Position numbers and translations under genes: made by a program | NCBI RefSeq assembly: GCF_003967175.1 | Contig: NZ_AP018553.1 | Coordinates: 248,001 to 312,000 of the forward strand | Direction of reading: 5' to 3' | Length of the DNA: 64,000 bases | From: Sulfodiicoccus acidiphilus | GTDB lineage: Archaea; Thermoproteota; Thermoprotei_A; Sulfolobales; Sulfolobaceae | Notes under the pieces: generated by a model | The model's database searches: none | What the model saw: only the letters and a program-made list of their open reading frames with translations | What the model was told of the DNA's origin: nothing | Shown: piece by piece, positions 1-64,000 of the stretch | Layout of the letters: the number at the start of each line of letters is the position of its first letter | Numbering within the stretch: position 1 is the first letter of the stretch

Positions 1-407
1 TGTATGAAGGGATCGAGAAATTCCTCCAAGAAGTAAAGGCCAAATACATAGAGTTCACGGGCCTAGAGGACGATTTGTTCAAGGGAAAGGGGGACGTGGA
101 CCTAATTTTAGCCAGCGTAGGGAAGGAGCAGGGGGTCTGTCCTAAGCTGAGGCAGCTCTCAGTGACTTGGAGACTAAGCCTAGATAAGTTGATTGAAGAC
201 CTTTCTACTATGCATAAGTTAAGGGATGTAAGTGAACTTGTAGATTCTATGAGAGAAGAGCTCGTCTCTAGATTGAAGGAAGATGGTTGTGTAAACATTG
301 TAGATATGGGTTTAGAGGAAGAATATTCGTCCTACTTAGTTGCTATGTTGAGAGCTAAGGGTATCCAAGTAAAGCCAGAAGGATCTCAAATCTGTCTCAA
401 GGGCTAA
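1..407 (+). CDS. C-terminal part of an unrecognised protein (5' truncated)
   Basis: The reading frame is open from position 3 and ends at the TAA at 405-407, giving 134 visible residues; the true start lies outside the window. I do not recognise the family. The visible part is charged and mostly helical-looking, with two cysteines in the middle and another near the C-terminus, and it contains no obvious membrane segment or catalytic motif. It ends about 800 bases before psmA, so it is probably a separate transcription unit from the exosome and proteasome run. RNase P protein genes often sit upstream of psmA in Sulfolobales, but I could not match this sequence to Pop5 or Rpp30. Confidence 0.6.
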   Translation, partial: YEGIEKFLQEVKAKYIEFTGLEDDLFKGKGDVDLILASVGKEQGVCPKLRQLSVTWRLSLDKLIEDLSTMHKLRDVSELVDSMREELVSRLKEDGCVNIVDMGLEEEYSSYLVAMLRAKGIQVKPEGSQICLKG

Positions 408-424
408 AGTGATCTCAAAGCGAA

Positions 425-640
425 AGACCATACCCGAAGGGTCGAGCTCTCGGCTTCCCTACCCATACTTACGACGGAGTTCCATGATTAAGTGCAGGTC
501 GCACTTAGGAGACCTCCGCAGGTCAGGGAGGAGGCATACGCGGACCATCGCTTAGGCGCGTCTGGGCGCTTCCTGGCGAGCGTCCAGGGGAACTATCCAT
601 ATAAACGGAGTCTCCCATCCTTTGGAACTCAACCAAGATA
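425..640. other. Intergenic stretch with strong hairpins, candidate structured RNA of unknown family
   Basis: No coding frame is convincing here. Several perfect stems are visible: a 7-bp stem at about 489-507 (TAAGTGC with GCACTTA), a 5-bp stem at about 510-523 (GACCT with AGGTC), a 5-bp stem near 572-588 (CCTGG with CCAGG), and a small hairpin with the core ACCC..GGGT near 431-442. A longer-range pairing joins GAGTTCCA-type sequence near 477-484 and 622-629. Read on the minus strand, an AT box (ACTTTATC) near 638-648 precedes it. I looked for SRP and RNase P RNA signatures and did not find them, so the family and even the strand are open. Confidence 0.35.
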
Positions 641-702
641 AAGTTTATTGTGAGGGCGGAAGGCCCTATCTCCATGGATAAGATACGGATAGACTCTCAT
701 TT

Positions 703-716
703 AATAATTTAAATAA
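703..716 (+). promoter_or_regulatory. AT-box promoter for RNA element D
   Basis: The sequence AATAATTTAAATAAC is a good archaeal TATA box. It lies roughly 25-30 bases before the first residues of the structured element at about 735-956, matching the arrangement at the other three RNA elements of the window. Confidence 0.45.
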
Positions 717-734
717 CAGTCCTCACGGTAATAT

Positions 735-956
735 TGCAATTACCCTCAATGACGAGGTAAGCGTCGCCGAGACGCCTCGAGGCGAGGGTGAGTGAGATAC
801 GCCTCGGCCAAGGCCCCTTCGTTTGCACCAACTGATTCCGTGTCGGGAATGTAGTAGCCCTAGGTGCTTGCAGAACCTTGCCCTCTGCTCATGGCTAGAG
901 TCGTGGGTAAGGTAGGGCTGCAAGGAGGAAGCTCGTCGGTGAGAGAAGGATAATTC
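735..956 (+). ncRNA. RNA element D: IS605-right-end-like structured element
   Basis: This non-coding stretch resembles element C (41300-41537). Both carry a GTCGCCGAGACGCCTCGAGG-type hairpin (here at about 756-775), a following TACGCCT segment, and a 3' end of the form GCAAGGAGGAAG...GATAATTCAT that resembles the right end of IS200/IS605 elements. A TATA box stands upstream. No TnpB or TnpA frame is present. It could be an independently transcribed RNA of the omega-RNA type or a decayed miniature transposon. The open frame on the opposite strand is a shadow. The remaining gap to psmA (957-1160) shows no gene. Confidence 0.45.
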
Positions 957-1166
957 ATATGCTATATGGGGGACCTTAACTTCTAGTGCCCCTAGGGTAG
1001 AGAAATATACCTCCAATTTCGCAGCCAAGGAGAGTTGTCGCTATATAAACTATTTGGCAGAAACTACGTGAATTGTGCTCCCACCACACTTAACTTCAAC
1101 GGAGCTCTTGAGTAGCTAATTCATAAGGATCATACGAGAGGGAAAACACTATCTACTTAATGAAAC

Positions 1167-1175
1167 GTTAAATAC
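1167..1175 (+). promoter_or_regulatory. TATA box of the psmA operon
   Basis: GTTAAATAC lies 32-40 bases before the psmA ATG, followed by a GGTGAG ribosome binding site at about 1189. It is the only convincing promoter before the psmA-SBDS-exosome run, so the following genes are likely co-transcribed from here. Confidence 0.5.
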
Positions 1176-1206
1176 GTAGCCTGTCAGTGGTGAGAGGGAA
1201 AGCATA

Positions 1207-1935
1207 ATGGCATTTGGTCCTGCAGCAATGGGATACGACAGGGCTATCACGATTTTTTCACCCGACGGTTCGTTGTACCAAGTAGATTACGCCTTTGAGG
1301 CAGTTAAGAAAGGCTGGACTACGATTGGAGTAAAATCTAAGGAGGCGGTCGCAATAATAGTGGAGAAAAGGAAGGTCACCCCTTTGCTCGATGTAAATAA
1401 CATAGAGAAAGTTTTCCTCATAGATGAGCACGTGGGTTGTAGCTTTGCTGGATTAGCGTCTGATGGAAGAATCTTAGTAGATTACGCTAGGAATGTCGCT
1501 CTTCAGCACAGATTAGTATACGACGAACCGGTTAACATAGACTACTTGACCAAGACCATATCGGATCTGAAACAGGCGTACACACAGCATGGCGGAGTGA
1601 GACCCTTCGGTGTCGCTATGATAATAGCTGGCATAGATAAGGGGCAGCCCAAACTACTGATGACGGAGCCTAGCGGGCAGTTCATGCCTTATTTCGCCGT
1701 CGGAATAGGCTCAGGTAGCTATCCAGCTACTGAGTACTTGGAGAAGAACTACAAGGAAGATATGACGGTAGAAGAGACTGTGCTCACCGGCTTGAGGGCA
1801 CTCAACTACACCTTCAAGGGGGGCGAGAAACTTTCCTCATCGCTTGTGGACATTGGAGTAGGCTCAAGGCAGACGGGTTCTTTCAGAAAGCTCTCGCAGG
1901 AAGAAAAAGAGACATTCATAAAGAAGCTTGGGTGA
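1207..1935 (+). CDS. psmA: Proteasome subunit alpha
   Basis: Encodes 242 residues, the normal length. The alpha subunit forms the outer heptameric rings of the archaeal 20S proteasome and gates substrate entry; it is not itself proteolytic. Visible family marks are the N-terminal gate region around GYDRAITIFSPDG and the YQVDYAFEAV segment that follows, then the conserved RPFGVAMI stretch. The ATG at 1207 is preceded by GGTGAG about 12 bases upstream. The stop at 1933-1935 lies just before the SBDS start, so the two are translationally linked. Cdc48 at 58.6-60.7 kb may act with the same proteasome. Confidence 0.97.
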   Translation: MAFGPAAMGYDRAITIFSPDGSLYQVDYAFEAVKKGWTTIGVKSKEAVAIIVEKRKVTPLLDVNNIEKVFLIDEHVGCSFAGLASDGRILVDYARNVALQHRLVYDEPVNIDYLTKTISDLKQAYTQHGGVRPFGVAMIIAGIDKGQPKLLMTEPSGQFMPYFAVGIGSGSYPATEYLEKNYKEDMTVEETVLTGLRALNYTFKGGEKLSSSLVDIGVGSRQTGSFRKLSQEEKETFIKKLG

Positions 1936-1945
1936 ATATCTGTTA

Positions 1946-2644
1946 ATGCCAAAGGAGAACTATGTTGTGGTCAAATACGAGAGTCACGGAGAGAGGTTCG
2001 AGGTGTTGGCCAAGCCTAAGGAAGTGTCAGATCTGAAAGAGGGGAAGAGCATCTCTTTGTCCGACGTGGTGGTATCAGACATCATTTACAAGGACGCTCG
2101 AAAGGGGTTGAAAGCCTCGCCCGCTTCTATGAAGAAGGTCTTTGGAACAACAGACTTTGAGACAGTAGCTAGGGAGATCCTCATCAAGGGTGAGATTCCC
2201 TTGACTGCTGATCAGAGGAAGGAGATCTTAGAGTCCAAAAGAAAGCAACTAGTGACGTTCATCTCTAGAAACTGCATTGATCCAAAGACAAAGTTACCTA
2301 TTCCTCCCACGAGGATAGAGAGTGCCATGGAGGCCGCAAAGGTGCATGTAGATCCCAATAAGGACGTTGAGTCCCAGGCCATTCAGATAGTCAGGGAACT
2401 CGCGAAAGTGATGCCAATAAAGTTGGCCAAAGCACTTGTTGAACTGAGAGTCCCTTCAGCTTACGCGGCCAAAGTGAAATCTCAACTGCCCTCAATGGGA
2501 GAAGTGAAGAAAACTAACTGGCTGGCTGACGGGAGTCTCACCGCGGAGATGGAGATACCCGCCGGAGCTCAGGGAGAGCTGATAGACAAGATCAATTCAT
2601 TAACTAAGGGAGAGGCGGAGGTCAGAATTGCAGAGGTGAGATGA
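1946..2644 (+). CDS. SBDS family ribosome maturation factor
   Basis: Encodes 232 residues of the Shwachman-Bodian-Diamond syndrome protein family, which in eukaryotes releases eIF6/Tif6 from the 60S subunit and in archaea is thought to act on 50S maturation. The three-domain layout is visible: an N-terminal FYSH domain with VKYESHGERFEV, a central helical domain with IDPKTKLPIPPTRIE, and a C-terminal ferredoxin-like domain. I prefer the ATG at 1946 over an in-frame TTG at 1928 because GGTGA at 1931-1935 is well spaced and family members start at this point. The gene overlaps the likely rrp4 start at its stop codon. Confidence 0.95.
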   Translation: MPKENYVVVKYESHGERFEVLAKPKEVSDLKEGKSISLSDVVVSDIIYKDARKGLKASPASMKKVFGTTDFETVAREILIKGEIPLTADQRKEILESKRKQLVTFISRNCIDPKTKLPIPPTRIESAMEAAKVHVDPNKDVESQAIQIVRELAKVMPIKLAKALVELRVPSAYAAKVKSQLPSMGEVKKTNWLADGSLTAEMEIPAGAQGELIDKINSLTKGEAEVRIAEVR

Positions 2645-3371
2645 AACGGCGGAAAAAGATAGGGTCAGGACGTTAGTTCTCCCAGGAGAACCCGTTGGCG
2701 AGGCCTCAGATTTTCAGCAATGGAGTCCATACATAATAAGGAATGGCACGAAACTTTACTCTACTGTGATCGGATTGTTGGAGCAGAGAGAGAACCAATT
2801 GGTGGTATTACCACTGGAGGGGGTTTACTACCCGAGGGTTGGAGATCTTGTAATTGGACTGGTGGAAGATGTCGAGCTTTATGGATGGAATGTTGACATA
2901 GTATCTCCATATATTGCTTACTTGCAGGGATCATCAGTATTGGGTAGGCCCGTTAACTCTGGGGAGGACCTAAGAAGGTATCTTAACGTTGGAGATTACG
3001 TGATGGCCAAGGTCGAGTCCTTCGATAGATCGTCTAATCCCATATTAACAGTAAAGGGTAAGGGCCTAGGTAGAATATCCAAGGGTACTGTAGTGGACGT
3101 CTCTCCTGTGAGGACTCCTAGGCTCATAGGAAGGAATAGGAGCATGGTTGAGACACTCTCCAGCGAAACTGGATGCGAAGTTGTTGTGGGACAGAACGGC
3201 AGAGTTTGGATGAATTGTTCCTCCAAGGAGACGGAAGATTTGTTGGTAGAAATGATATATCTAATAGAGAGAGAGCCCTACACAAAGGGTCTTACCGAGA
3301 AAGTTAAAAGTCTGATAAGAGATAGGTTGGGTGTTAACGTTGCAGGTCCAGAAGCCAAGGCTAATCCTTGA
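2641..3371 (+). CDS. rrp4: Exosome RNA-binding cap subunit Rrp4 (5' end frameshifted)
   Basis: Rrp4 is an S1/KH-domain cap subunit of the archaeal exosome and guides RNA to the Rrp41-Rrp42 core. The first in-frame GTG (2766) would remove the conserved N-terminal domain, yet frame-3 sequence from about 2658 encodes it clearly (VLPGEP and WSPYII segments). No ATG, GTG or TTG exists in that frame between the upstream stop and 2766. The ATG at 2641, overlapping the SBDS stop, enters the correct frame if one A is added to the A5 run at 2653-2657. An ACG at 2646 is the other possible start. Expected length is about 243 residues. S1 ([13 protein letters not shown]) and KH parts follow normally. Confidence 0.9.
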
Positions 3372-4071
3372 AGATGGGAAGAGGACGGATGGTCGTAGAC
3401 CTGACGAGATGCGGCCTGTGAAGATGGAGGTGGGAGTACTAAAGAACGCCAACGGATCGGCAATAGTCGAAATGGGTAGGACTAAGGTGTTGACTGCCGT
3501 CTACGGTCCCAGAGAAATGCATCCGAGGCATTTGGCTCTCCCTGATAGGGCAGTCCTCAGAGTGCGATACCACATGACACCTTTCTCCACAGATGAAAGG
3601 AAGAACCCAGCCCTCAGCAGGAGGGAAATAGAGATATCTAAGGTAATACGCGAGGCCCTGGAGGCATCTATCTTAGTAGAGACCTTCCCTAGGACCACTA
3701 TAGACGTGTTCTCTGAAGTCCTACAAGCCGATGCTGGGACGAGATTAGTGGCTTTGATGTCAGCCTCACTGGCCGTGGCAGATGCAGGAATCCCGATGAG
3801 GGACCTAATAGCCGGTGTCGCTGTAGGAAAGGCTGATGGTACCTTGGTCTTAGATCTGAACGAGGAGGAAGATATGTGGGGAGAGGCCGATATGCCCATC
3901 GCGATGATGCCGTCCCTCTCTCAGGTGGCATTACTTCAGCTCAACGGAAGCCTTTCGGGGGGCGAGTTTAGGGCGGCCCTCCAAATGGCGAGCAAAGGAA
4001 TCGATGAACTATATAGGATGGAAAAAGAAGCCCTAATGTCAAAGTACTCGGCTTACAAGGAGGTGAATTGA
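3331..4071 (+). CDS. rrp41: Exosome catalytic subunit Rrp41
   Basis: Encodes 246 residues of the RNase PH family. Rrp41 carries the phosphorolytic active site of the archaeal exosome and forms a hexameric ring with Rrp42. Diagnostic segments are [12 protein letters not shown] near the N-terminus, [10 protein letters not shown], the RNA-binding [13 protein letters not shown] loop, and the catalytic [16 protein letters not shown] region with its acidic residues. The GTG at 3331 overlaps the end of rrp4 by 41 bases; an internal TTG at 3340 is possible. It lies directly before rrp42 in the standard archaeal exosome operon. Confidence 0.97.
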
Positions 4072-4072
4072 T

Positions 4073-4921
4073 ATGTCTCTCACACCGAGCAATTACAATA
4101 TCATTCCTCTAATAAAAAGAGAGAGTATCGTAAGTATACTTGAAAAGGGAAACAGGACTGACGGTAGAAAGTTCACGGACTACAGGAGTCTCTCCATAAC
4201 TCAGGGTTATGCGAAGAAAGCCGAAGGGTCTGCTATGGTTAGGTTAGGAGACACAGCAGTCTTGGCTGGAGTAAAGGTGAAGGAGGACGTTCCATTTCCC
4301 GATACTCCAGATCAAGGGAACTTCATAGTGAACGTAGAGCTTCTCCCCTTGGCCTACGAGACTTTTGAGCCTGGACCTCCGGATGAGAATGCGGTGGAGC
4401 TCTCCAGAGTAGTTGACAGAGGCCTCAGGGACTCCAAGGCCGTAGACCTCAAGGGATTATGTCTCGTACCTGGCAAGAAGGTGTGGACAGTGTGGATAGA
4501 TATAGACGTTCTTGACTATGGAGGTAATGTCTTAGACGCCTCCATGCTAGCCGCTGTAGCAGCCCTCTACGATGCCAGGTTGCCTAAGGTAGAGGTTAAT
4601 GGAGACGAAGTCAAGGTGGTGAAAGATGAAAAAGGAAATAGGGTCCCTATGAACTACCCAGTTGTTTCAGTTAGCGTGGCTAAACTGGACAGATTCCTCC
4701 TAGTGGACCCAGATCTCGAGGAGGAGAGTATGGCCGAGGCAAGGTTATCTATCTCCTACTTGGAAGATGGGAAAATAGTTGGAATGCAGAAGTTCGGTAA
4801 CGGAACCCTGAGCGTGCAGGAGCTAGATACGGTGGAGGGATTAGCTAGAACGTCCTCTCAAAGACTCTTCGAAGAACTTAAAAAGGTCATAGCGAGTCCT
4901 GAGGGAGGTGTTTCTCAATGA
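4073..4921 (+). CDS. rrp42: Exosome non-catalytic core subunit Rrp42
   Basis: Encodes 282 residues of the RNase PH fold. Rrp42 is structurally essential for the exosome ring but lacks the phosphate-binding catalytic residues that Rrp41 has. The family pattern is visible in GNRTDGRKFTDYR, VKVKEDVPFPDTPDQGNF and the conserved WIDIDVLDYGGN stretch. It starts one base after the rrp41 stop and overlaps rpl37ae through ATGA, so the three genes are tightly coupled. Confidence 0.97.
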   Translation: MSLTPSNYNIIPLIKRESIVSILEKGNRTDGRKFTDYRSLSITQGYAKKAEGSAMVRLGDTAVLAGVKVKEDVPFPDTPDQGNFIVNVELLPLAYETFEPGPPDENAVELSRVVDRGLRDSKAVDLKGLCLVPGKKVWTVWIDIDVLDYGGNVLDASMLAAVAALYDARLPKVEVNGDEVKVVKDEKGNRVPMNYPVVSVSVAKLDRFLLVDPDLEEESMAEARLSISYLEDGKIVGMQKFGNGTLSVQELDTVEGLARTSSQRLFEELKKVIASPEGGVSQ

Positions 4922-5130
4922 CTAAGCAGACGGGAATAGCGGGGAGGTTCGGGCCGAGATACGGTTCGTCTCTAAGGAAAAAGTGGAAGGAGATAATGGA
5001 GAGAAGGTATGACGAACATGTTTGTCCCTTCTGTCGAACTACGGGGTCAGTGAGGAGAGTTGCGTCGGGAATTTGGTACTGCCGGAAGTGCGAAACCAAG
5101 TGGGCTGGGTACGCCTATACCCCCTCCTAA
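4918..5130 (+). CDS. rpl37ae: Large ribosomal subunit protein eL43 (L37Ae)
   Basis: Encodes 70 residues with a zinc ribbon of the CPFC...CRKC type. eL43 is a small zinc-binding protein of the archaeal and eukaryotic 50S/60S subunit. The ATG overlaps the rrp42 stop as ATGA. Linkage of exosome genes with this ribosomal protein is typical in crenarchaea. Confidence 0.96.
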   Translation: MTKQTGIAGRFGPRYGSSLRKKWKEIMERRYDEHVCPFCRTTGSVRRVASGIWYCRKCETKWAGYAYTPS

Positions 5131-5134
5131 CTTA

Positions 5135-5608
5135 TTGATAACTACCTCCCGAGATGCAGGTCCTCGGGTGAGGTCGGTAGCTAGGCAGTTGTCCGGATTT
5201 TTCCCCGCTTCTGTTTACATTAATCGGGGTCGCGCCTCTATAGACTCCGTGGCGAGGGAGTTAGGTGGAAGTGGTGCACCCTATGTGTTGGTTTTTCATA
5301 GCGAAGGTGGGAATCCTTCTAAGCTCTTTCTCATTAATTTAGTCAACAGATATCAGGAGTGCTTGAGGCTGAAGTCAGTCAGCGTCCCTACAGACGCGAG
5401 GCAGAGGTCTCCCAACGTAAGGAAGGTGTGTTTAGGAGACTTAGAGTGTTCAGCCTTGAGGACCTTCCTTTCTTTCGTAGCTTATCCCCTAGGACCCAAC
5501 TGTGATGTGGTAGTTTCTACCTCGCTCTCAGGCGAGGAGTGTACGTTGGTGTTTACTAGTCCGCGGTCTAGGAGGGAGCTCCTTTGGATGAGGTTCAGAA
5601 CGTGTTGA
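5135..5608 (+). CDS. Brix domain (Imp4-type) ribosome biogenesis protein
   Basis: About 157 residues. The N-terminal ITTSRDAGPRVRS matches the start of archaeal Brix/IMP4 proteins, which bind pre-rRNA during ribosome assembly. The open frame extends upstream inside rpl37ae, but the homologous part begins at the TTG at 5135, five bases after the rpl37ae stop. No clear ribosome binding site precedes it, so translation may depend on coupling. A hydrophobic GAPYVLVFHSEGG strand follows as in the family. Divergent, but the context (exosome, Pcc1, prefoldin) supports the call. Confidence 0.8.
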   Translation: MITTSRDAGPRVRSVARQLSGFFPASVYINRGRASIDSVARELGGSGAPYVLVFHSEGGNPSKLFLINLVNRYQECLRLKSVSVPTDARQRSPNVRKVCLGDLECSALRTFLSFVAYPLGPNCDVVVSTSLSGEECTLVFTSPRSRRELLWMRFRTC

Positions 5609-5847
5609 AGATAAAGATAAGAGTTTCTCCTTCCTCTCTAACTAGCTTGGCGCTAAACTCTATTCTACTTGAGGAGGTTGATCGAGGCCTAGTGACTGTG
5701 GATCCAGAAAAAGGAGAAGTTTCGATAAAGGCTCCTCGATTGAGCAGGGGAAGAGCCATAATGAACTCTTATATATATTGGCTCTACACCATTCTAACCA
5801 CGTTTGAGGAGTTAGGTGAAGAAGATGGCAGAGAGAGTACCGCCTGA
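5602..5847 (+). CDS. pcc1: KEOPS complex subunit Pcc1
   Basis: Around 81 residues, the usual size. Pcc1 is the small dimerising subunit of KEOPS, which with Kae1 installs t6A37 on ANN-decoding tRNAs. The N-terminal beta strand [10 protein letters not shown] and the late [15 protein letters not shown] helix fit the family. The GTG at 5602 has GATGAGGT seven bases upstream; a TTG at 5584 is an alternative. It overlaps the Brix gene by a few bases and the prefoldin start by about 20 bases. Confidence 0.8.
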
Positions 5848-6202
5848 GTTACAGGCGCAGGTAGTTAAACTCCAACAGTTACAGAACCAGTTAGGTAATC
5901 TGATAGCTGAGAAGAACGTAGTTGAGAGCGAGCTAAGGGAGATCAACCGAATCCTAGAGAGTTTATCTACACTGCCTGCCGATTCTTCCATATATAAAAT
6001 AGTAGGGAACCTACTAGTCAAGTTCGATAAGGCAAGTGTAGAGAAGGAGCTTACCGAAAGGAAGGAGTTCCTAGAAATAAGGTCTAAGGCCTACCAGAGA
6101 CAAGAAAGCGAACTGAGGAAACAGTATGAGAGCGTGCAAAAGAAGGTGAACGAGTTAGTGAGTAAGTACTATAAACCGCCAGCCGGAGCGGAGAAGGTTT
6201 AA
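5825..6202 (+). CDS. pfdB: Prefoldin subunit beta
   Basis: Encodes 125 residues made mostly of two long coiled-coil helices joined by a central beta-hairpin segment ([16 protein letters not shown]), exactly the prefoldin beta plan. Archaeal prefoldin is a hexameric jellyfish-like holdase that passes unfolded proteins to the thermosome. The ATG at 5825 has GGTGA at 5815-5819. The start overlaps the end of pcc1. Confidence 0.95.
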
Positions 6203-6213
6203 TCTAGGACTTT

Positions 6214-6924
6214 TTGAGTTATTTCGTGGTACGCATTTACGTTGACGTCAGAGAGAAGGCCAGCGGAGTGCCAGATAGGCTTGGCCTACTTGGTGTTACT
6301 GTCATAGTTCGGCAACTGACAGTTGCAGACTACGTCTTGGCTGAGGGGGTTGGACTTGAAAGGAAGTCGGTGAGAGATCTAGCGTCATCAGTGTTTGATG
6401 GAAGGTTGTTCGATCAAGCGGAGAGACTAAGCGAGTCCTACCGGAAAGCATTTCTCCTAATAGAGGGAGACTTAGGCCTGCTAGAGAGGTACGTTTCCAA
6501 TTTCAAGGCGATAGACCTGGCAGTGGCCTCGGTCGTGGCAGACTACGATCTTAGACTAGTCTATTCTAGAGATCAGGAAGAAAGCGCGCAAATTTTGAAG
6601 AAATTGGCAGAGAAGCTGCAGGAGGGTCGCGCAAGTAACATAAGCCTTCACTCTAAACCTAAACTCTCCACTTTAAGGGAGAAGCAACTTTACCTCCTTC
6701 AGTCACTACCCAATGTGGGCCCCAAGTTATCTCAACGTATCTTAGATCGATTTCCCACTTTGGCGGAATTCTTCGAGGCTCCTCTACCCAAACTTGAGGA
6801 AGTTTTAGGGAGGGCTAAGGCCGAGGAAGTATTCAAGCTACTGCATAGCTCAAGTAAAGGTAAAAGAGATTCCAATAATTCTCTCTTGGACTACCTAGAA
6901 AGTAGTAAGGACGAAGGTGGGTAG
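6214..6924 (+). CDS. xpf: XPF/Mus81-family 3'-flap endonuclease
   Basis: Encodes 236 residues, the short crenarchaeal XPF without a helicase domain. It cuts 3' flaps, forks and nicked junctions in repair and needs PCNA in Sulfolobales. The nuclease motif VGLERKSVRDLASSVFDGR (ERKX3D) is at about 49-67, and a tandem helix-hairpin-helix region with LPNVGPKLSQRIL is at about 165-177. The C-terminus has SLLDYL, which looks like a PCNA-interacting peptide. It starts at a TTG shortly after the prefoldin gene and ends the run. Confidence 0.93.
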   Translation: MSYFVVRIYVDVREKASGVPDRLGLLGVTVIVRQLTVADYVLAEGVGLERKSVRDLASSVFDGRLFDQAERLSESYRKAFLLIEGDLGLLERYVSNFKAIDLAVASVVADYDLRLVYSRDQEESAQILKKLAEKLQEGRASNISLHSKPKLSTLREKQLYLLQSLPNVGPKLSQRILDRFPTLAEFFEAPLPKLEEVLGRAKAEEVFKLLHSSSKGKRDSNNSLLDYLESSKDEGG

Positions 6925-7000
6925 AACGATCTAACATAGCTAGCTGAAATTGAACTTACGAACGAGGGAGATGTGGGGAGCCTCGCCCCCAGGGACGAAC

Positions 7001-7011
7001 CACATTTAAAA
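7001..7011 (+). promoter_or_regulatory. AT-box promoter of RNA element A
   Basis: CACATTTAAAA stands about 25 bases before the start of the structured element at about 7025-7232. The block TTTAAA(A)TT followed by CTCAGG recurs at RNA elements B and C. Confidence 0.45.
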
Positions 7012-7024
7012 TTGATCTCAGGAA

Positions 7025-7232
7025 TTTGTTAGTGCCGCTTTCTCCTCCTCGGCTCGACCGAGAGCTCACTAAACTGGGAGAGGAGCAACCAACATCTCCT
7101 CCCTCCCTTTCGTGGGATCCGTAGTTACTCCACGAGGATTCCTCCTTTCGTGAGGGGAGTTCCTGCCTCCCCCAGAATCGACGATGGGAACTACGAGCCT
7201 TTGGAGGGGAACCCTCCAAGGCGAGGGAAGCT
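7025..7232 (+). ncRNA. RNA element A: promoter-equipped IS605-right-end-like RNA
   Basis: This stretch is clearly homologous to element B (60860-61093). Both share a 24-base identical block beginning GCTCGACCGAGAGCTCAC (here 7052-7075), a CCCTTTCGTGGGATC motif at about 7105, several short hairpins, and a 3' end of the form TTGGAGGGGAACCCTCCAAG. That end is typical of IS200/IS605 right ends from which TnpB guide RNAs are processed. No transposase gene flanks it. The whole gap 6925-7356 holds nothing else apart from this element and the EF-2 promoter; a second, shorter GGGGAGCCTCGCCCCC palindrome lies at about 6975. Confidence 0.5.
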
Positions 7233-7306
7233 AGAAAGTAGGTATGGAAATGTCACTCTCATTACAGTGAACCAACACAATCCGTCTCCACATACATTGA
7301 GATAAA

Positions 7307-7316
7307 CATTTATAAC
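7307..7316 (+). promoter_or_regulatory. TATA box of EF-2
   Basis: CATTTATAAC lies 41-50 bases before the EF-2 start codon. A purine-rich GGTGGTAAGG sits just before the TTG, so this mRNA probably has a short leader. Confidence 0.5.
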
Positions 7317-7356
7317 GTCGTGTTCTCAATGCGCTTGCTACATTCGGTGGTAAGGT

Positions 7357-9567
7357 TTGCCTCGATACAAGACCGTTGAACAGATCTTGGCTCTTATGAA
7401 GGATAGGACGAGAGTGAGGAACATTGGTATCATAGCTCACGTTGATCACGGGAAGACTACTACTAGCGATCAGCTCCTAGCCTCTGCTGGGATAATTTCC
7501 CCTAAAGTAGCTGGAGAGGCGCTCGCTCTAGACTACCTTAAGGTAGAGCAGCAGAGGGGTATAACGGTTAAAGCCGCCAACGTCAGCCTTTATCATGAGG
7601 TCGACAACAAAGGCTACGTGATAAACCTGATCGACACCCCTGGACACGTGGACTTCAGTGGCAGGGTAACTAGGAGTCTCAGGGTCCTAGACGGATCTAT
7701 AGTGGTAGTAGACTCCGTTGAAGGAGTCATGACTCAAACTGAAACTGTCCTTAGACAAAGCCTCGAGGAGAGGGTAAGACCCATTCTATTTATAAATAAA
7801 GTCGATAGGTTAGTCAAGGAACTCAAGCTAGGTCCACAGGAGATGATGCAGAAGCTGTTAGGGATAATCAGAGAGGTCAACAACATGATAGATATGTACG
7901 CTGAACCAGACTTCAAGGAAAGATGGAAAATAAATCCAAACGCTGGAAACGTGGTCTTTGGTTCAGCGAAGGACAAGTGGGGTTTCAGCGTTCCGATGTC
8001 ACAGAAGAAAGGGATAGGAATGAAGGACGTAATAGCTGCGTACACGGCCCCAGATAAGACCAAATTGAACGAACTAGCTCAACAAGTTCCCATCGACGAG
8101 GCTTTGTTAGATGCGGTCATAAGATTCGTACCGGACCCGGTAGAGGCACAGAAGTACCGAATCCCGAAGATATGGAAAGGAGATCTGGACAACGAGCTAG
8201 CGAAGGCAATGCTTTCGGCAGACATGAATGGTCCAGTGGTTATGATGATAACTGACATGAAAGTCGACCCACACGCTGGATTAGTGGCAACGGGAAGAGT
8301 CTTCTCTGGAACCGTGAGGCCTGGTCAAGAAGTGTGGCTAGTCAACGCGAAGACTCCTCAGCGCACTCTCCAAGTGAGCCTCTACATGGGACAAACTCGG
8401 GAGCTAGCGGAAGAAATACCGGCTGGCAATATAGCTGCTGTGCTCGGACTTGACAAGGCGAGGTCAGGAGAGACGCTCCTGGATGTAAGGTTCAAGGATC
8501 TCCAAGGGAGCTTCGAGCGTCTCCATTACGTCTCTGAACCCGTGGTTACCATAGCTGTAGATCCACAGAACCCCAAGGATTTAGCGAAAATGATAGATGC
8601 CCTCAGAAAACTGAGCATCGAAGATCCGAACTTAGTGGTCAAGATAAACGAGGAGACGGGAGAGTATCTGTTATCTGGAATGGGCTTCCTACACCTCGAG
8701 GTCTCCTTACAACTTCTTAAGGACAATTATGGTATAGAGGTGAAAACTACTCCGCCTATAGTTGTCTACAGGGAGAGCGTGAGAAATAAGAGCCAAGTAT
8801 TCGAAGGAAAATCCCCAAACAAACACAATAAAATGTATATAAGTGTAGAACCTCTTAACGACAAGACTGTGGAGCTGATAGCAAGTGGAACCATTAAGGA
8901 GAATATGGAGCCTAAGGAAATGGCAAAGACGTTGAGAGACCAGGCGGGCTGGGACTACGAGGAGGGAAAGAGAATAGTTGCGTTCGACGAGAATCTAAAT
9001 CTGTTCGTAGATATGACGAGCGGTATACAACACTTGAGGGAAGTCATGGACACCCTTATTCAAGGTTTCAGGTTAGCCATGAGGGAGGGGCCTCTAGCCC
9101 ACGAACCTGTAAGAGGACTGAAGGTTGTACTTCATGATGCTGTCATACACGAGGATCCAGCGCATAGAGGTCCAGCACAGCTTTACCCAGCTGTCAGAAA
9201 TGCTATATTTGCGGGCTTCCTGTCGGCTAGACCTACCTTATTGGAGCCCATTCAGAAGCTAGACATAAGGATACCAATGGAGTTCATGGGTAACGTGACC
9301 GCAGTGCTGAGTAGAAAGAGGGGAAAGATCCTTAATGTAGTGCAGACTGAGAACTTGGCCCGTATAATGGCCGAGATACCAATAAGCGAGTCCTTTGAGC
9401 TGGCCGGTGAGTTAAGAGGAGCAACCGCAGGAAGGGCGTTCTGGGGAACCGAGTTCAGTCGGTGGGCGCCGGTGCCGGATGCTATGCTAGGTGACACTGT
9501 AGTGAAGATAAGGGAACGGAAAGGTCTACCTAAGGAATTGCCGAAGGTGGAGGACTTTCTATCCTGA
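7357..9567 (+). CDS. fusA: Translation elongation factor 2
   Basis: Encodes 736 residues of aEF-2, the GTPase that drives translocation. Visible motifs are G1 AHVDHGKTT, the switch region [13 protein letters not shown]3 [10 protein letters not shown] and G4 NKVDRL. The domain IV tip [11 protein letters not shown] contains the histidine that archaea convert to diphthamide. It starts at a TTG. Transcription is probably independent of the XPF run, because a full RNA element and a TATA box intervene. Confidence 0.98.
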
Positions 9568-9571
9568 GGAA

Positions 9572-10288
9572 CTGAGCGAGGGCCGCGGTCTCTTTTCCTC
9601 GGTCAAGGCGGTCCTCTTTGACTACGATGGTACTTTGGTGGACTTCGAGTCTAGTTCCACCCAGGCCCTGAAGCTCGTCGCCAAGGAGGCAACCGAATAT
9701 CTTAGGGAAATCGGGGACTTCAAGCTGAGTTTGGAGGAGAAAATGCTTGCTATAGCAAAAGACCTGGACGCCTCGGGAGTCTACGATAGAGTTCTCTGGT
9801 GGGAGAAGGCGTTGGAGGAACTCAACCTGAAGGCCGACCCCGAGCTTCTCTTCGAATGGACATCTCTATACTGGTCAGTGGCTAGCAAGAACGAACCATA
9901 TGAGGACGCTCTAGACGTAGTGGAGTACCTTAAAAGGAAAGGCTACAAGCTTGGGCTGGTCACTAACACTGACGGACGTGGGGGAAATAAGTTGAAGAGA
10001 GTCTCAAGTTTTCCACTAATATCTGCATTCGATTTAATCTTAATAGGTGGAGAAAACGATCTAAAACCTAAGCCGAACCTCCAAATTTTCGTGGAGGCCT
10101 GCGAGAGGTTAGGGGGGGCGGGAGAGTGGTGTGTTATGATAGGCGACGACCCTGTAAAGGACACCATCCCCGCCAAGAAGGCAGGGATCTTGAGCGTATT
10201 GGTCGATAGAAGGGGAATTCACAGGAACCCTGAACTCTATGCCGACTTCGTTGTTTCTAACTTGAAGGAACTAGAGGATCTCCTTTAG
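9572..10288 (+). CDS. HAD-family phosphatase (start codon unclear)
   Basis: A HAD superfamily hydrolase of about 230 residues. Motif I (FDYDGTLVD, at about 9617-9643) lies upstream of the first available TTG at 9635, which would delete it. Motif III lysine (DLKPKPN) and motif IV (IGDDPVKD) are present, so the enzyme should be active; the substrate is unknown. In the correct frame no ATG, GTG or TTG exists between the end of EF-2 and motif I. CTG at 9572, five bases after the EF-2 stop, is used here as a placeholder. It runs just past and converges with the M28-like gene by 18 bases. Confidence 0.8.
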   Translation: MSEGRGLFSSVKAVLFDYDGTLVDFESSSTQALKLVAKEATEYLREIGDFKLSLEEKMLAIAKDLDASGVYDRVLWWEKALEELNLKADPELLFEWTSLYWSVASKNEPYEDALDVVEYLKRKGYKLGLVTNTDGRGGNKLKRVSSFPLISAFDLILIGGENDLKPKPNLQIFVEACERLGGAGEWCVMIGDDPVKDTIPAKKAGILSVLVDRRGIHRNPELYADFVVSNLKELEDLL

Positions 10289-11547
10289 CCCCGCCTCCAA
10301 GAACTCCAAGTACTCCTCGGTCCACGCTTTAACGAGCTCCCTCGCGTAGACGTTCCACCTCCTCAGGTCAAGATTAGGGTCCCAGTTAACCTGATGTCCA
10401 CTATCTAAGTAGATCGACTTTCTTAGAATCCTTGCCCTATTAACAGCCACCACCTTGTGGAACGGGATCACCACGGCTCTCTCTCCAGTGGCTTGCATAG
10501 CCCCGTGGAGTCTGTTGAAAAGGCGTACGGTAGACTCGCGATCAGCGACGTCGTAAAGGTTGAGCAATCTGGCTTTGAGTTCCACAGGAAGGAGCGAAGC
10601 GGTCTCCCTCAATTTTCCCTTGACCTCTTCGAAGGACAGCTTAACGTCTTTCCTAATGAGGTCCCGTAGACTCTCTAAGGACGGTCCAACTGATGGAACC
10701 CCTCTTCTGAACAACGGGAAACAGTCGCCGTACGGATCTACGGAATTCGACCCTATCCACATAAGTCCGGGGGAGCCATAAGACCCTCCTAGCTCTGGGC
10801 TCAAGTCCACACAGAGTTTGATATCGTTCACGGTAGAGTTTCTCATTAAGAACTCCATTCCCCACGACCTCGGGAAGGGATGTAGTGCTCCTCGAGATGG
10901 TACACTTAATGCATGAATCCTATACTGCCCAGCATCCAATTTAGAGAGATGAGCCTCCATCCACTTATCGCTCTCTCCCAGCCATCTATCGTGATGCGTC
11001 ACTACGTAAATGGATTCGTCAGATTTTCCATTCCTTACTGCTTCAACGAGCTTTGCGGTCGCGTTTGGATTGAGTCTAGTCCTCACCACCACTTCACACC
11101 TACCTATTAACTTATCTAGCTCCTTTTCTTGAGTAAATAGAATAGGCTGAGGAAAGGGGGACAGGGGAAAGTTCCTAGAGGAGGACAATTGTATACCGGG
11201 AGACGGGCTAGCCCCTCTTCTAACCCAATAACGACAATTTCGCCGTCCAACCCGCTTGGGCGCAGCCATTCGATTTCTCTCTGGCTTAGTTTGATCCTTC
11301 TGATTTCAGACTCAGCGATCTTCCCCTCGAAAGAAGGAGACATGGGTGCTGACTTAACTTCTAACTTCCCTCCTTCACATATCAATGATGCTTCCTCTTC
11401 TTCCCACCCTACTACTGGGACGCTCCTCTCCCTGACTTCGTCCCAATCTTCCCACAATTTCCTTATTTCCCTCACCAGCCTTGCTTCCGCCTTAGAGCCT
11501 GGAGGAACCTCCATTAAGTCAGAAATTCCTTTTGGTTGACTGTCCAT
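10271..11547 (-). pseudogene. M28-like metallopeptidase, frameshifted
   Basis: Two overlapping minus-strand frames form one protein of about 425 residues. The N-terminal frame reads 11547 to 11116 and the C-terminal frame begins before 11160 and ends at 10271. Adding one base to the C5 run (G5 on the plus strand, 11156-11160) gives a smooth reading through PPFPQPILFTQEKEL. The C-terminal half has VTHHDRWLGESD (HxD zinc ligands), a VDLSPELGG segment and a late PFHKVV histidine, which fit a divergent aminopeptidase of family M28. Whether this is a real mutation or a base-calling error cannot be told from sequence alone. The downstream ATG at 11514 is an alternative start. Confidence 0.65.
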
Positions 11548-11556
11548 ATTTATCGT

Positions 11557-12168
11557 ATGAGAAACGAATATCTAGACAAAATATTTCCTCATGATGGGAT
11601 CTTCGAGATCCTTCTCGGTACCACCGGCGTTAGGCCCAACCTTTCCCCCATCGGTATCAGAAGAGAGGGAGAGAGCTTAAGGATTAAAGTATATGAGGGG
11701 ACCCTCACTTTGTCTAACCTCAGGCTCAATCCCAAGTGCACGATAAACGTAACTTCCAGTCCAGAGGCATTCTTCAGATGGTTAGCAGGGGAGGATATTC
11801 CGTCTCATTTCATACAAGGGATCCCTTACTTACCTGGCACCACCTCTCTGCTCGCAACAAGCAGCGAGGAGGGAGGAAATCCACCAACTTTCGTTCTTTC
11901 CGTAGGTGAACTAGTCTCCACCTCACTTCCCTCTGCATATAGTAGGGGGGATTCTTTATTTATAGATCTTCTAGTACACTCTACTAGGCTGGAGATTTTC
12001 GACGAGCATATGTTCAGATTAATGCTGCCCGTTATGAAGTATGAATTGGAAACCACAAGTAGATTGTCTCCTCAGTTGAGGCCTTTGGTGGAGAAGTTAG
12101 AAAAGGAAATAAGAGAAGTCGTGCGTAGAAGAAGTGGGAGATTTGGCAGTGAGGATAGCCTTGATTAG
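11557..12168 (+). CDS. DUF447 family protein
   Basis: Encodes 203 residues from the ATG at 11557. The pattern GIFEILLGTTGVRPNLSPIG and the following LTLSNLR fit DUF447, an archaeal family with a flavin-reductase-like split barrel; no enzymatic role is established. The start lies 10 bases from the start of the divergent M28-like gene, so the two promoters must overlap the coding sequences. Its 3' end overlaps the dehydrogenase gene by about 20 bases, suggesting co-transcription. Confidence 0.75.
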   Translation: MRNEYLDKIFPHDGIFEILLGTTGVRPNLSPIGIRREGESLRIKVYEGTLTLSNLRLNPKCTINVTSSPEAFFRWLAGEDIPSHFIQGIPYLPGTTSLLATSSEEGGNPPTFVLSVGELVSTSLPSAYSRGDSLFIDLLVHSTRLEIFDEHMFRLMLPVMKYELETTSRLSPQLRPLVEKLEKEIREVVRRRSGRFGSEDSLD

Positions 12169-13156
12169 AGGAGACGGTGTGGGCCCGGAGGTGGTGGAAG
12201 CCTCTCTTCCCGTAATAGAGAAGCTGAATCGCTCCTACAAGCTTGGGCTCGAGTTCGTGGATGTTGAGGCCGGGGACGGAGCTCTTCGTAGACGAGGGGA
12301 TCCCCTGCCTCAGGAATCCCTTAAGGAGATAGAGAAAGCTGATGTGGTTCTGAAGGGTCCAGTGGGAGAGACGGCCAAGGACGTAATAGTGAGGTTAAGG
12401 CAGATGTACGATATGTACGCAAACGTTAGGCCCGCATTCAGTATACCGGGTTTGGCCTCTAAATTTGAGGGAGTTGACCTCGTAGTAGTGAGGGAGAACA
12501 CTGAGGACCTGTATAAGGGTGTGGAGCAGATGGTAGCAGACGACGTCGCTGTTGCCCTCAAGATCGTCTCTAGGAAGGCGTCAGAAAGGATAGTCAAGTT
12601 CGCAGCTGACATGGCTAGGACAAGGAGAAGGAAAGTGACGTGTGTTCACAAAGCTAACGTCATGAAGGTTACTGACGGTCTGTTTGCATCGGCCTGCAGG
12701 TCCCTCAAAGGCACAGACGTCCAGCTCGAGGAAATGTATGTTGACGCGGCCGCTGCCAATCTTGTGAGGAAACCACAAGCCTTCGACGTCATAGTGACTA
12801 CCAACGTTTATGGTGACATTCTGAGTGATGAAGCGAGTCAGATAGCGGGCAGTTTGGGTATAGCACCCTCTGCTAACTTGGGAGAGAGGAAGTCCCTTTT
12901 CGAGCCCGTTCACGGTGCAGCCTTCGATATAGCTGGAAAGGGAGTCGCCAATCCAACCGCGTTTCTGCTTTCTGTTGGTATGATGTTGGAGCACATAGGA
13001 AACCTAGGGAACGATCATCGGTTTCTAAAAGCCTCCATATCGCTTAGGGAGGCGATCTTGCGAGTTTACTCGTCTGGGAGGAAACTCACCCCAGACGTTG
13101 GTGGTTCAGCGTCCCTCGCAGACATGGCTAACGAAATCGCTCAGTTCCTAGTTTGA
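12149..13156 (+). CDS. leuB: 3-isopropylmalate / homoisocitrate dehydrogenase family
   Basis: About 335 residues of the NAD(P)-dependent beta-decarboxylating dehydrogenase family. Key sequence is GDGVGPEVV at the N-terminus, VRENTEDLYKG, the catalytic Lys/Tyr area KANVMKVTDG, YVDAAAANLV, and the metal-binding DILSDEASQIAGSLG. The whole protein strongly resembles the Sulfolobus LeuB, an enzyme linked to leucine synthesis and able in the family to act on homoisocitrate in lysine synthesis. I cannot choose between those substrates. The GTG at 12149 has GGAGAT six bases upstream; TTG 12143 and GTG 12134 are alternatives. Confidence 0.88.
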   Translation: MRIALIRGDGVGPEVVEASLPVIEKLNRSYKLGLEFVDVEAGDGALRRRGDPLPQESLKEIEKADVVLKGPVGETAKDVIVRLRQMYDMYANVRPAFSIPGLASKFEGVDLVVVRENTEDLYKGVEQMVADDVAVALKIVSRKASERIVKFAADMARTRRRKVTCVHKANVMKVTDGLFASACRSLKGTDVQLEEMYVDAAAANLVRKPQAFDVIVTTNVYGDILSDEASQIAGSLGIAPSANLGERKSLFEPVHGAAFDIAGKGVANPTAFLLSVGMMLEHIGNLGNDHRFLKASISLREAILRVYSSGRKLTPDVGGSASLADMANEIAQFLV

Positions 13157-13251
13157 CGAATCATCCTTTTCATCGCTTGCACCCGTCATCATCGGCTTAC
13201 GGTTCTCGTTTTGTTTGTTAAGGCATCAATCTTATAGTTACTCCTGTCGAG

Positions 13252-16200
13252 ATGGGAAATCGGTGGTTTAAATTATCTGGGAAGGCCGTAGGTTCGCTTT
13301 CGAACAAGTTCGATCCTCTTGAAATCGAGAGGCAGGTTTCAGAGTATTGGGAAAGGGAACAGATATACCGCAAACTGAAGACAGTCAGCTCCAAGAGGGC
13401 CAAACGCTTCCTCTTCTTGGACGGCCCACCTTACACTTCTTCTCCTGTGCCTCACATAGGGACGGTATGGAACAAGGTACTGAAGGACTCGATCCTGAGA
13501 TTTATGAGACTGAGAGGTCTCAACGTATGGGATAGGCCAGGCTACGATTGTCACGGCTTACCTATTGAAGTGGCAATGGAGAGAAAGCTCGGCATAAAGA
13601 CCAAGACTGAGATTGTGGAGAAGATAGGTGTAGAGCGGTTCGTGAGCGCTTGCTCCGAATTTGCTAAGGAGAACGCCGCGTCCCTCAGCGTGGCCTTCAG
13701 GGACGTTGGTGTCTTCATGGACTGGGAAAACCCTTACATGACTCTGTCGGACGAATTCATAAGCAGGTCTTGGAGGGTGATAAAGGCAGCCCACGAGAAG
13801 GGACTTCTGGAAAGGAGCCTGCACGTAGTAAGCTGGTGTCCACGTTGCCAAACCACCTTGGCTGACTACGAGACAGAGTACAAGGAACTCAAGGACCCCT
13901 CAATTTACGTTAAGTTTAAGGTAGTAGGAGAACAGGATCTCTCGCTTCTCATATGGACAACTACGCCCTGGACTATACCAGCTAACGTGTTCGTGATGAT
14001 TAATGGGGAGCAGGAGTACGCCGAGGTGAGAGTGGGCAAGGACAGACTGATCATCGCCTCTGCCAGAGTTGAGCCCGTAATGAAAGAGGCCGGCGTAAGC
14101 AACTACGTTGTAGTAAGGAGGTTCAGTGGAAAGGAATTGGTTGGCGTCAAATACGTCCATCCACTTGGTGACGTAGTTCCGGCCCAAGCTAAAGCAGAGC
14201 AGTTTCACTTCGTAATAGACGCTGGAGTAAGCGTCTCGATGGATGAAGGAACTGGACTAGTTCACTCAGCCCCAGGGCATGGGGCAGAGGACTACGAACA
14301 GGGTCTTAAGATAGGCGCCCCCGTGATCATGTTGGTGAACGAGGACGGCACGATGACAAGTGATGCGGGTAAGTATGCTGGGATCCAGGCTAGGGAGGCC
14401 TCAGAAATAGTGCTTTCAGATCTCAGGTCCGTTGGAGCTTTGTTCCATTCCTCACACATTCACCACAACTACCCCACCTGCTGGAGATGTCATACGCCGG
14501 TCTTGCTGAGAGCGACCAAACAGTGGTTCATAAAAGTGACGAAGCTGAAGGAACAACTTAAGGACGAAACTGGAAAGGTTAACTGGATACCTTCTTGGGC
14601 TAAAGTAAGGATGTCCAACTTCTTGGACGAACTGAGAGATTGGGTAATAAGTAGACAGAGATTCTGGGGGAACCCTTTACCTATATGGGAATGTAATGAT
14701 TGTGGCCATCTGATCGTGGTTGGTGACGCCTCAGAGCTTGCGTCGTTATCCTCATTTCACCCTAAAGAGCTTCACAGACCTTGGATAGACGAGGTCAGAT
14801 TGAAGTGTCCTAAGTGTGGCGGTGAGGCGACGAGAGTTCCCGACGTCGCGGATGTATGGTTCGACAGCAGTGTGGCCTTCTACGCACAAGGAGAGTGGGC
14901 GGAGAGCGATAAGGCCGACCTGATACTCGAGGGAACGGATCAGCTTAGGGGTTGGTTCTTCAGTCTCCTTAGATCTGGAGTTATTCTTACAGGTACTTCT
15001 CCATATCGGAACGTTCTGGTACACGGTTTCATGTTAGACGAGCAAGGTAGGGAAATGCATAAGAGCCTAGGTAACTATGTCGAGCCCTCTGCCGTGACGT
15101 CTACTTTCGGTAGGGACGTCCTGAGATTGTGGCTACTTAAGAACATAGTATGGGAGGACGTGAAGTTCTCTTTCAAATCACTAGAGTTGGCCAAGAGGCA
15201 GCTGCAGGTGGTATGGAATACCTTTGTGTTCGCTTCCGTCTACATGTCGTTAGACTCATTCGACCCGACTCAGGTCAAAATGGACCCAAGCGAGCTAACT
15301 AGAAAGGAGGATAGATGGATAGTTTCTAGGTATAACAGTATGCTCAAGGAGTTCTACTCAGACATGGAACAGTACAAAGTGCATGAAGCAGTGAATAGGC
15401 TCTTCGACTTCTTAGTGGAGGACGTCAGTAGGTTCTACCTTAGGTTAGCTAGAAAGAGAGCATGGGTCGAGGGACAGGATAAGGACAAACTGATTATGTA
15501 TGCGGTCCTCTACAAGGTGCTCAGGGGGTGGTTGATTCTCGCATCGGTCGTGACTCCCTACGTAACGGAGAAGATCTATAGGGAGTTCGTTCCAGATCCG
15601 CTCCCCTCTGTAAGCATGGAAACGTCTCCAGAGGTGGAGGAACGATATATCGACAGGAACTTAGAAGAGTCTATAGCTCTGGCTAGGGAGATCGCTGAGG
15701 CGGGCCTCAACGCTAGGGCAAAGGGCAAACTCAAACTCAGGTGGCCACTCAAGAAGGCTCTAGTCTTCCTCACGGACAGGACGGCCTTAGATAAGCTGAG
15801 AGAAGTCGAGGACATAGTTAAGTCAACTCTCAACGTGAGGGAGATAGAGATAGTTAGCGATCAGATGGACGTAGTTAAGTTGAAGGCCCATCCCAATCCT
15901 TCTACCTTAGGAAGGGACTTCAGGACTAAGGCCAAGGAGCTCGTAACTTACATAGAGTCCAACCCTTACAAAGTGGCTGAGGACATCGTGAAGTTCGGAA
16001 GTCACGAAGTAGAACTGAACGGAGTCAGGTACCTGGTAACTAGGGACCACGTGAGGATAGGGGAGGAGCTAGCTGCGGGGCTAGTTTACGCGGAGTTTGA
16101 TGGTGGTGCGGTGGCCTTAAGTTCGCAGGTGAGTCAAGAAGAAGAAGAAGAGGGCATAATAAGAGACGTTGTCAGGAGGGTGCAGTTTATGAGAAAGAAA

Positions 16201-16401
16201 CTAGCTCTCAACGTGGAGGATAACATAAAACTGAGCATAACTCCACCACATGAAAGAATGGAGGCCTTGAAGAGGTGGACTGAGTACGTTAAGTCGGAGA
16301 CTCGTAGCATAGAGGTGACACTAGGTGAGGCCGCTGGAGAGCTAGTAATGGAGTGGGACATTGAGGGAGAGACCTTCATTATAGGAATTTCTAGGGCGTG
16401 A
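13252..16401 (+). CDS. ileS: Isoleucyl-tRNA synthetase
   Basis: Encodes 1049 residues. Class I signatures are PVPHIGT (HIGH motif, H68) and EMHKSLGN at about 601-608, a KMSKS variant in which His replaces Ser. The editing domain lies between, including GTGLVHSAPGHGAEDY with the conserved aspartate. Two CxxC zinc knuckles (CPRC and CNDC..CPKC) are visible. A TATA-like ATCTTATAG sits about 20-25 bases before the ATG at 13252, consistent with a leaderless message. It is followed immediately by the SPOUT gene. Confidence 0.98.
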   Translation: MGNRWFKLSGKAVGSLSNKFDPLEIERQVSEYWEREQIYRKLKTVSSKRAKRFLFLDGPPYTSSPVPHIGTVWNKVLKDSILRFMRLRGLNVWDRPGYDCHGLPIEVAMERKLGIKTKTEIVEKIGVERFVSACSEFAKENAASLSVAFRDVGVFMDWENPYMTLSDEFISRSWRVIKAAHEKGLLERSLHVVSWCPRCQTTLADYETEYKELKDPSIYVKFKVVGEQDLSLLIWTTTPWTIPANVFVMINGEQEYAEVRVGKDRLIIASARVEPVMKEAGVSNYVVVRRFSGKELVGVKYVHPLGDVVPAQAKAEQFHFVIDAGVSVSMDEGTGLVHSAPGHGAEDYEQGLKIGAPVIMLVNEDGTMTSDAGKYAGIQAREASEIVLSDLRSVGALFHSSHIHHNYPTCWRCHTPVLLRATKQWFIKVTKLKEQLKDETGKVNWIPSWAKVRMSNFLDELRDWVISRQRFWGNPLPIWECNDCGHLIVVGDASELASLSSFHPKELHRPWIDEVRLKCPKCGGEATRVPDVADVWFDSSVAFYAQGEWAESDKADLILEGTDQLRGWFFSLLRSGVILTGTSPYRNVLVHGFMLDEQGREMHKSLGNYVEPSAVTSTFGRDVLRLWLLKNIVWEDVKFSFKSLELAKRQLQVVWNTFVFASVYMSLDSFDPTQVKMDPSELTRKEDRWIVSRYNSMLKEFYSDMEQYKVHEAVNRLFDFLVEDVSRFYLRLARKRAWVEGQDKDKLIMYAVLYKVLRGWLILASVVTPYVTEKIYREFVPDPLPSVSMETSPEVEERYIDRNLEESIALAREIAEAGLNARAKGKLKLRWPLKKALVFLTDRTALDKLREVEDIVKSTLNVREIEIVSDQMDVVKLKAHPNPSTLGRDFRTKAKELVTYIESNPYKVAEDIVKFGSHEVELNGVRYLVTRDHVRIGEELAAGLVYAEFDGGAVALSSQVSQEEEEEGIIRDVVRRVQFMRKKLALNVEDNIKLSITPPHERMEALKRWTEYVKSETRSIEVTLGEAAGELVMEWDIEGETFIIGISRA

Positions 16402-17160
16402 ATGAATTTGTTTTTCGCTCCTCCCAGAAGGGGCAGGCTTTCCGTTGCGCTTCCTCTATCTTCTCCCCTGGTGAAGGGAACTGGTCCCTCCTTGTCATGT
16501 AAATTGAGTCAGGTGCTTAGGGCGGCCGCTGCCTTCAGGGTCTCGGAGCTTATGTGGGTGGATGATATTAACGATGAGTCGAAGCGAAGGAAAGTCAGGC
16601 TGATGATAGATTACGCCCTTTCTCCACCTTATTCTAAAAGGTACTTTCCGCTGACACCTGACCTATCCAACGCGGCTCTCATGGATCCCATCCAAGTTCC
16701 CACACACCCAGATAGGGCTGTACCAGTAGAAGGAGAGGTGAGGCTAGGGGTTAAGTCAGGAAACCGCGTGGACTTTGGAGTAGGGAAGAGATTCAAGAAG
16801 GAGCCTGGGCTCTACGTTGTCACAGATTCCCTAAGACTAAAGTTTCGTCCTGTGAAGGATTTGGTATATCTCGGTCCGCGGGTCAAATTCCTAAAGTTTC
16901 AGGAATTGATTAAACTGCCAGGCTTGGTATTAGGTTCTAGGAGTTGCGGAAACCCACTGCTGGACTCCGATAGGTTAGTCGAAATATTTGAGAGAGAGGG
17001 GCTCACATTATTCCTCGGGCCCCCTCAAGGAGGACTTCTTAAAGAGAGTGGATGGAGAGGACTTTGCTACAACTTCTTGCCTGAACAGGGCGTCAAAGAT
17101 GTGAGAACAGAAGAAGCCTTGTGGGCCTCTCTCTCCATTCTAAATGTTATCCTCCAATAG
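16402..17160 (+). CDS. SPOUT-class RNA methyltransferase (DUF171/C9orf114-like)
   Basis: Encodes 252 residues. The N-terminal segment SVALPLSSPLVKG, the ALSPPYSKRYFPL stretch and the C-terminal LFLGPPQGGL plus YNFLPEQGVKDVRTEEAL knot region fit the DUF171 group of SPOUT methyltransferases, thought to methylate rRNA uridine. The ATG follows the ileS stop with no gap. In several crenarchaea this gene precedes rpl3, as here. Confidence 0.85.
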   Translation: MNLFFAPPRRGRLSVALPLSSPLVKGTGPSLSCKLSQVLRAAAAFRVSELMWVDDINDESKRRKVRLMIDYALSPPYSKRYFPLTPDLSNAALMDPIQVPTHPDRAVPVEGEVRLGVKSGNRVDFGVGKRFKKEPGLYVVTDSLRLKFRPVKDLVYLGPRVKFLKFQELIKLPGLVLGSRSCGNPLLDSDRLVEIFEREGLTLFLGPPQGGLLKESGWRGLCYNFLPEQGVKDVRTEEALWASLSILNVILQ

Positions 17161-17161
17161 T

Positions 17162-17170
17162 TTTTTAAGG
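17162..17170 (+). promoter_or_regulatory. TATA box of the rpl3 superoperon
   Basis: TTTTTAAGG directly follows the SPOUT stop codon and lies 36-44 bases before the rpl3 ATG. It is the only strong promoter signal before the 14.5-kb ribosomal block. Confidence 0.55.
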
Positions 17171-17205
17171 CTTCTCCACGTGGTGAGCCGAAAGAGGAGA
17201 GGCTA

Positions 17206-18237
17206 ATGGGTCATAGGAAGCTGTCCTCGCCGAGGAGAGGTTCGTCAGGCCTTAGACCTAGGAAGAGGAGTAATGAGTTGTTGCCGTCGCCTAAGTCGTG
17301 GCCGACGGTGAAGGCGGATTCCCCATTGTTGTTGGGTTTCGTTGGTTATAAGGCAGGTATGACGCACGTGTTCATGATAGATGATAGGCCTAATTCCCCA
17401 AATCTAGGAAAGGAGATATTCGTTCCCGTGACTGTTATAGAGACCCCACCTTTGATCCCGTTGGCTGTGAGGGGATATACCATCGATGGAAGAGGGGAGT
17501 TACAAGCCTTGACGGAGTACTGGATAAAGCCACCTAAGGAGCTTGACATTAAGAGGAAGATATTCTCCTTTAATTACTCCGAGACACGCGCGAGAGAGTC
17601 CTTAGACGAGCTTTCTTCTAAGTTAGAGAGAATGAAAGTATTGAGGGTAGTAGCAGCCACTCAACCTAGATTGGTTCCAGGACTCGGCAAGAAGAGACCT
17701 GATGTGGTTGAGATCCAGGTGACCGGAGGACAGCTAAAAGCTCAGTTAGACTACGTGCTTAGCTTGTTGGGAAAACCATTGGAAGTTAAGGACGTCCTTA
17801 AAGAAGGGCAACTGGTGGATTTGATAGGAGTGAGTAAAGGCAAGGGATTTCAGGGTGCGATAAAGAGGTTCGGTGTGATGGAGCTGCCGAGGTGGCACAA
17901 ACACAGGAAAGGGAGCAGAAAGGTAGGAACTAGGGGACCATCGCCAGGAACTCCCAGTTATACTCCCCAACCTGGACAACTCGGCTACTTCAGGAGGACG
18001 GAGTTCAACAAGAGGATCCTAAAAATATCTAACAACGTGGAGGAAGTGAACCCCAAGGGCGGCTTCATTAGTTACGGTCTTGTCAGGAACTGGTACGTAT
18101 TAATTGAAGGTAGTGTTATAGGAACCAAGAAGAGGCCGATCTTCATGCGTTACCCGATTAGACCCACTTGGGAACCTAGATCGATTCCGCAGTTCACCTA
18201 CGTAAGTACTCTAAGTAAGCAGGGTGTTGGAATTTGA
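17206..18237 (+). CDS. rpl3: Ribosomal protein uL3
   Basis: Encodes 343 residues, first gene of the large superoperon. uL3 binds 23S rRNA near the peptidyl transferase centre. Family sequence includes GYKAGMTHV near residue 46 and the WHKHRKGSRKVGTRGPSPG loop. The start ATG follows a GGAGAGG element. Overlaps rpl4 by four bases. Confidence 0.98.
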   Translation: MGHRKLSSPRRGSSGLRPRKRSNELLPSPKSWPTVKADSPLLLGFVGYKAGMTHVFMIDDRPNSPNLGKEIFVPVTVIETPPLIPLAVRGYTIDGRGELQALTEYWIKPPKELDIKRKIFSFNYSETRARESLDELSSKLERMKVLRVVAATQPRLVPGLGKKRPDVVEIQVTGGQLKAQLDYVLSLLGKPLEVKDVLKEGQLVDLIGVSKGKGFQGAIKRFGVMELPRWHKHRKGSRKVGTRGPSPGTPSYTPQPGQLGYFRRTEFNKRILKISNNVEEVNPKGGFISYGLVRNWYVLIEGSVIGTKKRPIFMRYPIRPTWEPRSIPQFTYVSTLSKQGVGI

Positions 18238-19034
18238 CTTGGTTGGAAACAGTAGAGAAATCTGTTCCCCTTTACGATCTACAGGGATCCAAGGTAGGGG
18301 AGGTTAAGCTTCCTAACCTATTTTCCTTCCCGGTCAGGAAGGACATAATAAGGAGGGTTTATATCTCCTCTCTAACGAAAAAACTACAACCCAAGGGAAG
18401 GGATCCCATGGCAGGGAGGAGGACACCAGCTTCGAGCTTTGGAATCAACTTAGGAATGGCTAGAATTCCGAGAGTAAGCGGTAGTGGAGAGGGTGCCCTA
18501 GCTCCTAACACGGTTGGTGGAAGGCTTGCCTTTCCTCCTACGCCGAGGAAGGAGTTGGCCGAAAATGTGAACAGGAAAGAGGTCAGGTTGGCTCTTATTT
18601 CCGCGCTAAGTGCGACCTCTGACTTGTCCTCGGTGAGAGCTAGGGGTCATAAGTTCTCTGGAGACGTATTACCTATAGTTATAAGGGATGACTTCGAGGG
18701 TATGAGAACCACTGTGGAGGCGCTAGAAGTGTTAGAGGAACTGGGACTGAAGGAGGATCTTAACAGGGCTAAGGATGGAATAAAAATCCGAGCAGGTAAA
18801 GGTAAGATGCGCGGTAGAAGGTACGTATGTCCTAAGAGTATACTAGTTGTGATCGGAAAAGACGATGCTCCGTTGAGGCGTTCCTTAAGAAACGTCCCTG
18901 GAGTGGACGTAGTTAGCGCAAGGGTAGTAGGGGTCATACACCTAGCGCCAGGAGGACAACCAGGCAGGTTGACAGTCTACACAGAGTCAGCTTTAAGTAA
19001 ACTAACACAGCGATTAGGGGGTGGCCTCCAGTGA
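18234..19034 (+). CDS. rpl4: Ribosomal protein uL4 (L4/L1e)
   Basis: Encodes 266 residues from a TTG that overlaps the rpl3 stop. uL4 lines the exit tunnel with an extended loop, visible as the glycine-rich RMPR-like segment around GRRTPASSFGINLGMARIPR. The C-terminal part carries KGKMRGRRY and the globular fold. Confidence 0.97.
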   Translation: MTWLETVEKSVPLYDLQGSKVGEVKLPNLFSFPVRKDIIRRVYISSLTKKLQPKGRDPMAGRRTPASSFGINLGMARIPRVSGSGEGALAPNTVGGRLAFPPTPRKELAENVNRKEVRLALISALSATSDLSSVRARGHKFSGDVLPIVIRDDFEGMRTTVEALEVLEELGLKEDLNRAKDGIKIRAGKGKMRGRRYVCPKSILVVIGKDDAPLRRSLRNVPGVDVVSARVVGVIHLAPGGQPGRLTVYTESALSKLTQRLGGGLQ

Positions 19035-19282
19035 GTCTCATAAGAAGTGGGCTCAACACGGAAAAGGCAATAAGGTTGATCGAGAAAGAAAACTCCATCA
19101 CCTTACTAGTTGATAGAAAGGCCACTAAGGGAGAAGTCAAGAAAGAAGTCGAGTCCCTCTTCAATGTGAAGGTTGAAAAGGTTCGACTCTTGATCACCCC
19201 GACTGGGGAGAAGAAGGCCTACATTAAGTTGAAGAAGGAGTTCAAGGCCAGCGAGGTGGCCGGGAAGTTAGGAGTATTGTGA
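19031..19282 (+). CDS. rpl23: Ribosomal protein uL23
   Basis: Encodes 83 residues from a GTG overlapping the rpl4 stop. uL23 sits at the tunnel exit and docks SRP and the translocon. The family pattern NTEKAIRLIEKENSI followed by VEKVRLLITPTGEKKAYI is clear. Confidence 0.97.
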   Translation: MSLIRSGLNTEKAIRLIEKENSITLLVDRKATKGEVKKEVESLFNVKVEKVRLLITPTGEKKAYIKLKKEFKASEVAGKLGVL

Positions 19283-19294
19283 GGTGAGTGAGGA

Positions 19295-20019
19295 GTGGGG
19301 AAGAAGTTAAGACAGCAGAGGGCAGGAAGAGGTACTCCTACCTTTGTTACTCCCGAAGCCCATAGAATTGGAGCTGTAAGATATCCACGGATCAACGAAA
19401 AGATGAATGGGAAGGTGGAGGACATAGTCCATGCCCCTGGAATGAACGCTCCGATAGCTTTGATAAGGCTAGATAACGGTTTGACCTTCTTTAACCAAGC
19501 GGTAATGGGAACCCATGTGGGACAGAGGATCGAGTTTGGTTTCGGTGCTAAAGCGAGCTCCGGTAATATCGTCAGGGTAGGAGACGTCCAGGAAGGGACG
19601 AACCTCTGCAACATAGAGATAGTAAACGGAGATGGGGGAAGTTGGCTAGGTCGGCTGGTGGATACGCCGTGGTTGTTGGGAGGAGTGGAACTAAAGTAAT
19701 TTTACGTCTGCCTTCAGGCAAAGTTATGGAGGTAAGTGAAGACGCTAGAGCCACTGTGGGAGTTGTGGCTGGAGGAGGTGCCTCAGAGAAACCGCTCCTT
19801 AAGGCAGGGGCGTCCTACTACAAGTACAAGAACAAAGCTAAAAAGTGGCCCACAGTTAGGGGAGTTGCGATGAATGTTGTTTCTCATCCTCATGGAGGAG
19901 GTCTTCACCCTAGCGTTAGTAGGTCAAGTACAGTGAGTCGGAATGCCCCGCCTGGGAGGAAGGTGGGCCACATAGCAGCGAAGAGGACAGGAAGGAAGGT
20001 GGGAGAGAGTGGTGCCTGA
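19295..20019 (+). CDS. rpl2: Ribosomal protein uL2, interrupted by a one-base frameshift
   Basis: uL2 is essential for 50S assembly and peptidyl transfer. The reading frame is split. The first 134-codon frame is homologous up to IVNGDGG, and the rest, [17 protein letters not shown] onward to the C-terminus, is one frame back. Adding one G to the G5 run at 19634-19638 restores a 241-residue protein through [11 protein letters not shown]. The SHPHGGG region near the catalytic centre is intact in the second half. A genuine null allele is not credible, so the cause is a missing base in the assembly or -1 recoding at the G run. The start is GTG. Confidence 0.95.
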
Positions 20020-20431
20020 CATTCCACCTGAGTGGCGTAAGTTCAAGTACAGAGGTAAGACGATCGATGAGTTAATGGCCATGCCAATGGACGAATTCAT
20101 AAAGATGCTACCGTCAAGAAAGAGGAGATCCCTGAAGAGGGGATTCACTGAGCAGCAAAGGAATCTCCTAGAGAAAATAAGGACATATAGGAGAGACCCT
20201 AAGCAGGGAAAGTCCATCAGGACTCACGTGAGGGACATGGTGATATTACCTGAGATGGTTGGATTGAAGTTCGCAGTCCACAATGGTAAGGAATTCGTGG
20301 AATTCGTGGTGTCTCCAGAGATGATAGGACACTATCTAGGGGAATTCTCCTCACCCATAAAGAAGGTGGAACACGGAGAGCCTGGACTGAAGGCAACTAG
20401 GTCCAGTCTATTCTTAGCTATGAAGGGATGA
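20009..20431 (+). CDS. rps19: Ribosomal protein uS19
   Basis: Encodes 140 residues, overlapping rpl2 by 11 bases. uS19 lies in the 30S head. The conserved block [17 protein letters not shown] and the C-terminal [24 protein letters not shown] are standard. Two adjacent GTG codons (20009, 20012) can start it. Confidence 0.96.
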
Positions 20432-20434
20432 AAG

Positions 20435-20908
20435 ATGCCAGAGTGGACATACCCTGACCTAGGAATAGATGAGTTTAAGCTGGCTAAAGCGGTAGGAAGA
20501 GATCTCAGTATATCTCCTAAGGATGCTTACAATGTCTGTAAGGCCATTAGGGGAATGAAGTTGAGTGAGGCGAAAAAGTTCTTAGAGGAAGTGATTGCGA
20601 AGAGAACACCAATACCTTATTATAGATACAACAAGAGGACCTCCCACAAAAGCGGTCTCAACCAGAGGTGGGGGGTTAAGAGCGGGAGATACCCCGTCAA
20701 GGTAGCGAGGGAATTAAACAAATTACTTACTAACGTTGAGGCCAACGCCGCAGGGAAGGGGCTAGACGCTGACTCCTTGAAACTGGTTCACGTAGCTGTG
20801 CACAAAGGGATAGTCATGAAGAGATACATGCCTAGAGCGTTCGGCAGATCGACCAAGAAGTACAAGAGAACCAGCACCTTAGAGGTGGTGGCGGCGGAGG
20901 TAGAATAG
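20435..20908 (+). CDS. rpl22: Ribosomal protein uL22
   Basis: Encodes 157 residues. uL22 contributes the tunnel constriction. Archaeal-type features are the N-terminal [20 protein letters not shown] and the C-terminal [16 protein letters not shown]. Starts four bases after rps19. Confidence 0.97.
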
Positions 20909-20909
20909 T

Positions 20910-21608
20910 ATGGTTAAGATAAAGCAGTACTTCCTACAAAGGGCGATCACTAAGACAATGGTGGACGAGTATTTAGCGAAGCAGTTCTATAGGGCAGAGT
21001 ACTCTGGGGTAGAGATAGCAAAGACGCCAATGGGAACCAGGGTGATAATATACGCCGGCCGCCCGGCAATGATAATAGGAAAGGGCGGTAAGAGCATAAA
21101 GCAGCTCTCTCAAGTCCTGGAGAGATATTTCAAATTGGAGAATCCTCAAATAACTGTCGTCAACGTGGAGAAGCCCGAGCTCAACGCTAGGATTATGGCA
21201 TTCAGACTAGCCCAGAATCTGGAGAAAGGATTCCAATTCAGGAGGGCTTCGTTCATAACAATGAGGAAGATAATGGGGGCTGGTGCAGTAGGTGCCGAGA
21301 TAGTTGTGAGCGGGAAGCTAACTACTGAGAGGGCGAGGTATGAGAAATTGAAGGAAGGTCAGGTTTACAAGACAGGGGGTCAGTTGGACACCGTAGTAGA
21401 TAGGGCAATCGCAACAGCGCTACTTAAGCCTGGTATATTTGGTGTTGAAGTGGTAATAACTAAGCCGGTTAGGTCCGTGGACAAGATTCTGCCCAAGAGC
21501 CCAGAGGAAGTTAAAGTAGAAAGCAAAGAGGAAGGAGGTGTGACTGTAACCAACGTTAAGTTCATAGAGGAAGGAGGTGCGAGCCAAAGTGCCACTGAAA
21601 GTCAGTGA
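20910..21608 (+). CDS. rps3: Ribosomal protein uS3
   Basis: Encodes 232 residues with a KH domain ([15 protein letters not shown]) near residues 52-66 and the mRNA-entry domain with [19 protein letters not shown]. The C-terminal tail after about residue 195 is acidic and variable, as usual. It overlaps rpl29. Confidence 0.97.
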
Positions 21609-21798
21609 ACTGGAGCAGCTCCCACCTGAGGAACTGAAGAAGAGGATGGAAGATCTTGTCCTTCAACAGGTGAGGCTTAGGGCTCAAGCCAGAATGGGTT
21701 CGCTAAAGGAGACCTCGTCGATAAGGAATGTTAGAAAGGATATAGCGAGGATAGAAAGTGTGTTGGCTAAAAAGAGGGGAAGAAATGAAAGGTTGTGA
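21577..21798 (+). CDS. rpl29: Ribosomal protein uL29
   Basis: Up to 73 residues, almost entirely helical. The core [19 protein letters not shown] and the [17 protein letters not shown] helix identify uL29, which lies near the tunnel exit beside uL23. GTG 21577 overlaps rps3 by 32 bases; GTG 21589 is an alternative with a GGAGGTG element 11 bases upstream. Confidence 0.93.
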
Positions 21799-22042
21799 CT
21801 TTAACGGAAAGTGGTTGGAAGTCTTGGGTCATAGCGACCCGACTTTGAGAGGAGTTCAGGGTACAGTGATATGGGAAGGTGAACGAACCTTCAGAGTCCT
21901 TGCTAACGGCCACACTAAGACATTAATGAAATATCCTGGATTTTTTGTCCTAGAGGATGGCCACTCTCGGCTGAAGATAGATGGCGCTTCTCTTCAGTCG
22001 AAGATTTCGAACAGAATTGTTAGGAGGAGATGTAGAAATTGA
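21785..22042 (+). CDS. rnp1: RNase P protein component 1 (Rpp29/Pop4)
   Basis: About 85 residues from the ATG at 21785. The Sm-like barrel pattern WLEVLGHSDPTLRGVQGTVIWE and KTLMKYPGFFVLED is characteristic of archaeal Rpp29, a protein subunit of tRNA 5'-processing RNase P. Its position between rpl29 and rps17 is conserved in archaea. It overlaps the end of rpl29. Confidence 0.9.
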   Translation: MKGCDFNGKWLEVLGHSDPTLRGVQGTVIWEGERTFRVLANGHTKTLMKYPGFFVLEDGHSRLKIDGASLQSKISNRIVRRRCRN

Positions 22043-22371
22043 GTCTAGGAGTTAGAAAAGTGGGCGTGCCTGGAGTCGCGCAGCCCTCGAAAATATGTGA
22101 GGATGTCCTCTGTCCATTTCACGGACACCTGAAGGTGAGAGGAACTTTCATAGAGGGAAGTCTGATAAAGATGAGAGGCACCAGGTTCGGAACCGTGCAA
22201 AGAACCTACACATATTATAACAAGAAGTACAAACGATACGAGAGAAGGAGGAGTAAGATACACGTGAGGGTTCCAGACTGTCTGGAAGTGAGAGAGGGAG
22301 ATAGAGTGATAATAGGGGAAACGAGGCCACTCGCCAAGTCAGTATCCTTCGTGGTCCTAGGGAAGAGGTGA
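22039..22371 (+). CDS. rps17: Ribosomal protein uS17
   Basis: Encodes 110 residues from a TTG that overlaps rnp1. Archaeal uS17 has an N-terminal extension with [16 protein letters not shown], then the OB fold with [28 protein letters not shown]. Confidence 0.97.
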
Positions 22372-22375
22372 GACG

Positions 22376-22792
22376 ATGCCCGAGAAAATGCAGATGTTGG
22401 GAGCGAGGAAAGGGTATACTCCAGCAATACAGCACAACTCAATGGTGGTCGTTGCAGACAACAGCGGGGCCAAGCTAGCAAAGGTGATCGGAATATATGG
22501 ATATAGAGGAGTCCTCAGGAGAGTACCTTTCGCCAATATAGCTGACTTAGTAATGGTGTCGGTGAGAAGGGGGACTCCAGATGTAAGAAAGCAGAAGTTT
22601 AAGGCAGTAGTAATAAGGCAGAGAATGCCTTTCAGGAGGCCTGATGGTACTTGGATGTCCTTTGAGGACAACGCGGTGGTAATAGTTAATCCTGACGGTA
22701 CACCAAAAGGTTCGGAAATAAGGGGCCCAGTAGCCAGAGAGGCAGCAGAAAGGTGGCCCAAGATATCCAGTTTGGCCACCATAATAGTATAG
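22376..22792 (+). CDS. rpl14: Ribosomal protein uL14
   Basis: Encodes 138 residues. uL14 lies at the subunit interface. Conserved sequence: [20 protein letters not shown] and the C-terminal [15 protein letters not shown]. The ATG is four bases after rps17. Confidence 0.98.
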
Positions 22793-22802
22793 GTGATTCG
22801 AG

Positions 22803-23204
22803 ATGAACTCCAGTTCTCCTAGGAAGCAGAGGAAACTACTCTACACTTCTCCCAAACATTTGAGGACGAAGTTGTTGACGGCTAAGGTGTCAGATGAGCT
22901 ATCTAACCAATATGGCATATCTAGAATAAAGGTAAGGAAGGGAGATACCGTGAAGGTGTTAAGGGGAACCAACGTTGGCTTCGAAGGAAAGGTAAACTCC
23001 GTCGACACTAAGTCGGGATTCGTAATGATCGAAGGGCTTACGAGGAAGAAAGTCGATGGGACACCGGTTTTCGTAAAGATCAGGGCCTCCAACTTAGTGG
23101 TTACTAAACTCGACATGAGTGATCCGTTGAGGAGGAAGAGCATTGAAAGGAAGGCGGAGCAACGGAAGCTTTTTATGAGAAGTGAGGCTCAGAATGGTAG
23201 CTAA
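22803..23204 (+). CDS. rpl24: Ribosomal protein uL24
   Basis: Encodes 133 residues with the KOW motif KGDTVKVLRGTNVGFEGKV at about residues 43-61. uL24 starts 50S assembly. The ATG follows a GGTGATTCGAG element. Confidence 0.97.
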   Translation: MNSSSPRKQRKLLYTSPKHLRTKLLTAKVSDELSNQYGISRIKVRKGDTVKVLRGTNVGFEGKVNSVDTKSGFVMIEGLTRKKVDGTPVFVKIRASNLVVTKLDMSDPLRRKSIERKAEQRKLFMRSEAQNGS

Positions 23205-23218
23205 AAAGGTGAGACTCT

Positions 23219-23965
23219 TTGGCGAAAATGGGCAATAGTACATACAGGACAAGGCATGCCGCGCCTAAGTTCGTTCCTGTGGGTAAGAAGGAGAGTAAGT
23301 GGTACGTTAGGACTTCCCCAGGCCCTCATTCAGCCTCAAGAAGCATACCTTTGGGTTCAGTCCTCAGGGACTCACTTAAGGTGGCTTCCACTATGACCGA
23401 GGCGCGGAAGTTAATAGCTGCTGGTGCAGTGTTGGTTGACGGGAGAGCGATCAAGGACTACAAGTTTCCGATAGGCCTCATGGACATCATTTCCTTTCCT
23501 TCAGCCGGCCAACATTACAGGGTGGTCCCAGATCCGATCAAATACCTGAAGCTGATACCCATCTCAGGTGAGGAGGCAAGGTTCAAGTACGTCAGGGTGA
23601 TCGGAAAGGTAATGACAAATAAGTCCATGATTCAGATAAATCTAGAGGACGGTAGGAACATAAGGACCTCTATGGAAAAGTATAGGACCGAGTTGCAGGT
23701 CGACACGTTCACTACACTTAAGCTAAACTTGGAAGACGGTTCGGTGATCACCAAGTTCGAGCTGAAGGAGGGGAGCTACGCAGTGGCCGTGGCTGGAAGG
23801 AACGTCGGCCTACACGGAAGGATAAGCGAAATAAGGACATCACCGTTCAAGTCAAAGAGGGACTCCCTAGTCACGGTGGAGTCAAGCAATAAGGACTCCT
23901 TCCAGACGAGGGTGATAAACATCATGGCTATAGGTGGAAAGTCTCCAGACGTGAGGCTAGATTGA
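23219..23965 (+). CDS. rps4e: Ribosomal protein eS4
   Basis: Encodes 248 residues. The N-terminal [21 protein letters not shown] and the S4-type RNA-binding segment around [14 protein letters not shown] are visible, followed by a KOW-containing C-terminal domain ([12 protein letters not shown]). Starts at TTG. Confidence 0.97.
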
Positions 23966-23966
23966 C

Positions 23967-24494
23967 ATGACTGAGCAATTGGTTCAGGAAAATCCGATGA
24001 GGAGAATAAGGATAGTGAAAGTAACTGTGAACATAGGGATAGGAGAGCCTGGAGAAAGGCTCAACAGAGCCTTTTCTCTATTAGAGGAGCTCACTCAATC
24101 TAAACCCGTTATGACGAAGGCCAAGAGGAGCATAAGGGACTTCGGCGTGAGGAAAGGTACCTCAATAGGCGTTAAAGTCACCTTAAGAGGGAAGAAGGGA
24201 ATGGAATTTCTTAGGAGGGCCCTAGAGGCCTTAGGGAACAAAGTCAAGAGCTCTAGTTTCGACGATTACGGAAACTTCTCCTTCGGTATAGCTGAGCATA
24301 CTCTGCTTCCAGGTACTAGATACGATCCGGAGGTAGGTATATTCGGCATGGATATTGCAGTAACCATGGAGAGGCCGGGTTATAGGGTTATGAGGAGAAG
24401 AGCAAAGCCTTCCAAAATTCCAAGGAGGCACAGGGTTAACAGAGAGGAAGCCATAGAGTTCTTCAAGAAAGAGCTAGGTGTTGAGGTGTCGTAA
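23967..24494 (+). CDS. rpl5: Ribosomal protein uL5
   Basis: Encodes 175 residues. uL5 binds 5S rRNA in the central protuberance. Conserved stretches are [25 protein letters not shown], and the [19 protein letters not shown]-terminal part. Confidence 0.97.
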
Positions 24495-24495
24495 A

Positions 24496-24660
24496 GTGGC
24501 CAAGTACAAACCACCTGTTGAGAGAAAATACGGGAAGGGGGTCCAAGCTTGCAGGAGGTGCGGGAGCAGGGATAGCGTAATCCAGAAGTACAACCTGTAC
24601 CTCTGTAGGCAGTGTTTTAGGGAAGTGGCGTATTCTGTTGGTTTCAAGAAGTTGAGGTGA
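24496..24660 (+). CDS. rps14: Ribosomal protein uS14 (zinc type)
   Basis: Encodes 54 residues from the GTG at 24496, one base after the rpl5 stop. The zinc ribbon CRRCG...CRQC is complete. The open frame continues upstream inside rpl5, but homologous sequence begins at [14 protein letters not shown]. Confidence 0.94.
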
Positions 24661-24664
24661 AAGG

Positions 24665-25066
24665 ATGGTCGTGATAAATCCGGTAGCAAATGCGTTAACT
24701 TCGCTCTACAACAACGAGTCTAGAAGAAATAGGCAGGCAGTGATATCTCCGGCTTCTAAGCTTATCATAAACGTGTTGAGGGCGATGCAGAAAGAGGGCT
24801 ACGTAGGTGAGGTAGAGCAGGTAGACGATGGGAGGTGGGGGAAAATAGTTGTGCAGCTTCAAGGGCGCATAAACAAGTGTGGGCCTGTGACTCCTCGTTA
24901 TCCCCTAACCTATAGAGACATGATAAACCTACCAACTTACGTCAGGAAGTATCTCCCCTCTAAGGAAATAGGTATCATAATTGTATCCACCTCTAAGGGA
25001 GTTATGTCTCACAAGGAGGCAGCTCGCCTTAGAATAGGGGGAGTTGCGCTGGGTTACGTGTATTGA
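24665..25066 (+). CDS. rps8: Ribosomal protein uS8
   Basis: Encodes 133 residues. uS8 binds the central domain of 16S rRNA. Landmarks: [35 protein letters not shown], and the [18 protein letters not shown]-terminus. Confidence 0.98.
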
Positions 25067-25076
25067 GGTGATGTCG

Positions 25077-25616
25077 ATGCAGTTAGCTTACGTAAAGGAA
25101 GAGGTTCAAATTCCGCAGAACGTGGCCGTTCACCTTGAGGGAAAAGTTCTCAGGGTGAAGGGAAGTAAGGGGGAGATAACTAGGGACTTCAGCTTCGCTA
25201 AAGGGATTGAAATTCGACTTGATGGTAACAAAGTGATCTTCGAAGCTACATTTCTTGACAAGAGGAAGAAAGCCCTCTTCTATTCTGTAATATCACACGT
25301 TAAGAATATGTTCAGAGGAGCTTCTGAGGGCTATGTGTACAAACTAAAGGTACTTCAGACTCACTTTCCTATGAGCGTAAAGGTGGTAAAGGACGTGGTT
25401 CAGATAACCAACCTGATAGGTGAGAAGAACGTCAGGAAGGCCTCTATCCTAGAGGGAGTGAAGGTGACTGTGAAGGGAGATGAAATAGTAGTGGAGGGAA
25501 GCGACTTGGAGAGGGTTGCACAGACGGCCGCCAACATAGAGCAAGCCTCTAAGATAAGGGGATTCGACAAGAGAATATTCGGCGATGGGATATATATAAC
25601 GAGTAAGGGTGAGTAA
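25077..25616 (+). CDS. rpl6: Ribosomal protein uL6
   Basis: Encodes 179 residues. Two duplicated uL6 domains are visible, with [21 protein letters not shown] in the first and [19 protein letters not shown] in the second. ATG 25077 has GAGGTG six bases upstream; ATG 25071 is equally in frame. Confidence 0.96.
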
Positions 25617-25618
25617 GA

Positions 25619-26005
25619 GTGAGTGAGGAAATCGACTACTTGAGGAAACTTAAGGCTAGGCGCATTAAGGGCCCCACCTTCAGACGTTTCGATTGGGACG
25701 AGTACTTTAGAATAGGGCGAAGAGACACTTGGAGGAAACCACGAGGGCTAGACAACGGGATGAGGCTGAGGCTAAAGGGATATCCCCCTAGCCCAGATCC
25801 TGGCTACAGAACCCCTGTAATAATTAGAGATCTTCATCCCACTGGGTTGAGAATAGTTAAGGTCAGTAACGAGAGGGAACTAGAGTCAATTAAGGATAGC
25901 TCAGGGAAGGTGATCGTGGTGCTAGCAGGTTCGTTAGGGTTAAGGAAGAGGATAGTTTTGCTTAATAAGGCCAAGGAATATGGCTTGAGGGTAACCAACG
26001 GGTGA
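25619..26005 (+). CDS. rpl32e: Ribosomal protein eL32
   Basis: Encodes 128 residues from a GTG just after rpl6. The block RRFDWDEYFRIGRRDTWRKP followed by GLDNGMRLRLKGYPPSPDPGY is diagnostic for eL32, absent from bacteria. Confidence 0.97.
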   Translation: MSEEIDYLRKLKARRIKGPTFRRFDWDEYFRIGRRDTWRKPRGLDNGMRLRLKGYPPSPDPGYRTPVIIRDLHPTGLRIVKVSNERELESIKDSSGKVIVVLAGSLGLRKRIVLLNKAKEYGLRVTNG

Positions 26006-26011
26006 GTAGTG

Positions 26012-26458
26012 ATGAGGTTACAGAGGAGATTGGCTTCCCAAGTGAAGGGTGTTGGAAGGAACAGGATCAAGTTTCCCGTCTCACAACTCGAGGAAATTGA
26101 GGATGCCTTAACTAGGGCCCAAGTAAAGAGGCTGATAAAGGACGGCGTTATAGTAGTTGAAAAGAAGAGAGGAATATCATCTGCGAGGCTTAAGGAACGT
26201 AAGGAGAAGCAGAGAAAGAAGAGTGAGAGGAAAGGTCCTGGAAGTCGAAAGGGAAAGCGCAGGGAAGGCAAAAAGGAAAGATGGGTCTCCACTATAAGAA
26301 AGGTTAGGCGTTACTTGAGGTGGTTGAGGGACAACGGCAGGATACCTAGGGAGGTCTATAGGGACTACTACGATAAGTCGAAGGGAGGGGTTTTTAAGAG
26401 CGTGGCAGATGTGAGGAGATCTCTCGTTTCTTCGGGCTACCTCAAGGAGGTGACGTGA
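26012..26458 (+). CDS. rpl19e: Ribosomal protein eL19
   Basis: Encodes 148 residues rich in lysine and arginine, with the long basic helix AKRGKRREGKKER-type region at about 75-93 that reaches into the small subunit. ATG 26012 is preferred over the adjacent GTG at 26009. Confidence 0.96.
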   Translation: MRLQRRLASQVKGVGRNRIKFPVSQLEEIEDALTRAQVKRLIKDGVIVVEKKRGISSARLKERKEKQRKKSERKGPGSRKGKRREGKKERWVSTIRKVRRYLRWLRDNGRIPREVYRDYYDKSKGGVFKSVADVRRSLVSSGYLKEVT

Positions 26459-26459
26459 A

Positions 26460-27047
26460 GTGAAACAGGGTCCCAATTACAAGTTAAAGCAGAGAAGACG
26501 TCGAGAGGGAAAGACTAACTACTACAGAAGGTACACTTATGTGGTATCGGGAGTTGATAGGTTAGTGGTGAGGTTTACTAACAAGGCTATCCTAGTGAGT
26601 CTACAGAAATTCGACCCCAAGGGGGACCTCACTGTGGCGAGCGCCTCTTCGTTCGAGTTGGCTAAGAAATATGGCTGGAAGGGCGATCTCAACAACTCGA
26701 CCGCGGCCTATCTGACTGGTTTTCTCCTTGGAAAGAGGGCCATCAAGGCCGGAGTGAAGGAGGCCGTACTCGACATCGGCAACAGGGTACCTGCTAAGGG
26801 TTCAAGGCTCTTTATAGCGACAAAGGGAGTCATTGATTCTGGGCTTACGGTTCCCATGAACCTCGAGGTAGACGAGGGTAGGCTCAGAGGAGAACACGTT
26901 GCTAAGTATGCTGAAATGTTAGAGCAACAAGACCCAGAGAGGTTCAAGAGAGTCTTCTCCAAGTACTTTGAGAGAGGACTCAACCCTAAGGACCTTCCCT
27001 CTCACTTCAAGGAAGTTTTAAATAAACTAAGCGAGGCGAGTGAGTGA
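26460..27047 (+). CDS. rpl18: Ribosomal protein uL18
   Basis: Encodes 195 residues, the long archaeal form. uL18 binds 5S rRNA. Family marks: KLKQRRRREGKTNYYRR, TNKAILVSLQKFDPKGD and TAAYLTGFLLGKRA. Confidence 0.97.
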   Translation: MKQGPNYKLKQRRRREGKTNYYRRYTYVVSGVDRLVVRFTNKAILVSLQKFDPKGDLTVASASSFELAKKYGWKGDLNNSTAAYLTGFLLGKRAIKAGVKEAVLDIGNRVPAKGSRLFIATKGVIDSGLTVPMNLEVDEGRLRGEHVAKYAEMLEQQDPERFKRVFSKYFERGLNPKDLPSHFKEVLNKLSEASE

Positions 27048-27691
27048 TGGGAGAGGAAGTACCTGTAACTAACGTGGAGGAATGGTTGCCGAAGACCACG
27101 GTTGGGAAGCTCGTCAAGGAAGGAAAAATAAGTTCCATAAGGGAAATATTTGAAAGAAACTTGACAATACTGGAGCCAGAGATAGTTGATGCGTTGCTCC
27201 CCAACTTGAGATACGAGGTGATGGACATAGACATAGTTCAAAGGCAGACCGACGCGGGCGAGATATCCAGGTATAAGGTCCTGATAATAATGGGAAACTT
27301 TGATGGCTACGTGGCAATAGGCTCAGGCAAGGCCAAGCAGGTCAGAGTAGCTATACAGAAAGCAATTAGGGACGCCAAGCTGAATGTTATTCCTGTCAGG
27401 AGGGGGTGCGGAAGCTGGGAGTGCACCTGCGGACAATCCCACAGCCTCCCATTTAGGGTCAGGGGCAAGGCAGGGAGCGTAGAGGTTGAGCTACTTCCGG
27501 CCCCAGATGGAACGGGGCTCGTGGTGGGAGGGCCTCTGAAGACCTTGTTGAACTACGCGGGAATAAAGGATACGTGGTCCTCCACCAGGGGAGAAACAAG
27601 AACGAGGGAGAATATGATAAAGGCCGGCTATAACGCTCTATATAATACCTTTAAGTTCGTCACGATAACTGACTGGGCGAGGAGGAGATGA
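27047..27691 (+). CDS. rps5: Ribosomal protein uS5
   Basis: Encodes 214 residues. uS5 governs decoding accuracy. The conserved core GNFDGYVAIGSGKAKQVRVA and the RRGCGSWECTCGQSHSLPF segment identify the archaeal form. Overlaps rpl18 by one base. Confidence 0.97.
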   Translation: MGEEVPVTNVEEWLPKTTVGKLVKEGKISSIREIFERNLTILEPEIVDALLPNLRYEVMDIDIVQRQTDAGEISRYKVLIIMGNFDGYVAIGSGKAKQVRVAIQKAIRDAKLNVIPVRRGCGSWECTCGQSHSLPFRVRGKAGSVEVELLPAPDGTGLVVGGPLKTLLNYAGIKDTWSSTRGETRTRENMIKAGYNALYNTFKFVTITDWARRR

Positions 27692-28125
27692 ACGTGGAAC
27701 TATTGGGAGTTGTCAGGATAAGGGGAGTGGCGGGGACGCCCTGGAAGATACAACTGGCTCTAAGTGAGTTGAGACTGCACAGGACCTTCAATGCTACATT
27801 CGTTGGCTCGACACCGGCCGTGAAGGGACTGCTGAAGGTGGTGGAACCATACGTCACGTGGGGAGAGCTGGATGAGGAGGTATTTAGGCAAATGGTGTCT
27901 AAGTCTTTAGCTAGGCAATTAAGTAAGGAGGAGCTCGAGAAGGTCCTAACTAATATTAGGGAAGGTAAAGTGGAAGGAGATGCTTCTGGTCTGGTAAAGT
28001 TACCGGTTAGGCTGCACCCACCAAGTGGAGGCTTTAAGGGCAAGATATCTAGACCTTACAAGGCCCGTGGCGAATTCGGTTACAGAGGAAAGGCCATCAA
28101 CGAACTTCTCATAAGAATGATGTGA
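27688..28125 (+). CDS. rpl30: Ribosomal protein uL30
   Basis: Encodes 145 residues, the long archaeal uL30 with the N-terminal VRIRGVAGTPWKIQLALSEL and a C-terminal extension HPPSGGFKGKISRPYKARGE. Overlaps rps5 by four bases. Confidence 0.96.
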   Translation: MNVELLGVVRIRGVAGTPWKIQLALSELRLHRTFNATFVGSTPAVKGLLKVVEPYVTWGELDEEVFRQMVSKSLARQLSKEELEKVLTNIREGKVEGDASGLVKLPVRLHPPSGGFKGKISRPYKARGEFGYRGKAINELLIRMM

Positions 28126-28137
28126 GGTTGAGCCGAA

Positions 28138-28575
28138 ATGGTGATAAGGAAGGAGAAGAAAAGCAGGAGTAAGAGGGGCAGCAGGACTGTAGGTTGGGGA
28201 AAAGTGGGCCAGCACAGGGATAGGGGAAGTGAGAGCGGTAGACAGATAGGTATGGGAAAGCACAAGTGGTCGTGGGTAGTTAAGTTTGCTCCGAGGTGGT
28301 ACGGTAAACACGGATTCAAGAATCCCACTACGGTACCCGTACATGCGATAACATTGAAGGACTTACAGGCTGGTATAGAGTCAGGGAGGTTCAAGTTCAA
28401 GGAGGAAGGTGGGAAGAAATTGTTGGATTTATCGGAGCACGGAATTGACAAGGTTATATCCGGTGGAGACTTCTACGCAGGCGGAATCGCAATAAAGGTT
28501 GGTGCTATTACCGAGAGGGCGAGGTCCAAGATAGAAGGAGCCGGAGCAGAAGTTATTTTAAACTCCGGCCAGTAA
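28138..28575 (+). CDS. rpl15: Ribosomal protein uL15
   Basis: Encodes 145 residues. The N-terminal basic, glycine-rich tail SKRGSRTVGWGKVGQHR and the KFAPRWYGKHGFKNP segment are the archaeal uL15 pattern. It precedes secY, as in most prokaryotes. Confidence 0.96.
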   Translation: MVIRKEKKSRSKRGSRTVGWGKVGQHRDRGSESGRQIGMGKHKWSWVVKFAPRWYGKHGFKNPTTVPVHAITLKDLQAGIESGRFKFKEEGGKKLLDLSEHGIDKVISGGDFYAGGIAIKVGAITERARSKIEGAGAEVILNSGQ

Positions 28576-28591
28576 GGCCTATCTGAGCTAG

Positions 28592-29983
28592 ATGGGTCTT
28601 ATTGAAGCGTTAGCAACGCTTGGGCAGTACTTGCCCGCCGTAACTAAACCTAAGGAGAAGCCGTCTCTCACTGCTAAGCTTCTCTTCAGTGGACTAGGAG
28701 TGATAATATACCTACTAATGGCCTCCGTTCCTCTTTACGGAATAACTTCTAGCTCCTTCAACAATTTCCTTTTGGAGCAGGTAGTCTTTGCGTCCACCGC
28801 AGGAACGTTAGCCCAGCTGGGCATAGGTCCAATAATCACAGCAGGGTTAATCATGCAGATCTTGGTGGGCTCAAAGCTGATAGATATGGACCTAAATGAC
28901 ACGGACGATAGGTCCAAGTTCACCACGTCTCAGAAGGGTCTCGCCTTCGTTTTCATACTCCTTGAGTCGTTTCTCTTCGGTTACGTCTTGACTATTCACA
29001 GCGGAGATCTGAATCTAATGTTCATAGTAGCTGGACAGCTTATCCTTTCCACCTTTGTTATACTTCTTTTGGACGAAATGATCCAGAAAGGATGGGGCCT
29101 AGGTTCAGGAGTCAGTCTGTTCATTTTGGCGGGCGTGGCCAAGATAATGTTCTGGGACATGTTTGGGATAGCTGCCGTGCAATCCCAGAACCTACCCGTA
29201 GGTTTCTTCCCTTCTCTGGTGTCCTCTCTAGCGAGCGGTGCTGGGCTAGCCAACTTGATAGTGGACGTTACGAAGCCCTTCCAGCCAGACCTAGTAGGTT
29301 TCCTCTCTACGATAGTGCTTATAATCTTATTAGTTTACTTAACTGCCATAAACATTAACATTCCAGTCACTAGCCAAAGACTCCGGGGCATAAGGAGGAC
29401 CATACCCCTCAACTTCCTCTACGTTAGCAGTATACCAGTTATATTCGTTAGCGTCCTAGCCTCAGACATAGGATTGTTTGCCTCCATGGCCTCTTACGTA
29501 TCTTCCTCAGCAAGTAGCTTTCTAACGCAAGTGGAGAACCTCTTCATTTTCCCACCTCCTACGGACACCACGATCCCCCACAGCGTATACGCAGTAGTCG
29601 TTGATCCAGTGGGAGCTGCGATTTACGTCGTAATATTTGTGGTGTTGAGCCTCCTGTTCGGAGTACTCTGGGTCAATGTGGCGGGCTTGGACGCAAGGAC
29701 GCAGGCGGAGAACCTAATAGAATCTGGGGTGGAGATCCCGGGCATTAGGAGCAATCCTAGGGCTTTGGAGGGACTTCTCGCCAAGTACATAAAGCCCTTA
29801 ACTTTCTACAGCTCCTTGATTGTGGGAGTGATAGGGTCTGTCGCGACTCTCCTCGGTGTTTACGGTACCGGAGTGGGTCTATTGCTAGCCGTTACGATTG
29901 CTATACAGTACTACAGCTTATTGGCCTACGAGAGGTCGATAGAGATGTACCCATTGTTGAAGAGAATAATAGGCGAGGAGTAA
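28592..29983 (+). CDS. secY: Protein translocase subunit SecY
   Basis: Encodes 463 residues with about ten hydrophobic segments, forming the Sec channel of the cytoplasmic membrane. An N-terminal amphipathic stretch precedes TM1 ([20 protein letters not shown]). The cytosolic [18 protein letters not shown] loop, which contacts ribosome and SRP receptor, is present. Its stop codon overlaps the adk ATG. Shares the operon with ribosomal genes, so translocon and ribosome supply are coupled. Confidence 0.97.
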
Positions 29984-30576
29984 TGGCGATAGGCATAGTA
30001 ACTGGTATCCCTGGAGTTGGAAAGACCACAGTACTGGGGAAGGTTGAGGAGTTGCTCTCGAAGAGGGGAGTCAGGTACAAGATAATGAACTACGGTGACT
30101 ACATGTTGAGAAGGGCGTTGGAAGGCAACTACGTCAAGGACAGAGATCAAATAAGGAAGCTACCCCTAAACATCCAGAAGGAGTTACAACTTCAGGCAGC
30201 AAAGGCAATGTACGACGAGGCGCAGGCGTTGGGGGAGGGGGGTGTTGGCTTAGTCGATACTCATGCTGTCGTGAGGACACCACAGGGTTATCTACCTGGG
30301 CTCCCGAAGCACATAATTGAAATCCTCGGGCCCAACGTCATCTTTCTAATAGAAGCACCTCCTGCTCTAATCTTAGAGAGACAGAAAAGGGACCAAGGAA
30401 GGAGTAGACTCGACTACTCTGAGGAGAGCGTGATCGAGGAGGTGATGCAGTTCGCGAGGTCTTTCGCAGTGGCCTCAGCCACTCTAGTCGGGGCCTCTGT
30501 TAAAATAGTGATAAACAGGGAAGGTTCCCCGGAGGAGGCAGCGGCTGAAGTAGTTAAGGTCCTAACGGGAGGGTGA
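29983..30576 (+). CDS. adkA: Adenylate kinase, archaeal AdkA type
   Basis: Encodes 197 residues. The P-loop [14 protein letters not shown] starts at about residue 8. The archaeal AdkA family forms trimers and interconverts AMP, ADP and ATP. The position after secY is conserved. Starts within the secY stop codon. Confidence 0.95.
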
Positions 30577-30577
30577 A

Positions 30578-31024
30578 ATGTTACTCTACCTAGTTCTGAT
30601 CCTCGCCGCCGGAATATTAGGAGATTTTTCTTCCTATCTCCTTTACAGGCTCTATCTTAAAAGGAAAATAGCTTTAGCGTTGGCTCAACTTAACAAGCTG
30701 GACGAACGGTTGAGTGTTGTCAGTTCGGTCAAGAGAAAAGAGAGAGTGAAGAGGAAGTTGAGCAAGGACATTCAGCAGACTCAATCAACAGTTTACAAGT
30801 ACACATTCATGAGGACAATGTACACTCTAGCCATATATATGGTCCTATTTTACGTCGTTATATCCCTCTTGAACTTCCCAGTTAGGTTCCCTTTCTACGT
30901 TCCAGCGATAACGATGCTTCAAGGTCACCATTACCTCTTAGTAGGAGGGAGCCTCTTCGTTTTCATAATGGCCTTCGTCCTCTTCAGTCCCCTGGCCCTC
31001 AGACAGCCAAACCTATATAGGTAG
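30578..31024 (+). CDS. DUF106 membrane protein (Oxa1/Get1/EMC3-like insertase family)
   Basis: Encodes 148 residues with three hydrophobic segments: about 1-22, 86-104 and 121-141, separated by a long basic coiled-coil (residues 29-70). This is the layout of archaeal DUF106 proteins, distant relatives of YidC/Oxa1 and EMC3 that insert membrane proteins. Its place after secY and adk is conserved, which fits a role in membrane protein biogenesis. Confidence 0.85.
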   Translation: MLLYLVLILAAGILGDFSSYLLYRLYLKRKIALALAQLNKLDERLSVVSSVKRKERVKRKLSKDIQQTQSTVYKYTFMRTMYTLAIYMVLFYVVISLLNFPVRFPFYVPAITMLQGHHYLLVGGSLFVFIMAFVLFSPLALRQPNLYR

Positions 31025-31052
31025 ATATTAACTGCACTCCCTCAGAGGCGTC

Positions 31053-31238
31053 ATGATGAGCAGGAAGTCAAGTAGATCTAGGTCCAATTTGGCTCGGTGC
31101 TCTTCTTGTGGAAAACCTCTGAGGGGAGTGAGGGATTCAGGTGCGAAGACCGAAAAGAGGCCTGAGAGGCCCTTTGGCGGCTACCTCTGTCACAGATGTT
31201 TAGAGGCCGCAATAAGGGCAGGAGTGAGAGGCGTTTAA
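31053..31238 (+). CDS. rpl34e: Ribosomal protein eL34, short form
   Basis: Encodes only 61 residues; relatives have about 80-90. The C-terminal part is unmistakable, with CSSCGKPLRGV, then KTEKRPERPFGGYLCHRC, providing the zinc-binding cysteines. The usual N-terminal RPLYRSRS-type half is missing and cannot be found in the 28-base gap after DUF106. It may be a real truncation or an assembly problem. The TAATG at its end overlaps the cmk start. Confidence 0.8.
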   Translation: MMSRKSSRSRSNLARCSSCGKPLRGVRDSGAKTEKRPERPFGGYLCHRCLEAAIRAGVRGV

Positions 31239-31768
31239 TGATAATCTCAATAAGTGGACCACCTGGTAGCGGGAAAACGTCTGTAGCTAAAATAGTGGCT
31301 TCTCGCCATTCCTTGGAGTTACTGTCAGCAGGTGCGATCTTTAGAGAAATGGCCTCTAGGGCTCACATGGACGTGGTGTCCCTTAACAAAGAAGCTGAAA
31401 AGCTCTTTGATATAGACAAACTTGTCGATCAGACGGTTACTAGGAGAGCAGCTCTGGGCAACGTTGTGGTTGAGTCCCACATAAACAGCTGGCTTCTAGT
31501 TGGTATCGCGGACGTCCTAGTTTACTTGAACGCTCCACTGCAGGAGAGGGCCAATAGGATAGCCAAGAGGGACGGAATAACTTACGTAGAAGCCCTTAGA
31601 CAGATACTTGAGAGAGAGAGTAGCCACTACAGGAGGTTCAAGAAATACTACGGGATCGATGCGACTGACCTAAGCTCCTTCGACTTGGTTGTTAACACGG
31701 CCAAGGTTAGTCCTGAGGCCGTGGCCGACATGGTGGATAGAGTAATAGGGGAGATAAGCTCCAAGTGA
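31238..31768 (+). CDS. cmk: Cytidylate kinase, archaeal type
   Basis: Encodes 176 residues from the ATG at 31238. P-loop SGPPGSGKTSVAKIVA is at residues 5-20; the LID-region arginines RIAKRDGITYVEA and RYRRFKKYYGID follow. Archaeal CMK phosphorylates CMP and dCMP. It ends the superoperon and converges with lhr, five bases away. Confidence 0.92.
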   Translation: MIISISGPPGSGKTSVAKIVASRHSLELLSAGAIFREMASRAHMDVVSLNKEAEKLFDIDKLVDQTVTRRAALGNVVVESHINSWLLVGIADVLVYLNAPLQERANRIAKRDGITYVEALRQILERESSHYRRFKKYYGIDATDLSSFDLVVNTAKVSPEAVADMVDRVIGEISSK

Positions 31769-31773
31769 GCTCT

Positions 31774-34499
31774 TCACGTTTGCCAGTACCTTTTGTACTT
31801 CAAGAAGTTCTTTTCAGCCTCAAGTATAGCTTGATAGAAGGCGTCTTCACCACCGCTCCTCAACTTCGATAGAACCCTATCGAGGTTGGACGGACCTACT
31901 CCCCTAGCACTCAGTGCTATGGCTGCGTATTTCCCGTAGTCTACAGTCAGAGACGCAACTTTCCTGAGTTCCTTCAGACGTCTGAGATCTTCACTCTTCA
32001 ATTTTTCATTATTGAGGGCCTTCTTCACTAACTTGTGAGACTCATTGTCATAAGGATCCGTTACTGAAAGGAAAACAGATTCACATTTAGGACACTTGTC
32101 AGGTATCTCTCCTGCCCTGTAGACGGCATGCCAGCCACAGCTTATGCAGATCACTTTAACTTCTTTGGTCGAGAGTCTCCTCTTCATCAATTCTGTCAGC
32201 CCTCTTCTCTCGTCAGACACATCAGCGAATATTCTCTCCAAGAAGTCTCCTGCAAAAGGCGAGGGAGAAGGAGCTTCTACTACGACGTCCTCAACGTCCC
32301 TTAACTCATTTAATACACTAACATCGTAGTCCCTGTACAGTAACTCCCTGACGGCCTCTTTACCAACTGGCGAGTCGACGTAAACTTTCAGGATAGATGA
32401 GTTGACGTCTACTTCGGCGTCTCTGTCTATGACTCCGAACCTTTGGAGCTCAACTATCATCTTCCACTTAAACTGAGGCGACTCGGCGATAGCTCTCTCC
32501 AATATAGTCGTAAGCACTTCGCGCTCATCTCTTCGGAGCTCGTTGAGTATAGCGTGGATGTCTTCTCTAGTTACAGGTATGATCGAGGCTATGGCAATGT
32601 GGTAGGGATCGACCTTGTAGGAGGCCTTTATCCCTTTTCTCTCCGTTAAAATCTGTGAAATTAAGGCTCCTAACGTGTTGTTACCGCGTGAACCGAATGG
32701 ACTGTGGATCACAACCAGGTCTCGCAAGATCTCCACCACCAGCTTTCCCTCCATGGGGATCGGGAATCCACGCCTCTTAGTTAGGTGTAGCATATCGAGG
32801 ACTTTCTCTTTGGTGTCTTCGTCAAGTTCATCTGGAGCTCCCAATAACCTATACACCTCCTTTGCTACCTCTCTCTCCACGGGTATGGTCTCTCCGAACC
32901 ATGAAGGTAGCAAGCCTGACTTCCTTTGAGTCCTCTCCACGAATATCCTATCCTTTTCTATAGTCACAACCCTCCACAGCTTGCCTGCCAATACGAAGAC
33001 TTCGTCGTTGCCTAAGACAGCCGCAAACTCCTCGTCGAGTGCCCCCACCTTGGAGTTAGTTTCGACGTCAATGATGGCATACTTCCTTAGGGAGTCTGGA
33101 ATCATATTAGTTCCGTAAAAGTAGTTCCATATTCTCCTAGACGGCTCCAGACCGTTCCTTCTCCTTATCACCTTGACTTGGTCTAAGAAGTTCACAACTT
33201 CCTTAAACTCCTCCCAAGTTAACTCCTTAAAGGGTTGGGCTCCCCTTATGACCCTGAATATCTCCTCCTCATTTCTATACCCCTCTATAACCATGGCGGC
33301 GATTTGATGTGCTACGACATCAAGGGGGTTAGGTTCTAATGTAGGTCTTTCAAGGTACCCTCCTTTTGCCTTTTTAATTATCGCCTTGCACTCTAAAACG
33401 TCAAATGTGTCGGGTCCAGGAACTATCACTCCCCTTGGTTTCCTGTCAAGTCTATGTCCACTCCTCCCCACCCTCTGGAGGAGTCTAGTGGCCTGTCTCG
33501 GGGACATGTATTGAATCACGTAATTGATGGAGCCTATATCTATTCCCAACTCTAGGCTCGACGTCGCTACGAGAGCATCTAACTCCCCCGCTTTGAATTT
33601 AGACTCGGCGTCGACTCGCGTCTCCTTAGATAATGACCCGTGGTGAATGCCCACCTTGAGCCCAAACAGGGAGCTCAACGTTGTGGCCAAAAACTCCGCA
33701 GTCTCTCTAGTGTTCGTGAAAACGAGAACAGGTCTCTCTTTTTCTATGAGTTCTTTCATTACGTTAAGTCTAGCAATTAGTTCGGGGACAAGTTGTTGTT
33801 TGTGCCACTCTGTATTTCCCAAGGTGTAACTTTCGGGATGACCTCTTGCAGGTCCATCTCTCTCAGATTGTCCACCTTCGCCACGACGGCCTCCCCTAAG
33901 GGATCGATGAATCTGGCTGCTGCCTCCTCATCTCCTATCGTAGCAGACAGTCCTACCACCTGCACCTTCCAATCCGACAAGCGCTTCACTCTCTCTAACA
34001 CTACAGCCAGCTCAGCTCCTCTCTTCTCATCTATCATCTCTTGGACTTCATCTATCACTATCCACCTGACGTTCCTTAGTACGTCCCTCACTCCCTTGGC
34101 CACAAGAAGGTAATTAAGTGTCTCTGGAGTGGTTATAACCAACTCGGGAGGGGTCTGTCTTAATTTCCTTCTTTGAGTTTGAGAAGAATCACCGTGCCTC
34201 ACCATAACTCTGAGCCCCAGTGTCATCCCTATTTTCACTAGCCTGCTCTCCAAATCCCTGTTTAGTGCCCTCAAAGGGGTGATGTAAATGGCGGCTACTG
34301 GGGACGCCTGGTAATGACGTATCATGGCCATAATGGGTACAACAGCCGATTCGGTCTTACCCGATCCAGTCGGCGCAACGACTAGGACGTTCTTCCTCTG
34401 AGCCACTAGGGGGAACACCTTTAGCTGAATAGGGGTGGGGGAGCTGAACCCCAATTCGCTTAGAATCCTCAGTAAATCTGATTCTGTGAGCATGATCAC
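31774..34499 (-). CDS. lhr: Lhr-type superfamily 2 DNA helicase, frameshifted
   Basis: Two minus-strand frames form one helicase of about 908 residues. The first (34499-33777) holds Q motif, Walker A VAPTGSGKTESA, DEVQ box, and the SAT motif. The second (from before 33800 to 31774) holds VLVFTNTRETAEF, LELGID, and motif VI QRVGRSGHR, then the Lhr-specific C-terminal domains and a four-cysteine zinc motif CISCGW...CPKC near the end. Adding one C to the C4 run (G4 at 33784-33787, plus strand) joins them through NLSPELIARL. Lhr proteins are 3'-5' helicases involved in repair. The frameshift has the same sign and homopolymer context as those in rpl2 and the M28-like gene. Confidence 0.88.
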
Positions 34500-34528
34500 T
34501 TTAACGTTCGAGTGACGTCTATAAAACG

Positions 34529-36127
34529 ATGTATTACCTGAGGCATTTAGCGCTGGTGGGAGTAGTAGGCTTGGAGGGGGTAGTCTATTACCTAATACCG
34601 TATAAGTTCCTGATTATCGAGGTTTTGGACTTCTTAGTCCCGATAATGGCAGTTGTTCTCACAGGTTCCCTCTCCCAAGTGATCTCGTATTTCGTTTCAT
34701 CCAACTTCCTCCTTTACTCCCTCGGTCTCAGAGACCTCGTTCTAGCCGGTGTCTTTGGCATAGTCATAGCCTTAGGGACTCTGTATGTGTGGGGAGGATT
34801 GGCTGATCCCATTTTCTTTAACACAATATCTAACCTGAAGTGGAGGGGAAAGAGAAGCCTCTTAGTCCTCTTATCTGGGGTTGCGCTTCTTGGGACCTTC
34901 ATCTTCTTTGGTTCAACGATCTACGGCCTGGGAGCGTTGGTTGTAAGTGTCTTAGGCTCACTCTCGCCATTGGAGCTACCTCAAGGAGTTATCTTAAGTT
35001 CATTCTCGTGGTTCTCCATCCCTCTCACCTTGGCACTCGCCGGCCAAGGAGTGTGGAGCGAGAATGGAGGGGGTGTGAGCTGTGTGGGAACAGTAAAGGG
35101 AGAAATTCTCAACAATAATCATGGCAGATTATGGAGACCCAGATGGGTTCCAGTGGAATATCCATTTTGTATCGACCTGCAGCGCATGAGGAATTACAAC
35201 CTCTCAGTGAGTGGAACAAGTGGTTCTGGTAAGTCAACGCTAATCCGTCAGATAATCAGGGGTACGAGCGTTTCTGTCACAGTCTTCGACCTCCACGGCG
35301 AGCATCGTGTTCATGGACTTCATGTAATTTCTGGTGGATCTGTTTCCGTGAATCCGTTATCTTTGCTAGGAAGTTCCCCGAGGCAGAGGGCCATTGAAGT
35401 TAGCTATATGGTAAAATCTCTGTTCTCGCTCGGTCCCCTCCAGTCCATGGCGCTCACCGAACTCATTCTACAGGCATATGAAGAGAAAGGTATAACTGAG
35501 GAGGACAAGGAGAGTTGGAGTCTTCCACCTCCCACCTTCAGGGATGTCATACGATTAGCCACCGCTAGAGACGATGGAAACATGAGCTCCCTGCTTCCAT
35601 ACGTAACTTTCCTCTCCACTGGGCCGTTCAACGCCCAAGGAATAGACCTAGATGAGTTGTTGTTACAGAGCAGTGTAATAGATTTGTCCGGTTTACCCTC
35701 AGACGAAGTGAGATACGTCGTAATGGAAACTTTAATAAGGTCAGTGGTTAGCCTGATGTACAGGCAAGGTCCGAGGCCTCTTTGGAAACTCCTGATCATC
35801 GACGAGGCCCCGTTCATACTCTCTAAAGAGAGTGGCCTCCAGCTCCTAACTAGGTTGATGGCGGAGGGGAGGAAGTTTGGTGTGGGGATAGTGATCTCTT
35901 CCCAGTCTATTAAGTACCTTAAGGGGCTTATAAGTAACTCCGCTAGGGTTTTCGTTTTCAGCACCGTTGAGCCAGACGATCTCTATTACGCCTCCCAACT
36001 ACTCTCGGCTGGCCAAAGGAACGTGGAGGAGTGGTTGAGGAGTAGACTAGTGAAACTGAAGAAGGGAACTATGGTGACGTTGGATGAGGAAGGGAACCTA
36101 TTTATAGTAGACTCCGAGACAGCATAA
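34529..36127 (+). CDS. Membrane-anchored HerA/VirB4-like ATPase, CedB candidate
   Basis: Encodes 532 residues. The first 175 are strongly hydrophobic with about five or six membrane segments. The ATPase core follows: Walker A SVSGTSGSGKSTLIRQ at about 227-242 and Walker B LLIIDEAPFIL near 428. A membrane-bound HerA/VirB4 ATPase is the expected motor of the crenarchaeal Ced DNA-import system, whose channel genes lie 4 kb away (cedA1-cedA-cedA2). Identification as CedB rests on fold and topology, not on specific residues. The gene is divergent from lhr and is followed by rpo13. Confidence 0.6.
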   Translation: MYYLRHLALVGVVGLEGVVYYLIPYKFLIIEVLDFLVPIMAVVLTGSLSQVISYFVSSNFLLYSLGLRDLVLAGVFGIVIALGTLYVWGGLADPIFFNTISNLKWRGKRSLLVLLSGVALLGTFIFFGSTIYGLGALVVSVLGSLSPLELPQGVILSSFSWFSIPLTLALAGQGVWSENGGGVSCVGTVKGEILNNNHGRLWRPRWVPVEYPFCIDLQRMRNYNLSVSGTSGSGKSTLIRQIIRGTSVSVTVFDLHGEHRVHGLHVISGGSVSVNPLSLLGSSPRQRAIEVSYMVKSLFSLGPLQSMALTELILQAYEEKGITEEDKESWSLPPPTFRDVIRLATARDDGNMSSLLPYVTFLSTGPFNAQGIDLDELLLQSSVIDLSGLPSDEVRYVVMETLIRSVVSLMYRQGPRPLWKLLIIDEAPFILSKESGLQLLTRLMAEGRKFGVGIVISSQSIKYLKGLISNSARVFVFSTVEPDDLYYASQLLSAGQRNVEEWLRSRLVKLKKGTMVTLDEEGNLFIVDSETA

Positions 36128-36140
36128 ACGGTGGCGACTC

Positions 36141-36386
36141 GTGAGCGAAGATAGTGAGAGGGAGGCAGAGGAAGTAGAAGCGGAGGACATTGAGGAATCT
36201 GATGAGGGTGGTTCGGTCTCTATACAAGAAATAGAGACCTTCGTGAAAAGGACTCAACTGTGGGAGCAGCTCCTCGAAGGTAAAATAGGGATGGAAGAGG
36301 CTAAGAAACAGCTTACCAGGGGAGAAAGGAGAAGTCCCAAGAGGACGGACGGGAAAAAGAGGAAAGTGGGGAAGCAAGTGCAATGA
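36141..36386 (+). CDS. rpo13: RNA polymerase subunit Rpo13
   Basis: Encodes 81 residues from a GTG. The N-terminus is very acidic, the middle has the helix-turn-helix-like SIQEIETFVKRTQLWEQLLE at about 27-46 followed by GKIGMEEAKKQL, and the C-terminus is strongly basic. This plan matches the crenarchaeal Rpo13, which contacts downstream DNA in the polymerase. It is shorter than the roughly 100-residue Saccharolobus protein mostly in the tail. Overlaps pcna1 by four bases. Confidence 0.85.
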   Translation: MSEDSEREAEEVEAEDIEESDEGGSVSIQEIETFVKRTQLWEQLLEGKIGMEEAKKQLTRGERRSPKRTDGKKRKVGKQVQ

Positions 36387-37129
36387 TACGCCTATTACAT
36401 GAGAGTTCGGAATTGATCTATAACGTTCTGAATGGTCTGGGGAAGTTCTCTCCAAACTTCTCTTTAAACTTCACACATGACGGACTGTCGGGCTCCAAGC
36501 TAACTGACGATAAGGTTGCAATGGCCTCCGTATTTATTCCAAACACAGCGTTCAGGGAGTATGAGGTTGATAAACCAGTTTCGGTGACTTTCGATTTGGG
36601 GGCGCTCAGGAAGTCGTTCTCTAAAGTAAAGACTGGGTCTGCTTCGTTGTCTCTGACAGAGGCTAACGGACTGGTAAAATTAGTTGTAAGGGACGAAAAG
36701 AGAGGGATAAGGAGTTCTCTTAATCTTCGTGTCACGGAGGGAGAAATTCAGAAGAGTCCTGAGCCTAAAGTTTCGTCCTCTGTCGAGTTCGCGTGTGGCT
36801 ACAAGGTAATGGAGACCGCGATTTCCGAGTCGACTGTGATCTCCGAGGAACTCGAGTTCAAGGCCTTCGCAGACTCAATTGAGCTAATCTCGAGCGAGGG
36901 AGGAAGAACTTACACTGCGATCCTCAGGAGGGATAAGCCGTTGAAGGAGCTGACGATAGAGGCGGAGGCGTCCTCATCCTACAGTAGTGAAGTATTGAAC
37001 ATGGGGCTCCAGGCATTGGGAGGTCTAGGTGACCTGAGGATCAGTTTCGGGAATCAGGTTCCCATACGCTTAAGCGCCGAGATAGAAGGAGGCGGTTACC
37101 TTAACGTTTGGGTGGCGCCGAGACTTTAA
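36383..37129 (+). CDS. pcna1: DNA sliding clamp, PCNA1 type
   Basis: Encodes 248 residues. It resembles the PCNA1 subunit of the heterotrimeric Sulfolobales clamp: LTDDKVAMA after the first strand set, DKPLKELTIEAEASSSYS, and the C-terminal WVAPRL. Together with PCNA2 and PCNA3 it forms a ring that tethers polymerase, ligase, Fen1 and XPF. PCNA3 is in this window at 49.0 kb; PCNA2 is not. Overlaps rpo13 by four bases, linking clamp and polymerase expression. Confidence 0.92.
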   Translation: MIRLLHESSELIYNVLNGLGKFSPNFSLNFTHDGLSGSKLTDDKVAMASVFIPNTAFREYEVDKPVSVTFDLGALRKSFSKVKTGSASLSLTEANGLVKLVVRDEKRGIRSSLNLRVTEGEIQKSPEPKVSSSVEFACGYKVMETAISESTVISEELEFKAFADSIELISSEGGRTYTAILRRDKPLKELTIEAEASSSYSSEVLNMGLQALGGLGDLRISFGNQVPIRLSAEIEGGGYLNVWVAPRL

Positions 37130-37151
37130 GAAGTGATAGGGAGGTGAATCC

Positions 37152-37571
37152 GTGGAGAGATTCAGGTTCTTTGATCACACGGCCGATGTGGGAGTGGAGG
37201 CCTATGGCTCTACACTCCCTCAGGCTTTCGAGAACGCTGGTGCTGCCCTGTTCGAACTCATAACCGATACCTCAAAGGTGAGGCCCGCATTAAATCGGGA
37301 GATAGAGGTTGAAGGTGAAGATCTGGCAAACCTGCTTTACAGGTGGATTGAGTCCTTGGTTGTGATTCACGACTCTGAAAGGTTGGTTTTAAGTGAATTT
37401 CACGTTGACTTAGACGAGGCTAACCTAAGGTTGAAGGCTTTAGTGGCAGGGGAGAAGTTCAATCCCTCGGTTCATGAGCCGAGAATGGTAGTAAAGGCAA
37501 TGACTTACCATCTTCTCAATATCGAGAAGGAAGGACAACTCTACAAACTGACCTTCGTGGTCGATATCTGA
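37152..37571 (+). CDS. Archease
   Basis: Encodes 139 residues. The start FRFFDHTADVGVEAYG, the LLYRWIESLVVIHDSE segment and the late KAMTYHLLNIEKEG contain the conserved acidic and histidine residues of archease, which accelerates the RtcB RNA ligase. RtcB seals tRNA and mRNA exons after BHB intron removal, fitting the intron-bearing tRNA-Phe and cbf5 nearby. It begins after a GGAGGTGAATCC element and converges with the next gene by 31 bases. Confidence 0.95.
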   Translation: MERFRFFDHTADVGVEAYGSTLPQAFENAGAALFELITDTSKVRPALNREIEVEGEDLANLLYRWIESLVVIHDSERLVLSEFHVDLDEANLRLKALVAGEKFNPSVHEPRMVVKAMTYHLLNIEKEGQLYKLTFVVDI

Positions 37572-38071
37572 AGTCCACTCCTACAACGTGGACAAGGTTC
37601 TTCAGGGAGGCCATCAAGGTCATTAACTGTTCGTATCTCGGAGAAGAGACACTTTCCCCCTCCTTCGTGAGTTATTCCTTGAGATCTACCCCAGCTATTG
37701 AGCACAAGCTTCTTCACCCTCTTAACATAGAGGGAGACGTCTCTGTTGTCCAATCTTGCCGTGAAATTAAGTGAAACTCCTCTTGATGCCATGCTTAGGA
37801 TGTACTCGTATCCCCCTAAGTAGGCATCTACTTCTGCTATTCCCGCGGTTGAGTCATAGCCACCTGCCAGGATTTCGGAGCATTGCGTCCTGAACCACCT
37901 AAACATGGTCTCGGCGTTGAACTGGACTCTCTCCCAGTCTAGCGATCCGATGTGAGGGCCAATGGGCTGGAGCACAATATCTACATCGATCCCCATGGAC
38001 TCGAAGGATTCCTGCACAGCGCGTAGGATCAACTGATCTTGTCTAGTTAATTGGACTATTGCTAGGTTCAC
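37541..38071 (-). CDS. Archaemetzincin-like protein lacking the zinc motif
   Basis: Encodes 176 residues. The N-terminal and middle parts follow archaemetzincin: a basic strand start, RTQCSEILAGGYDSTAGIAE, DAYLGGYEYILSMASRGVS, TARLDNR, and the end PCPRCRSGLQ with its cysteines. Where active members have HExxHxxGxxHC, this protein reads VKKLVLNSWGRSQGITHEGG, so the catalytic zinc site is lost. It may be a pseudoenzyme or may have a new role. It converges with archease. Family call moderately sure; loss of the motif is directly visible. Confidence 0.65.
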   Translation of the reverse strand: MNLAIVQLTRQDQLILRAVQESFESMGIDVDIVLQPIGPHIGSLDWERVQFNAETMFRWFRTQCSEILAGGYDSTAGIAEVDAYLGGYEYILSMASRGVSLNFTARLDNRDVSLYVKRVKKLVLNSWGRSQGITHEGGGKCLFSEIRTVNDLDGLPEEPCPRCRSGLQISTTKVSL

Positions 38072-38163
38072 TGTGGGGGCCTCTGGAGACTCTATTTCAT
38101 CGACCCCTTAAAAGGGCTCTCCAAGAGTGTCGCCCGACCCCCATATTCGATTGAGAAAAAAGA

Positions 38164-38172
38164 CTTTAAAAG
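38164..38172 (+). promoter_or_regulatory. TATA box of tRNA-Phe
   Basis: CTTTAAAAG is centred 27 bases before the first base of the tRNA, the standard archaeal spacing. Confidence 0.65.
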
Positions 38173-38194
38173 TAAGGATGTGTAGTCGTTAAAC

Positions 38195-38282
38195 GCCGCC
38201 GTAGCTCAGCCCGGGAGAGCACCCGGCTGAAGTACCTCACGCGGATACCGGGTTGTCCGGGGTTCAAATCCCCGCGGCGGCA
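38195..38282 (+). tRNA. tRNA-Phe (GAA) with a 14-base intron
   Basis: The cloverleaf folds fully: acceptor GCCGCCG with CGGCGGC, D stem GCTC/GAGC, anticodon stem CCCGG/CCGGG, T stem CGGGG/CCCCG with loop TTCAAAT, and discriminator A. The anticodon GAA is at 38229-38231. A 14-base intron occupies 38233-38246 at the canonical position after base 37. It must be removed by the tRNA splicing endonuclease through a bulge-helix-bulge fold. CCA is not encoded completely. Confidence 0.95.
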
Positions 38283-38377
38283 CCTTCAATTCAATTGATC
38301 CTCGAATTACATAATTTGGTGAGCTCCTTGAGTTCTCCACGTGAATGATTCTCCTAAGACGGATCCGTAGCGAGAGA

Positions 38378-39409
38378 TTAGTTTCCTTTTCTAAACTTGG
38401 GATAAACCCCAGACTCCATGAATACTCTCTCAATTTTCGCCACGATCCCTTTTTCCATATACGATAACGTGTCTGAGTCCACCAAAGCTGTAGAGATGGC
38501 TATGAGTTCACCTTTGTTAGTGATAATCGCAACCCTTTCCCCTTCTAAGAACTTTTGATAGGCCAGCACTCCGGGTGCCATGAGTGGAGCACCGTGAGTC
38601 AGGGAGTCTACTGCACCGTTAGAGGCGATTATTTTCGGCATTCCACAGGTTCCGAACTCAGTTGGCGTAAGCATCCTTTTCAGCTCGTCTTCTCTCTCGC
38701 ACCTTCTCCAAAGGAAAATCGCCTCTGATAGTTGATGTAAAGTCACAGCATGTTTCTCATGGAATATACCGGATCTAGTCCTTCGTAGCTCTCTCATGTG
38801 AGCACCCACCCCCAATACGAGTCCCATATCGTGGCAAAGTTTCCTCATATACGTCCCAGCATCTGACGAAACTCTCATTAACACTAAACGATCTTTCGCA
38901 TCCAATAGTTCTATTTCCCTCACTTCCCTCACTCTAAGCCGTCTCTTCACAGAGGATCTAACGGGAGGCCTCTGATAGACCCTACCTCTAAACTCCTCTA
39001 AAACTTCTAATAACCTCTTTCTTTCTACCTGTCCGTGAAGCTGCATCAGGCAAATGTATTCCTTATCGTTGTTAGTCAAGAACACGTTAAGTTTAGTGGC
39101 GTTCTCTAGACTGATTGGGAGTACGCCGGACACTTTGGGATATCCCCGCCCTCAGGAGGGCTCTAGGGTTCCTCCATGCCCAGCCTTCTTCACTCCCAGT
39201 AACACTTTTATCCAATGCGCAACTTCGTGGCTCGTCGGCCCAGGCGGTTTATCTATGATCAAGATGGAGTTCTTTAGGGCCTCGCTAAGGGACCTCTCTT
39301 CCGGCCTTTTCCCGTAACTAGGTAACTCCTCCTCCTCCCTAGTCACTATCCAAGGGCTCCTGTTCCCACAAAAATCATCTATTTCCCTTATGAAGGGGCG
39401 AATCTCCAA
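38378..39409 (-). CDS. cbf5: tRNA/rRNA pseudouridine synthase Cbf5 (TruB family), intron-containing
   Basis: Two frames in the same phase are separated by one in-frame TGA. Exon 1 (from TTG at 39409) includes LIIDKPPGPTSHEVAHW and GVKKAGHGGTLEP. Exon 2 continues KVSGVLPISLENATKLN and ends with the PUA domain. The catalytic aspartate position of the GTLD motif is Glu in this exon, GTLEP, which is unusual since TruB enzymes need Asp there. The stop lies in an insertion of 18 or 21 bases at exactly the position where crenarchaeal cbf5 genes carry an mRNA intron. Spliced length is about 336 residues. Cbf5 is the catalytic subunit of H/ACA RNPs. It follows rpl14e. Confidence 0.92.
39137..39160 (-). 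other. Putative archaeal mRNA intron in cbf5
   Basis: Between the codons for TLEP and KVSG an in-frame insertion carries the TGA at 39152-39154. Ends are ambiguous because CCC occurs at both edges. Removing 21 bases gives TLEPKVSG, the family sequence. Removing 18 bases (39141-39158) would give one extra proline and fits a 4-bp inner helix TCCT/GGGA with CCC and TAT bulges. Splicing would use the tRNA endonuclease and RtcB. Confidence 0.75.
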
Positions 39410-39410
39410 C

Positions 39411-39701
39411 TCACATCACTGTTAGCTTAGGCTTCACCTTCTCCTTCATGAAGTCTAGCAGTCCAGCTTCCCTCAGTTTTCCTTCAACCTCCTCGTCTGT
39501 GGCTCCCTTTGAAATCTCCACTTTCTTGTCGGTGGGCTCTATGTGTGTCACGTTACTTCTCCTCCTTTTGACTCCAGAGACCTTACTAGGGCCTGTAACC
39601 AGCACGAAGTTTTCATCTACAATGTCGACTATGACGCATTTTGATCCAGCTTCTCTGCCCCTAGTCTTTACGCAGATTCTTCCAATTTCTATGGATGCCA
39701 T
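39411..39701 (-). CDS. rpl14e: Ribosomal protein eL14
   Basis: Encodes 96 residues from the ATG at 39701, with GAGGTGAGG just upstream. The KOW-like start IEIGRICVKTRGREAGSKCV and LVTGPSKVSGVKRRRSNVTH are diagnostic. It sits directly before cbf5 (one base between stop and next start). A TATA-like CTTTTTAAGG lies at about 39735-39745. Confidence 0.95.
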   Translation of the reverse strand: MASIEIGRICVKTRGREAGSKCVIVDIVDENFVLVTGPSKVSGVKRRRSNVTHIEPTDKKVEISKGATDEEVEGKLREAGLLDFMKEKVKPKLTVM

Positions 39702-39794
39702 TTTTATCCTCACCTCCCCACATTGCCATTCACCTTAAAAAGTTACAGGAATGGAAGGTGTGGACGCGCAAGACCTTTATTCTTCGTAGCCTTT

Positions 39795-39808
39795 AATTTA
39801 TTTAAAAA
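39795..39808 (+). promoter_or_regulatory. Strong AT box in the rpl14e-ced gap
   Basis: TTTAATTTATTTAAAAATA is the most AT-rich box of this region. In the plus direction it could drive a transcript starting near 39830 that covers the small frame at 39896-39994. Palindromic character leaves the strand uncertain. Confidence 0.35.
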
Positions 39809-39895
39809 TACTTCTGCTTCCCGTGGGAGCGGTCTTCCATCCCTTAAACCACATAGAGATAAAAAGGGGAACTAGAAATATCTTCTCGAGAGACA

Positions 39896-39994
39896 ATGGG
39901 AGGAAGACAAAGGACAACGCTATTCATGAACAAGGAAATAAAGAAAGAGAATATGAGAAGAAAGGCTGGGGCCACTACCGAGCAACAATCCTGA
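39896..39994 (+). CDS. Possible 32-residue basic protein
   Basis: An ATG frame of 32 codons gives a strongly basic peptide starting MGGRQRTTLF and containing NKEIKKENMRRKAG. It follows a strong AT box by about 90 bases and its end overlaps the convergent cedA2 by 20 bases. I recognise no family. It may be a real small protein or chance; a longer frame in another phase over the same stretch looks less protein-like. Confidence 0.3.
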   Translation: MGGRQRTTLFMNKEIKKENMRRKAGATTEQQS

Positions 39995-40118
39995 GAGCCA
40001 CAATTAGAATTAAACTAAGACACATGCCAACCACAATATCGAATGTGTTTTTGGTGTAAATGTACATCAGTCCAACGTTAAGTAGAACGAGCAGTGCTGC
40101 AAAGGACCAAGACTTCAA
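39975..40118 (-). CDS. cedA2: CedA2-like small two-helix membrane protein
   Basis: A 47-residue frame starting at TTG 40118, with GGTGA four bases upstream and nine bases after the cedA stop. It has two hydrophobic helices: about residues 4-21 (WSFAALLVLLNVGLMYIY) and 28-45 (IVVGMCLSLILIVALRIV). In Sulfolobales a small two-helix protein, CedA2, follows cedA and is part of the DNA importer. Assignment rests on size, topology and place in the operon. Confidence 0.7.
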   Translation of the reverse strand: MKSWSFAALLVLLNVGLMYIYTKNTFDIVVGMCLSLILIVALRIVAR

Positions 40119-40126
40119 GCTGTCAC

Positions 40127-40918
40127 CTATAGTATATCTATTGGGAAGGGTAACCTCGTCGAACTTCCGCCTAGAGCAGTGGAGAGGCCTGCTGAGAGTC
40201 CGGCTAATATGATAACGTACACCGCGGGGAGGAAGAGAGTGACACTTAATATATCAGGTATTACCGTCTGTGCCATTAAGTTCACGAAATTTAGGGGATC
40301 GTGGGTTTGGAGAAGTTGATTGAACGATGGAAGTGGAGATCCCAATATCCCCCCTATAAACTTAGGTAAGTAAGGAAGGCCGATGTAGAACACCGTCGAT
40401 GACGCAATGAGTCCAGACCCCACACTCCTACCAACCCTGAAAGGTATGGAGAACAGTGCAACTCCCAATGCAAGTAATATAGGGTAGTTTGACTCTATTA
40501 TCTCTCCAATTATCACCAAGGTTTCTATTGACGCAATGGTGCCTGTGAGTAGAGAGGAGAAAAAAGAGAGGGGAGCCAGCAATATATCTAAGGCTGGAGT
40601 TCCACCCAAAGAAACCAACGCATATATCGTCCTAATTGCGGCGAACACATTGAACTCCAAGTTCACGACTGAAGATGTCCAACCGAAGAAGTCAGACCAA
40701 GACGCACCGAGTTGAGACGCGATTTGATTTGAGAGAAAAACTATTCCAAGAAAGGAGTTAATAAGTACAGAGGCATATATCCCATCTGATATCAGCCTCG
40801 GAGCCCACCGCTTGAGTCCTTGAAGTGGAACTGGTAGAGCGTAGATTAATGCACCTATGAAGTAGGTGAGGATAGCCAACGAGTTAGCGTAAAATAAAAA
40901 CTGAAAAGAATTATACAT
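40127..40918 (-). CDS. cedA: CedA, polytopic membrane protein of the Ced DNA import system
   Basis: About 263 residues from the ATG at 40918, three bases after the cedA1 stop codon. It has around six or seven hydrophobic segments, including LFYANSLAILTYFIGALIY, SVLINSFLGIVFLSNQI, PILLALGVALFSIPF and VTLFLPAVYVIILAGLSAG. Topology, operon with a small two-helix protein on each side, and Sulfolobales context match CedA, which takes up chromosomal DNA after UV-induced cell aggregation. The longer open frame upstream (to 41116) overlaps cedA1 and is not used. Confidence 0.78.
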   Translation of the reverse strand: MYNSFQFLFYANSLAILTYFIGALIYALPVPLQGLKRWAPRLISDGIYASVLINSFLGIVFLSNQIASQLGASWSDFFGWTSSVVNLEFNVFAAIRTIYALVSLGGTPALDILLAPLSFFSSLLTGTIASIETLVIIGEIIESNYPILLALGVALFSIPFRVGRSVGSGLIASSTVFYIGLPYLPKFIGGILGSPLPSFNQLLQTHDPLNFVNLMAQTVIPDILSVTLFLPAVYVIILAGLSAGLSTALGGSSTRLPFPIDIL

Positions 40919-40920
40919 TT

Positions 40921-41142
40921 CTAGGCACCAGGAACCGTTATTTGAGAGGCGAAGTAGGTTATCGCTGCGAAGACTGTAGTACCTAGAGCTAACCAGAAGG
41001 CTGCCAGAATGACGTCTTCTATGATGCCCTGTCCTGCTCTCTTGACCCTGAATATGGGAAGTGGAGATCCCTTGAGGGCCCATCCAACCGCCCAGGCCAG
41101 TATGAAGAGACTCCAAGCCACCGTCGTTACATCTGTTGTCAT
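40921..41142 (-). CDS. cedA1: CedA1-like small membrane protein
   Basis: About 73 residues from the ATG at 41142. Two hydrophobic helices (VAWSLFILAWAVGWAL and VILAAFWLALGTTVFAAITY) flank a basic loop FRVKRAGQGIIEDV. This is the CedA1 plan, the small partner of CedA. An in-frame GTG further upstream would add a few residues; no clear ribosome binding site is seen. Confidence 0.72.
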   Translation of the reverse strand: MTTDVTTVAWSLFILAWAVGWALKGSPLPIFRVKRAGQGIIEDVILAAFWLALGTTVFAAITYFASQITVPGA

Positions 41143-41271
41143 CGAAGAGATTAACGAAGCTAGGGTCACACTCTCACGTTCTCCACTAACTCTAAAAGGT
41201 AAGCGAGAGTGTAGAGAAACTTTTATCTTAACGGGAGCTGGGGCGGAAGACTCCTCCCGTGGAATGGATAG

Positions 41272-41287
41272 CCTCCATTTAAATTCA
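41272..41287 (+). promoter_or_regulatory. AT-box promoter of RNA element C
   Basis: CCTCCATTTAAATTCA is identical, over 16 bases, to the block before RNA element B at 60831-60846. It precedes the structured element by about 15-25 bases. Confidence 0.5.
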
Positions 41288-41299
41288 ACCTCAAGGGAC

Positions 41300-41537
41300 T
41301 GTACCAACGATAGCCACAGACGGAGTGAACTTCGCCGAGAGGCGTCGAAGCGAGGGTCCTCGAAGTACGCCTACGCCCCATTCCACGGCCCTTCGTGGGC
41401 GCAAACGGATCTGAAGTGGGAATCAGAGTTCTGGGCTGGGACAGCCCTCGGCGCCTGTGTAGCACTCTACCCGTTGGGCGAGGTGAGGCGAAGAAGCAGA
41501 AAGCCCCGTCCACGAGGGCTGGATAAGTTCACGGGAG
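41300..41537 (+). ncRNA. RNA element C: IS605-right-end-like structured RNA
   Basis: Related to element D (735-956). It has the hairpin TTCGCCGAGAGGCGTCGAAG at 41331-41350, then TACGCCTACGCC, and the 3' end GTTGGGCGAGGTGAGGCGAA...GAAGCAGAAAGCC...GATAAGTTCAC, which is the classical right end of a Sulfolobales IS200/IS605 element. A promoter box lies directly before it and no transposase frame is present. The rest of the gap up to tRNA-Ser contains only the short right-end relic at 41700 and no gene. Confidence 0.5.
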
Positions 41538-41699
41538 TTCAAAGAGGAGAGGAATTCCCCTGGCAGGGATCGAGACATTTTGCATTGAGCTTAAGGGGAG
41601 TTTTAGTCCAAAGGGAATTTAGATCCTGACCCTTGTAGGTTGGAACACTAATGGATACCTCGTTAAACTTCTAATTACATGAGATATGCAACTCCGAAT

Positions 41700-41743
41700 C
41701 GATGAGGGGAACCCTCGCCCCTAAGGGCGGTGAGGAAGCCAGT
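41700..41743 (+). mobile_element. Right-end relic of an IS200/IS605-type element
   Basis: The sequence GGGGAACCCTCGCCCCTAAG, followed by GGCGGTGAGGAAGCCAG, is the terminal hairpin and end of an IS605-family right end, similar to the end of element B. No other part of the element remains upstream. Confidence 0.6.
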
Positions 41744-41996
41744 CCATTGCTTTACTGCTACTTCAACGAGCAACAGAATATGTTTTTAATTTCCATTTCG
41801 TTCAAACATTTTCTAGCCTTCCGGGCAAGAGAACTCGTGTTAAAATCTCAGCTGTCACGTCATTTACGCTGACTTTGAACCGGCCCGTGTTCTTGGTGGG
41901 AGGCTTATGGACGATTGATAGAACCTCATCTTGAGTAGAACTTCGTTTCAGAATACCTAAAATTTTAGAATATCTCGAGACACAACGAGTGATAAA

Positions 41997-42079
41997 CGCC
42001 GGGGGCGGGATTCGAACCCGCGCAGGGGTGTCCCTACTGGCTCTCAAGGCCAGCCCCTTAACCGCTCGGGCACCCCGGC
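41997..42079 (-). tRNA. tRNA-Ser (UGA)
   Basis: The minus strand folds with acceptor GCCGGGG/CCCCGGC, D arm, anticodon stem CTGGC/GCCAG with loop CTTGAGA (anticodon TGA), a long variable arm typical of serine, T stem with TTCGAAT, and discriminator G. A TATA box (CTATTATAAGG on the minus strand) lies at about 42097-42107. No intron. Confidence 0.95.
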
Positions 42080-42622
42080 TTAAGATATGTAGCCGTAGTT
42101 CCCTTATAATAGTTTTATCATGAACTGCCCGGTACTTACAGACGGTCTGTCCTTATCCTCTTATCTCCGTTATCCTGAACTGTATATGACGAACTGCAAT
42201 ATGAGAAGCACATTGAACTCTACGGAATTCGCTCCGGCCTCTAGGACCGCCCTAATCTCATTGTCCAGGATTTCTACTATGTAATAACTATTGTACATGA
42301 TTAATGTTGAAAATAATTCAAGTATATACAACTGTGTACAACAATCCTTACCTTCACTGGGGAACGCTCTGGTCTTTATTCAAATATCTTTAGAGTAGTT
42401 CTACTCACTCCTAAGGCCCTCGGCGCTTAAACTAGCCTCGGTTTGTCCGCTAGTTTCTTCAAGATCTGTGCTCCTATTCATCGCCCAGCCTTTCCACATT
42501 AACTAGCATGGCTACTTATGACACTTACAAGGAAGTGACGCTGTTCGGAAAATAAGGGCCATCGATCCATATCACACCTAGATGTAGAGAGCGTAACCCT
42601 CTTTCAACTCCATTACAAATGG
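42080..42622. other. Gap between two tRNA genes without a recognised gene
   Basis: Apart from the tRNA-Ser promoter and the 3' flank of tRNA-Gly, this stretch shows no convincing gene. A 42-codon minus-strand frame (42298-42170) beginning MYNSYYIVEI is present but unrecognised. The sequence is AT-richer than the flanking genes, as in decayed accessory DNA between tRNA genes, which are common integration sites. I see no attachment repeats. Confidence 0.4.
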
Positions 42623-42697
42623 TGCGACCGCCGGGATTTGAACCCGGGATTGCTGGCTTGGAAGGCCAGCGTCCTAACCAGGCTAGACGACGGCCGC
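42623..42697 (-). tRNA. tRNA-Gly (UCC)
   Basis: Minus-strand cloverleaf: acceptor GCGGCCG/CGGTCGC, anticodon stem CTGGC/GCCAG, loop CTTCCAA with anticodon TCC, T loop TTCAAAT, discriminator A followed by CCA in the genome. A TATA-like ACTTTATTATCC lies at about 42719-42730. No intron. Confidence 0.95.
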
Positions 42698-42770
42698 GTT
42701 TCTTTTTAGTGTATGGAGGATAATAAAGTTGAGAGCGTTGAAGGAGTGATGATCAGAGGGTCGCGCGACT

Positions 42771-43858
42771 TCATGAGCTGCGCTGGAAATGCTGACCTTC
42801 GATTATGGTGTAAAGGACCTTTCCTCCTCTTTTCACGATAGCCATATACTTATCCAATGACCTGTTTATCCCACTCACCTCTCCATCTATGATGACGAAA
42901 TTACCGCGGGCTCCCTCCTCTATAGGCTGCATTCCTAAAAACTCGTAAGCGTTGAGGGTTGCGGCTCCAATTATTTCCTTCGCATCGCTGAAAGAAGGAT
43001 CTTCGGCCCTCGCTATTAACGTCGCGGTCTCAAGTTCTCTCCACATGTCCGGTGATACAAGCCCACCGTTGTCAGTCCCTAAAAGCAATCTCACTCCCTT
43101 CTTCAGGGCAGTCGCTACTCGTGGTATTCCCACGGAGAACCATAGGTTGCTCCTGGGGCACATTACTAGAGGTATTTTCAATCTTCCTATCTCCTCTAGC
43201 TCCTTCATAGATAGGCGAGTTCCGTGAACCAGGAGAGTTGGGGATAGCCTTAGGAGCCTTTCTAGGTCCCCTTCCAGTCCTTGCTTCAGGGTCTCGGAGA
43301 CGTGTGCTGCCCTCATTTTCCCCTGGAAGATTTTCTTAACCAACTCTAGCGTCTCATCGTCGTAATACGACGCACTGGGAACCCCTATCCCGTCTGCCAC
43401 CTCCCTCAACTTCCTCAACTTGTCCTCTGTAGGCTTTTTCTCGTCAGTCCTACCTAGAATCACGTATCTGCCTGGATACTCTCTTCTAGCCTTCGAGGCC
43501 CTCTCCACCCCGTAAATGTCCTCCTCTCTGAAATCGATCACACCTGCTATTCCGAGTTCCGCCGAAGTCCTCAAGAAGTCCCTAATACCGTCGGTTGAGT
43601 CAACTTCCCTGAATAATCTGTACTTTAAGCTGTCTGGATCTCCAACAACCTCCTTTATGGGTTTGTCTCCTCCGTACTCAGGCCTAACGTAGTCGGCGGT
43701 ATGGGCGTGTGAGTTGATTAAAGCAGGAACAGCCACTCCCCCTCTGAACTCCTCCCCTCCACTCACGAAACCAGGCCCAATGTGAGAGAGCTCTCCACTT
43801 TCAGAGACCTCTATGTGAACTCCTTGAACGAAGGTTAGCTCACGACCTAGGAGCGCAC
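42771..43858 (-). CDS. Amidohydrolase-superfamily deaminase in the riboflavin operon
   Basis: A metal-dependent hydrolase of about 360 residues in the cytosine/guanine deaminase group (ATZ/TRZ type). Metal ligands are visible: PALINSHAHTADY (HxH), MRAAHVSE, LLVHGTRLS and LLLGTDNGG (Asp). The C-terminal beta segment GARGNFVIIDGEVSGI completes the fold. The first normal start (GTG 43766) would lose the N-terminal beta-sandwich, which is clearly encoded upstream as GRELTFVQGVHIEVSESGEL, but no ATG, GTG or TTG exists in frame. The coordinate 43858 is a placeholder. It directly follows arfA, so it may serve as the missing pyrimidine deaminase of archaeal riboflavin synthesis. Confidence 0.72.
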
Positions 43859-43861
43859 TTC

Positions 43862-44566
43862 CTAAGTTGATGAGCCTACTACCACCCAGTTGTCCTCACG
43901 CTTCTTCCTTATTCTGTTCAGGGCTTCTGTGGCCCTAGCGGCTGCCTCCTTGGGGTTCTTTCCCTTTCCTACCCCCGCTTTTAGCTTATCGCCGAAGCCG
44001 TTCAACACATCCTTAACCTCCTGCAGAGTCGATGGGTCGATTAGTGCCACCATGTTGTCTCCCCCCATATACTGCGCCACCGCCCCTAATTTCATCAGTT
44101 CCTTTGAGAGCTTTAAGAAGACCTCGTTTACCCACACGGCCCTCTCGTACAGCGATAACCTGTTCCTTGAAAATCCATTGACGTCGAAGTGTGCAATCCA
44201 CACCTCTCCCTCCTTAGAATCGACTTCATCGTCGAACTCACCTGGTTTCATGTTGTTGGCGCACTCTGAGGCTTGACGTTGGGCCTCTAAGGGAGTTCTG
44301 CCAGACCTCACGCAGCCCGACGGAAGGACAGGTGCCACCTTTATTGCTTCCTGAAATATCCTCCTAGCCCCTCCCGCTTTAATCCCAATAGTTGGGACCA
44401 AGAACGCATCGAATGTAGTCATAAAGGGTATTGTTCCCTGCCTATCTGCCTCCTTTGTTATGCCTAAGGCCAGTCTAAACTGTGCCTCCTGTATTCTCCA
44501 TTCTCTATCATCACCTAGGATCTCCGTCCACTCTCTGTACCCAGAAAGTCTCACCGCCATCATCAT
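43862..44566 (-). CDS. arfA: GTP cyclohydrolase III (FAPy-forming)
   Basis: Encodes 234 residues. This archaeal enzyme opens GTP to the formamidopyrimidine intermediate, the first step of riboflavin and F420 precursor synthesis. The duplicated palm-like fold is visible, with the metal-binding HFDVNGFS and the [12 protein letters not shown] motif (GGDN), and [12 protein letters not shown] between. Start ATG triplets overlap the ribH stop as ATGATGATG. Fourth gene of the rib operon. Confidence 0.93.
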
Positions 44567-45027
44567 TCCACTGTCACTGTCTCCCCTACTTCCTTCACTT
44601 CCTCCAAGCTCCTCAATCTCCTCACCATCTTTACCGCCGATTCCACGGCTCTCACCGCATACTCCTCTATTCTGTCCACCGCCTGTTCGTGGGAAGCACC
44701 AGGTCCTATTATCCCGACTGTCACAGGCTTGTTTGAGTCAAGTGATATATCCATTATCTTTCTAAAAACTTGAGAAGCCACCGATTCGTCGTGTTTGGTC
44801 TCACCCTTTATTACCGCACCTAAGGTCACCACAGCATCGACGTCGGGTCTCTCAGCTAACTTAGAGGCCGCGAGGGGAATTTCGAAGCTTCCAGGGACTT
44901 TCACCACAAGTGGCACATCAACGCCGAGGAACTTAGCGTGGGATAGGGCCCTCTGCAGCATCAGGTAGGTGACGTCGTAGTTGAACTCCGCCACAACTAT
45001 GGCGAGCCTAATCGAGCGATCCTGCAT
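44563..45027 (-). CDS. ribH: 6,7-dimethyl-8-ribityllumazine synthase
   Basis: Encodes 154 residues. RibH condenses the ribityl-diaminopyrimidine with dihydroxybutanone phosphate. Motifs: VAEFNYDVT at the N-terminus, [28 protein letters not shown] with the catalytic His, and the phosphate-binding [12 protein letters not shown]. Overlaps ribC by 20 bases. Confidence 0.97.
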
Positions 45028-45469
45028 CCTCGTACCCCTGCCTCAGTCCCTTTCCAGCGAGAGGTGTAAGAGAGTTGGGACCATCCCTTACTAGTCTAAC
45101 CAAGTTTAAGGCATGTTTCCTCGCCCTATCTATGGCCACCTGGGCCAGCCTTTCCTCGTTTGTCTCGTCCTCGTGAACAGTCACATCCATCACGTGTTTT
45201 GAGGTCATGATCTGTACAAATATTAAGCCTACGCTCGCCGCGATGTAGCTGTACTTGTCCAGTTGAGTCCTCCCTACCCAGCCTAGGGTTATCACCCCAT
45301 CGCATCCAGCGTCCAATAGCCTCTTAGCGGCTGCCGGAAGGTCTTTGATCCCGGGAACGGTATATCTGACGATTTGTGCTTCAGGGTCCTCCTTGGATAT
45401 TACTCTTATCGCCTCCTTTCCCATGTCAACTCTGGAGAACGTGGTGTCGGCCACACCGTACTTCCTCAT
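45008..45469 (-). CDS. ribC: Riboflavin synthase, archaeal type
   Basis: Encodes 153 residues. The archaeal riboflavin synthase is a relative of lumazine synthase, not of the bacterial trimeric enzyme. Marks: [49 protein letters not shown] and [15 protein letters not shown]. Overlaps ribB by four bases. Confidence 0.95.
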
Positions 45470-46122
45470 GCCAGCTCACCTAATATTTCTGTTCCCTCTA
45501 GGAAAGAGACTCCCCAGTTCTTCGCCAATTTCTTGGCCTTCTCCTTACTCAAGCTGGCCCCCTCATCGAGCATCTCTGCTATCACCATACTCCTTTCCAG
45601 CCCCAGGGCCTCAGCAAGAACCATCACCAGTTCCGTGTGCCCTCTCCTTCTGTCTACACCTCTTGAAATCAGGACTGGAACGTGGCCTGGAGCCATGAAG
45701 CTTTCCCTAAATTTCCTCCTCGCTTCTCCGTCGTCCGTGGATAGGAGCTTAACTACTTCGTGAAGGCCCCTTATTGTCTTGGCCCTATCGTTGTCACTTA
45801 TCCCCGTTTTCGTCTCAATGTGGTTGACCCATAGCGAGAACGCAGGCTCGTCACCATAAGAAGGCCTCTTAACGAGATCTCCCATTCCTACTTCTCTCAA
45901 AATTTCGGTGAAGAAAGGCAATCCGAGGAGTTTTCCTTCTCTCTCCCCTGTGACGAAGCAGATGAGTCCCCCCGCCTCCTTCCTAAGTGTGGTTATACTC
46001 TTTGGGGTCACTGCCCCCCCGTAGAAAACCATATCGACCTCCTCCTCCCTTCCCTCGAAATCGTATACAAGCACGGGTAGTCCACGCTCTAGCTCTTGTT
46101 TAAGCCTCGCCTTATCGTTCAC
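45466..46122 (-). CDS. ribB: 3,4-dihydroxy-2-butanone 4-phosphate synthase
   Basis: Encodes 218 residues from GTG 46122. RibB makes the four-carbon unit from ribulose 5-phosphate. Active-site parts: FEGREEEVDMVFYG with the acidic metal-binding cluster, KEAGGLICF, NHIETKTGISDNDRAKTI and APGHVPVLISRGVDRRRGHTE. First gene of the rib operon. Confidence 0.95.
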   Translation of the reverse strand: MNDKARLKQELERGLPVLVYDFEGREEEVDMVFYGGAVTPKSITTLRKEAGGLICFVTGEREGKLLGLPFFTEILREVGMGDLVKRPSYGDEPAFSLWVNHIETKTGISDNDRAKTIRGLHEVVKLLSTDDGEARRKFRESFMAPGHVPVLISRGVDRRRGHTELVMVLAEALGLERSMVIAEMLDEGASLSKEKAKKLAKNWGVSFLEGTEILGELA

Positions 46123-46142
46123 GAGCTACATAAACTTAGGAC

Positions 46143-46151
46143 CTATTTAAG
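46143..46151 (-). promoter_or_regulatory. TATA box of the riboflavin operon
   Basis: CTTAAATAG on the minus strand lies 21-29 bases before the ribB GTG, so the operon message is probably leaderless. I see no inverted repeat that would mark a regulator site or an FMN riboswitch. Confidence 0.55.
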
Positions 46152-46156
46152 AGTAA

Positions 46157-46669
46157 TTACTTATTTCTGCGTAGAACCTGGAACGCAGTGAAGATCAAAG
46201 CCCCGAGAACTCCGTAAAGTGGAAGAAACGATCCAGCGTGTGATCTGTAGGCTGGTAGCCGAGTTGCGGGAGATGATACGTTCGTCAGGTTGGCGAAGAC
46301 GAAGAGGCCTACTCCGTAACTCTGCAACGAGTAGAACCTTGAGGAGTTCGGTTGAATCGCGAATAGGGGGACGGTAATTTGCTGTCCACCGACGTTTAAG
46401 TATACTCCTCCAGGGTAGATTCCAGGTTGAGAGTGAGGCGAAGACCCGTTGTAGAGGACAACCCACACAATAACGAGTCTGCAAGAGCTCAAATTCACAG
46501 TCTCCGTCCTGACAAGATAGTCCTGGTAAGTCCCATTGTAGTACGCGTCTAAGGAGACCCCGTTGAGTGTGACGCTGAGGACGTGAGATCCGATGTGAAG
46601 TGCAGGAATGGAGGCTAGGACGAGGATCAATAGGTATGGGCTCACTGTCCAAAGTTTAATAACCCTCAT
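46157..46669 (-). CDS. Secreted membrane-anchored glycoprotein of unknown function
   Basis: Encodes 170 residues. A signal-like hydrophobic stretch at about 9-27 (SPYLLILVLASIPALHIGS) and a C-terminal membrane helix (LYGVLGALIFTAFQVL) followed by RRNK anchor an extracellular domain rich in beta-prone and aromatic residues. At least six N-glycosylation sequons (NGT, NLS, NGS, NSS, NLT, NVS) are spread over it. No family recognised. It is divergent from DUF2208 and downstream of nothing related to riboflavin. Confidence 0.6.
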   Translation of the reverse strand: MRVIKLWTVSPYLLILVLASIPALHIGSHVLSVTLNGVSLDAYYNGTYQDYLVRTETVNLSSCRLVIVWVVLYNGSSPHSQPGIYPGGVYLNVGGQQITVPLFAIQPNSSRFYSLQSYGVGLFVFANLTNVSSPATRLPAYRSHAGSFLPLYGVLGALIFTAFQVLRRNK

Positions 46670-46693
46670 GTATTATAGCTTTTCAGTCGGTCC

Positions 46694-47458
46694 ATGTCTT
46701 CGTATCCTAATCCCTACAGTCCTAAGTACTTAGCCGTTTCGCAGGTACTGCTGGTAGTTCTCGCAATTGCTAATAGTTTCCTACCCAAATACTTCTTCCT
46801 GTTCTATATACTCTATCTCATCGGCACCTTCGCATTCATAGGCATCTTCACCTACAGGACTAACCCAATGATTAGGGATAGGAGTCTCATGAAGGAGGTA
46901 ATGTCGTCAAGGAGCCTCCACGAGGAAAAGGACGTTCAGCAGCTCATAATGAACGATAGAGAGTACGTGAAGGAATTGACTGCACAGTCCTCTAAGATGC
47001 TTAAGTACATGCTATTTCTGCTGATTTACACTGTTGCAGTGATACTCGTCTACGACGACGTCTTGATCAAGGTAATAAACTCTCCAGCCTTCAAGGCTAA
47101 CGACATCTACAGGTTCGTTATATACGTGATATACTTCGAGGCCCTCTTCGGGATAAGCTTCATAATGTCTAGGAGGGTCTTCCGGATGGGTAACATCAAC
47201 AAGGTCGCTCCTAACAGCTACAAGATCACCGAGAAGGGAGTAGTTGGAAACGGTTTCCCATCGGTCACCATACACGGCGTCCACTTAGCTGATGCTGAGA
47301 TCCGCGTCAACCCAGAGAACAAGTACGTGGAGATCGTTCCCTCTGACGCATCTAAGAAGTCCGTGCCTTACACGGTGAGACTTTACTCTAACGATGTAAA
47401 TAAAGTGAAGGAGTTGTTGGAGAGAGTGAAGAAAATAAGCGTCAAGAAAGGAACTTAG
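46694..47458 (+). CDS. DUF2208 membrane protein
   Basis: Encodes 254 residues. Four membrane segments are visible: about 12-30, 32-53, 103-122 and 139-160, with a cytosolic helical loop between the second and third, and a soluble C-terminal domain (VTIHGVHLADAEIRVNPENK). This matches DUF2208, a family of Sulfolobales membrane proteins without known function. A TATA-like TATTATAGC lies about 20 bases before the ATG. Its last bases overlap the convergent cbiA end by 17 bases. Confidence 0.72.
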   Translation: MSSYPNPYSPKYLAVSQVLLVVLAIANSFLPKYFFLFYILYLIGTFAFIGIFTYRTNPMIRDRSLMKEVMSSRSLHEEKDVQQLIMNDREYVKELTAQSSKMLKYMLFLLIYTVAVILVYDDVLIKVINSPAFKANDIYRFVIYVIYFEALFGISFIMSRRVFRMGNINKVAPNSYKITEKGVVGNGFPSVTIHGVHLADAEIRVNPENKYVEIVPSDASKKSVPYTVRLYSNDVNKVKELLERVKKISVKKGT

Positions 47459-48737
47459 GGAGATTGGCGAAGAGGAAGTGACTATAAGTTCCTAGGGCAT
47501 TTTGCACCTGAAGTCCGTCCCAACCATCCCCTAGGCCCTTTCCTAGTCGATTTCTGAAAACGGGTCTTTCGTTGTAACTCACCACTTTGGAGACGTGGAA
47601 CTCGTGTCCCCGTATTCGACTTCCCTCTCGACTAATCAAGTTGTCCTTTACGGCCTCCAGTTCCGTGTATCCTATGGTTAGTTTGCTCTTGGTCTCAATC
47701 TCCACATCTAGGGCACCGACCATTCTGTAGTCTCTTCCATCCCTAAGCAGCCTCTTGCCTAGGAACATTAGGCCTCCACACTCCCCGAAAACTTTGGTTC
47801 CCATGTTTATCTGCTCTAGGAGCCAGGTTTTGGTCGCAGTGGCGGCCTCCAACTCGGAAAGGTGCAGTTCAGGGTAACCTCCTCCTAGATATATGAAGTC
47901 GACCTCCTTAGGGACCTCGTTATTGAGCGGGCTGAAGAACTCTATTTCGTACTTACTTCTGATTGCGTCTAGGTTCTGTAAGTAATAAAAGCTGAACGCA
48001 CTGTCGTAAGCCACCGCCGCCCTCCCTTTTTGCTCCCTGTTTTCCTCAGGAGCATCGGGCAAATCCCTCGCAGTTGTCGCTATATTCACAAGGTCATCCA
48101 CGTCCAAGATCAACGATTCTTCTGCGGTCTTTACTATTCTCTCTGCCCTAGAGTTGTCCTCCACTGTTAGCAGGCCCAAGTGTCTCTCCTCGACTTGGAT
48201 CTCCGCCCTCTTAGGTAGGTAACCTAAAGGCTTCACCCCTTCAGGCAGAGAACTGGCGCACTCTAAGTAGTGCCTCTCGGAGCTCACCTTGTTGAAGATC
48301 ACGCCCTTCACTTCTGCCCCCCTGTAATCGATCAATCCCTTAACCACCGCTCCTGCTGTAGTTGACATCCCGCTGGCGTCTATTACCGCAACTATAGGTG
48401 TTCCGGTGACCTTAGCTAGTTCGAAAGTACTGTACTTCCCTCCTGCTCCATCGTACAGTCCCATGACCCCCTCTATTACACTGATGTCGAATCCCTTACC
48501 GTATTTAGCTAAGCTGTTCATCACTCCTTTCTCTCCCATCATCCATAAGTCTAGGTTAGCTGCGGGCGTACCTGTAGCAACTCTGTGATACCCTGGGTCT
48601 ATATAGTCTGGACCGGCCTTGAATCCCCTCACTTTCTTGGTTTTCGATAACTTCCTCATCAAGGCCGCGGTAGCGGTGGTCTTTCCTGACCCACTCCTAT
48701 CAGCAGCTATTATTACACGTGGAAGGAGCATGTGCAA
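47442..48737 (-). CDS. cbiA: Cobyrinate a,c-diamide synthase
   Basis: Encodes 431 residues, full length. The N-terminal ATP-dependent domain starts IIAADRSGSGKTTATAAL and has KAGPDYIDPGYH; the C-terminal glutamine amidotransferase domain has YLGGGYPELH, VFGECGGLMFLGK with the catalytic Cys, and SHFLFANL with His. It amidates cobyrinic acid in B12 synthesis. It stands alone, and cbiX lies 5 kb away. A TATA-like GCTTATAAC at 48783-48791 (minus) would give a short leader. Confidence 0.94.
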   Translation of the reverse strand: MHMLLPRVIIAADRSGSGKTTATAALMRKLSKTKKVRGFKAGPDYIDPGYHRVATGTPAANLDLWMMGEKGVMNSLAKYGKGFDISVIEGVMGLYDGAGGKYSTFELAKVTGTPIVAVIDASGMSTTAGAVVKGLIDYRGAEVKGVIFNKVSSERHYLECASSLPEGVKPLGYLPKRAEIQVEERHLGLLTVEDNSRAERIVKTAEESLILDVDDLVNIATTARDLPDAPEENREQKGRAAVAYDSAFSFYYLQNLDAIRSKYEIEFFSPLNNEVPKEVDFIYLGGGYPELHLSELEAATATKTWLLEQINMGTKVFGECGGLMFLGKRLLRDGRDYRMVGALDVEIETKSKLTIGYTELEAVKDNLISREGSRIRGHEFHVSKVVSYNERPVFRNRLGKGLGDGWDGLQVQNALGTYSHFLFANLPKFLS

Positions 48738-49047
48738 GGGGGGCCGTCCAGTCTAATGACTTTTAGCCTCCTTCAGAGAGCTGTTATAAGCCTGGGAGAT
48801 TGAAGGGTGGCATGGAACCTGCCTTTTAAGGCGGTGATGGATAACCCCTTTGTGGAAGGGTCTTGACAACAAAAAGCCCCCGCTAACTTATCTAAAACTT
48901 ACTAGGCGACGTTTAAAAGATCTTACTCAGTCGAACCACCTCCTTGTCTGTTTAAGGTCGTGGTTGTGAAGCAAGAAACTTGGCTCTTCTGAGAGATATC
49001 CCGCTTGGCCGTTACGTTTTAATCCAAGATGTACAGAGTCCTCGTTC
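48738..49047. other. cbiA-pcna3 intergenic region
   Basis: About 310 bases hold the divergent promoters of cbiA and pcna3. The minus-strand sequence GGGGGCTTTTTG at about 48874-48886 looks like an intrinsic terminator. A palindromic patch CCTGCCTTTTAAGGCGG is at about 48812-48828. I looked for a cobalamin riboswitch (B12 box) upstream of cbiA and did not see one. Confidence 0.4.
49015..49023 (+). promoter_or_regulatory. TATA box of pcna3
   Basis: CGTTTTAAT lies 25-33 bases before the GTG start at 49048, the spacing of a leaderless archaeal transcript. Confidence 0.5.
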
Positions 49048-49782
49048 GTGAAAGTTGTATACTCTGACGCACTCTCGTTCAGATCGTTGGTACAGACCAT
49101 TAGTTCCTTAGTAGACGAGGCCGCTTTCACGTTCGATCGGGATGGAGTGGTTGTTGTTGCCATGGACCCAGCTCACGTTTCTATGATAACGGTAAAGTTG
49201 GGAACTGTGTTCTTCTCATCGTACGATGTTGCGGAGAAGTTCGTGTTCGGATTCAATACCCAGTACCTACTGAGGCTCCTGAAGTTCCTGAGGAAGGGAG
49301 ATGCGTTGGAGATCTCTTCCGACCCCTCGGGTTTGGTTATACTCAACGTTAACGGAAAGGTACCTAGGAGATTCTTGCTCAGGAATCTATCGGTTTCTTC
49401 TCCTAATTTACCTCAGCTCAAGATGGAGTTCGACGTAAGGGCAGTGGTCAGTTCGGAAGCTCTGTTTAGAGCAATAGATCAAGCGTCGGCCGTGAGCGAC
49501 GCGGTGACTTTCACAGTTGACGAGTCATCTTTGAGGATCGTGGCTGGTGAAGAAAACGCGTTGGAGGTGGAACTCTCGAAAGATATGGGGGCGCTGAGGG
49601 AGGTATCCATGAAGAAGAAGTCAACTGCTTCTTACTCTTTGGACTACCTCAACGGTATCACGGGTTTAGGTAGGATGTCTAAGGAAGTTGAGCTCCAGTT
49701 TTCTGAGGAGAAGCCCCTCCAGCTGAACTTCCCAGTGGACGGTGGAAACGTAACGTATTTATTGGCACCTAAGCTCTCTTGA
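49048..49782 (+). CDS. pcna3: DNA sliding clamp, PCNA3 type
   Basis: Encodes 244 residues from a GTG. It resembles PCNA3 of Sulfolobales: MKVVYSDA start, FGFNTQYLLRLLKF, and the C-terminal VTYLLAPK. It pairs with the PCNA1-PCNA2 dimer to complete the clamp. The promoter is leaderless. The two MetE-like genes follow after seven bases and may be co-transcribed. Confidence 0.92.
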   Translation: MKVVYSDALSFRSLVQTISSLVDEAAFTFDRDGVVVVAMDPAHVSMITVKLGTVFFSSYDVAEKFVFGFNTQYLLRLLKFLRKGDALEISSDPSGLVILNVNGKVPRRFLLRNLSVSSPNLPQLKMEFDVRAVVSSEALFRAIDQASAVSDAVTFTVDESSLRIVAGEENALEVELSKDMGALREVSMKKKSTASYSLDYLNGITGLGRMSKEVELQFSEEKPLQLNFPVDGGNVTYLLAPKLS

Positions 49783-49788
49783 CGTGCA

Positions 49789-50751
49789 ATGAAGACGGCG
49801 TTACTGGGGAGCTTTCCAAGGTCTAGGGTCATTTCTAAACACGTTTATCAGTACAGGCAAGGGAAGTTCCCAGAAAATAAGCTCATGGAGGAGGTATCAC
49901 GTGCAACTGGTAAGCTCATGGAACTCGCTAAGGGGGCGTCATTGGACTACGTAACCGGGGGGAATTTCCTCTGGGACGACATAGTTGACATGGCCTGTTC
50001 CCAAGTTTACTGTGGTGAAAGGAGAGAGCTGGTCAGGTTCTACGAGAACAACTTCTACTACAGGGAGCCTATGGTAAATGGACCTCTGGAGGTGCGGGAT
50101 CAGGAGTACGTGAGGGCCTTGAGCATTTTTAGGAAGGAGTTCGACGAAAAGCTAAGACATGGAGAGAGCAAGCTGAAGGCCTCTTTCTTAGGTCCTCTCT
50201 CGTTCACCTCACTCTCTCAGGATTCTCACTATGGGGACAAAGTAGAATTAGCCTTCGCCTACGCTAAGGCAGTAAACCAAGTAATGAGGGACTCCGAACC
50301 CTTAGTTGATGTGATGGAGATACAGGATCCTTCAATCTTTGATTCGAAGGTAGATAAGAAGTTGAGGGCCAGGTTAGGGGAAATCTATCAGACTGTTACA
50401 GCTGGGGTTGGAAAAGAAAAGCACTTAATCACCTACTTCTTCCTTGAACCATCGCTTTTGAAGGAGTTCTTTGAACTGCCCGTAGACGTTTACGGAGTGG
50501 ACCTGGTGGAAGGAAAGGCGAGGGTAAGGCAGGTGTATCGGTTCACCAGGGGGAAGAGGTTCTACTTAGGCCTCCTTGACGCTAGGTCCACGAAGCTTGA
50601 GAGGATTTCTACTTTGAGGAGGGTGGCCGAGAGGTTCAGTGAGAGGGGTGCTGTTGACGTCGTGATAGGTTTTAATTCCTTCGCCGACTTCATCCCTGAG
50701 GTGGTCGCAGTAAGGAAATTGAGGCTCTTGGGTAAGGTGAAGTCCAAGTGA
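49789..50751 (+). CDS. MetE-like protein, N-terminal/auxiliary unit
   Basis: Encodes 320 residues of the MetE/UroD barrel family: [42 protein letters not shown] and [12 protein letters not shown]. The zinc ligands of methionine synthase are absent, unlike the next gene. It overlaps that gene by four bases, so they likely form a two-subunit methyltransferase. Separate N- and C-parts of MetE are common in Sulfolobales. Confidence 0.8.
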
Positions 50752-51776
50752 GTTCAACTCTCCCCCTTCTTCCAACAACTGTCATAGGAAGTTACCCAAG
50801 GCCTAAGTGGCTAAGGGAGGCCCTACGCTTAAGGTCCACGGGCAGAATGAAAGAAGAAGAACTGAGGGAAGCGTTCGACGATTCTGTACAGGTAGTATTG
50901 AGAGAACATGGACTTGCCGGAGTTGACGTCCCTACCGATGGAGAGATGAGGAGGGACGAGATGGTGGAGTTCTTCGCGGAGAGACTTGGAGGATTTAAGT
51001 TTTACGGGCCAGTTAGAGTATGGGGAGCCAACTACTACAGGAAACCCTCAGTGGTAAGCAAGGTAAGTTACAGAGAACCGATGTTGGTTGACGAGTTTAA
51101 GTACGCCAGCTCAGTATCTTACACTCCCAACCTCAAGGTTACAATCACTGGTCCCTATACCATGGCCGACTGGTCCTACAACGAATATTACAAGTCTAAG
51201 GAGGAGCTAGCTCACGATTTGGCTAAGGTCATGAATGCAGAAATGAAGTCGTTGGTAGAGGCTGGCGCCAAGGTTATTCAGGTTGACGAACCTGCTATAC
51301 ATACCCACAAGTCTGAGGTGGATTGGGCAGTACACGTAGTCAACGAGTCAGTTAAGGGTATTAACGTTAAGGTTGTCCTTCATGTATGCTACGGAGACTA
51401 CTCCATAATATTTCCTAAACTTAATGAACTTTTAGTCGATCAAGTGAATCTGGCGTTGAAGAACTACGATTACGAACCAATCAAGTTACTGAAGAGGTAC
51501 AGAATTGAAAAGGAAATAGGGGTGGGAGTAATAGATGTCCATACCAATAGAGTGGAGACACCCGATGAGGTCGCCAAGGATCTAAATAGAGTATTGAAGT
51601 ACCTAGATTACCTTCCTCCTCACAAGTTCTGGGTGAATCCAGACTGCGGTCTCAAACTCCGCCCCAGGAAAGTAGCATTCGAGAAGTTAAAGTCTATGGT
51701 CAACGGCACATTGGCATTGAGGAGCAGGCTTAAGTCCACCGAGGAACCCACACTCAAGCCCTTGTTTAGTAGGTGA
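50748..51776 (+). CDS. Core MetE methionine synthase
   Basis: Encodes 342 residues, the catalytic half of cobalamin-independent-type methionine synthase. It starts [13 protein letters not shown], has [11 protein letters not shown], and shows the zinc ligands in [10 protein letters not shown] (His, Cys), and [10 protein letters not shown] (Cys). Short archaeal core MetE enzymes may take the methyl group from a corrinoid rather than folate; the presence of cbiA and cbiX nearby is consistent but not proof. Confidence 0.88.
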
Positions 51777-51852
51777 TGAGGAGTTTTCAGACGATATTCA
51801 TGAATAGGGAAGAGACCCTTCACTTTCAATTCTGAATGTATTAGGGGTGGGA

Positions 51853-51867
51853 GCCACCCTCGGTGAC
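51853..51867 (+). repeat. Direct repeat flanking the TreT remnant, copy 1
   Basis: GCCACCCTCGGTGAC; the same 15 bases recur at 51989-52003 in the same orientation. Confidence 0.85.
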
Positions 51868-51988
51868 GCGTAGTGGGCGGCTTCCTCTGGAGTATTAACT
51901 AGGTATCCAGTAACATTGTTCACGACTTGGAGCGGTATTCCTCCGGTATTGTCGCCTATTACGGCCTTCCCCTTCCATAAGGCCTCGC

Positions 51989-52003
51989 GCCACCCTCGGT
52001 GAC
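51989..52003 (+). repeat. Direct repeat flanking the TreT remnant, copy 2
   Basis: GCCACCCTCGGTGAC, identical to 51853-51867, 136 bases apart. It lies where the transposon-like right-end sequence begins. Confidence 0.85.
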
Positions 52004-52083
52004 CGTTGAGCTTCACTCTTCCCCGTTGGGCGAGGTGTGTGACGAAGCAGGAAACCCGCGTCAGGGCAGAAGTAGTTTACCAA
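52004..52083 (+). mobile_element. Right-end relic of an IS200/IS605-type element
   Basis: The segment CCCGTTGGGCGAGGTGTGTG...GAAGCAGGAAACCC...AGTAGTTTACC corresponds to the end of element C (41474-41535) and to known IS605-family right ends. Nothing of a transposase is left. Downstream, 52084-52330 shows no gene; it includes one CRISPR-repeat-like 27-mer at about 52108-52134 (see findings). Confidence 0.6.
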
Positions 52084-52333
52084 AGGTCTCTTCGGAGTCG
52101 TTGGCGACTTTCCATTTCAATTGAGGATTCAATCAGCTTAAGAAGGGTTAGGGTATCGCTCAACCTCCCTACACGATTCGCAGATGTCACATTGCTAGCC
52201 CTCACAGAAAGGAGTTTTTCTCTGGGATTTTGACTACTTTAGATATACTGTAAACTAATTGTGTAGAAGTGATAAGCGGGGAGAATCGCTAATGTGTCGG
52301 GGAGGAAGTGAGGCTAGTTCTAGAGAGCTAGGT

Positions 52334-52342
52334 AAATTTTAT
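52334..52342 (+). promoter_or_regulatory. TATA box of rps15
   Basis: AAATTTTAT lies 26-34 bases before the ATG at 52368, consistent with a leaderless message and with ATG rather than the upstream GTG at 52350 as start. Confidence 0.55.
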
Positions 52343-52367
52343 TAGACGTGTGGAGGCAGTACCACCA

Positions 52368-52826
52368 ATGAACAAGAAAAGACCTAAGGGTTCATCACAT
52401 TCGACCAGGCCGGTCAGAGCTGGGGCTCCCAAGTGGGTCAGATTCACTGATGAGGAAATTGGTGTGTTAGTGGAGGAGCTAGCCAAGAGAGGCTACGGTC
52501 CATCCATGATAGGTCTAATACTAAGGGATCAATACGGCGTACCTTTAGTGAGAAGGGTAGCGAACAAGAAGTTGACCCAAATTCTGAAGGAAAAGGGCCT
52601 CGCCCCCGAAATTCCTGAGGATTTGTTCAACCTAATAAGGAGGGCCGTTAGAGTAAGGAAACACATGTTTAACTACCCTAGGGACAGGGCAGCAAAGAGG
52701 GGATTAGAGGAGATAGAGTCAAAGATAAGGAGGCTTTCCACCTACTACAAGAGAACAGGTAGACTTTCCTTGGACTGGACCTATGACCCAGCTAAAGCAG
52801 AGCTTCTAGTAACTGGAGCCTCCTAA
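52368..52826 (+). CDS. rps15: Ribosomal protein uS15
   Basis: Encodes 152 residues, the long archaeal form. The N-terminal [20 protein letters not shown] and the [16 protein letters not shown] block are diagnostic; the C-terminal helices bind 16S rRNA ([20 protein letters not shown]). It stands alone downstream of the transposon debris and converges with RNase HI. Confidence 0.96.
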
Positions 52827-52831
52827 GGAAA

Positions 52832-53281
52832 CTAGCTTTGGCAACCGACCTTGGTTAGCTCCCCCCTCTTTGCCAGCTCGTACGCTTTTCTGGTCATGGA
52901 GTCTGCTTCCTCGTTCTTTTCGCGGGGTATCCACTCCACTTTCACGCTTCTAAAATGCTCTAGTAACCTCCTTGCCTCGGTGTAAAGCGGTTCAATTCTA
53001 CTAGACTTAACCTTATACTCACCCCTTAGCTGTCTGATCACCAACTGACTGTCTCCGAAGATCTCGACCTCCGTCACTCCGAGGCTTAACATCCTCTTCA
53101 GGAGGCATATCAAACCCGTATACTCTGCCACGTTGTTGGTAGAGTCGGAGGTCCAAGGTTCGGCAGCGAGACCGAAGCCTTGTTCCTTTCCGAGTTCAGT
53201 CACCATCACGTATCCGAAGGTCGCTATCCCACCGGGGTTAACAGGTTCACAGAGTCCGTCAAAGAATCCTTTTCCTCTCAA
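52832..53281 (-). CDS. rnhA: Ribonuclease HI
   Basis: Encodes 149 residues. The four acidic residues are visible in FFDGLCEP, NNVAEYTGL, IFGDSQLVIRQL and NEEADSMTRKAYE. It resembles the type 1 RNase H of Sulfolobales, which degrades RNA in RNA-DNA hybrids and can act on double-stranded RNA. The N-terminal start MRGKGFFDG is plausible. It converges with rps15, five bases apart. Confidence 0.9.
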   Translation of the reverse strand: MRGKGFFDGLCEPVNPGGIATFGYVMVTELGKEQGFGLAAEPWTSDSTNNVAEYTGLICLLKRMLSLGVTEVEIFGDSQLVIRQLRGEYKVKSSRIEPLYTEARRLLEHFRSVKVEWIPREKNEEADSMTRKAYELAKRGELTKVGCQS

Positions 53282-53319
53282 CTAGACCTCTTGAAGACTT
53301 CAAGAAATATAAGGTGTTC

Positions 53320-53703
53320 TCAGGCCGTAGGGGTTCTGATTGCCTGCTTAGCCCTCTCCGCTAATAGCCCAGCAACCCTCTCGTCCACTCCTAGAGGTTC
53401 TGCTATGGCGATTCTCACTCTCTTTCCCTCCACTTCACAATATCCATCTCGAACTCCCAATAGCCTGGGTACATCCCTCTTGAAGTGGGCACCTGCAGCG
53501 AAGAGAAGTGGTACAGCAACTACCTCAGTGGCCCCTTTTCTCACCAAGTTCTCGAACGCTTCTCTTAAGGTGGGGGTGTTGAACTCTATGAAGCCGTACT
53601 CGACGATACTGAAGTCTCTCCTTAGAAGCTCTGCGTACTTGGTTGCCACCTCCTTCCACGAGCTTTCTCTACTCCCATGAAGAACTAAGAGGACACCTAG
53701 CAT
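53320..53703 (-). CDS. cbiX: Sirohydrochlorin cobaltochelatase CbiX (short type)
   Basis: Encodes 127 residues, the single-domain archaeal CbiXS. VLLVLHGSRESSWKEV holds the first metal-binding His, and PLLFAAGAHFKRDVP the second. It inserts cobalt into sirohydrochlorin in the anaerobic B12 route or iron for siroheme. Same pathway as cbiA at 47.4 kb. It is transcribed away from rps6e. Confidence 0.88.
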   Translation of the reverse strand: MLGVLLVLHGSRESSWKEVATKYAELLRRDFSIVEYGFIEFNTPTLREAFENLVRKGATEVVAVPLLFAAGAHFKRDVPRLLGVRDGYCEVEGKRVRIAIAEPLGVDERVAGLLAERAKQAIRTPTA

Positions 53704-53770
53704 GAGTTGTCCATTGGGGACTAGGCTTTTATATACTAGTTAAGAGTCCTACTCGGAAGGTGTATATAGA

Positions 53771-54400
53771 GTGCCAGATTTCAAGGTCAGCATTAGCGAT
53801 CCCGGAACTAAGGGCGGGAAGTCTTTGAACCTGAAGGTGAAGTCGTCGCAAAAGGTGAAGCCAGGAACTGGAGAAAAGGAAGGGAGGACTCTTCCGATTG
53901 CCTTGTTGAATCCAGAGGTTGTGAGACAGTTGGATTTAGCTGGCTTCTTATCTCTAGAGGCGTCAGGAGCCGAGGGAAAGAAGGTAAAGGTGCACTTTGC
54001 AGTGCAGTTGGACCAAGAAGTCCCTCGCGACGAGGTCTGGGTGAGCGACGCCGTAGCCGAGAAGCTTGGCAACCAAGAGGTTAAGGCATATAGGACAAGG
54101 GCCTTCCAACTTACCCTCGACCAGGGAAAACTATCTCAGTTAGTTGGGGTGAAGTTAGGAGACGAGGTAGACGGTTCCATATTCGGAATTCAGGGGGTAA
54201 AGTTGAGGCTGACGGGTGGTTCTGACGTAGCGGGCTTTCCTATGAGGTTCGACGTAATGGGACCGGTAAAGAGGAAGGTGTTGCTCTCAGGACCCCCTGG
54301 ATACCATCCCGAGGAAGAAGGAATAAGAAGAAGGAAACTGGTCAGGGGTAACACCGTCAGTACCGAGCTCTCTCAGCTTAATATGGTAATAGTAAGGTGA
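53771..54400 (+). CDS. rps6e: Ribosomal protein eS6
   Basis: Encodes 209 residues from GTG 53771; family members start [28 protein letters not shown]-like and the [20 protein letters not shown] motifs are conserved. Two AT boxes (CTTTTATATAC at about 53727 and GTATATAG just before the start) precede it. First gene of a six-gene run with aIF2 gamma. Confidence 0.94.
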
Positions 54401-54404
54401 GCAT

Positions 54405-55646
54405 TTGACTTGGCCTAAGGTCCAGCCTGAAGTCAATGTAGGTGTAGTCGGACACGTAGACCATGGGAAGACTACGTTAGTTCAGGCAATAACGGGAGTG
54501 TGGACCGCCAAGCACTCAGAGGAACTGAAGCGAGGCATGACCATAAAGTTGGGCTACGCTGAGTGTAGCGTAGGCCTATGTGAATCCTGCAGGAGACCCG
54601 AGGCCTACGTTGTAGAGCCATCATGCAGTGGTTGTGGGAGTGATGAGGAACCTAAGTTCCTAAGGAGGCTTTCATTCATCGATGCTCCAGGTCACGAGGT
54701 ATTAATGACCACCATGCTCTCGGGGACCGCGCTAATGGACGGTGCAATACTGGTCGTTGGCGCAAACGAACCTTTTCCACAGCCACAGACTAGGGAACAC
54801 TTCGAGGCCTTGGGGATAGCAGGGATAAAGAGACTCGTCATAGTGCAAAACAAGGTCGACGTAGTTACTAAAGACGAGGCACTCAAGAATTACGAGCAGA
54901 TAAGGAGGTTCCTAAAGGGAACCTGGGCAGAGGACGCCCCCATCATTCCCGTGAGCGCCCTTCATAAAGTTAATATAGATGCAGTGATAGAGGCCTTAGA
55001 AACTTACGTTAAGACGCCAGAGAGAGATCTCACTAAGGTTCCCATAATGCTCACCATAAGGAGCTTCGACGTCAACAAGCCGGGTACCTCAGTTGGAGAC
55101 CTCAAGGGAGGAGTATTGGGAGGAAGTATTATCCAGGGTGTGTTGAAAGTGGGGGACGAGATCAAGGTGTTGCCCGGAATAGAGAAGCACGGCGAAACGG
55201 GATACGAGCCCCTTTACGCGACTGTAGACTCTCTGAGGTTCGGGGACGTTGAGGTCGAAGAGGCTAGACCTGGCGGACTCGTCGCAGTCGGAACTTCGTT
55301 GGATCCCTCACTGACTAAGGCGGACTCTAGGATAGGTAGCGTAGTAACGAGGGCTGATGCTGAAGTTCCGGTCCTCTCTCACATCACTTTAGAGTACACA
55401 CTCTTCGAAAGAGCTGTAGGGACCAAGGAGCTAGTCAAGGTGGACAGTATAAGGCCGAAGGAGACCATAATGCTAAGCGTAGGTGCTGTAACCACAGTTG
55501 GAACAGTCACTGGTGTAAAGGGCGACCAGATAGACGTTCAGCTCAAGAGGCCTGTACCCGTGTGGGGGAATGGCCTTCGCGCTGTAGTGACTAGGAATAT
55601 TGGAGGAAGGTGGAGGTTAGTAGGATGGGGAACAGTCAAGGTGTAG
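54405..55646 (+). CDS. eif2g: Translation initiation factor aIF2 subunit gamma
   Basis: Encodes 413 residues. G1 [15 protein letters not shown], a four-cysteine zinc knuckle (CESC...CSGC), G3 [13 protein letters not shown] and G4 QNKVDVV are clear. The gamma subunit binds GTP and initiator Met-tRNA and, in Sulfolobus, protects mRNA 5' ends. Starts at TTG four bases after rps6e. Confidence 0.97.
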
Positions 55647-56023
55647 TGGTTGACACAAACGTGCTACTTTACGTTGCCGATGGGTTGCAGCCCTTTGAAG
55701 AAGTGAGGACACAGCTCGGAGGAGAAGTCAAGTTCATTGTGTTGAGGGAGGTTCTGAGGGAATTGGAACTCCTCTCCAAGAGGAATCAGAAACTCAGAAT
55801 AAAGGTCAATGTTGCAATGGAATACCTTGATTCTCATTGTGGCGAATGGATCTCGGAACACTCTACTGGAAAGGATGCAGACTCCGCTATACTCGCTTTC
55901 GCTAGGTCTAATGGGTACGCGGTCATGACAAACGACGTAGAATTGAAGAAGAAAGTGAGGGACGCCAACTTGACCCTCATATTTATAAAGGGAAAAGGTG
56001 TTACTTCGACGGTATTAAGCTGA
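55625..56023 (+). CDS. PIN-domain nuclease of the Fcf1/Utp23-like group
   Basis: About 132 residues from the ATG at 55625, overlapping the aIF2 gamma end by 22 bases. The acidic PIN residues are in [37 protein letters not shown] and [11 protein letters not shown]. The location after aIF2 gamma is conserved in archaea, suggesting a role in rRNA processing rather than a VapC toxin; no antitoxin gene is adjacent. Confidence 0.85.
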
Positions 56024-56024
56024 G

Positions 56025-56588
56025 GTGAAGTTGGTGTTTAAACTTGTTAAGGCTAAGGGAATAGTAAGGATCTCTCCCGAGTTCTTCGGAGAACCACTGG
56101 AGCAAACCGTTCTTGAATCCCTCAGGCAGGAGTATCAAGAGAGACTGATAAAGGATCTAGGTTTAGTTTTGGCGGTGATGGACGTTAAAGTCAGTGAAGA
56201 AGGGAGAATCATATTAGGCGACGGTGCTACTTATCACGACGTCGAGTTCCAGCTTCTGACCTTCGTTCCAGTACCGCAGGAAGTGGTAGAGGGAGAGGTT
56301 GTGCAGACAGATAACATAGGTATATACGTCAACATAGGTCCAATGGACGGACTGGTACACATTTCCCAAATAGCCGACGAGAACCTAAAATACGATCCCA
56401 ATAGGGGAATCTTAGTGGGAGAAAGGACTAAGAGGATAATAGAGGGAGGGGACAAAGTGAGGGCAAGGATAGTCTCCATAAGTGCCCCCTCAGCTGGCAG
56501 GCTACCTAGAATAGGACTCACCATGAGGCAGCCTTACTTGGGAAAAATAGAGTGGATAGAGAAGGAAGTTACTAAGGTGACTAAGTGA
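56025..56588 (+). CDS. rpo7: RNA polymerase subunit Rpo7 (E')
   Basis: Encodes 187 residues. The N-terminal tip domain ([20 protein letters not shown]) and the C-terminal S1 domain ([20 protein letters not shown]) are those of Rpo7, the stalk subunit that with Rpo4 aids open-complex formation. Starts with GTG one base after the PIN gene. Its stop overlaps the spt4 start. Confidence 0.96.
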
Positions 56589-56788
56589 TGTCTTCTAGGG
56601 CCTCTCTCAAGGCCTGTAGGAACTGCAGGGCACTTCTCCCTTCTGACCAGAATAAGTGTCCCGTCTGTGGTGGAGAGAGCTTTGCCAACGAATGGCGGGG
56701 AGTCCTCATTGTGTTCTCCGAAAAGTCTGAGTTGGGCTCAGCTGCGGGCGCCCTCAGGCCGTGGAGGTATGCAGTGAGCCTAAAGTGA
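56588..56788 (+). CDS. spt4: Transcription elongation factor Spt4
   Basis: Encodes 66 residues with a zinc ribbon CRNC...CPVCGG and the conserved EWRGVLIVFSEKSELG. Spt4 (RpoE'') binds Spt5 on the polymerase clamp. The ATG overlaps the end of rpo7, and the stop overlaps the next start. Confidence 0.94.
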   Translation: MSSRASLKACRNCRALLPSDQNKCPVCGGESFANEWRGVLIVFSEKSELGSAAGALRPWRYAVSLK

Positions 56789-57279
56789 TGTGTTTCACCC
56801 CTCCGTCTTCCATGAGGCCTGAACTCTCTAGACCTTACGGGATCCTCTTCATAAACGACGACGCCCTCGTTTCTTTCCTCATTAGGTTCAACGGAGTCAT
56901 AACAGTCGGGGATTATGTAACGTCGATCTTGAGGAACAGAGGAGTTAAGCCCGTCCTGAGCGTAGTAGACGGAACAACGCGAAGGGTCAGTTTTTCCTCA
57001 TCAATAACTTTTCAAAAGGAAGTGAGAAACCCCCCAAGCACTATATCTCTCGAGGCCTTCAAGGTTATAGCTGAAGCGTTGGAGAGGAGAGGTGGAGAGA
57101 CGATAATGGTGAGGGGCGAGGAAGACATGTTAGTGATTCCGGTACTACTCCTCGCTCCAGAAGGGGACGTGGTGGTCTATGGGCAGCCTAAGGCCGGGGC
57201 AGTAGCGTTGGAGGTCTCCCAGCCTATGAGGTGGAGGGCGTCCTCACTCCTTCGAGCTATGGAGGTTAAGGAGTGTTGA
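56788..57279 (+). CDS. GTP-dependent dephospho-CoA kinase (DUF359)
   Basis: About 163 residues from the ATG at 56788. RPYGILFINDD, ITVGDYVTSIL, VVDGTTRR and MLVIPVLLLAPEGDVVVYGQP fit the DUF359 family, which catalyses the last step of CoA synthesis in archaea with GTP. Last gene of the run. Confidence 0.88.
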   Translation: MCFTPPSSMRPELSRPYGILFINDDALVSFLIRFNGVITVGDYVTSILRNRGVKPVLSVVDGTTRRVSFSSSITFQKEVRNPPSTISLEAFKVIAEALERRGGETIMVRGEEDMLVIPVLLLAPEGDVVVYGQPKAGAVALEVSQPMRWRASSLLRAMEVKEC

Positions 57280-57334
57280 CATCCGACCTGCGCGGGTTCA
57301 TCACCTTTCAGCCCTTGTCGAGCCTCTTCACCTC

Positions 57335-58576
57335 CTATTCCCCGAACTTCTGAGCCCTGTTGGAGTAGTTCAGCAATAAGTTCATTAGGTCTAGTCCTCT
57401 CACTCTTAAGCTTCCCCTCTTAGCTCCCCCTTCGTCGAAGTGTGAGACATCCTCCCTCGTTAATCGATTTGGACAATGGATCATCAGTGGTACGGGGTCT
57501 CCCGAGTGTTCCTTTAGCTCGACGGGGGTGGAGTGATCTCCTGTAACTGCCACTACCAGTTCCTCTCCGAAGTTCATCAAGACCTCTCCTACCGCTTTAT
57601 CGATTCCCTCGATAGCCTCCACCTTCTGCTTAGCTAGTCCATCGTGGGAGGCGGCATCTGTGGCCTTAACATGAAGGAGGACGAAGTCCTTTTCCCTCAA
57701 CACCCTCGCGGCTTCCCTCCCCTTGGATAGGTAGTCCGTATCTAGACCTCCAGTAGCGCCTGGCGGAGTGTGAGACTCCAACTCCAACGCTTTACAGATT
57801 CCCCTAATTACGGCTGTAGCCGTAACGCAAGCTCCATCCATTCCTGTCCTACTTCTCAGGGAGGGAACAGCCCTATACTTCGAGGCCCCCCTTAGGAGCA
57901 ACACGTTCGCTGGAGGTAACCCCTCTCGCTCTCTGTCGGCGTTTAGCCGGCTGTTCCTGAGTACTTCGTGAGCTCTCCGCGTCAACTCGTTGATTACCTT
58001 ACACGTTCTGAGGTCCCTCTCGTCACTCGTTAGGGGAGCACATGGGTTGAGCTTTAGACCCTCCTCGTGCGGATCCGTATCGCTGACCTTCTCTCCTAGG
58101 TCCCTTCCAGAGAGTACCACCGCTAGCCGGTGTTCAGTTCCCCTGTAGAACCTGACCTTCACTCCGAGGACCTCACCGATCCTCTCGTTCAACTCTTTTA
58201 CCAGCTCTCCTGCTTCCTTGAGGTTCCTCCCCGCTCTCCTGTCCTTGACTACCATGTCCTCGTTCACTGTTGCGAAGTTCCCTCTGAGGGCCACGTCTCC
58301 CTCCGAGAGTTCCGCCCCTGCTCCCAGAGCTTCGAACACTCCTCGGCCGGAGTAGTAGTTGAAAGGATCTAAACCGAGGAGGGCTAGGTGCGATGTGTCA
58401 CTTCCAGGTCTCACGCCTGGGGCAATGGGATCCATGAGCCCCACCACAGAGTTCCTCAAGAGAAGGTCGATGTTCTCTGTTCGTGCTACCTGAAGGGGAG
58501 TTTTGTTCCCTAGGACTTCGATTGGTCTATCCCCGAGCCCATCCCCCACTACCAGTAGTACCTTATATCTCCTCAC
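57335..58576 (-). CDS. apgM: 2,3-bisphosphoglycerate-independent phosphoglycerate mutase, archaeal type
   Basis: Encodes 413 residues of the alkaline-phosphatase-like ApgM family. [11 protein letters not shown] begins the metal site, [11 protein letters not shown] holds the nucleophilic Ser area, and [12 protein letters not shown] and GDHSTPVEL carry the remaining metal ligands. It interconverts 3- and 2-phosphoglycerate. The start overlaps the cdc48 end by four bases, so the two form a small operon. Confidence 0.95.
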
Positions 58577-60729
58577 ACCGCACTCCTCTTCAGTTCCTTG
58601 GCCAACCTCTCATATCGTTCTATGTCAGCCCTACTTAGGGAGGGAGTCACGACCTTCATGGCCTTCTCGAAGTATTCCATACCTATTGGCCTGACCTCGA
58701 ATTTTTCCCTCAACGCAATCATTACTGCCTCCCTCACGAGGGCCTCTAGGTCCGCCCCCGTGTAGCCCTCAGTCCTGTCCGCTAGTTGCTCTAACGAGAA
58801 GCTTGGGTCCAGCTTAACTCCTTTGGTGTGGATTTTCAATATGTCCAGCCTCGCTTGCCTGTCAGGAGGCGGGACATAGATCAGTCTGTCGAACCTTCCA
58901 GGCCTGAGGAGGGCTGGATCAACTATGTCTGGTCTGTTAGTAGCTCCAATGACGACGACTCTGTTCAGAGGAACTATTCCGTCCATTTCGGTCAAGAGTT
59001 GGTTAACTATCCTCTCTGTGACGCCAGAGTCCCTCCCAGCACCCCTGATTGGAGTGATCGAGTCTATCTCGTCGAAGAATATCACCGCTGGGGCCGCCTC
59101 CCTGGCCTTCCGGAATATCTCCCTCACCGCCTTCTCGCTCTCCCCAACCCACTTGGAGAGAACCTCGGGGCCCCTCACTGCCACAAAGTTGGCCCCGCTT
59201 TCCGTGGCCACCGCCTTGGCCAGCAAAGTTTTACCTGTACCAGGTGGGCCGAAGAGAAGTATCCCCTTAGGTGGCCTTATTCCCATTTGCTCGAACACGT
59301 CGGGCCTCTTCATGGGCCACTCCACTGCCTCTTTCAACTGTTGTTTAACGTCCTCTAATCCACCAACGTCACTCCACCTGACCGTCGGTACCTCAACGTA
59401 TATTTCCCTAAGTAGGGAAGGCTGCACGACCTTCATCCCATTTAGGAAGTCCTCCATCGTGACTTGGAGTTCCTTCAGTGCTTCCGATGGGATGGTGGAT
59501 TGTTCTAGGTTTATCTTGCCAGTTCCAATGAACCTTCTCAGGGCACTGAGGGCCGCTTCCTTGGCCAGTGCCGCTATGTCGGCTCCAGTGTATCCGTTAG
59601 TCATCTCCGCTATCTTGTCCAAGTTCACGTCAGCCGCCTTGGGCATGTTCCTGGTGTGGACCTCCAAGATCTCTCGTCTGGCCTTCACATCAGGTGGTCT
59701 TATCTCTATCTCCCTGTCAAACCTTCCAGGCCTCCTGAGAGCTGGGTCGAGGGCGTCAGGTCTGTTGGTTGCCCCAATCACTACTAGCCTTCCCCTACCC
59801 TTTATTCCGTCCATGAGGGTGAGCAGTTGTGCCACTACCCTCTTCTCCACTTCACCCGTGACTTCCTCCCTCTTGGGAGCTATGGCATCTATTTCATCTA
59901 TGAAGACTATGGATGGCGCGTTCTTCTCAGCTTCATCGAATATCTCCCTGAGCCTCTGTTCGCTCTCACCGTAGAACTTGCTCATTATCTCGGGACCGTT
60001 TATGGAGGTGAAGTAGGCCCCCACCTCGTTCGCCAACGCCCTAGCCAATAAGGTCTTCCCAGTACCTGGAGGGCCATAGAGCAGTATCCCATTAGGAGGC
60101 TCAATCCCTAGGTGCTGAAACACCTCTGGATGCCTCATCGGCCACTCTACGATTTCCCTTATTTTCTCCTTAGCCTCCTCCAAGTCTCCTATGTCCTCCC
60201 ACGTCACCTTGGGGTAGGCGCCGGCCTCCTTCACTGGCTCCTCCCTGAGTTCTACGGACGTCTCACTGGAAACGTAGACGTAGTTAGAGGGTTGAGTGTT
60301 GATAACCACGACCTCGAGCGTTCCCGTGTAGATTGGCAGTGGAATCACTTCACCCTTAGTTACTGGTTTGTTCATTAACTGGTCCTTGACGTAGTCTATA
60401 AACGACTGATCGAACCTTATCGGCTGCGTGGGGGCCAGCACCACCTTGGCCGCTGGCGTTACCTGTGCCCTCGATACCGTGACCTCGTCACCTATTGAGA
60501 CGTTTATCGTTTTCCTCAAGTAGCCGTCTATCCTTATCTCGTTGGTTCCAATGTCGTAACTTGGGTACACTTGGGCCAGCGCCGATCCCTTAGGTCCCTT
60601 TATCTCCACGTAGTCTCCAGTTTCTATCCCTCCCTTCCTCATTGTGACTTCAGATATCCTCGCTATCTTCCTTCCTACGTCCCTCTGCTTTGCTTCAACC
60701 ACCTTAAGTTTGAGTCCGTTGGAAGCCAT
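58573..60729 (-). CDS. cdc48: AAA+ ATPase Cdc48/VAT
   Basis: About 718 residues from the ATG at 60729, preceded by the AT box at 60751-60759, which makes it a leaderless message. N domain at about 1-180 (double-psi barrel), then D1 with [13 protein letters not shown] and D2 with [13 protein letters not shown], Walker [11 protein letters not shown] and [10 protein letters not shown]. Archaeal VAT unfolds proteins and feeds the 20S proteasome (psmA). No long C-terminal tail is seen. The 18 extra codons upstream of 60729 are not part of the protein. Confidence 0.97.
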
Positions 60730-60750
60730 TGCTAACTTTTCTCCAGCGAG

Positions 60751-60759
60751 GTATTTAAG
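60751..60759 (-). promoter_or_regulatory. TATA box of cdc48
   Basis: CTTAAATAC on the minus strand is centred 26 bases before the ATG at 60729. Confidence 0.6.
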
Positions 60760-60830
60760 TGAACTCTTCTGGACTATAATCATTCAACCATTTACAAAAT
60801 AGGTGTTGGGGAAAGCCTCCAGTGGAGGCG

Positions 60831-60846
60831 CCTCCATTTAAATTCA
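60831..60846 (+). promoter_or_regulatory. AT-box promoter of RNA element B
   Basis: CCTCCATTTAAATTCA, identical to the block before element C (41272-41287). It stands back to back with the cdc48 promoter. Confidence 0.5.
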
Positions 60847-60859
60847 GTCTCATGTTCAG

Positions 60860-61093
60860 TCTCAGGGATTTTTCGGTGGAGTTTCTCTCCCCAGCTCGAC
60901 CGAGAGCTCACTAAACTAGGGGAGAGACAATTAACACCTCTTCGCTCCCTTTCGTGGGATCTGGAGGTAAGTCGACGAGGATCCCCCTTTCGTGGAGGGG
61001 GCTCCAGTGCTCTCCTCGATAGACGTAACCCCGAACCGACGGTGGAACGACAAGCCCTTGGAGGTAAACCCCCCAGGGCGGGGAGGAAGTCAG
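60860..61093 (+). ncRNA. RNA element B: promoter-equipped IS605-right-end-like RNA
   Basis: Second copy of the element A family. The block starting GCTCGACCGAGAGCTCAC (60894-60917) is identical to 7052-7075, the CCCTTTCGTGGGATC motif recurs, and the end CCCCAGGGCGGGGAGGAAG then TCAG matches known IS605 right ends of Sulfolobales closely. Base pairs differ between A and B in the GAGGGG/CTCC-type stems but pairing is kept, as expected of a conserved RNA fold. No TnpB gene here. Confidence 0.5.
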
Positions 61094-61487
61094 CGTACAG
61101 CTCGTCATAGGGCAAAAGCTCTCGTGCCATCCTTCGAATGGACGTCGGCCTCTTTCGTTGTTGGACCCATGGAAAGGCCTCGCAGAAGCACTAGGGTTCT
61201 TCTCCCGACGTCCGTTGAGCAGAACTTGAACTCACGTTAGTTTCCGTACTTTCACATTCGACCTCGCGGACACCCGATGTCGCGGTCCACCCAGGAGGAG
61301 TTAAGCAGGGGAGGTGCGTCGAGAGGGAAAGTGAGTTCGTGGCCCCCATTCTGAAGAAGAGCTGGTCAACGATGCCCCTTCGAATCCCGTCTTCATAAAT
61401 AACGTGGAAGTCGATTTTCGTCGCAGCGTGAAGTCACTCCCTTCAAGGCCAGCTAGGAAGTTAGGACATGCACCTTCGGTACCCCAA
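61094..61487. other. Gap before reverse gyrase, no gene seen
   Basis: About 390 bases without a convincing gene. A short plus-strand frame in 61100-61240 covers a stretch that looks like decayed transposon flank. No tRNA or repeat was found. The promoter of reverse gyrase lies at its end. Confidence 0.4.
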
Positions 61488-61496
61488 TTTATAATA
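61488..61496 (+). promoter_or_regulatory. TATA box of reverse gyrase
   Basis: TTTATAATA lies 34-42 bases before the TTG at 61530. Confidence 0.5.
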
Positions 61497-61529
61497 TAGA
61501 GAGTCCCAACAAAAACTCTCAGGTTAAGC

Positions 61530-64000
61530 TTGGTTGAGGCGGTCTACGCTCGCTCGTGTCCTAACTGCGGAGGGGACATTCGAGCGTCCAGGTTGACTTT
61601 GGGCTCATGTTGCAGCCGGTGTATAGAGGAGGACGTTGAGTTCCCCAGCTTGAACGTCCTTCTAGCTACTCTGAGTCGAAGCGGCAAACTCAAGTTCCTG
61701 AGAGAGGAAGAGATGGTACTACGAGAGCTAGACTCCCTATCTACCTACTTCAGGGCCATGACAGGTTCGACCCTAACAGGTCCCCAGAGGTCTTGGGCCC
61801 TCAGGTTTCTGAGGGGAGAGTCCTTTTCAATCACGGCCCCTCCAGGTATGGGTAAGACTACCTTCGGTCTCTCAGCTTCCATTTTCAACGCGGTGAGGGG
61901 TGCGAAGAGTGTCCTAGTGTTTCCGACTAAGAGTCTAGTATCACAGGCAGAGGTTAAATTGAGAGACGTCACGTCAAAGCTTGGACTTTCGGTCAAGTTC
62001 GTTTCGACGGTGAAGAAGGAGCCGGAGGGTGAAGACTTCCACATTCTACTCACGACCTCGAAGTACGCCATGCTGCATAGGGAGCTAGCTAACCACGACT
62101 TCAGGATGATCTTCGTTGACGACGTTGACGCCGTCACTAAGTCTAGGAAGAGCACTTACATGCTCCTAGAGTTGGCGGGGTTTTCTAAGGACGAACTCTC
62201 CTCATTGAGGGACGCGTCTAGGGAGGGAGATTCCCTGAAGGTTAGGGAGATAAGGGAGAGAGTCCTTAACGGGAAAGTAGTAATTCTGTCCTCGGCCAGC
62301 GTCACAAGGGTGACACCAATAATAAGCTCGGCACTAGGATTGAGGCCTGGCGGTACAGCGATATACTCGAGGAACATAGTTGATACCTACATGGAGTTCC
62401 CAAGCGATGTAGCGGTGGAGCTCAAGAAGGTATTGAGGACTCTCGGCACAGGAGGACTCGTGTACGTCTCTGTCGACAAGGGAATGGAGCTGGCAAAGCG
62501 AATCCACGAGGAGCTCTCCGAGGAACTACGAGTTGGCCTAGTTAACTCCACGTCATCTAAGGCCGTGGAGCGGTTCAGGGGTGGTGAGCTTGATTACTTG
62601 GTGGGAGTGGCCACCCACTACGGGCCTCTCGTGAGGGGATTGGACATGCCATCGAGAGTGAGGTACGCTATCTTTGTAGGTGTTCCGAAGTTCAAGTTCG
62701 TATTGGGAGAGAAGATGCACCCTCTAGCGGCATTAAGATTGTTAGTAACTTTAGCAAGCGTGAAGAGGTTAACCGAACTCTACTCTTTAGTAGGGCAGAT
62801 GAGGAAGAAGCTTAGGACGCTCTCACCCTCGGCCCTAGCGGTGGTCGCTAACGCTATACGCGAGGGTAAATTGGAAGACAAAGTCTTCGCTAGGGTGTAC
62901 GATGTCGTTCAGAGGTCCTTGGAGGACAAGGAGACGCTACAGAGGATGATGGAAGCGGGAGGCTTTGTACTTCAGGATGGATTGTTGCTACTTCCAGACT
63001 ACGTCACCTACCTCCAGGCCAGTGCTAGGACCTCTAGGCTCCTCGGTGGTGGCCTTACCACCGGACTAAGCGTGGTACTAGTTGACGATTGGAGGTTGTT
63101 CTCGGCTTTCAAAAATAGGCTCTCATTCGTCCTCGACGACGTGATCTGGTATCCTTTGAACTTGGCAGAAGGCAAGGTTGGAGACAAAGAACTTGGGGAC
63201 CTCATGAGCAAGATCGACGAGGAGAGGAACGCGGGAGTACAGGACGAGTTGAAGCTCAGGACGGTCCTCTTCATCGTGGAGTCCCCCAACAAGGCCAGAA
63301 CTATTTCCAACCTCTTCGGTAAGCCCGCTGTGAGGGAGCTGAATGGACTGAGGGCCTACGAGGTTATGATAGGGGACGCACTAGTTACGGTGACCTACTC
63401 TGGTGGACACATTTACGATCTCACGACCCGGGAAGTGGACTTGCACGGAGTCAGAGTCGTGGACGATGGAGTCAACTTCGTCCCGCAGTACGACGCTATC
63501 CTAAGGTGTGGTAACGGTCACAGCTACGTGCCCTCCGATTCGGAGGGTTGTCCAGTGTGCAAGTCAACGCTCGTGTCTGTGGATAAGTTACAGGTCGTGA
63601 ACTCCCTCAGGAGGCTCTCGATGGAGGTGGACCAAGTGTTGATTGGGACGGACCCAGATACAGAGGGGGAGAAGATCGCCTGGGACGTTTACCTCAACTT
63701 GAGGCCCTTTAATACTAACATAATGAGGGCCGAATTTCACGAGGTAACTAGGAAGGCTGTTCTGTCGGCCCTGAGAAGCCCAAGACTCATGAACCTGAAC
63801 TTGGTTGCTTCACAGGTTGTGAGAAGAATAGAGGACAGGTGGATAGGCTTCGAGCTATCGCAGAGACTGTGGAGGGAGTTCTGGCCCCAGTACTGCAGGT
63901 CCCGCGGCTTCGAACAGTGCGGTGAAAACAGATGGCTTAGCGCAGGCAGGGTTCAAACACCCGTCTTGGGTTGGATCATAAGGAGATACAACGAATATCA
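61530..64000 (+). CDS. rgy: Reverse gyrase (3' end outside window)
   Basis: At least 823 residues, open to the end of the window; the normal protein has about 1,150-1,250. Reverse gyrase introduces positive supercoils and is a hallmark of hyperthermophiles. Visible in order: N-terminal zinc finger (CPNC...CCSRC), Walker A APPGMGKTTF, DDVD box, the second RecA-like domain, topoisomerase start FIVESPNKARTISNLFG, a second zinc finger (CGNGH...CPVC), the TOPRIM motif GTDPDTEGEKIAWD, and SAGRVQTPVLGWI. The catalytic tyrosine is probably beyond the end. The start is TTG 61530. Neighbourhood with apgM and cdc48 suggests the TopR1 type. Confidence 0.95.
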   Translation, partial: MVEAVYARSCPNCGGDIRASRLTLGSCCSRCIEEDVEFPSLNVLLATLSRSGKLKFLREEEMVLRELDSLSTYFRAMTGSTLTGPQRSWALRFLRGESFSITAPPGMGKTTFGLSASIFNAVRGAKSVLVFPTKSLVSQAEVKLRDVTSKLGLSVKFVSTVKKEPEGEDFHILLTTSKYAMLHRELANHDFRMIFVDDVDAVTKSRKSTYMLLELAGFSKDELSSLRDASREGDSLKVREIRERVLNGKVVILSSASVTRVTPIISSALGLRPGGTAIYSRNIVDTYMEFPSDVAVELKKVLRTLGTGGLVYVSVDKGMELAKRIHEELSEELRVGLVNSTSSKAVERFRGGELDYLVGVATHYGPLVRGLDMPSRVRYAIFVGVPKFKFVLGEKMHPLAALRLLVTLASVKRLTELYSLVGQMRKKLRTLSPSALAVVANAIREGKLEDKVFARVYDVVQRSLEDKETLQRMMEAGGFVLQDGLLLLPDYVTYLQASARTSRLLGGGLTTGLSVVLVDDWRLFSAFKNRLSFVLDDVIWYPLNLAEGKVGDKELGDLMSKIDEERNAGVQDELKLRTVLFIVESPNKARTISNLFGKPAVRELNGLRAYEVMIGDALVTVTYSGGHIYDLTTREVDLHGVRVVDDGVNFVPQYDAILRCGNGHSYVPSDSEGCPVCKSTLVSVDKLQVVNSLRRLSMEVDQVLIGTDPDTEGEKIAWDVYLNLRPFNTNIMRAEFHEVTRKAVLSALRSPRLMNLNLVASQVVRRIEDRWIGFELSQRLWREFWPQYCRSRGFEQCGENRWLSAGRVQTPVLGWIIRRYNEY

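Follow-up and report, generated by a model that had tools for sequence, protein, structure and literature searches.

Elements A and B of Sulfodiicoccus acidiphilus are decayed members of a Sulfolobaceae-wide family of tnpB-less IS200/IS605 elements with a predicted omega-RNA core

Two short elements, A and B, located in a 64,000-nucleotide stretch of the Sulfodiicoccus acidiphilus genome (contig NZ_AP018553.1, positions 248,001 to 312,000; the window hereafter) are old insertions, now decayed, that belong to a non-autonomous IS200/IS605 family found throughout the Sulfolobaceae. The family consists of IS605-type elements, here called solo elements, in which tnpB is replaced by a predicted 5' RNA domain on a predicted omega-RNA core; in intact copies, this conserved domain of about 117 nt stands in the place of tnpB and is joined to the core. 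The best explanation overall, which we consider likely, is that the solo elements guide a TnpB supplied in trans, A and B being decayed members. The structure remaining in A and B reflects their ancestry; both are relics. The features of the window are listed in Table 1.

Table 1. IS605-type features in the window (positions count from its first nucleotide; R1, model of the omega-RNA core; R2, model of the 5' RNA domain; E-values are rough, shortened calibrations having been used).
Feature	Position	Strand	Evidence or context
TTAC target site, outside element A	6956..6959	+	left of A; 28/28 near-identical copies likewise follow TTAC
Element A, eroded non-autonomous IS605-type, solo omega-RNA architecture	6960..7234	+	between XPF-like nuclease gene and aEF-2 gene
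TATA-like box TTTAAA of A	7005..7010	+	about 24 nt 5' of the 5' RNA domain
5' RNA domain of A, solo-specific (H1 to H3)	7029..7142	+	R2 match, 56 bits, E 9e-13
Omega-RNA core of A, decayed	7143..7200	+	H4 deleted, H5 broken; no R1 match at E<=10
Right end of A, degenerate GGAGGGGAACCCTCCAAGGCGAGGGAAGCTAG	7201..7234	+	sequence
TTAC target site	60792..60795	+	left of element B
Element B, eroded solo element	60796..61093	+	between divergent Cdc48/VAT-like ATPase and reverse-gyrase-like genes
TATA-like box of B, TTTAAATT	60837..60844	+	sequence
Solo-specific 5' RNA domain of B	60873..60985	+	R2 match, 46.6 bits, E 3e-10
Remains of the omega-RNA core of B	60995..61048	+	R1 match, 16.7 bits, E 0.08; H4 lost
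Right end of B, intact GGGCGGGGAGGAAGTCAG	61055..61093	+	sequence
Third IS605-type remnant, older and more decayed	about 41230..41742	+	LE-like hairpin, TATA box, TnpB-like C-terminal stretch
Omega core of third remnant, decayed	41645..41711	+	sequence and core model
Right end of third remnant	41728..41742	+	sequence and core model

A and B are 82% identical over an ungapped block of 83 nt, which includes the 24-base run GCTCGACCGAGAGCTCACTAAACT and CTCCCTTTCGTGGGATC. Pairing changes between the two are found at CTCCTC..GAGGAG versus TCTCTC..GAGAGA and at GGGATCC/GGATTCC versus GGGATCT/GGATCCC. Both follow a TTAC and contain a left-end hairpin, a TATA-like box, and an IS605-type right end, which is perfect in B (GGGCGGGGAGGAAGTCAG) and degenerate in A (GGCGAGGGAAGCTAG); the box of A lies where the 28 near-identical copies described below have TATTTATA. 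A sequence-only reading of the window had noticed the shared 24-base block, the paired hairpins with apparently compensating changes, the AT-box, and the IS605-like right end, and all of these are present. It missed the left end and the TTAC target. The similarity of A and B is far beyond chance, since both are recovered by R2, a model trained on the 5' portions of 17 solo copies with A and B left out; the next match in the window scores 13 bits. Folding of the single sequences, with z values of -1.8 for A and -1.0 for B, was uninformative. At the gathering score, Rfam identified tRNAs and nothing else across the window. Matches of A to the Rfam families ar14 and skipping-rope were weak and were judged to be due to chance.

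A search of the S. acidiphilus genome with A as query returned B and many weaker matches, and 22 matches were obtained in genome G003. When one mismatch is allowed, the 2.35-Mb S. acidiphilus genome contains 79 occurrences of the right-end pattern CGGGGAGGAAGYCAG versus 3 of the reversed control. These 79 loci, retrieved as targeted stretches, constituted the sample for the family survey. One near-identical element of 339-348 bp accounts for 28 of them; its copies have sharp borders, end in ...GGGCGGGGAGGAAGTCAG, and are embedded in unrelated flanks, while the remaining loci represent older, divergent subfamilies. The left end of the near-identical copies is formed by a hairpin, GGGGGCGGAAAGCCTCGCC..GGCGGGGAYGGAYAGCCCCC, followed by TATTTATACTTC, and TTAC is located immediately 5' in every copy (28/28). 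As in PATEs, the short target 5' of the element is fixed in all 28 copies and in A and B, and a transposase gene is absent; the lack of target duplication is seen in the virus pair described below.

A covariance-model search of the kind that the sequence-only reading had proposed was run on the genome and its relatives. R2 has 90 matches in the S. acidiphilus genome and is found in 15 of 39 genomes; these 15 represent 9 genera, all of one family, the Sulfolobaceae. R1 has 85 matches in the same genome, and the core it describes is present in 51 of the class's 147 genomes. When named genomes were scanned for an exact pattern, two records and no more were obtained. The suspicion that full-length elements with the same ends would mark these loci as relics is borne out for A and B, full-length tnpB elements with these ends and about 90 other copies being present, but it does not extend to the family.

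Over their last ~100 nt, the solo copies can be aligned to the 3' ends of tnpB elements from the same genome; in the latter, the core begins 2 nt past the Zn-ribbon match of TnpB, as it does in known omega RNAs. The arms of stem H4 are GAGUGGAUC/GAUCCACUC in solo elements versus GAGGGGGUC/GACCCUCUC in tnpB-linked cores, and those of stem H5 are CCCACC/GGUGGG versus CCCCUC/GAGGGG. In an alignment of 27 sequences from many genera, 95.6% of the cells were paired and 9 of the 15 pairs had changes on both sides, a result matched by 0 of 500 shuffles. The slid controls collapsed, and the core pairs stay intact across genera. The solo elements thus hold a predicted omega-RNA core that is homologous to the cores of tnpB elements, in agreement with the earlier suggestion that these RNAs descend from IS605-type right ends. 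The covariation is observed mainly between the solo and the tnpB-linked groups, and it is therefore no proof of selection after the loss of tnpB. The exchange in H5 may predate this loss, because a tnpB-linked core of genome G020 (L201) already bears the solo-type H5. In ATV, the gene annotated as IS605 OrfB overlaps with a tnpB-linked core.

The whole of HgcC (RF00062), a long-orphan archaeal RNA family of Rfam, can be aligned to the tnpB-linked core of locus L106 (L106 108-218, minus strand), including ...GGGGAGGAGGUCAG. The score is 41.6 bits (E 1e-6) for L106 and 21-25 bits for the solo cores, with none reaching the gathering score of 50; the HgcC search gave no match to A or B. Because the full-length alignment to a tnpB-linked core includes the right end, HgcC is probably a TnpB omega RNA. 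HgcC is the closest Rfam family, and sot0042 (RF02656) is another close one.

Among the matches listed, the R2 domain and tnpB are mutually exclusive upstream of the core. In S. acidiphilus, 37 of the listed R1 cores are preceded by the R2 domain, 7 by tnpB, none by both, and 5 by neither; the corresponding numbers among the matches listed for G003 are 12, 9, 0, and 0. In stem H3 of the 5' domain, GGGACU/AGUCCC is exchanged for GGGAUCC/GGAUCCC between subfamilies, and A and B have the second form. The covariation of H3 in this solo-only domain is moderate (14 copies with 12 distinct arm pairs, the arms aligned by hand; 43 of 2000 shuffles were as high) and is suggestive, not conclusive.

The statement that tnpB is lacking is correct for A and B; however, the S. 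acidiphilus genome contains 44 matches to PF07282, and the window itself harbors a third IS605 remnant. A TnpB encoded elsewhere had been anticipated, and a full-length cognate is indeed located at 1.030 Mb (locus L106). This tnpB element follows a TTAC and has the same left hairpin as the solo elements, the hairpin GAAAGCCTCGCC..GGCGGGGAYGGA and the right end GGGCGGGGAGGAAGTCAG being common to both. Its TnpB is full length, matches PF07282, falls just below the cut-off for PF01385, and has, by eye, the apparent RuvC residues VAVDIN, KLENL, and NDRDV. Wherever else in the genome a tnpB gene is linked to this core, it is a fragment, which leaves L106 as the single full-length cognate. An intact Y1 TnpA is present in one copy, on a different tnpB subfamily. 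At locus L088 (about 430.8 kb in the S. acidiphilus genome), the TnpA-bearing IS605 element directly adjoins a solo element in the opposite orientation.

Few members of the family are as eroded as A and B, whose RNA part is 60-68% identical to that of intact copies. In both, H4 has been deleted, and H5 is broken and mostly lost; the intact scaffold stems expected of a TnpB omega RNA are absent. Intact copies score 90-99 bits with R1, far from the values for A and B in Table 1. Since H4 and most of H5 are lost, A and B probably guide nothing now. The 16-nt guides past their right ends, together with TTAC, had no further site in a search of the S. acidiphilus genome. The features of a TldR-type regulator RNA, which would be a guide matching a promoter elsewhere and a neighboring tnpB-like gene with a dead RuvC, were likewise not found: the genome holds no other site with TTAC and guide, and no TnpB homologue adjoins A or B. 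The sequence-only reading had offered A and B as working stand-alone guides or as a domesticated RNA family; the lost stems, the missing (A) or low (B) R1 score, and the guides without another match speak against both.

Two other loci in the window deserve mention. The third IS605-type remnant (Table 1) is close to two tRNA genes, and an isolated right-end-like match, CGGGGAGGAAGTGAG, occurs at 52298-52312 in sequence that is otherwise without similarity to the family.

A pair of viruses provides an occupied and an empty site. The spindle-shaped virus STSV4 (OP999031.1; L231) carries a complete solo element of 356 bp at 174-529, with strong matches to both models (108 and 94 bits). When joined, the flanks of this element match STSV3 (OP999021.1; L234) in one piece with 98.1% identity, revealing an unoccupied site, ...AGCTTTAC|GTAAAGGAGGTGGTATAATATAA. 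The comparison of the two viruses demonstrates that the insertion was precise and occurred without target duplication. In the empty allele of STSV3, TTAC is followed by 23 nt identical to the guide of the STSV4 element. The guide is flanking host sequence and is unique to each copy; the empty site with its putative TAM and guide corresponds to that of a guided system as anatomy only. In the STSV4 record, the solo element is mis-annotated as four hypothetical proteins.

The left hairpin, the TTAC target, and the ...TCAG end fit single-strand DNA transposition by TnpA, and for this reason the copies were presumably moved in trans by TnpA. The TATA-like box would drive the 5' RNA domain, the omega core, and the right end, and intact copies would transcribe an omega RNA of ~250 nt whose guide is the host sequence just past the right end. 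This RNA would be loaded by a TnpB that another element supplies, and the nuclease would then cleave the donor or sister site that is empty and carries TTAC, the putative TAM, and the guide. Repair of the cut site would copy the solo element back, resulting in nuclease-dependent retention and homing without a nuclease of its own. The broader claim is that the Sulfolobaceae harbor a class of free-standing guide-RNA elements with their own promoter, 5' domain, and core, which hijack the TnpB of others, home into empty alleles, including viral ones, and outnumber the nuclease genes several-fold; we would give this an even chance of being correct.

For IS608 and ISDra2 it is established that transposition by TnpA requires only the end hairpins. 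The solo elements might therefore be ordinary MITEs or PATEs, for which ends recognised by TnpA suffice, and the core and 5' domain would be the passive ballast of recent transposition. Many copies are indeed recent and therefore nearly identical, and the AB subfamily lacks H4. However, a single model recognises the 5' domain across 9 genera, the TATA-like box is retained, and the core pairs are kept between genera, whereas ballast would diverge without keeping pairs; we regard this explanation as rather unlikely. Still less probable, in our estimate, is that the solo RNA is a decoy, which loads TnpB unproductively and dampens the guides of the tnpB elements, so that solo copies gain by parasitism. 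The excess of solo over tnpB-linked cores (42 to 7 in S. acidiphilus, among the matches listed) and the single full-length cognate TnpB would suit a decoy, but the mobile copies keep the right end and guide junction intact, as productive guiding needs, and the empty site in STSV3 is a perfect target.

A further alternative, very improbable and already largely refuted, is that the host has domesticated A (upstream of aEF-2) and B (between VAT and reverse gyrase) as small RNAs kept at fixed loci. Their 5' domains are fairly well kept, and in the sister species G001 the same XPF-aEF-2 gap contains, in the same orientation, the remnant of an omega core (41 bits; L156 2244-2311, minus strand). This remnant looks independent, however; it is only 53% identical to A and its flanks cannot be aligned, and we do not claim orthology for this reason. 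Upstream of aEF-2 in 12 other relatives, no element was found (a match of 15 bits in L178 is not credible), and the cores of A and B are broken and their guides match no other site in the genome. Guidance of a TnpB in trans by intact solo elements, with A and B as decayed copies, remains our preferred reading.

According to the relevant passages of two papers, PATEs are IS605-derived elements of high copy number without tnpA and tnpB, and a PATE-like element of Halanaerobium retained the entire 160-nt right end and 58 nt of tnpB (PMC3119063, PMC7290912). The PATEs described in these passages resemble the solo elements in their near-terminal palindromes, short target oligonucleotide, and lack of target duplication; a guide RNA is not discussed there. 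Unlike PATEs, the solo elements have a conserved 5' RNA domain and a TATA-like box in place of tnpB, covariation with tnpB-linked cores supports their omega core, and their range covers an entire archaeal family. Omega RNAs have already been described from archaea, among them the SisTnpB7 reRNA of S. islandicus (PMC11043419; PMC12558985). In the omega RNA or reRNA of TnpB, as in solo elements, the core runs into the right end and the guide is flanking host DNA; however, that core is located at the 3' end of tnpB, whereas the predicted solo RNA does not overlap tnpB and has a different 5' part. The SMN1 mobile element of S. islandicus was reportedly described by Berkner and Lipps in 2007. According to a later source, SMN1 is an active, non-autonomous element of 320 bp that is moved in trans by the ISC1733 transposase (PMC3718332). 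It is similar in length to the solo elements and likewise non-autonomous, and it is a strong candidate for a member of the family that has been observed before. In the literature covered, which was largely open-access, no PATE is described as an omega RNA that stands alone, bears a promoter, and has a 5' domain of its own. Transposase-free IS605 derivatives and archaeal omega RNAs were known; the predicted stand-alone omega-RNA form with its 5' domain appears to be new.

If the proposed mechanism is true, homing could be tested in the occupied and empty virus pair, and the solo elements would be a natural source of omega RNAs that act in trans and of a 5' scaffold that archaeal TnpBs could use as it is. 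It would also explain the high copy number of the smallest IS605 derivatives. If intact copies work in this way, RNA-guided retention would be separable from the nuclease, and the solo element would be a parasite of a parasite, a guide-RNA cassette of 345 bp.

Follow-up and report, generated by a model that had tools for sequence, protein, structure and literature searches.

The window, a stretch of 64,000 nt from the genome of Sulfodiicoccus acidiphilus, carries on its minus strand the rib operon of this archaeon in the order ribB-ribC-ribH-arfA, followed by an amidohydrolase frame that ends at position 42771. Family scans against Pfam and NCBIfam confirmed the gene names: ribB encodes DHBP synthase (45466..46122; NF004437, 321.6 bits at a cut-off of 262), ribC the archaeal riboflavin synthase (45008..45469; TIGR01506, 206.1 bits at a cut-off of 100.55), ribH lumazine synthase (44563..45027; TIGR00114, 140.3 bits at a cut-off of 84.6) and arfA GTP cyclohydrolase III (GCH_III; 43862..44566; PF05165, 129.7 bits). 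Successive genes overlap, ribB and ribC by 4 nt, ribC and ribH by 20 nt, and ribH and arfA by 4 nt, and the amidohydrolase frame in turn overlaps the 3′ end of arfA. The family names and the successive overlaps thus bear out the original prediction that this operon runs directly into the amidohydrolase.

The 5′ end of the amidohydrolase had been placed at 43858, which we rejected because it is out of frame: the GTG at this position lies in another frame (GTG CGC TCC TAG) and meets a stop after three codons, and the span 42771-43858 is not divisible by three. The amidohydrolase frame stays open into arfA, and no in-frame ATG, GTG or TTG was found in it upstream of 43766. The GTG at 43766 itself is unlikely to be the start because about 41 residues, including a conserved N-terminal stretch, would be removed. 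As the simplest reading of the sequence, translation probably starts at a CTG within the 3′ end of arfA (43887..43889, minus strand), 4 nt downstream of a TGAGG motif (43894..43898, minus strand) that may serve as a Shine-Dalgarno-like element. From this putative start the gene covers 42771..43889 on the minus strand, stop included, and would encode a protein of 372 aa.

A CTG stands at the corresponding position at the end of arfA in the sole congener examined (L010), and in the two species it is preceded by GTGATGG or GTGAGG. In the remaining 28 loci from Sulfolobaceae, an ATG, GTG or TTG occurs nearby, and in 27 of them it lies within the overlap with arfA; in the exception, L026, the start codon of the amidohydrolase lies 3 nt past the arfA stop. 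The conserved CTG seems to be the start in this genus, and other Sulfolobaceae have one of the usual start codons at about this position. Elsewhere in the window, on the minus strand at 38378-39409, the reading frame of a truB/cbf5-like gene is broken in two around 39133-39160. The split coincides with the site of known crenarchaeal cbf5 introns, and we presume that it is probably such an intron.

Active-site residues and predicted fold

The amidohydrolase matched the Pfam family Amidohydro_1 with 87 bits (curated cut-off 25). Its best NCBIfam match was PRK07213 chlorohydrolase (NF005552), with 178.3 bits across 346 residues; this is below the curated cut-off of 294 bits for that equivalog, i.e., the protein is related to this family and not filed as a member of it. 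All ten order-level members tested scored between 121 and 220 bits against PRK07213, and both M. jannaschii and H. volcanii match the model. Scores against the models for SAH/MTA-type deaminases (NF012037, 18.1 vs 779; NF005557, 5′-deoxyadenosine deaminase, 46.2 vs 522) and for guanine deaminase (TIGR02967, 42.3 vs 375.4) were far below their cut-offs. No N-terminal (deaminase) domain of RibD was found in the protein, whose matches in Pfam and NCBIfam were to amidohydrolase families only.

Residue conservation was read from a profile alignment of 113 family rows including duplicates (about 91 after collapse of near-duplicates). The mononuclear metal-site pattern HxH, H, H, D is complete, with ligand roles assigned by analogy, and all of its residues are invariant (113/113 rows): H61 and H63 of the HxH motif (43701..43709), H196 of the HxxE motif (43293..43304), H222 (43224..43226) and D273 (43068..43073, a span that includes N274). 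Equally invariant is E199 of HxxE, the proposed proton-shuttle glutamate. The original prediction of a complete set of metal ligands was therefore correct. Beyond these six residues, D66 (43692-43694), K89 (43623..43625), E122 (43524..43526; after barrel strand 2 in the model) and N274 are invariant in 113/113 rows, and R246, within an RSN motif (43146..43154), is conserved in 112/113; all of these positions are on the minus strand.

The comparison with paralogues from the same genome covers two of them, L002 and L004 (handle L061 denotes the L004 position again); for two others, the part that could be aligned was too small for a comparison. The six metal and HxxE residues are common to both, and D66, K89, E122, R246 and N274 are absent from both: V or W is found in place of K89, T or A in place of R246, and G or C in place of N274. 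At the level of sequence, the family is thus distinguished from the two same-genome paralogues by these five positions.

The AlphaFold model of the amidohydrolase has a mean pLDDT of 94.6 and the TIM-barrel fold of this branch, aligning to solved members with Z ~42 over nearly the whole chain. The nearest structures found with Foldseek and VIA-align were SAH/MTA deaminases (Z ~42), the isocytosine deaminase Vcz (Z 40) and guanine deaminases (Z ~38). Isocytosine and guanine share the 2-amino-4-oxo-pyrimidine unit with the substrate proposed below. In the TIM-barrel amidohydrolase fold, the active site is formed at the C-terminal ends of the barrel strands. According to the secondary structure of the model, the invariant residues lie at or just past these ends, with K89 in a nearby helix. 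Family scan, metal site, HxxE motif and predicted fold all agree with the earlier assignment of the gene to the deaminases of the cytosine/guanine group.

Linkage and co-occurrence with the riboflavin pathway

In bacteria, the deamination step of riboflavin synthesis is carried out by the deaminase domain of RibD, which has the CDA fold. For archaeal riboflavin and F420 synthesis, to our knowledge, two steps are without a proven enzyme, the deamination and the phosphatase step. In the genome studied here, ArfA, RibB, RibH and RibC are all encoded in the operon, the ArfC gene lies at G000:C1:20354-20872 and a gene of the ArfB family at 1408373-1409056; this leaves the deaminase and the phosphatase to be accounted for, and the former is a role that suits an aminohydrolase. 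A full RibD (TIGR00326 cut-off) was found in 0 of 200 Thermoproteota genomes, and no RibD deaminase domain was found in this genome, where the TIGR00326 match is limited to the C-terminal reductase half.

Conservation of the gene pair, proposed earlier as a check, was evident at several levels. The order ribC-ribH-arfA directly upstream of the amidohydrolase is kept in 30 of 30 Sulfolobaceae loci, and the operon linkage is therefore not due to chance. Among the 82 gene-bearing Thermoproteota genomes, 59, from 12 of 14 families, have the gene linked to ribH (at most 10 kb away), to arfC (at most 2 kb away) or, in a single genome, to an adjacent arfA; 41 of the 82 have arfC at this short distance. 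In the genomes inspected from families f13, f41 and f45, the gene is placed between arfA and arfC, as in the f13 locus L168 (the family resembles ammonia oxidisers in size and gene content), with the order ribB-ribH-arfA-gene-arfC and overlapping genes. The linkage is lost in 23 of the 82 genomes, mostly of families f18, f26 and f6, and there the gene still tracks the pathway. At order level, rib homologues stand beside the gene in 4 of 20 loci, and none was found within the stretch examined in 16 of 20. Among 47 named loci from the genome scan, a ribC/ribH cluster lies beside the gene in a Bathyarchaeota locus (L065), a Baldrarchaeota locus (L084), a euryarchaeal MAG (L083), Desulfurococcales MAGs and Sulfolobales, and arfA adjoins it in Thaumarchaeota-type MAGs (L069, L070, L073, L074); in many others of the 47, no rib neighbour was found within the stretch examined.

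All co-occurrence searches used the same 200 Thermoproteota genomes, each at least 90% complete. Orthologues were called at a cut-off of at least 160 bits that was chosen after the scores were known; the lowest score above it was 163.2 and the next were 122.7 (G224) and 117.6 (a paralogue), and the split matches in G224 and G169 were accepted as orthologues by judgement. ArfC-type matches were counted at a threshold of at least 66 bits. On this basis, 82 of the 200 genomes carry the gene, 82 carry PF00885 (ribH) and 79 carry both; ArfC-type matches occur in 88 genomes, and together with ribH in 78. Presence and absence of the gene followed the pathway, with the gene in 78/78 genomes that have ribH and ArfC vs 4/122 elsewhere. 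The corresponding Fisher test (p = 2.5e-51) overstates the case because the genomes are phylogenetically non-independent; it ignores kinship, and 32 of the 82 carriers come from one family. In the families that contain both kinds of genomes (f10, f26), the gene and ribH switch together. The same count for PF02633, the ArfB family, gave 77/78 pathway genomes vs 73/122 others, and for PF00383 deaminases 66/78 vs 55/122. Co-occurrence of this kind points to the pathway, not to a particular step. G003 is the sole pathway genome of the 78 without a PF02633 match; its deformylase step is thereby left partly uncovered, and a different deformylase may act in it.

Three of the four carriers outside the 78 pathway genomes have arfC within 2 kb of the gene, and G123 has ribH and the amidohydrolase with no ArfC match. 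Three genomes have ribH without the amidohydrolase (G032, G042, G091); they are also without an ArfC match and are therefore not exceptions with a complete pathway. Against the reading as pathway deaminase stand seven genomes with an ArfC-type match of at least 66 bits and no amidohydrolase (G119, G129, G147, G160, G176, G188, G225), none of which has ribH. Weaker matches to the ArfC region (45-63 bits), left out by the 66-bit cut-off, occur in G038, G048, G098, G128, G132 and G187, none with ribH or the amidohydrolase. The ribH-like gene of G032 (L174, 4425-8231) stands alone and is divergent from genes that, judged by eye, appear to encode an ECF-type vitamin transporter. Outside the Thermoproteota, 146 of 146 Halobacteriota genomes match the family profile at 1e-15, and 141 have a best E-value of at most 2.4e-47 (~160 bits), a border that is less clean here because weaker second matches reach ~156 bits.

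A candidate deaminase for archaeal riboflavin and F420 synthesis

Operon, linkage, co-occurrence, predicted fold and conserved site lend good computational support to the original prediction of a candidate riboflavin-pathway deaminase. Judging from these sequence-derived data, the amidohydrolase very likely performs the deamination in archaeal riboflavin synthesis and in the portion shared with F420 synthesis. It would be a mononuclear-metal TIM-barrel aminohydrolase from the cytosine/guanine-deaminase branch of the amidohydrolase superfamily, with the ArfC product 2,5-diamino-6-ribitylamino-4(3H)-pyrimidinone 5′-phosphate as its presumed substrate. Hydrolysis of the 2-amino group would yield 5-amino-6-ribitylamino-2,4-pyrimidinedione 5′-phosphate. 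By analogy with known members, a metal-bound water (H61/H63/H196/D273) would attack C2 with E199 as proton shuttle. K89 and R246 may contribute to binding of the phosphate, and D66, E122 and N274 to binding of the pyrimidine ring.

The nearest solved structures, being SAH/MTA, isocytosine and guanine deaminases, would also suit an enzyme that deaminates some other N-heterocycle in salvage (SAH/MTA, guanine, isocytosine or cytosine) and came to lie in the rib operon by chance. Such an enzyme, however, should not be confined to pathway genomes in the way observed (78/78 vs 4/122), and the genome encodes a separate SAH-deaminase-like paralogue without D66, K89, E122, R246 and N274. The model scores far below the cut-offs, together with these five family-specific residues, disfavour a plain SAH or guanine deaminase, the two rival activities named in the original prediction, and we regard a salvage role in general as highly improbable. 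Co-occurrence and linkage are predicted equally well if the protein acts at another step of the same pathway, be it the deformylation assigned to ArfB or a deamination of the ribosyl compound before the ArfC reduction, as in bacteria; the pathway genome lacking PF02633 would fit the former. Yet the presence of the ArfB family in this genome and in 77 of the 78 pathway genomes disfavours a replacement of ArfB, reduction first is the archaeal order described in a 2026 review, and both the HxxE site and the closest structural matches belong mainly to aminohydrolases. Another step is accordingly improbable in our view.

A different protein might also perform the deamination and leave the amidohydrolase with an unrelated role. 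The one CDA-fold protein of this genome (PF00383; G000:C1:25883-26191) has the fold of the RibD deaminase domain and is encoded ~5 kb from arfC; PF00383 matches lie likewise ~3 kb from arfC in G010, G018 and G022. Its surroundings (L179, 11244-12261; G000:C1:25243-26260) comprise what we take, from their motifs, to be a upp-like phosphoribosyltransferase gene and a cytidine-deaminase-like gene; the protein abuts the former and reads as a cytidine deaminase. Of the 78 pathway genomes, 12 have no PF00383 match (5 of these are Sulfolobaceae); of the 122 others, 55 have one. On distribution and upp-like context we rejected this protein as the riboflavin deaminase, an assignment we consider extremely unlikely.

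A candidate for the deamination step is apparently already in print. PMC8305020 describes three gaps left in the riboflavin pathway of Haloferax volcanii, two of which have a predicted candidate, and its Table 6 gives MJ0699/HVO_2483 as predictions, citing Rodionova et al. 2017. Their rows stand between arfC and the phosphatase gap, apparently at the deaminase step, and both proteins may belong to the same family as the amidohydrolase. A printed prediction for the deamination step thus exists, and the idea is therefore not wholly new. The original view that the archaeal deaminase was not firmly identified held in so far as no experimental demonstration was recognised in the open-access journal literature searched; it has to be qualified by the predicted candidate already in print in PMC8305020. 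A 2022 paper and a 2026 review describe the later riboflavin steps as common with bacteria.

We suggest, with good though lesser confidence, a wider reading: an amidohydrolase-fold enzyme unrelated to RibD is likely the general riboflavin/F420 deaminase of much of Archaea, as an ancient non-homologous replacement. Its distribution would plausibly include Thermoproteota, among them Sulfolobales and families that resemble ammonia oxidisers, together with Halobacteriota, Altiarchaeales, Bathyarchaeota and one or more Baldrarchaeota MAGs. The family would be recognisable by the five-residue signature D66, K89, E122, R246 and N274 in proteins that currently carry the names chlorohydrolase, cytosine deaminase or amidohydrolase. 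If so, bacteria and archaea use unrelated folds for one chemical step, which was then solved twice. In place of a vague pathway gap there is now a protein, with specific residues, that can be tested directly, and the common annotations of this riboflavin-linked family as chlorohydrolase or cytosine deaminase are probably wrong. In a study of a sponge symbiont (PMC7848895), a COG0402 "cytosine deaminase" present in nearly all Thaumarchaeota was counted under creatinine degradation; by inference, this may instead be the riboflavin gene proposed here.

Relation to known deaminases

The SAH/MTA deaminases (TM0936, 1p1m/1j6p/2plm; 4f0r/4f0s; 4gbd) resemble the amidohydrolase most closely in fold (357-364 residues superimposed at 2.3-2.7 A, Z ~42) and have the metal ligands and HxxE in common with it, at ~19-22% identity. 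They differ from it in that the amidohydrolase gene is located in a riboflavin operon, and the genome's own SAH-deaminase-like paralogue has other residues at the positions of D66, K89, E122, R246 and N274. The isocytosine deaminase Vcz (7ww2, 8is4) has a like fold (Z 40) at 16% identity and belongs to a different family. Its substrate is a free base with a 2-amino-4-oxo-pyrimidine ring, in which a phosphate is not expected. PRK07213 "chlorohydrolase" (NF005552), although the best NCBIfam match, stays below its cut-off and bears a name without riboflavin function. The bacterial RibD deaminase domain, with its CDA fold, serves the same proposed pathway step and has no sequence or fold relation to the amidohydrolase, which, in contrast to it, would act on the reduced substrate.
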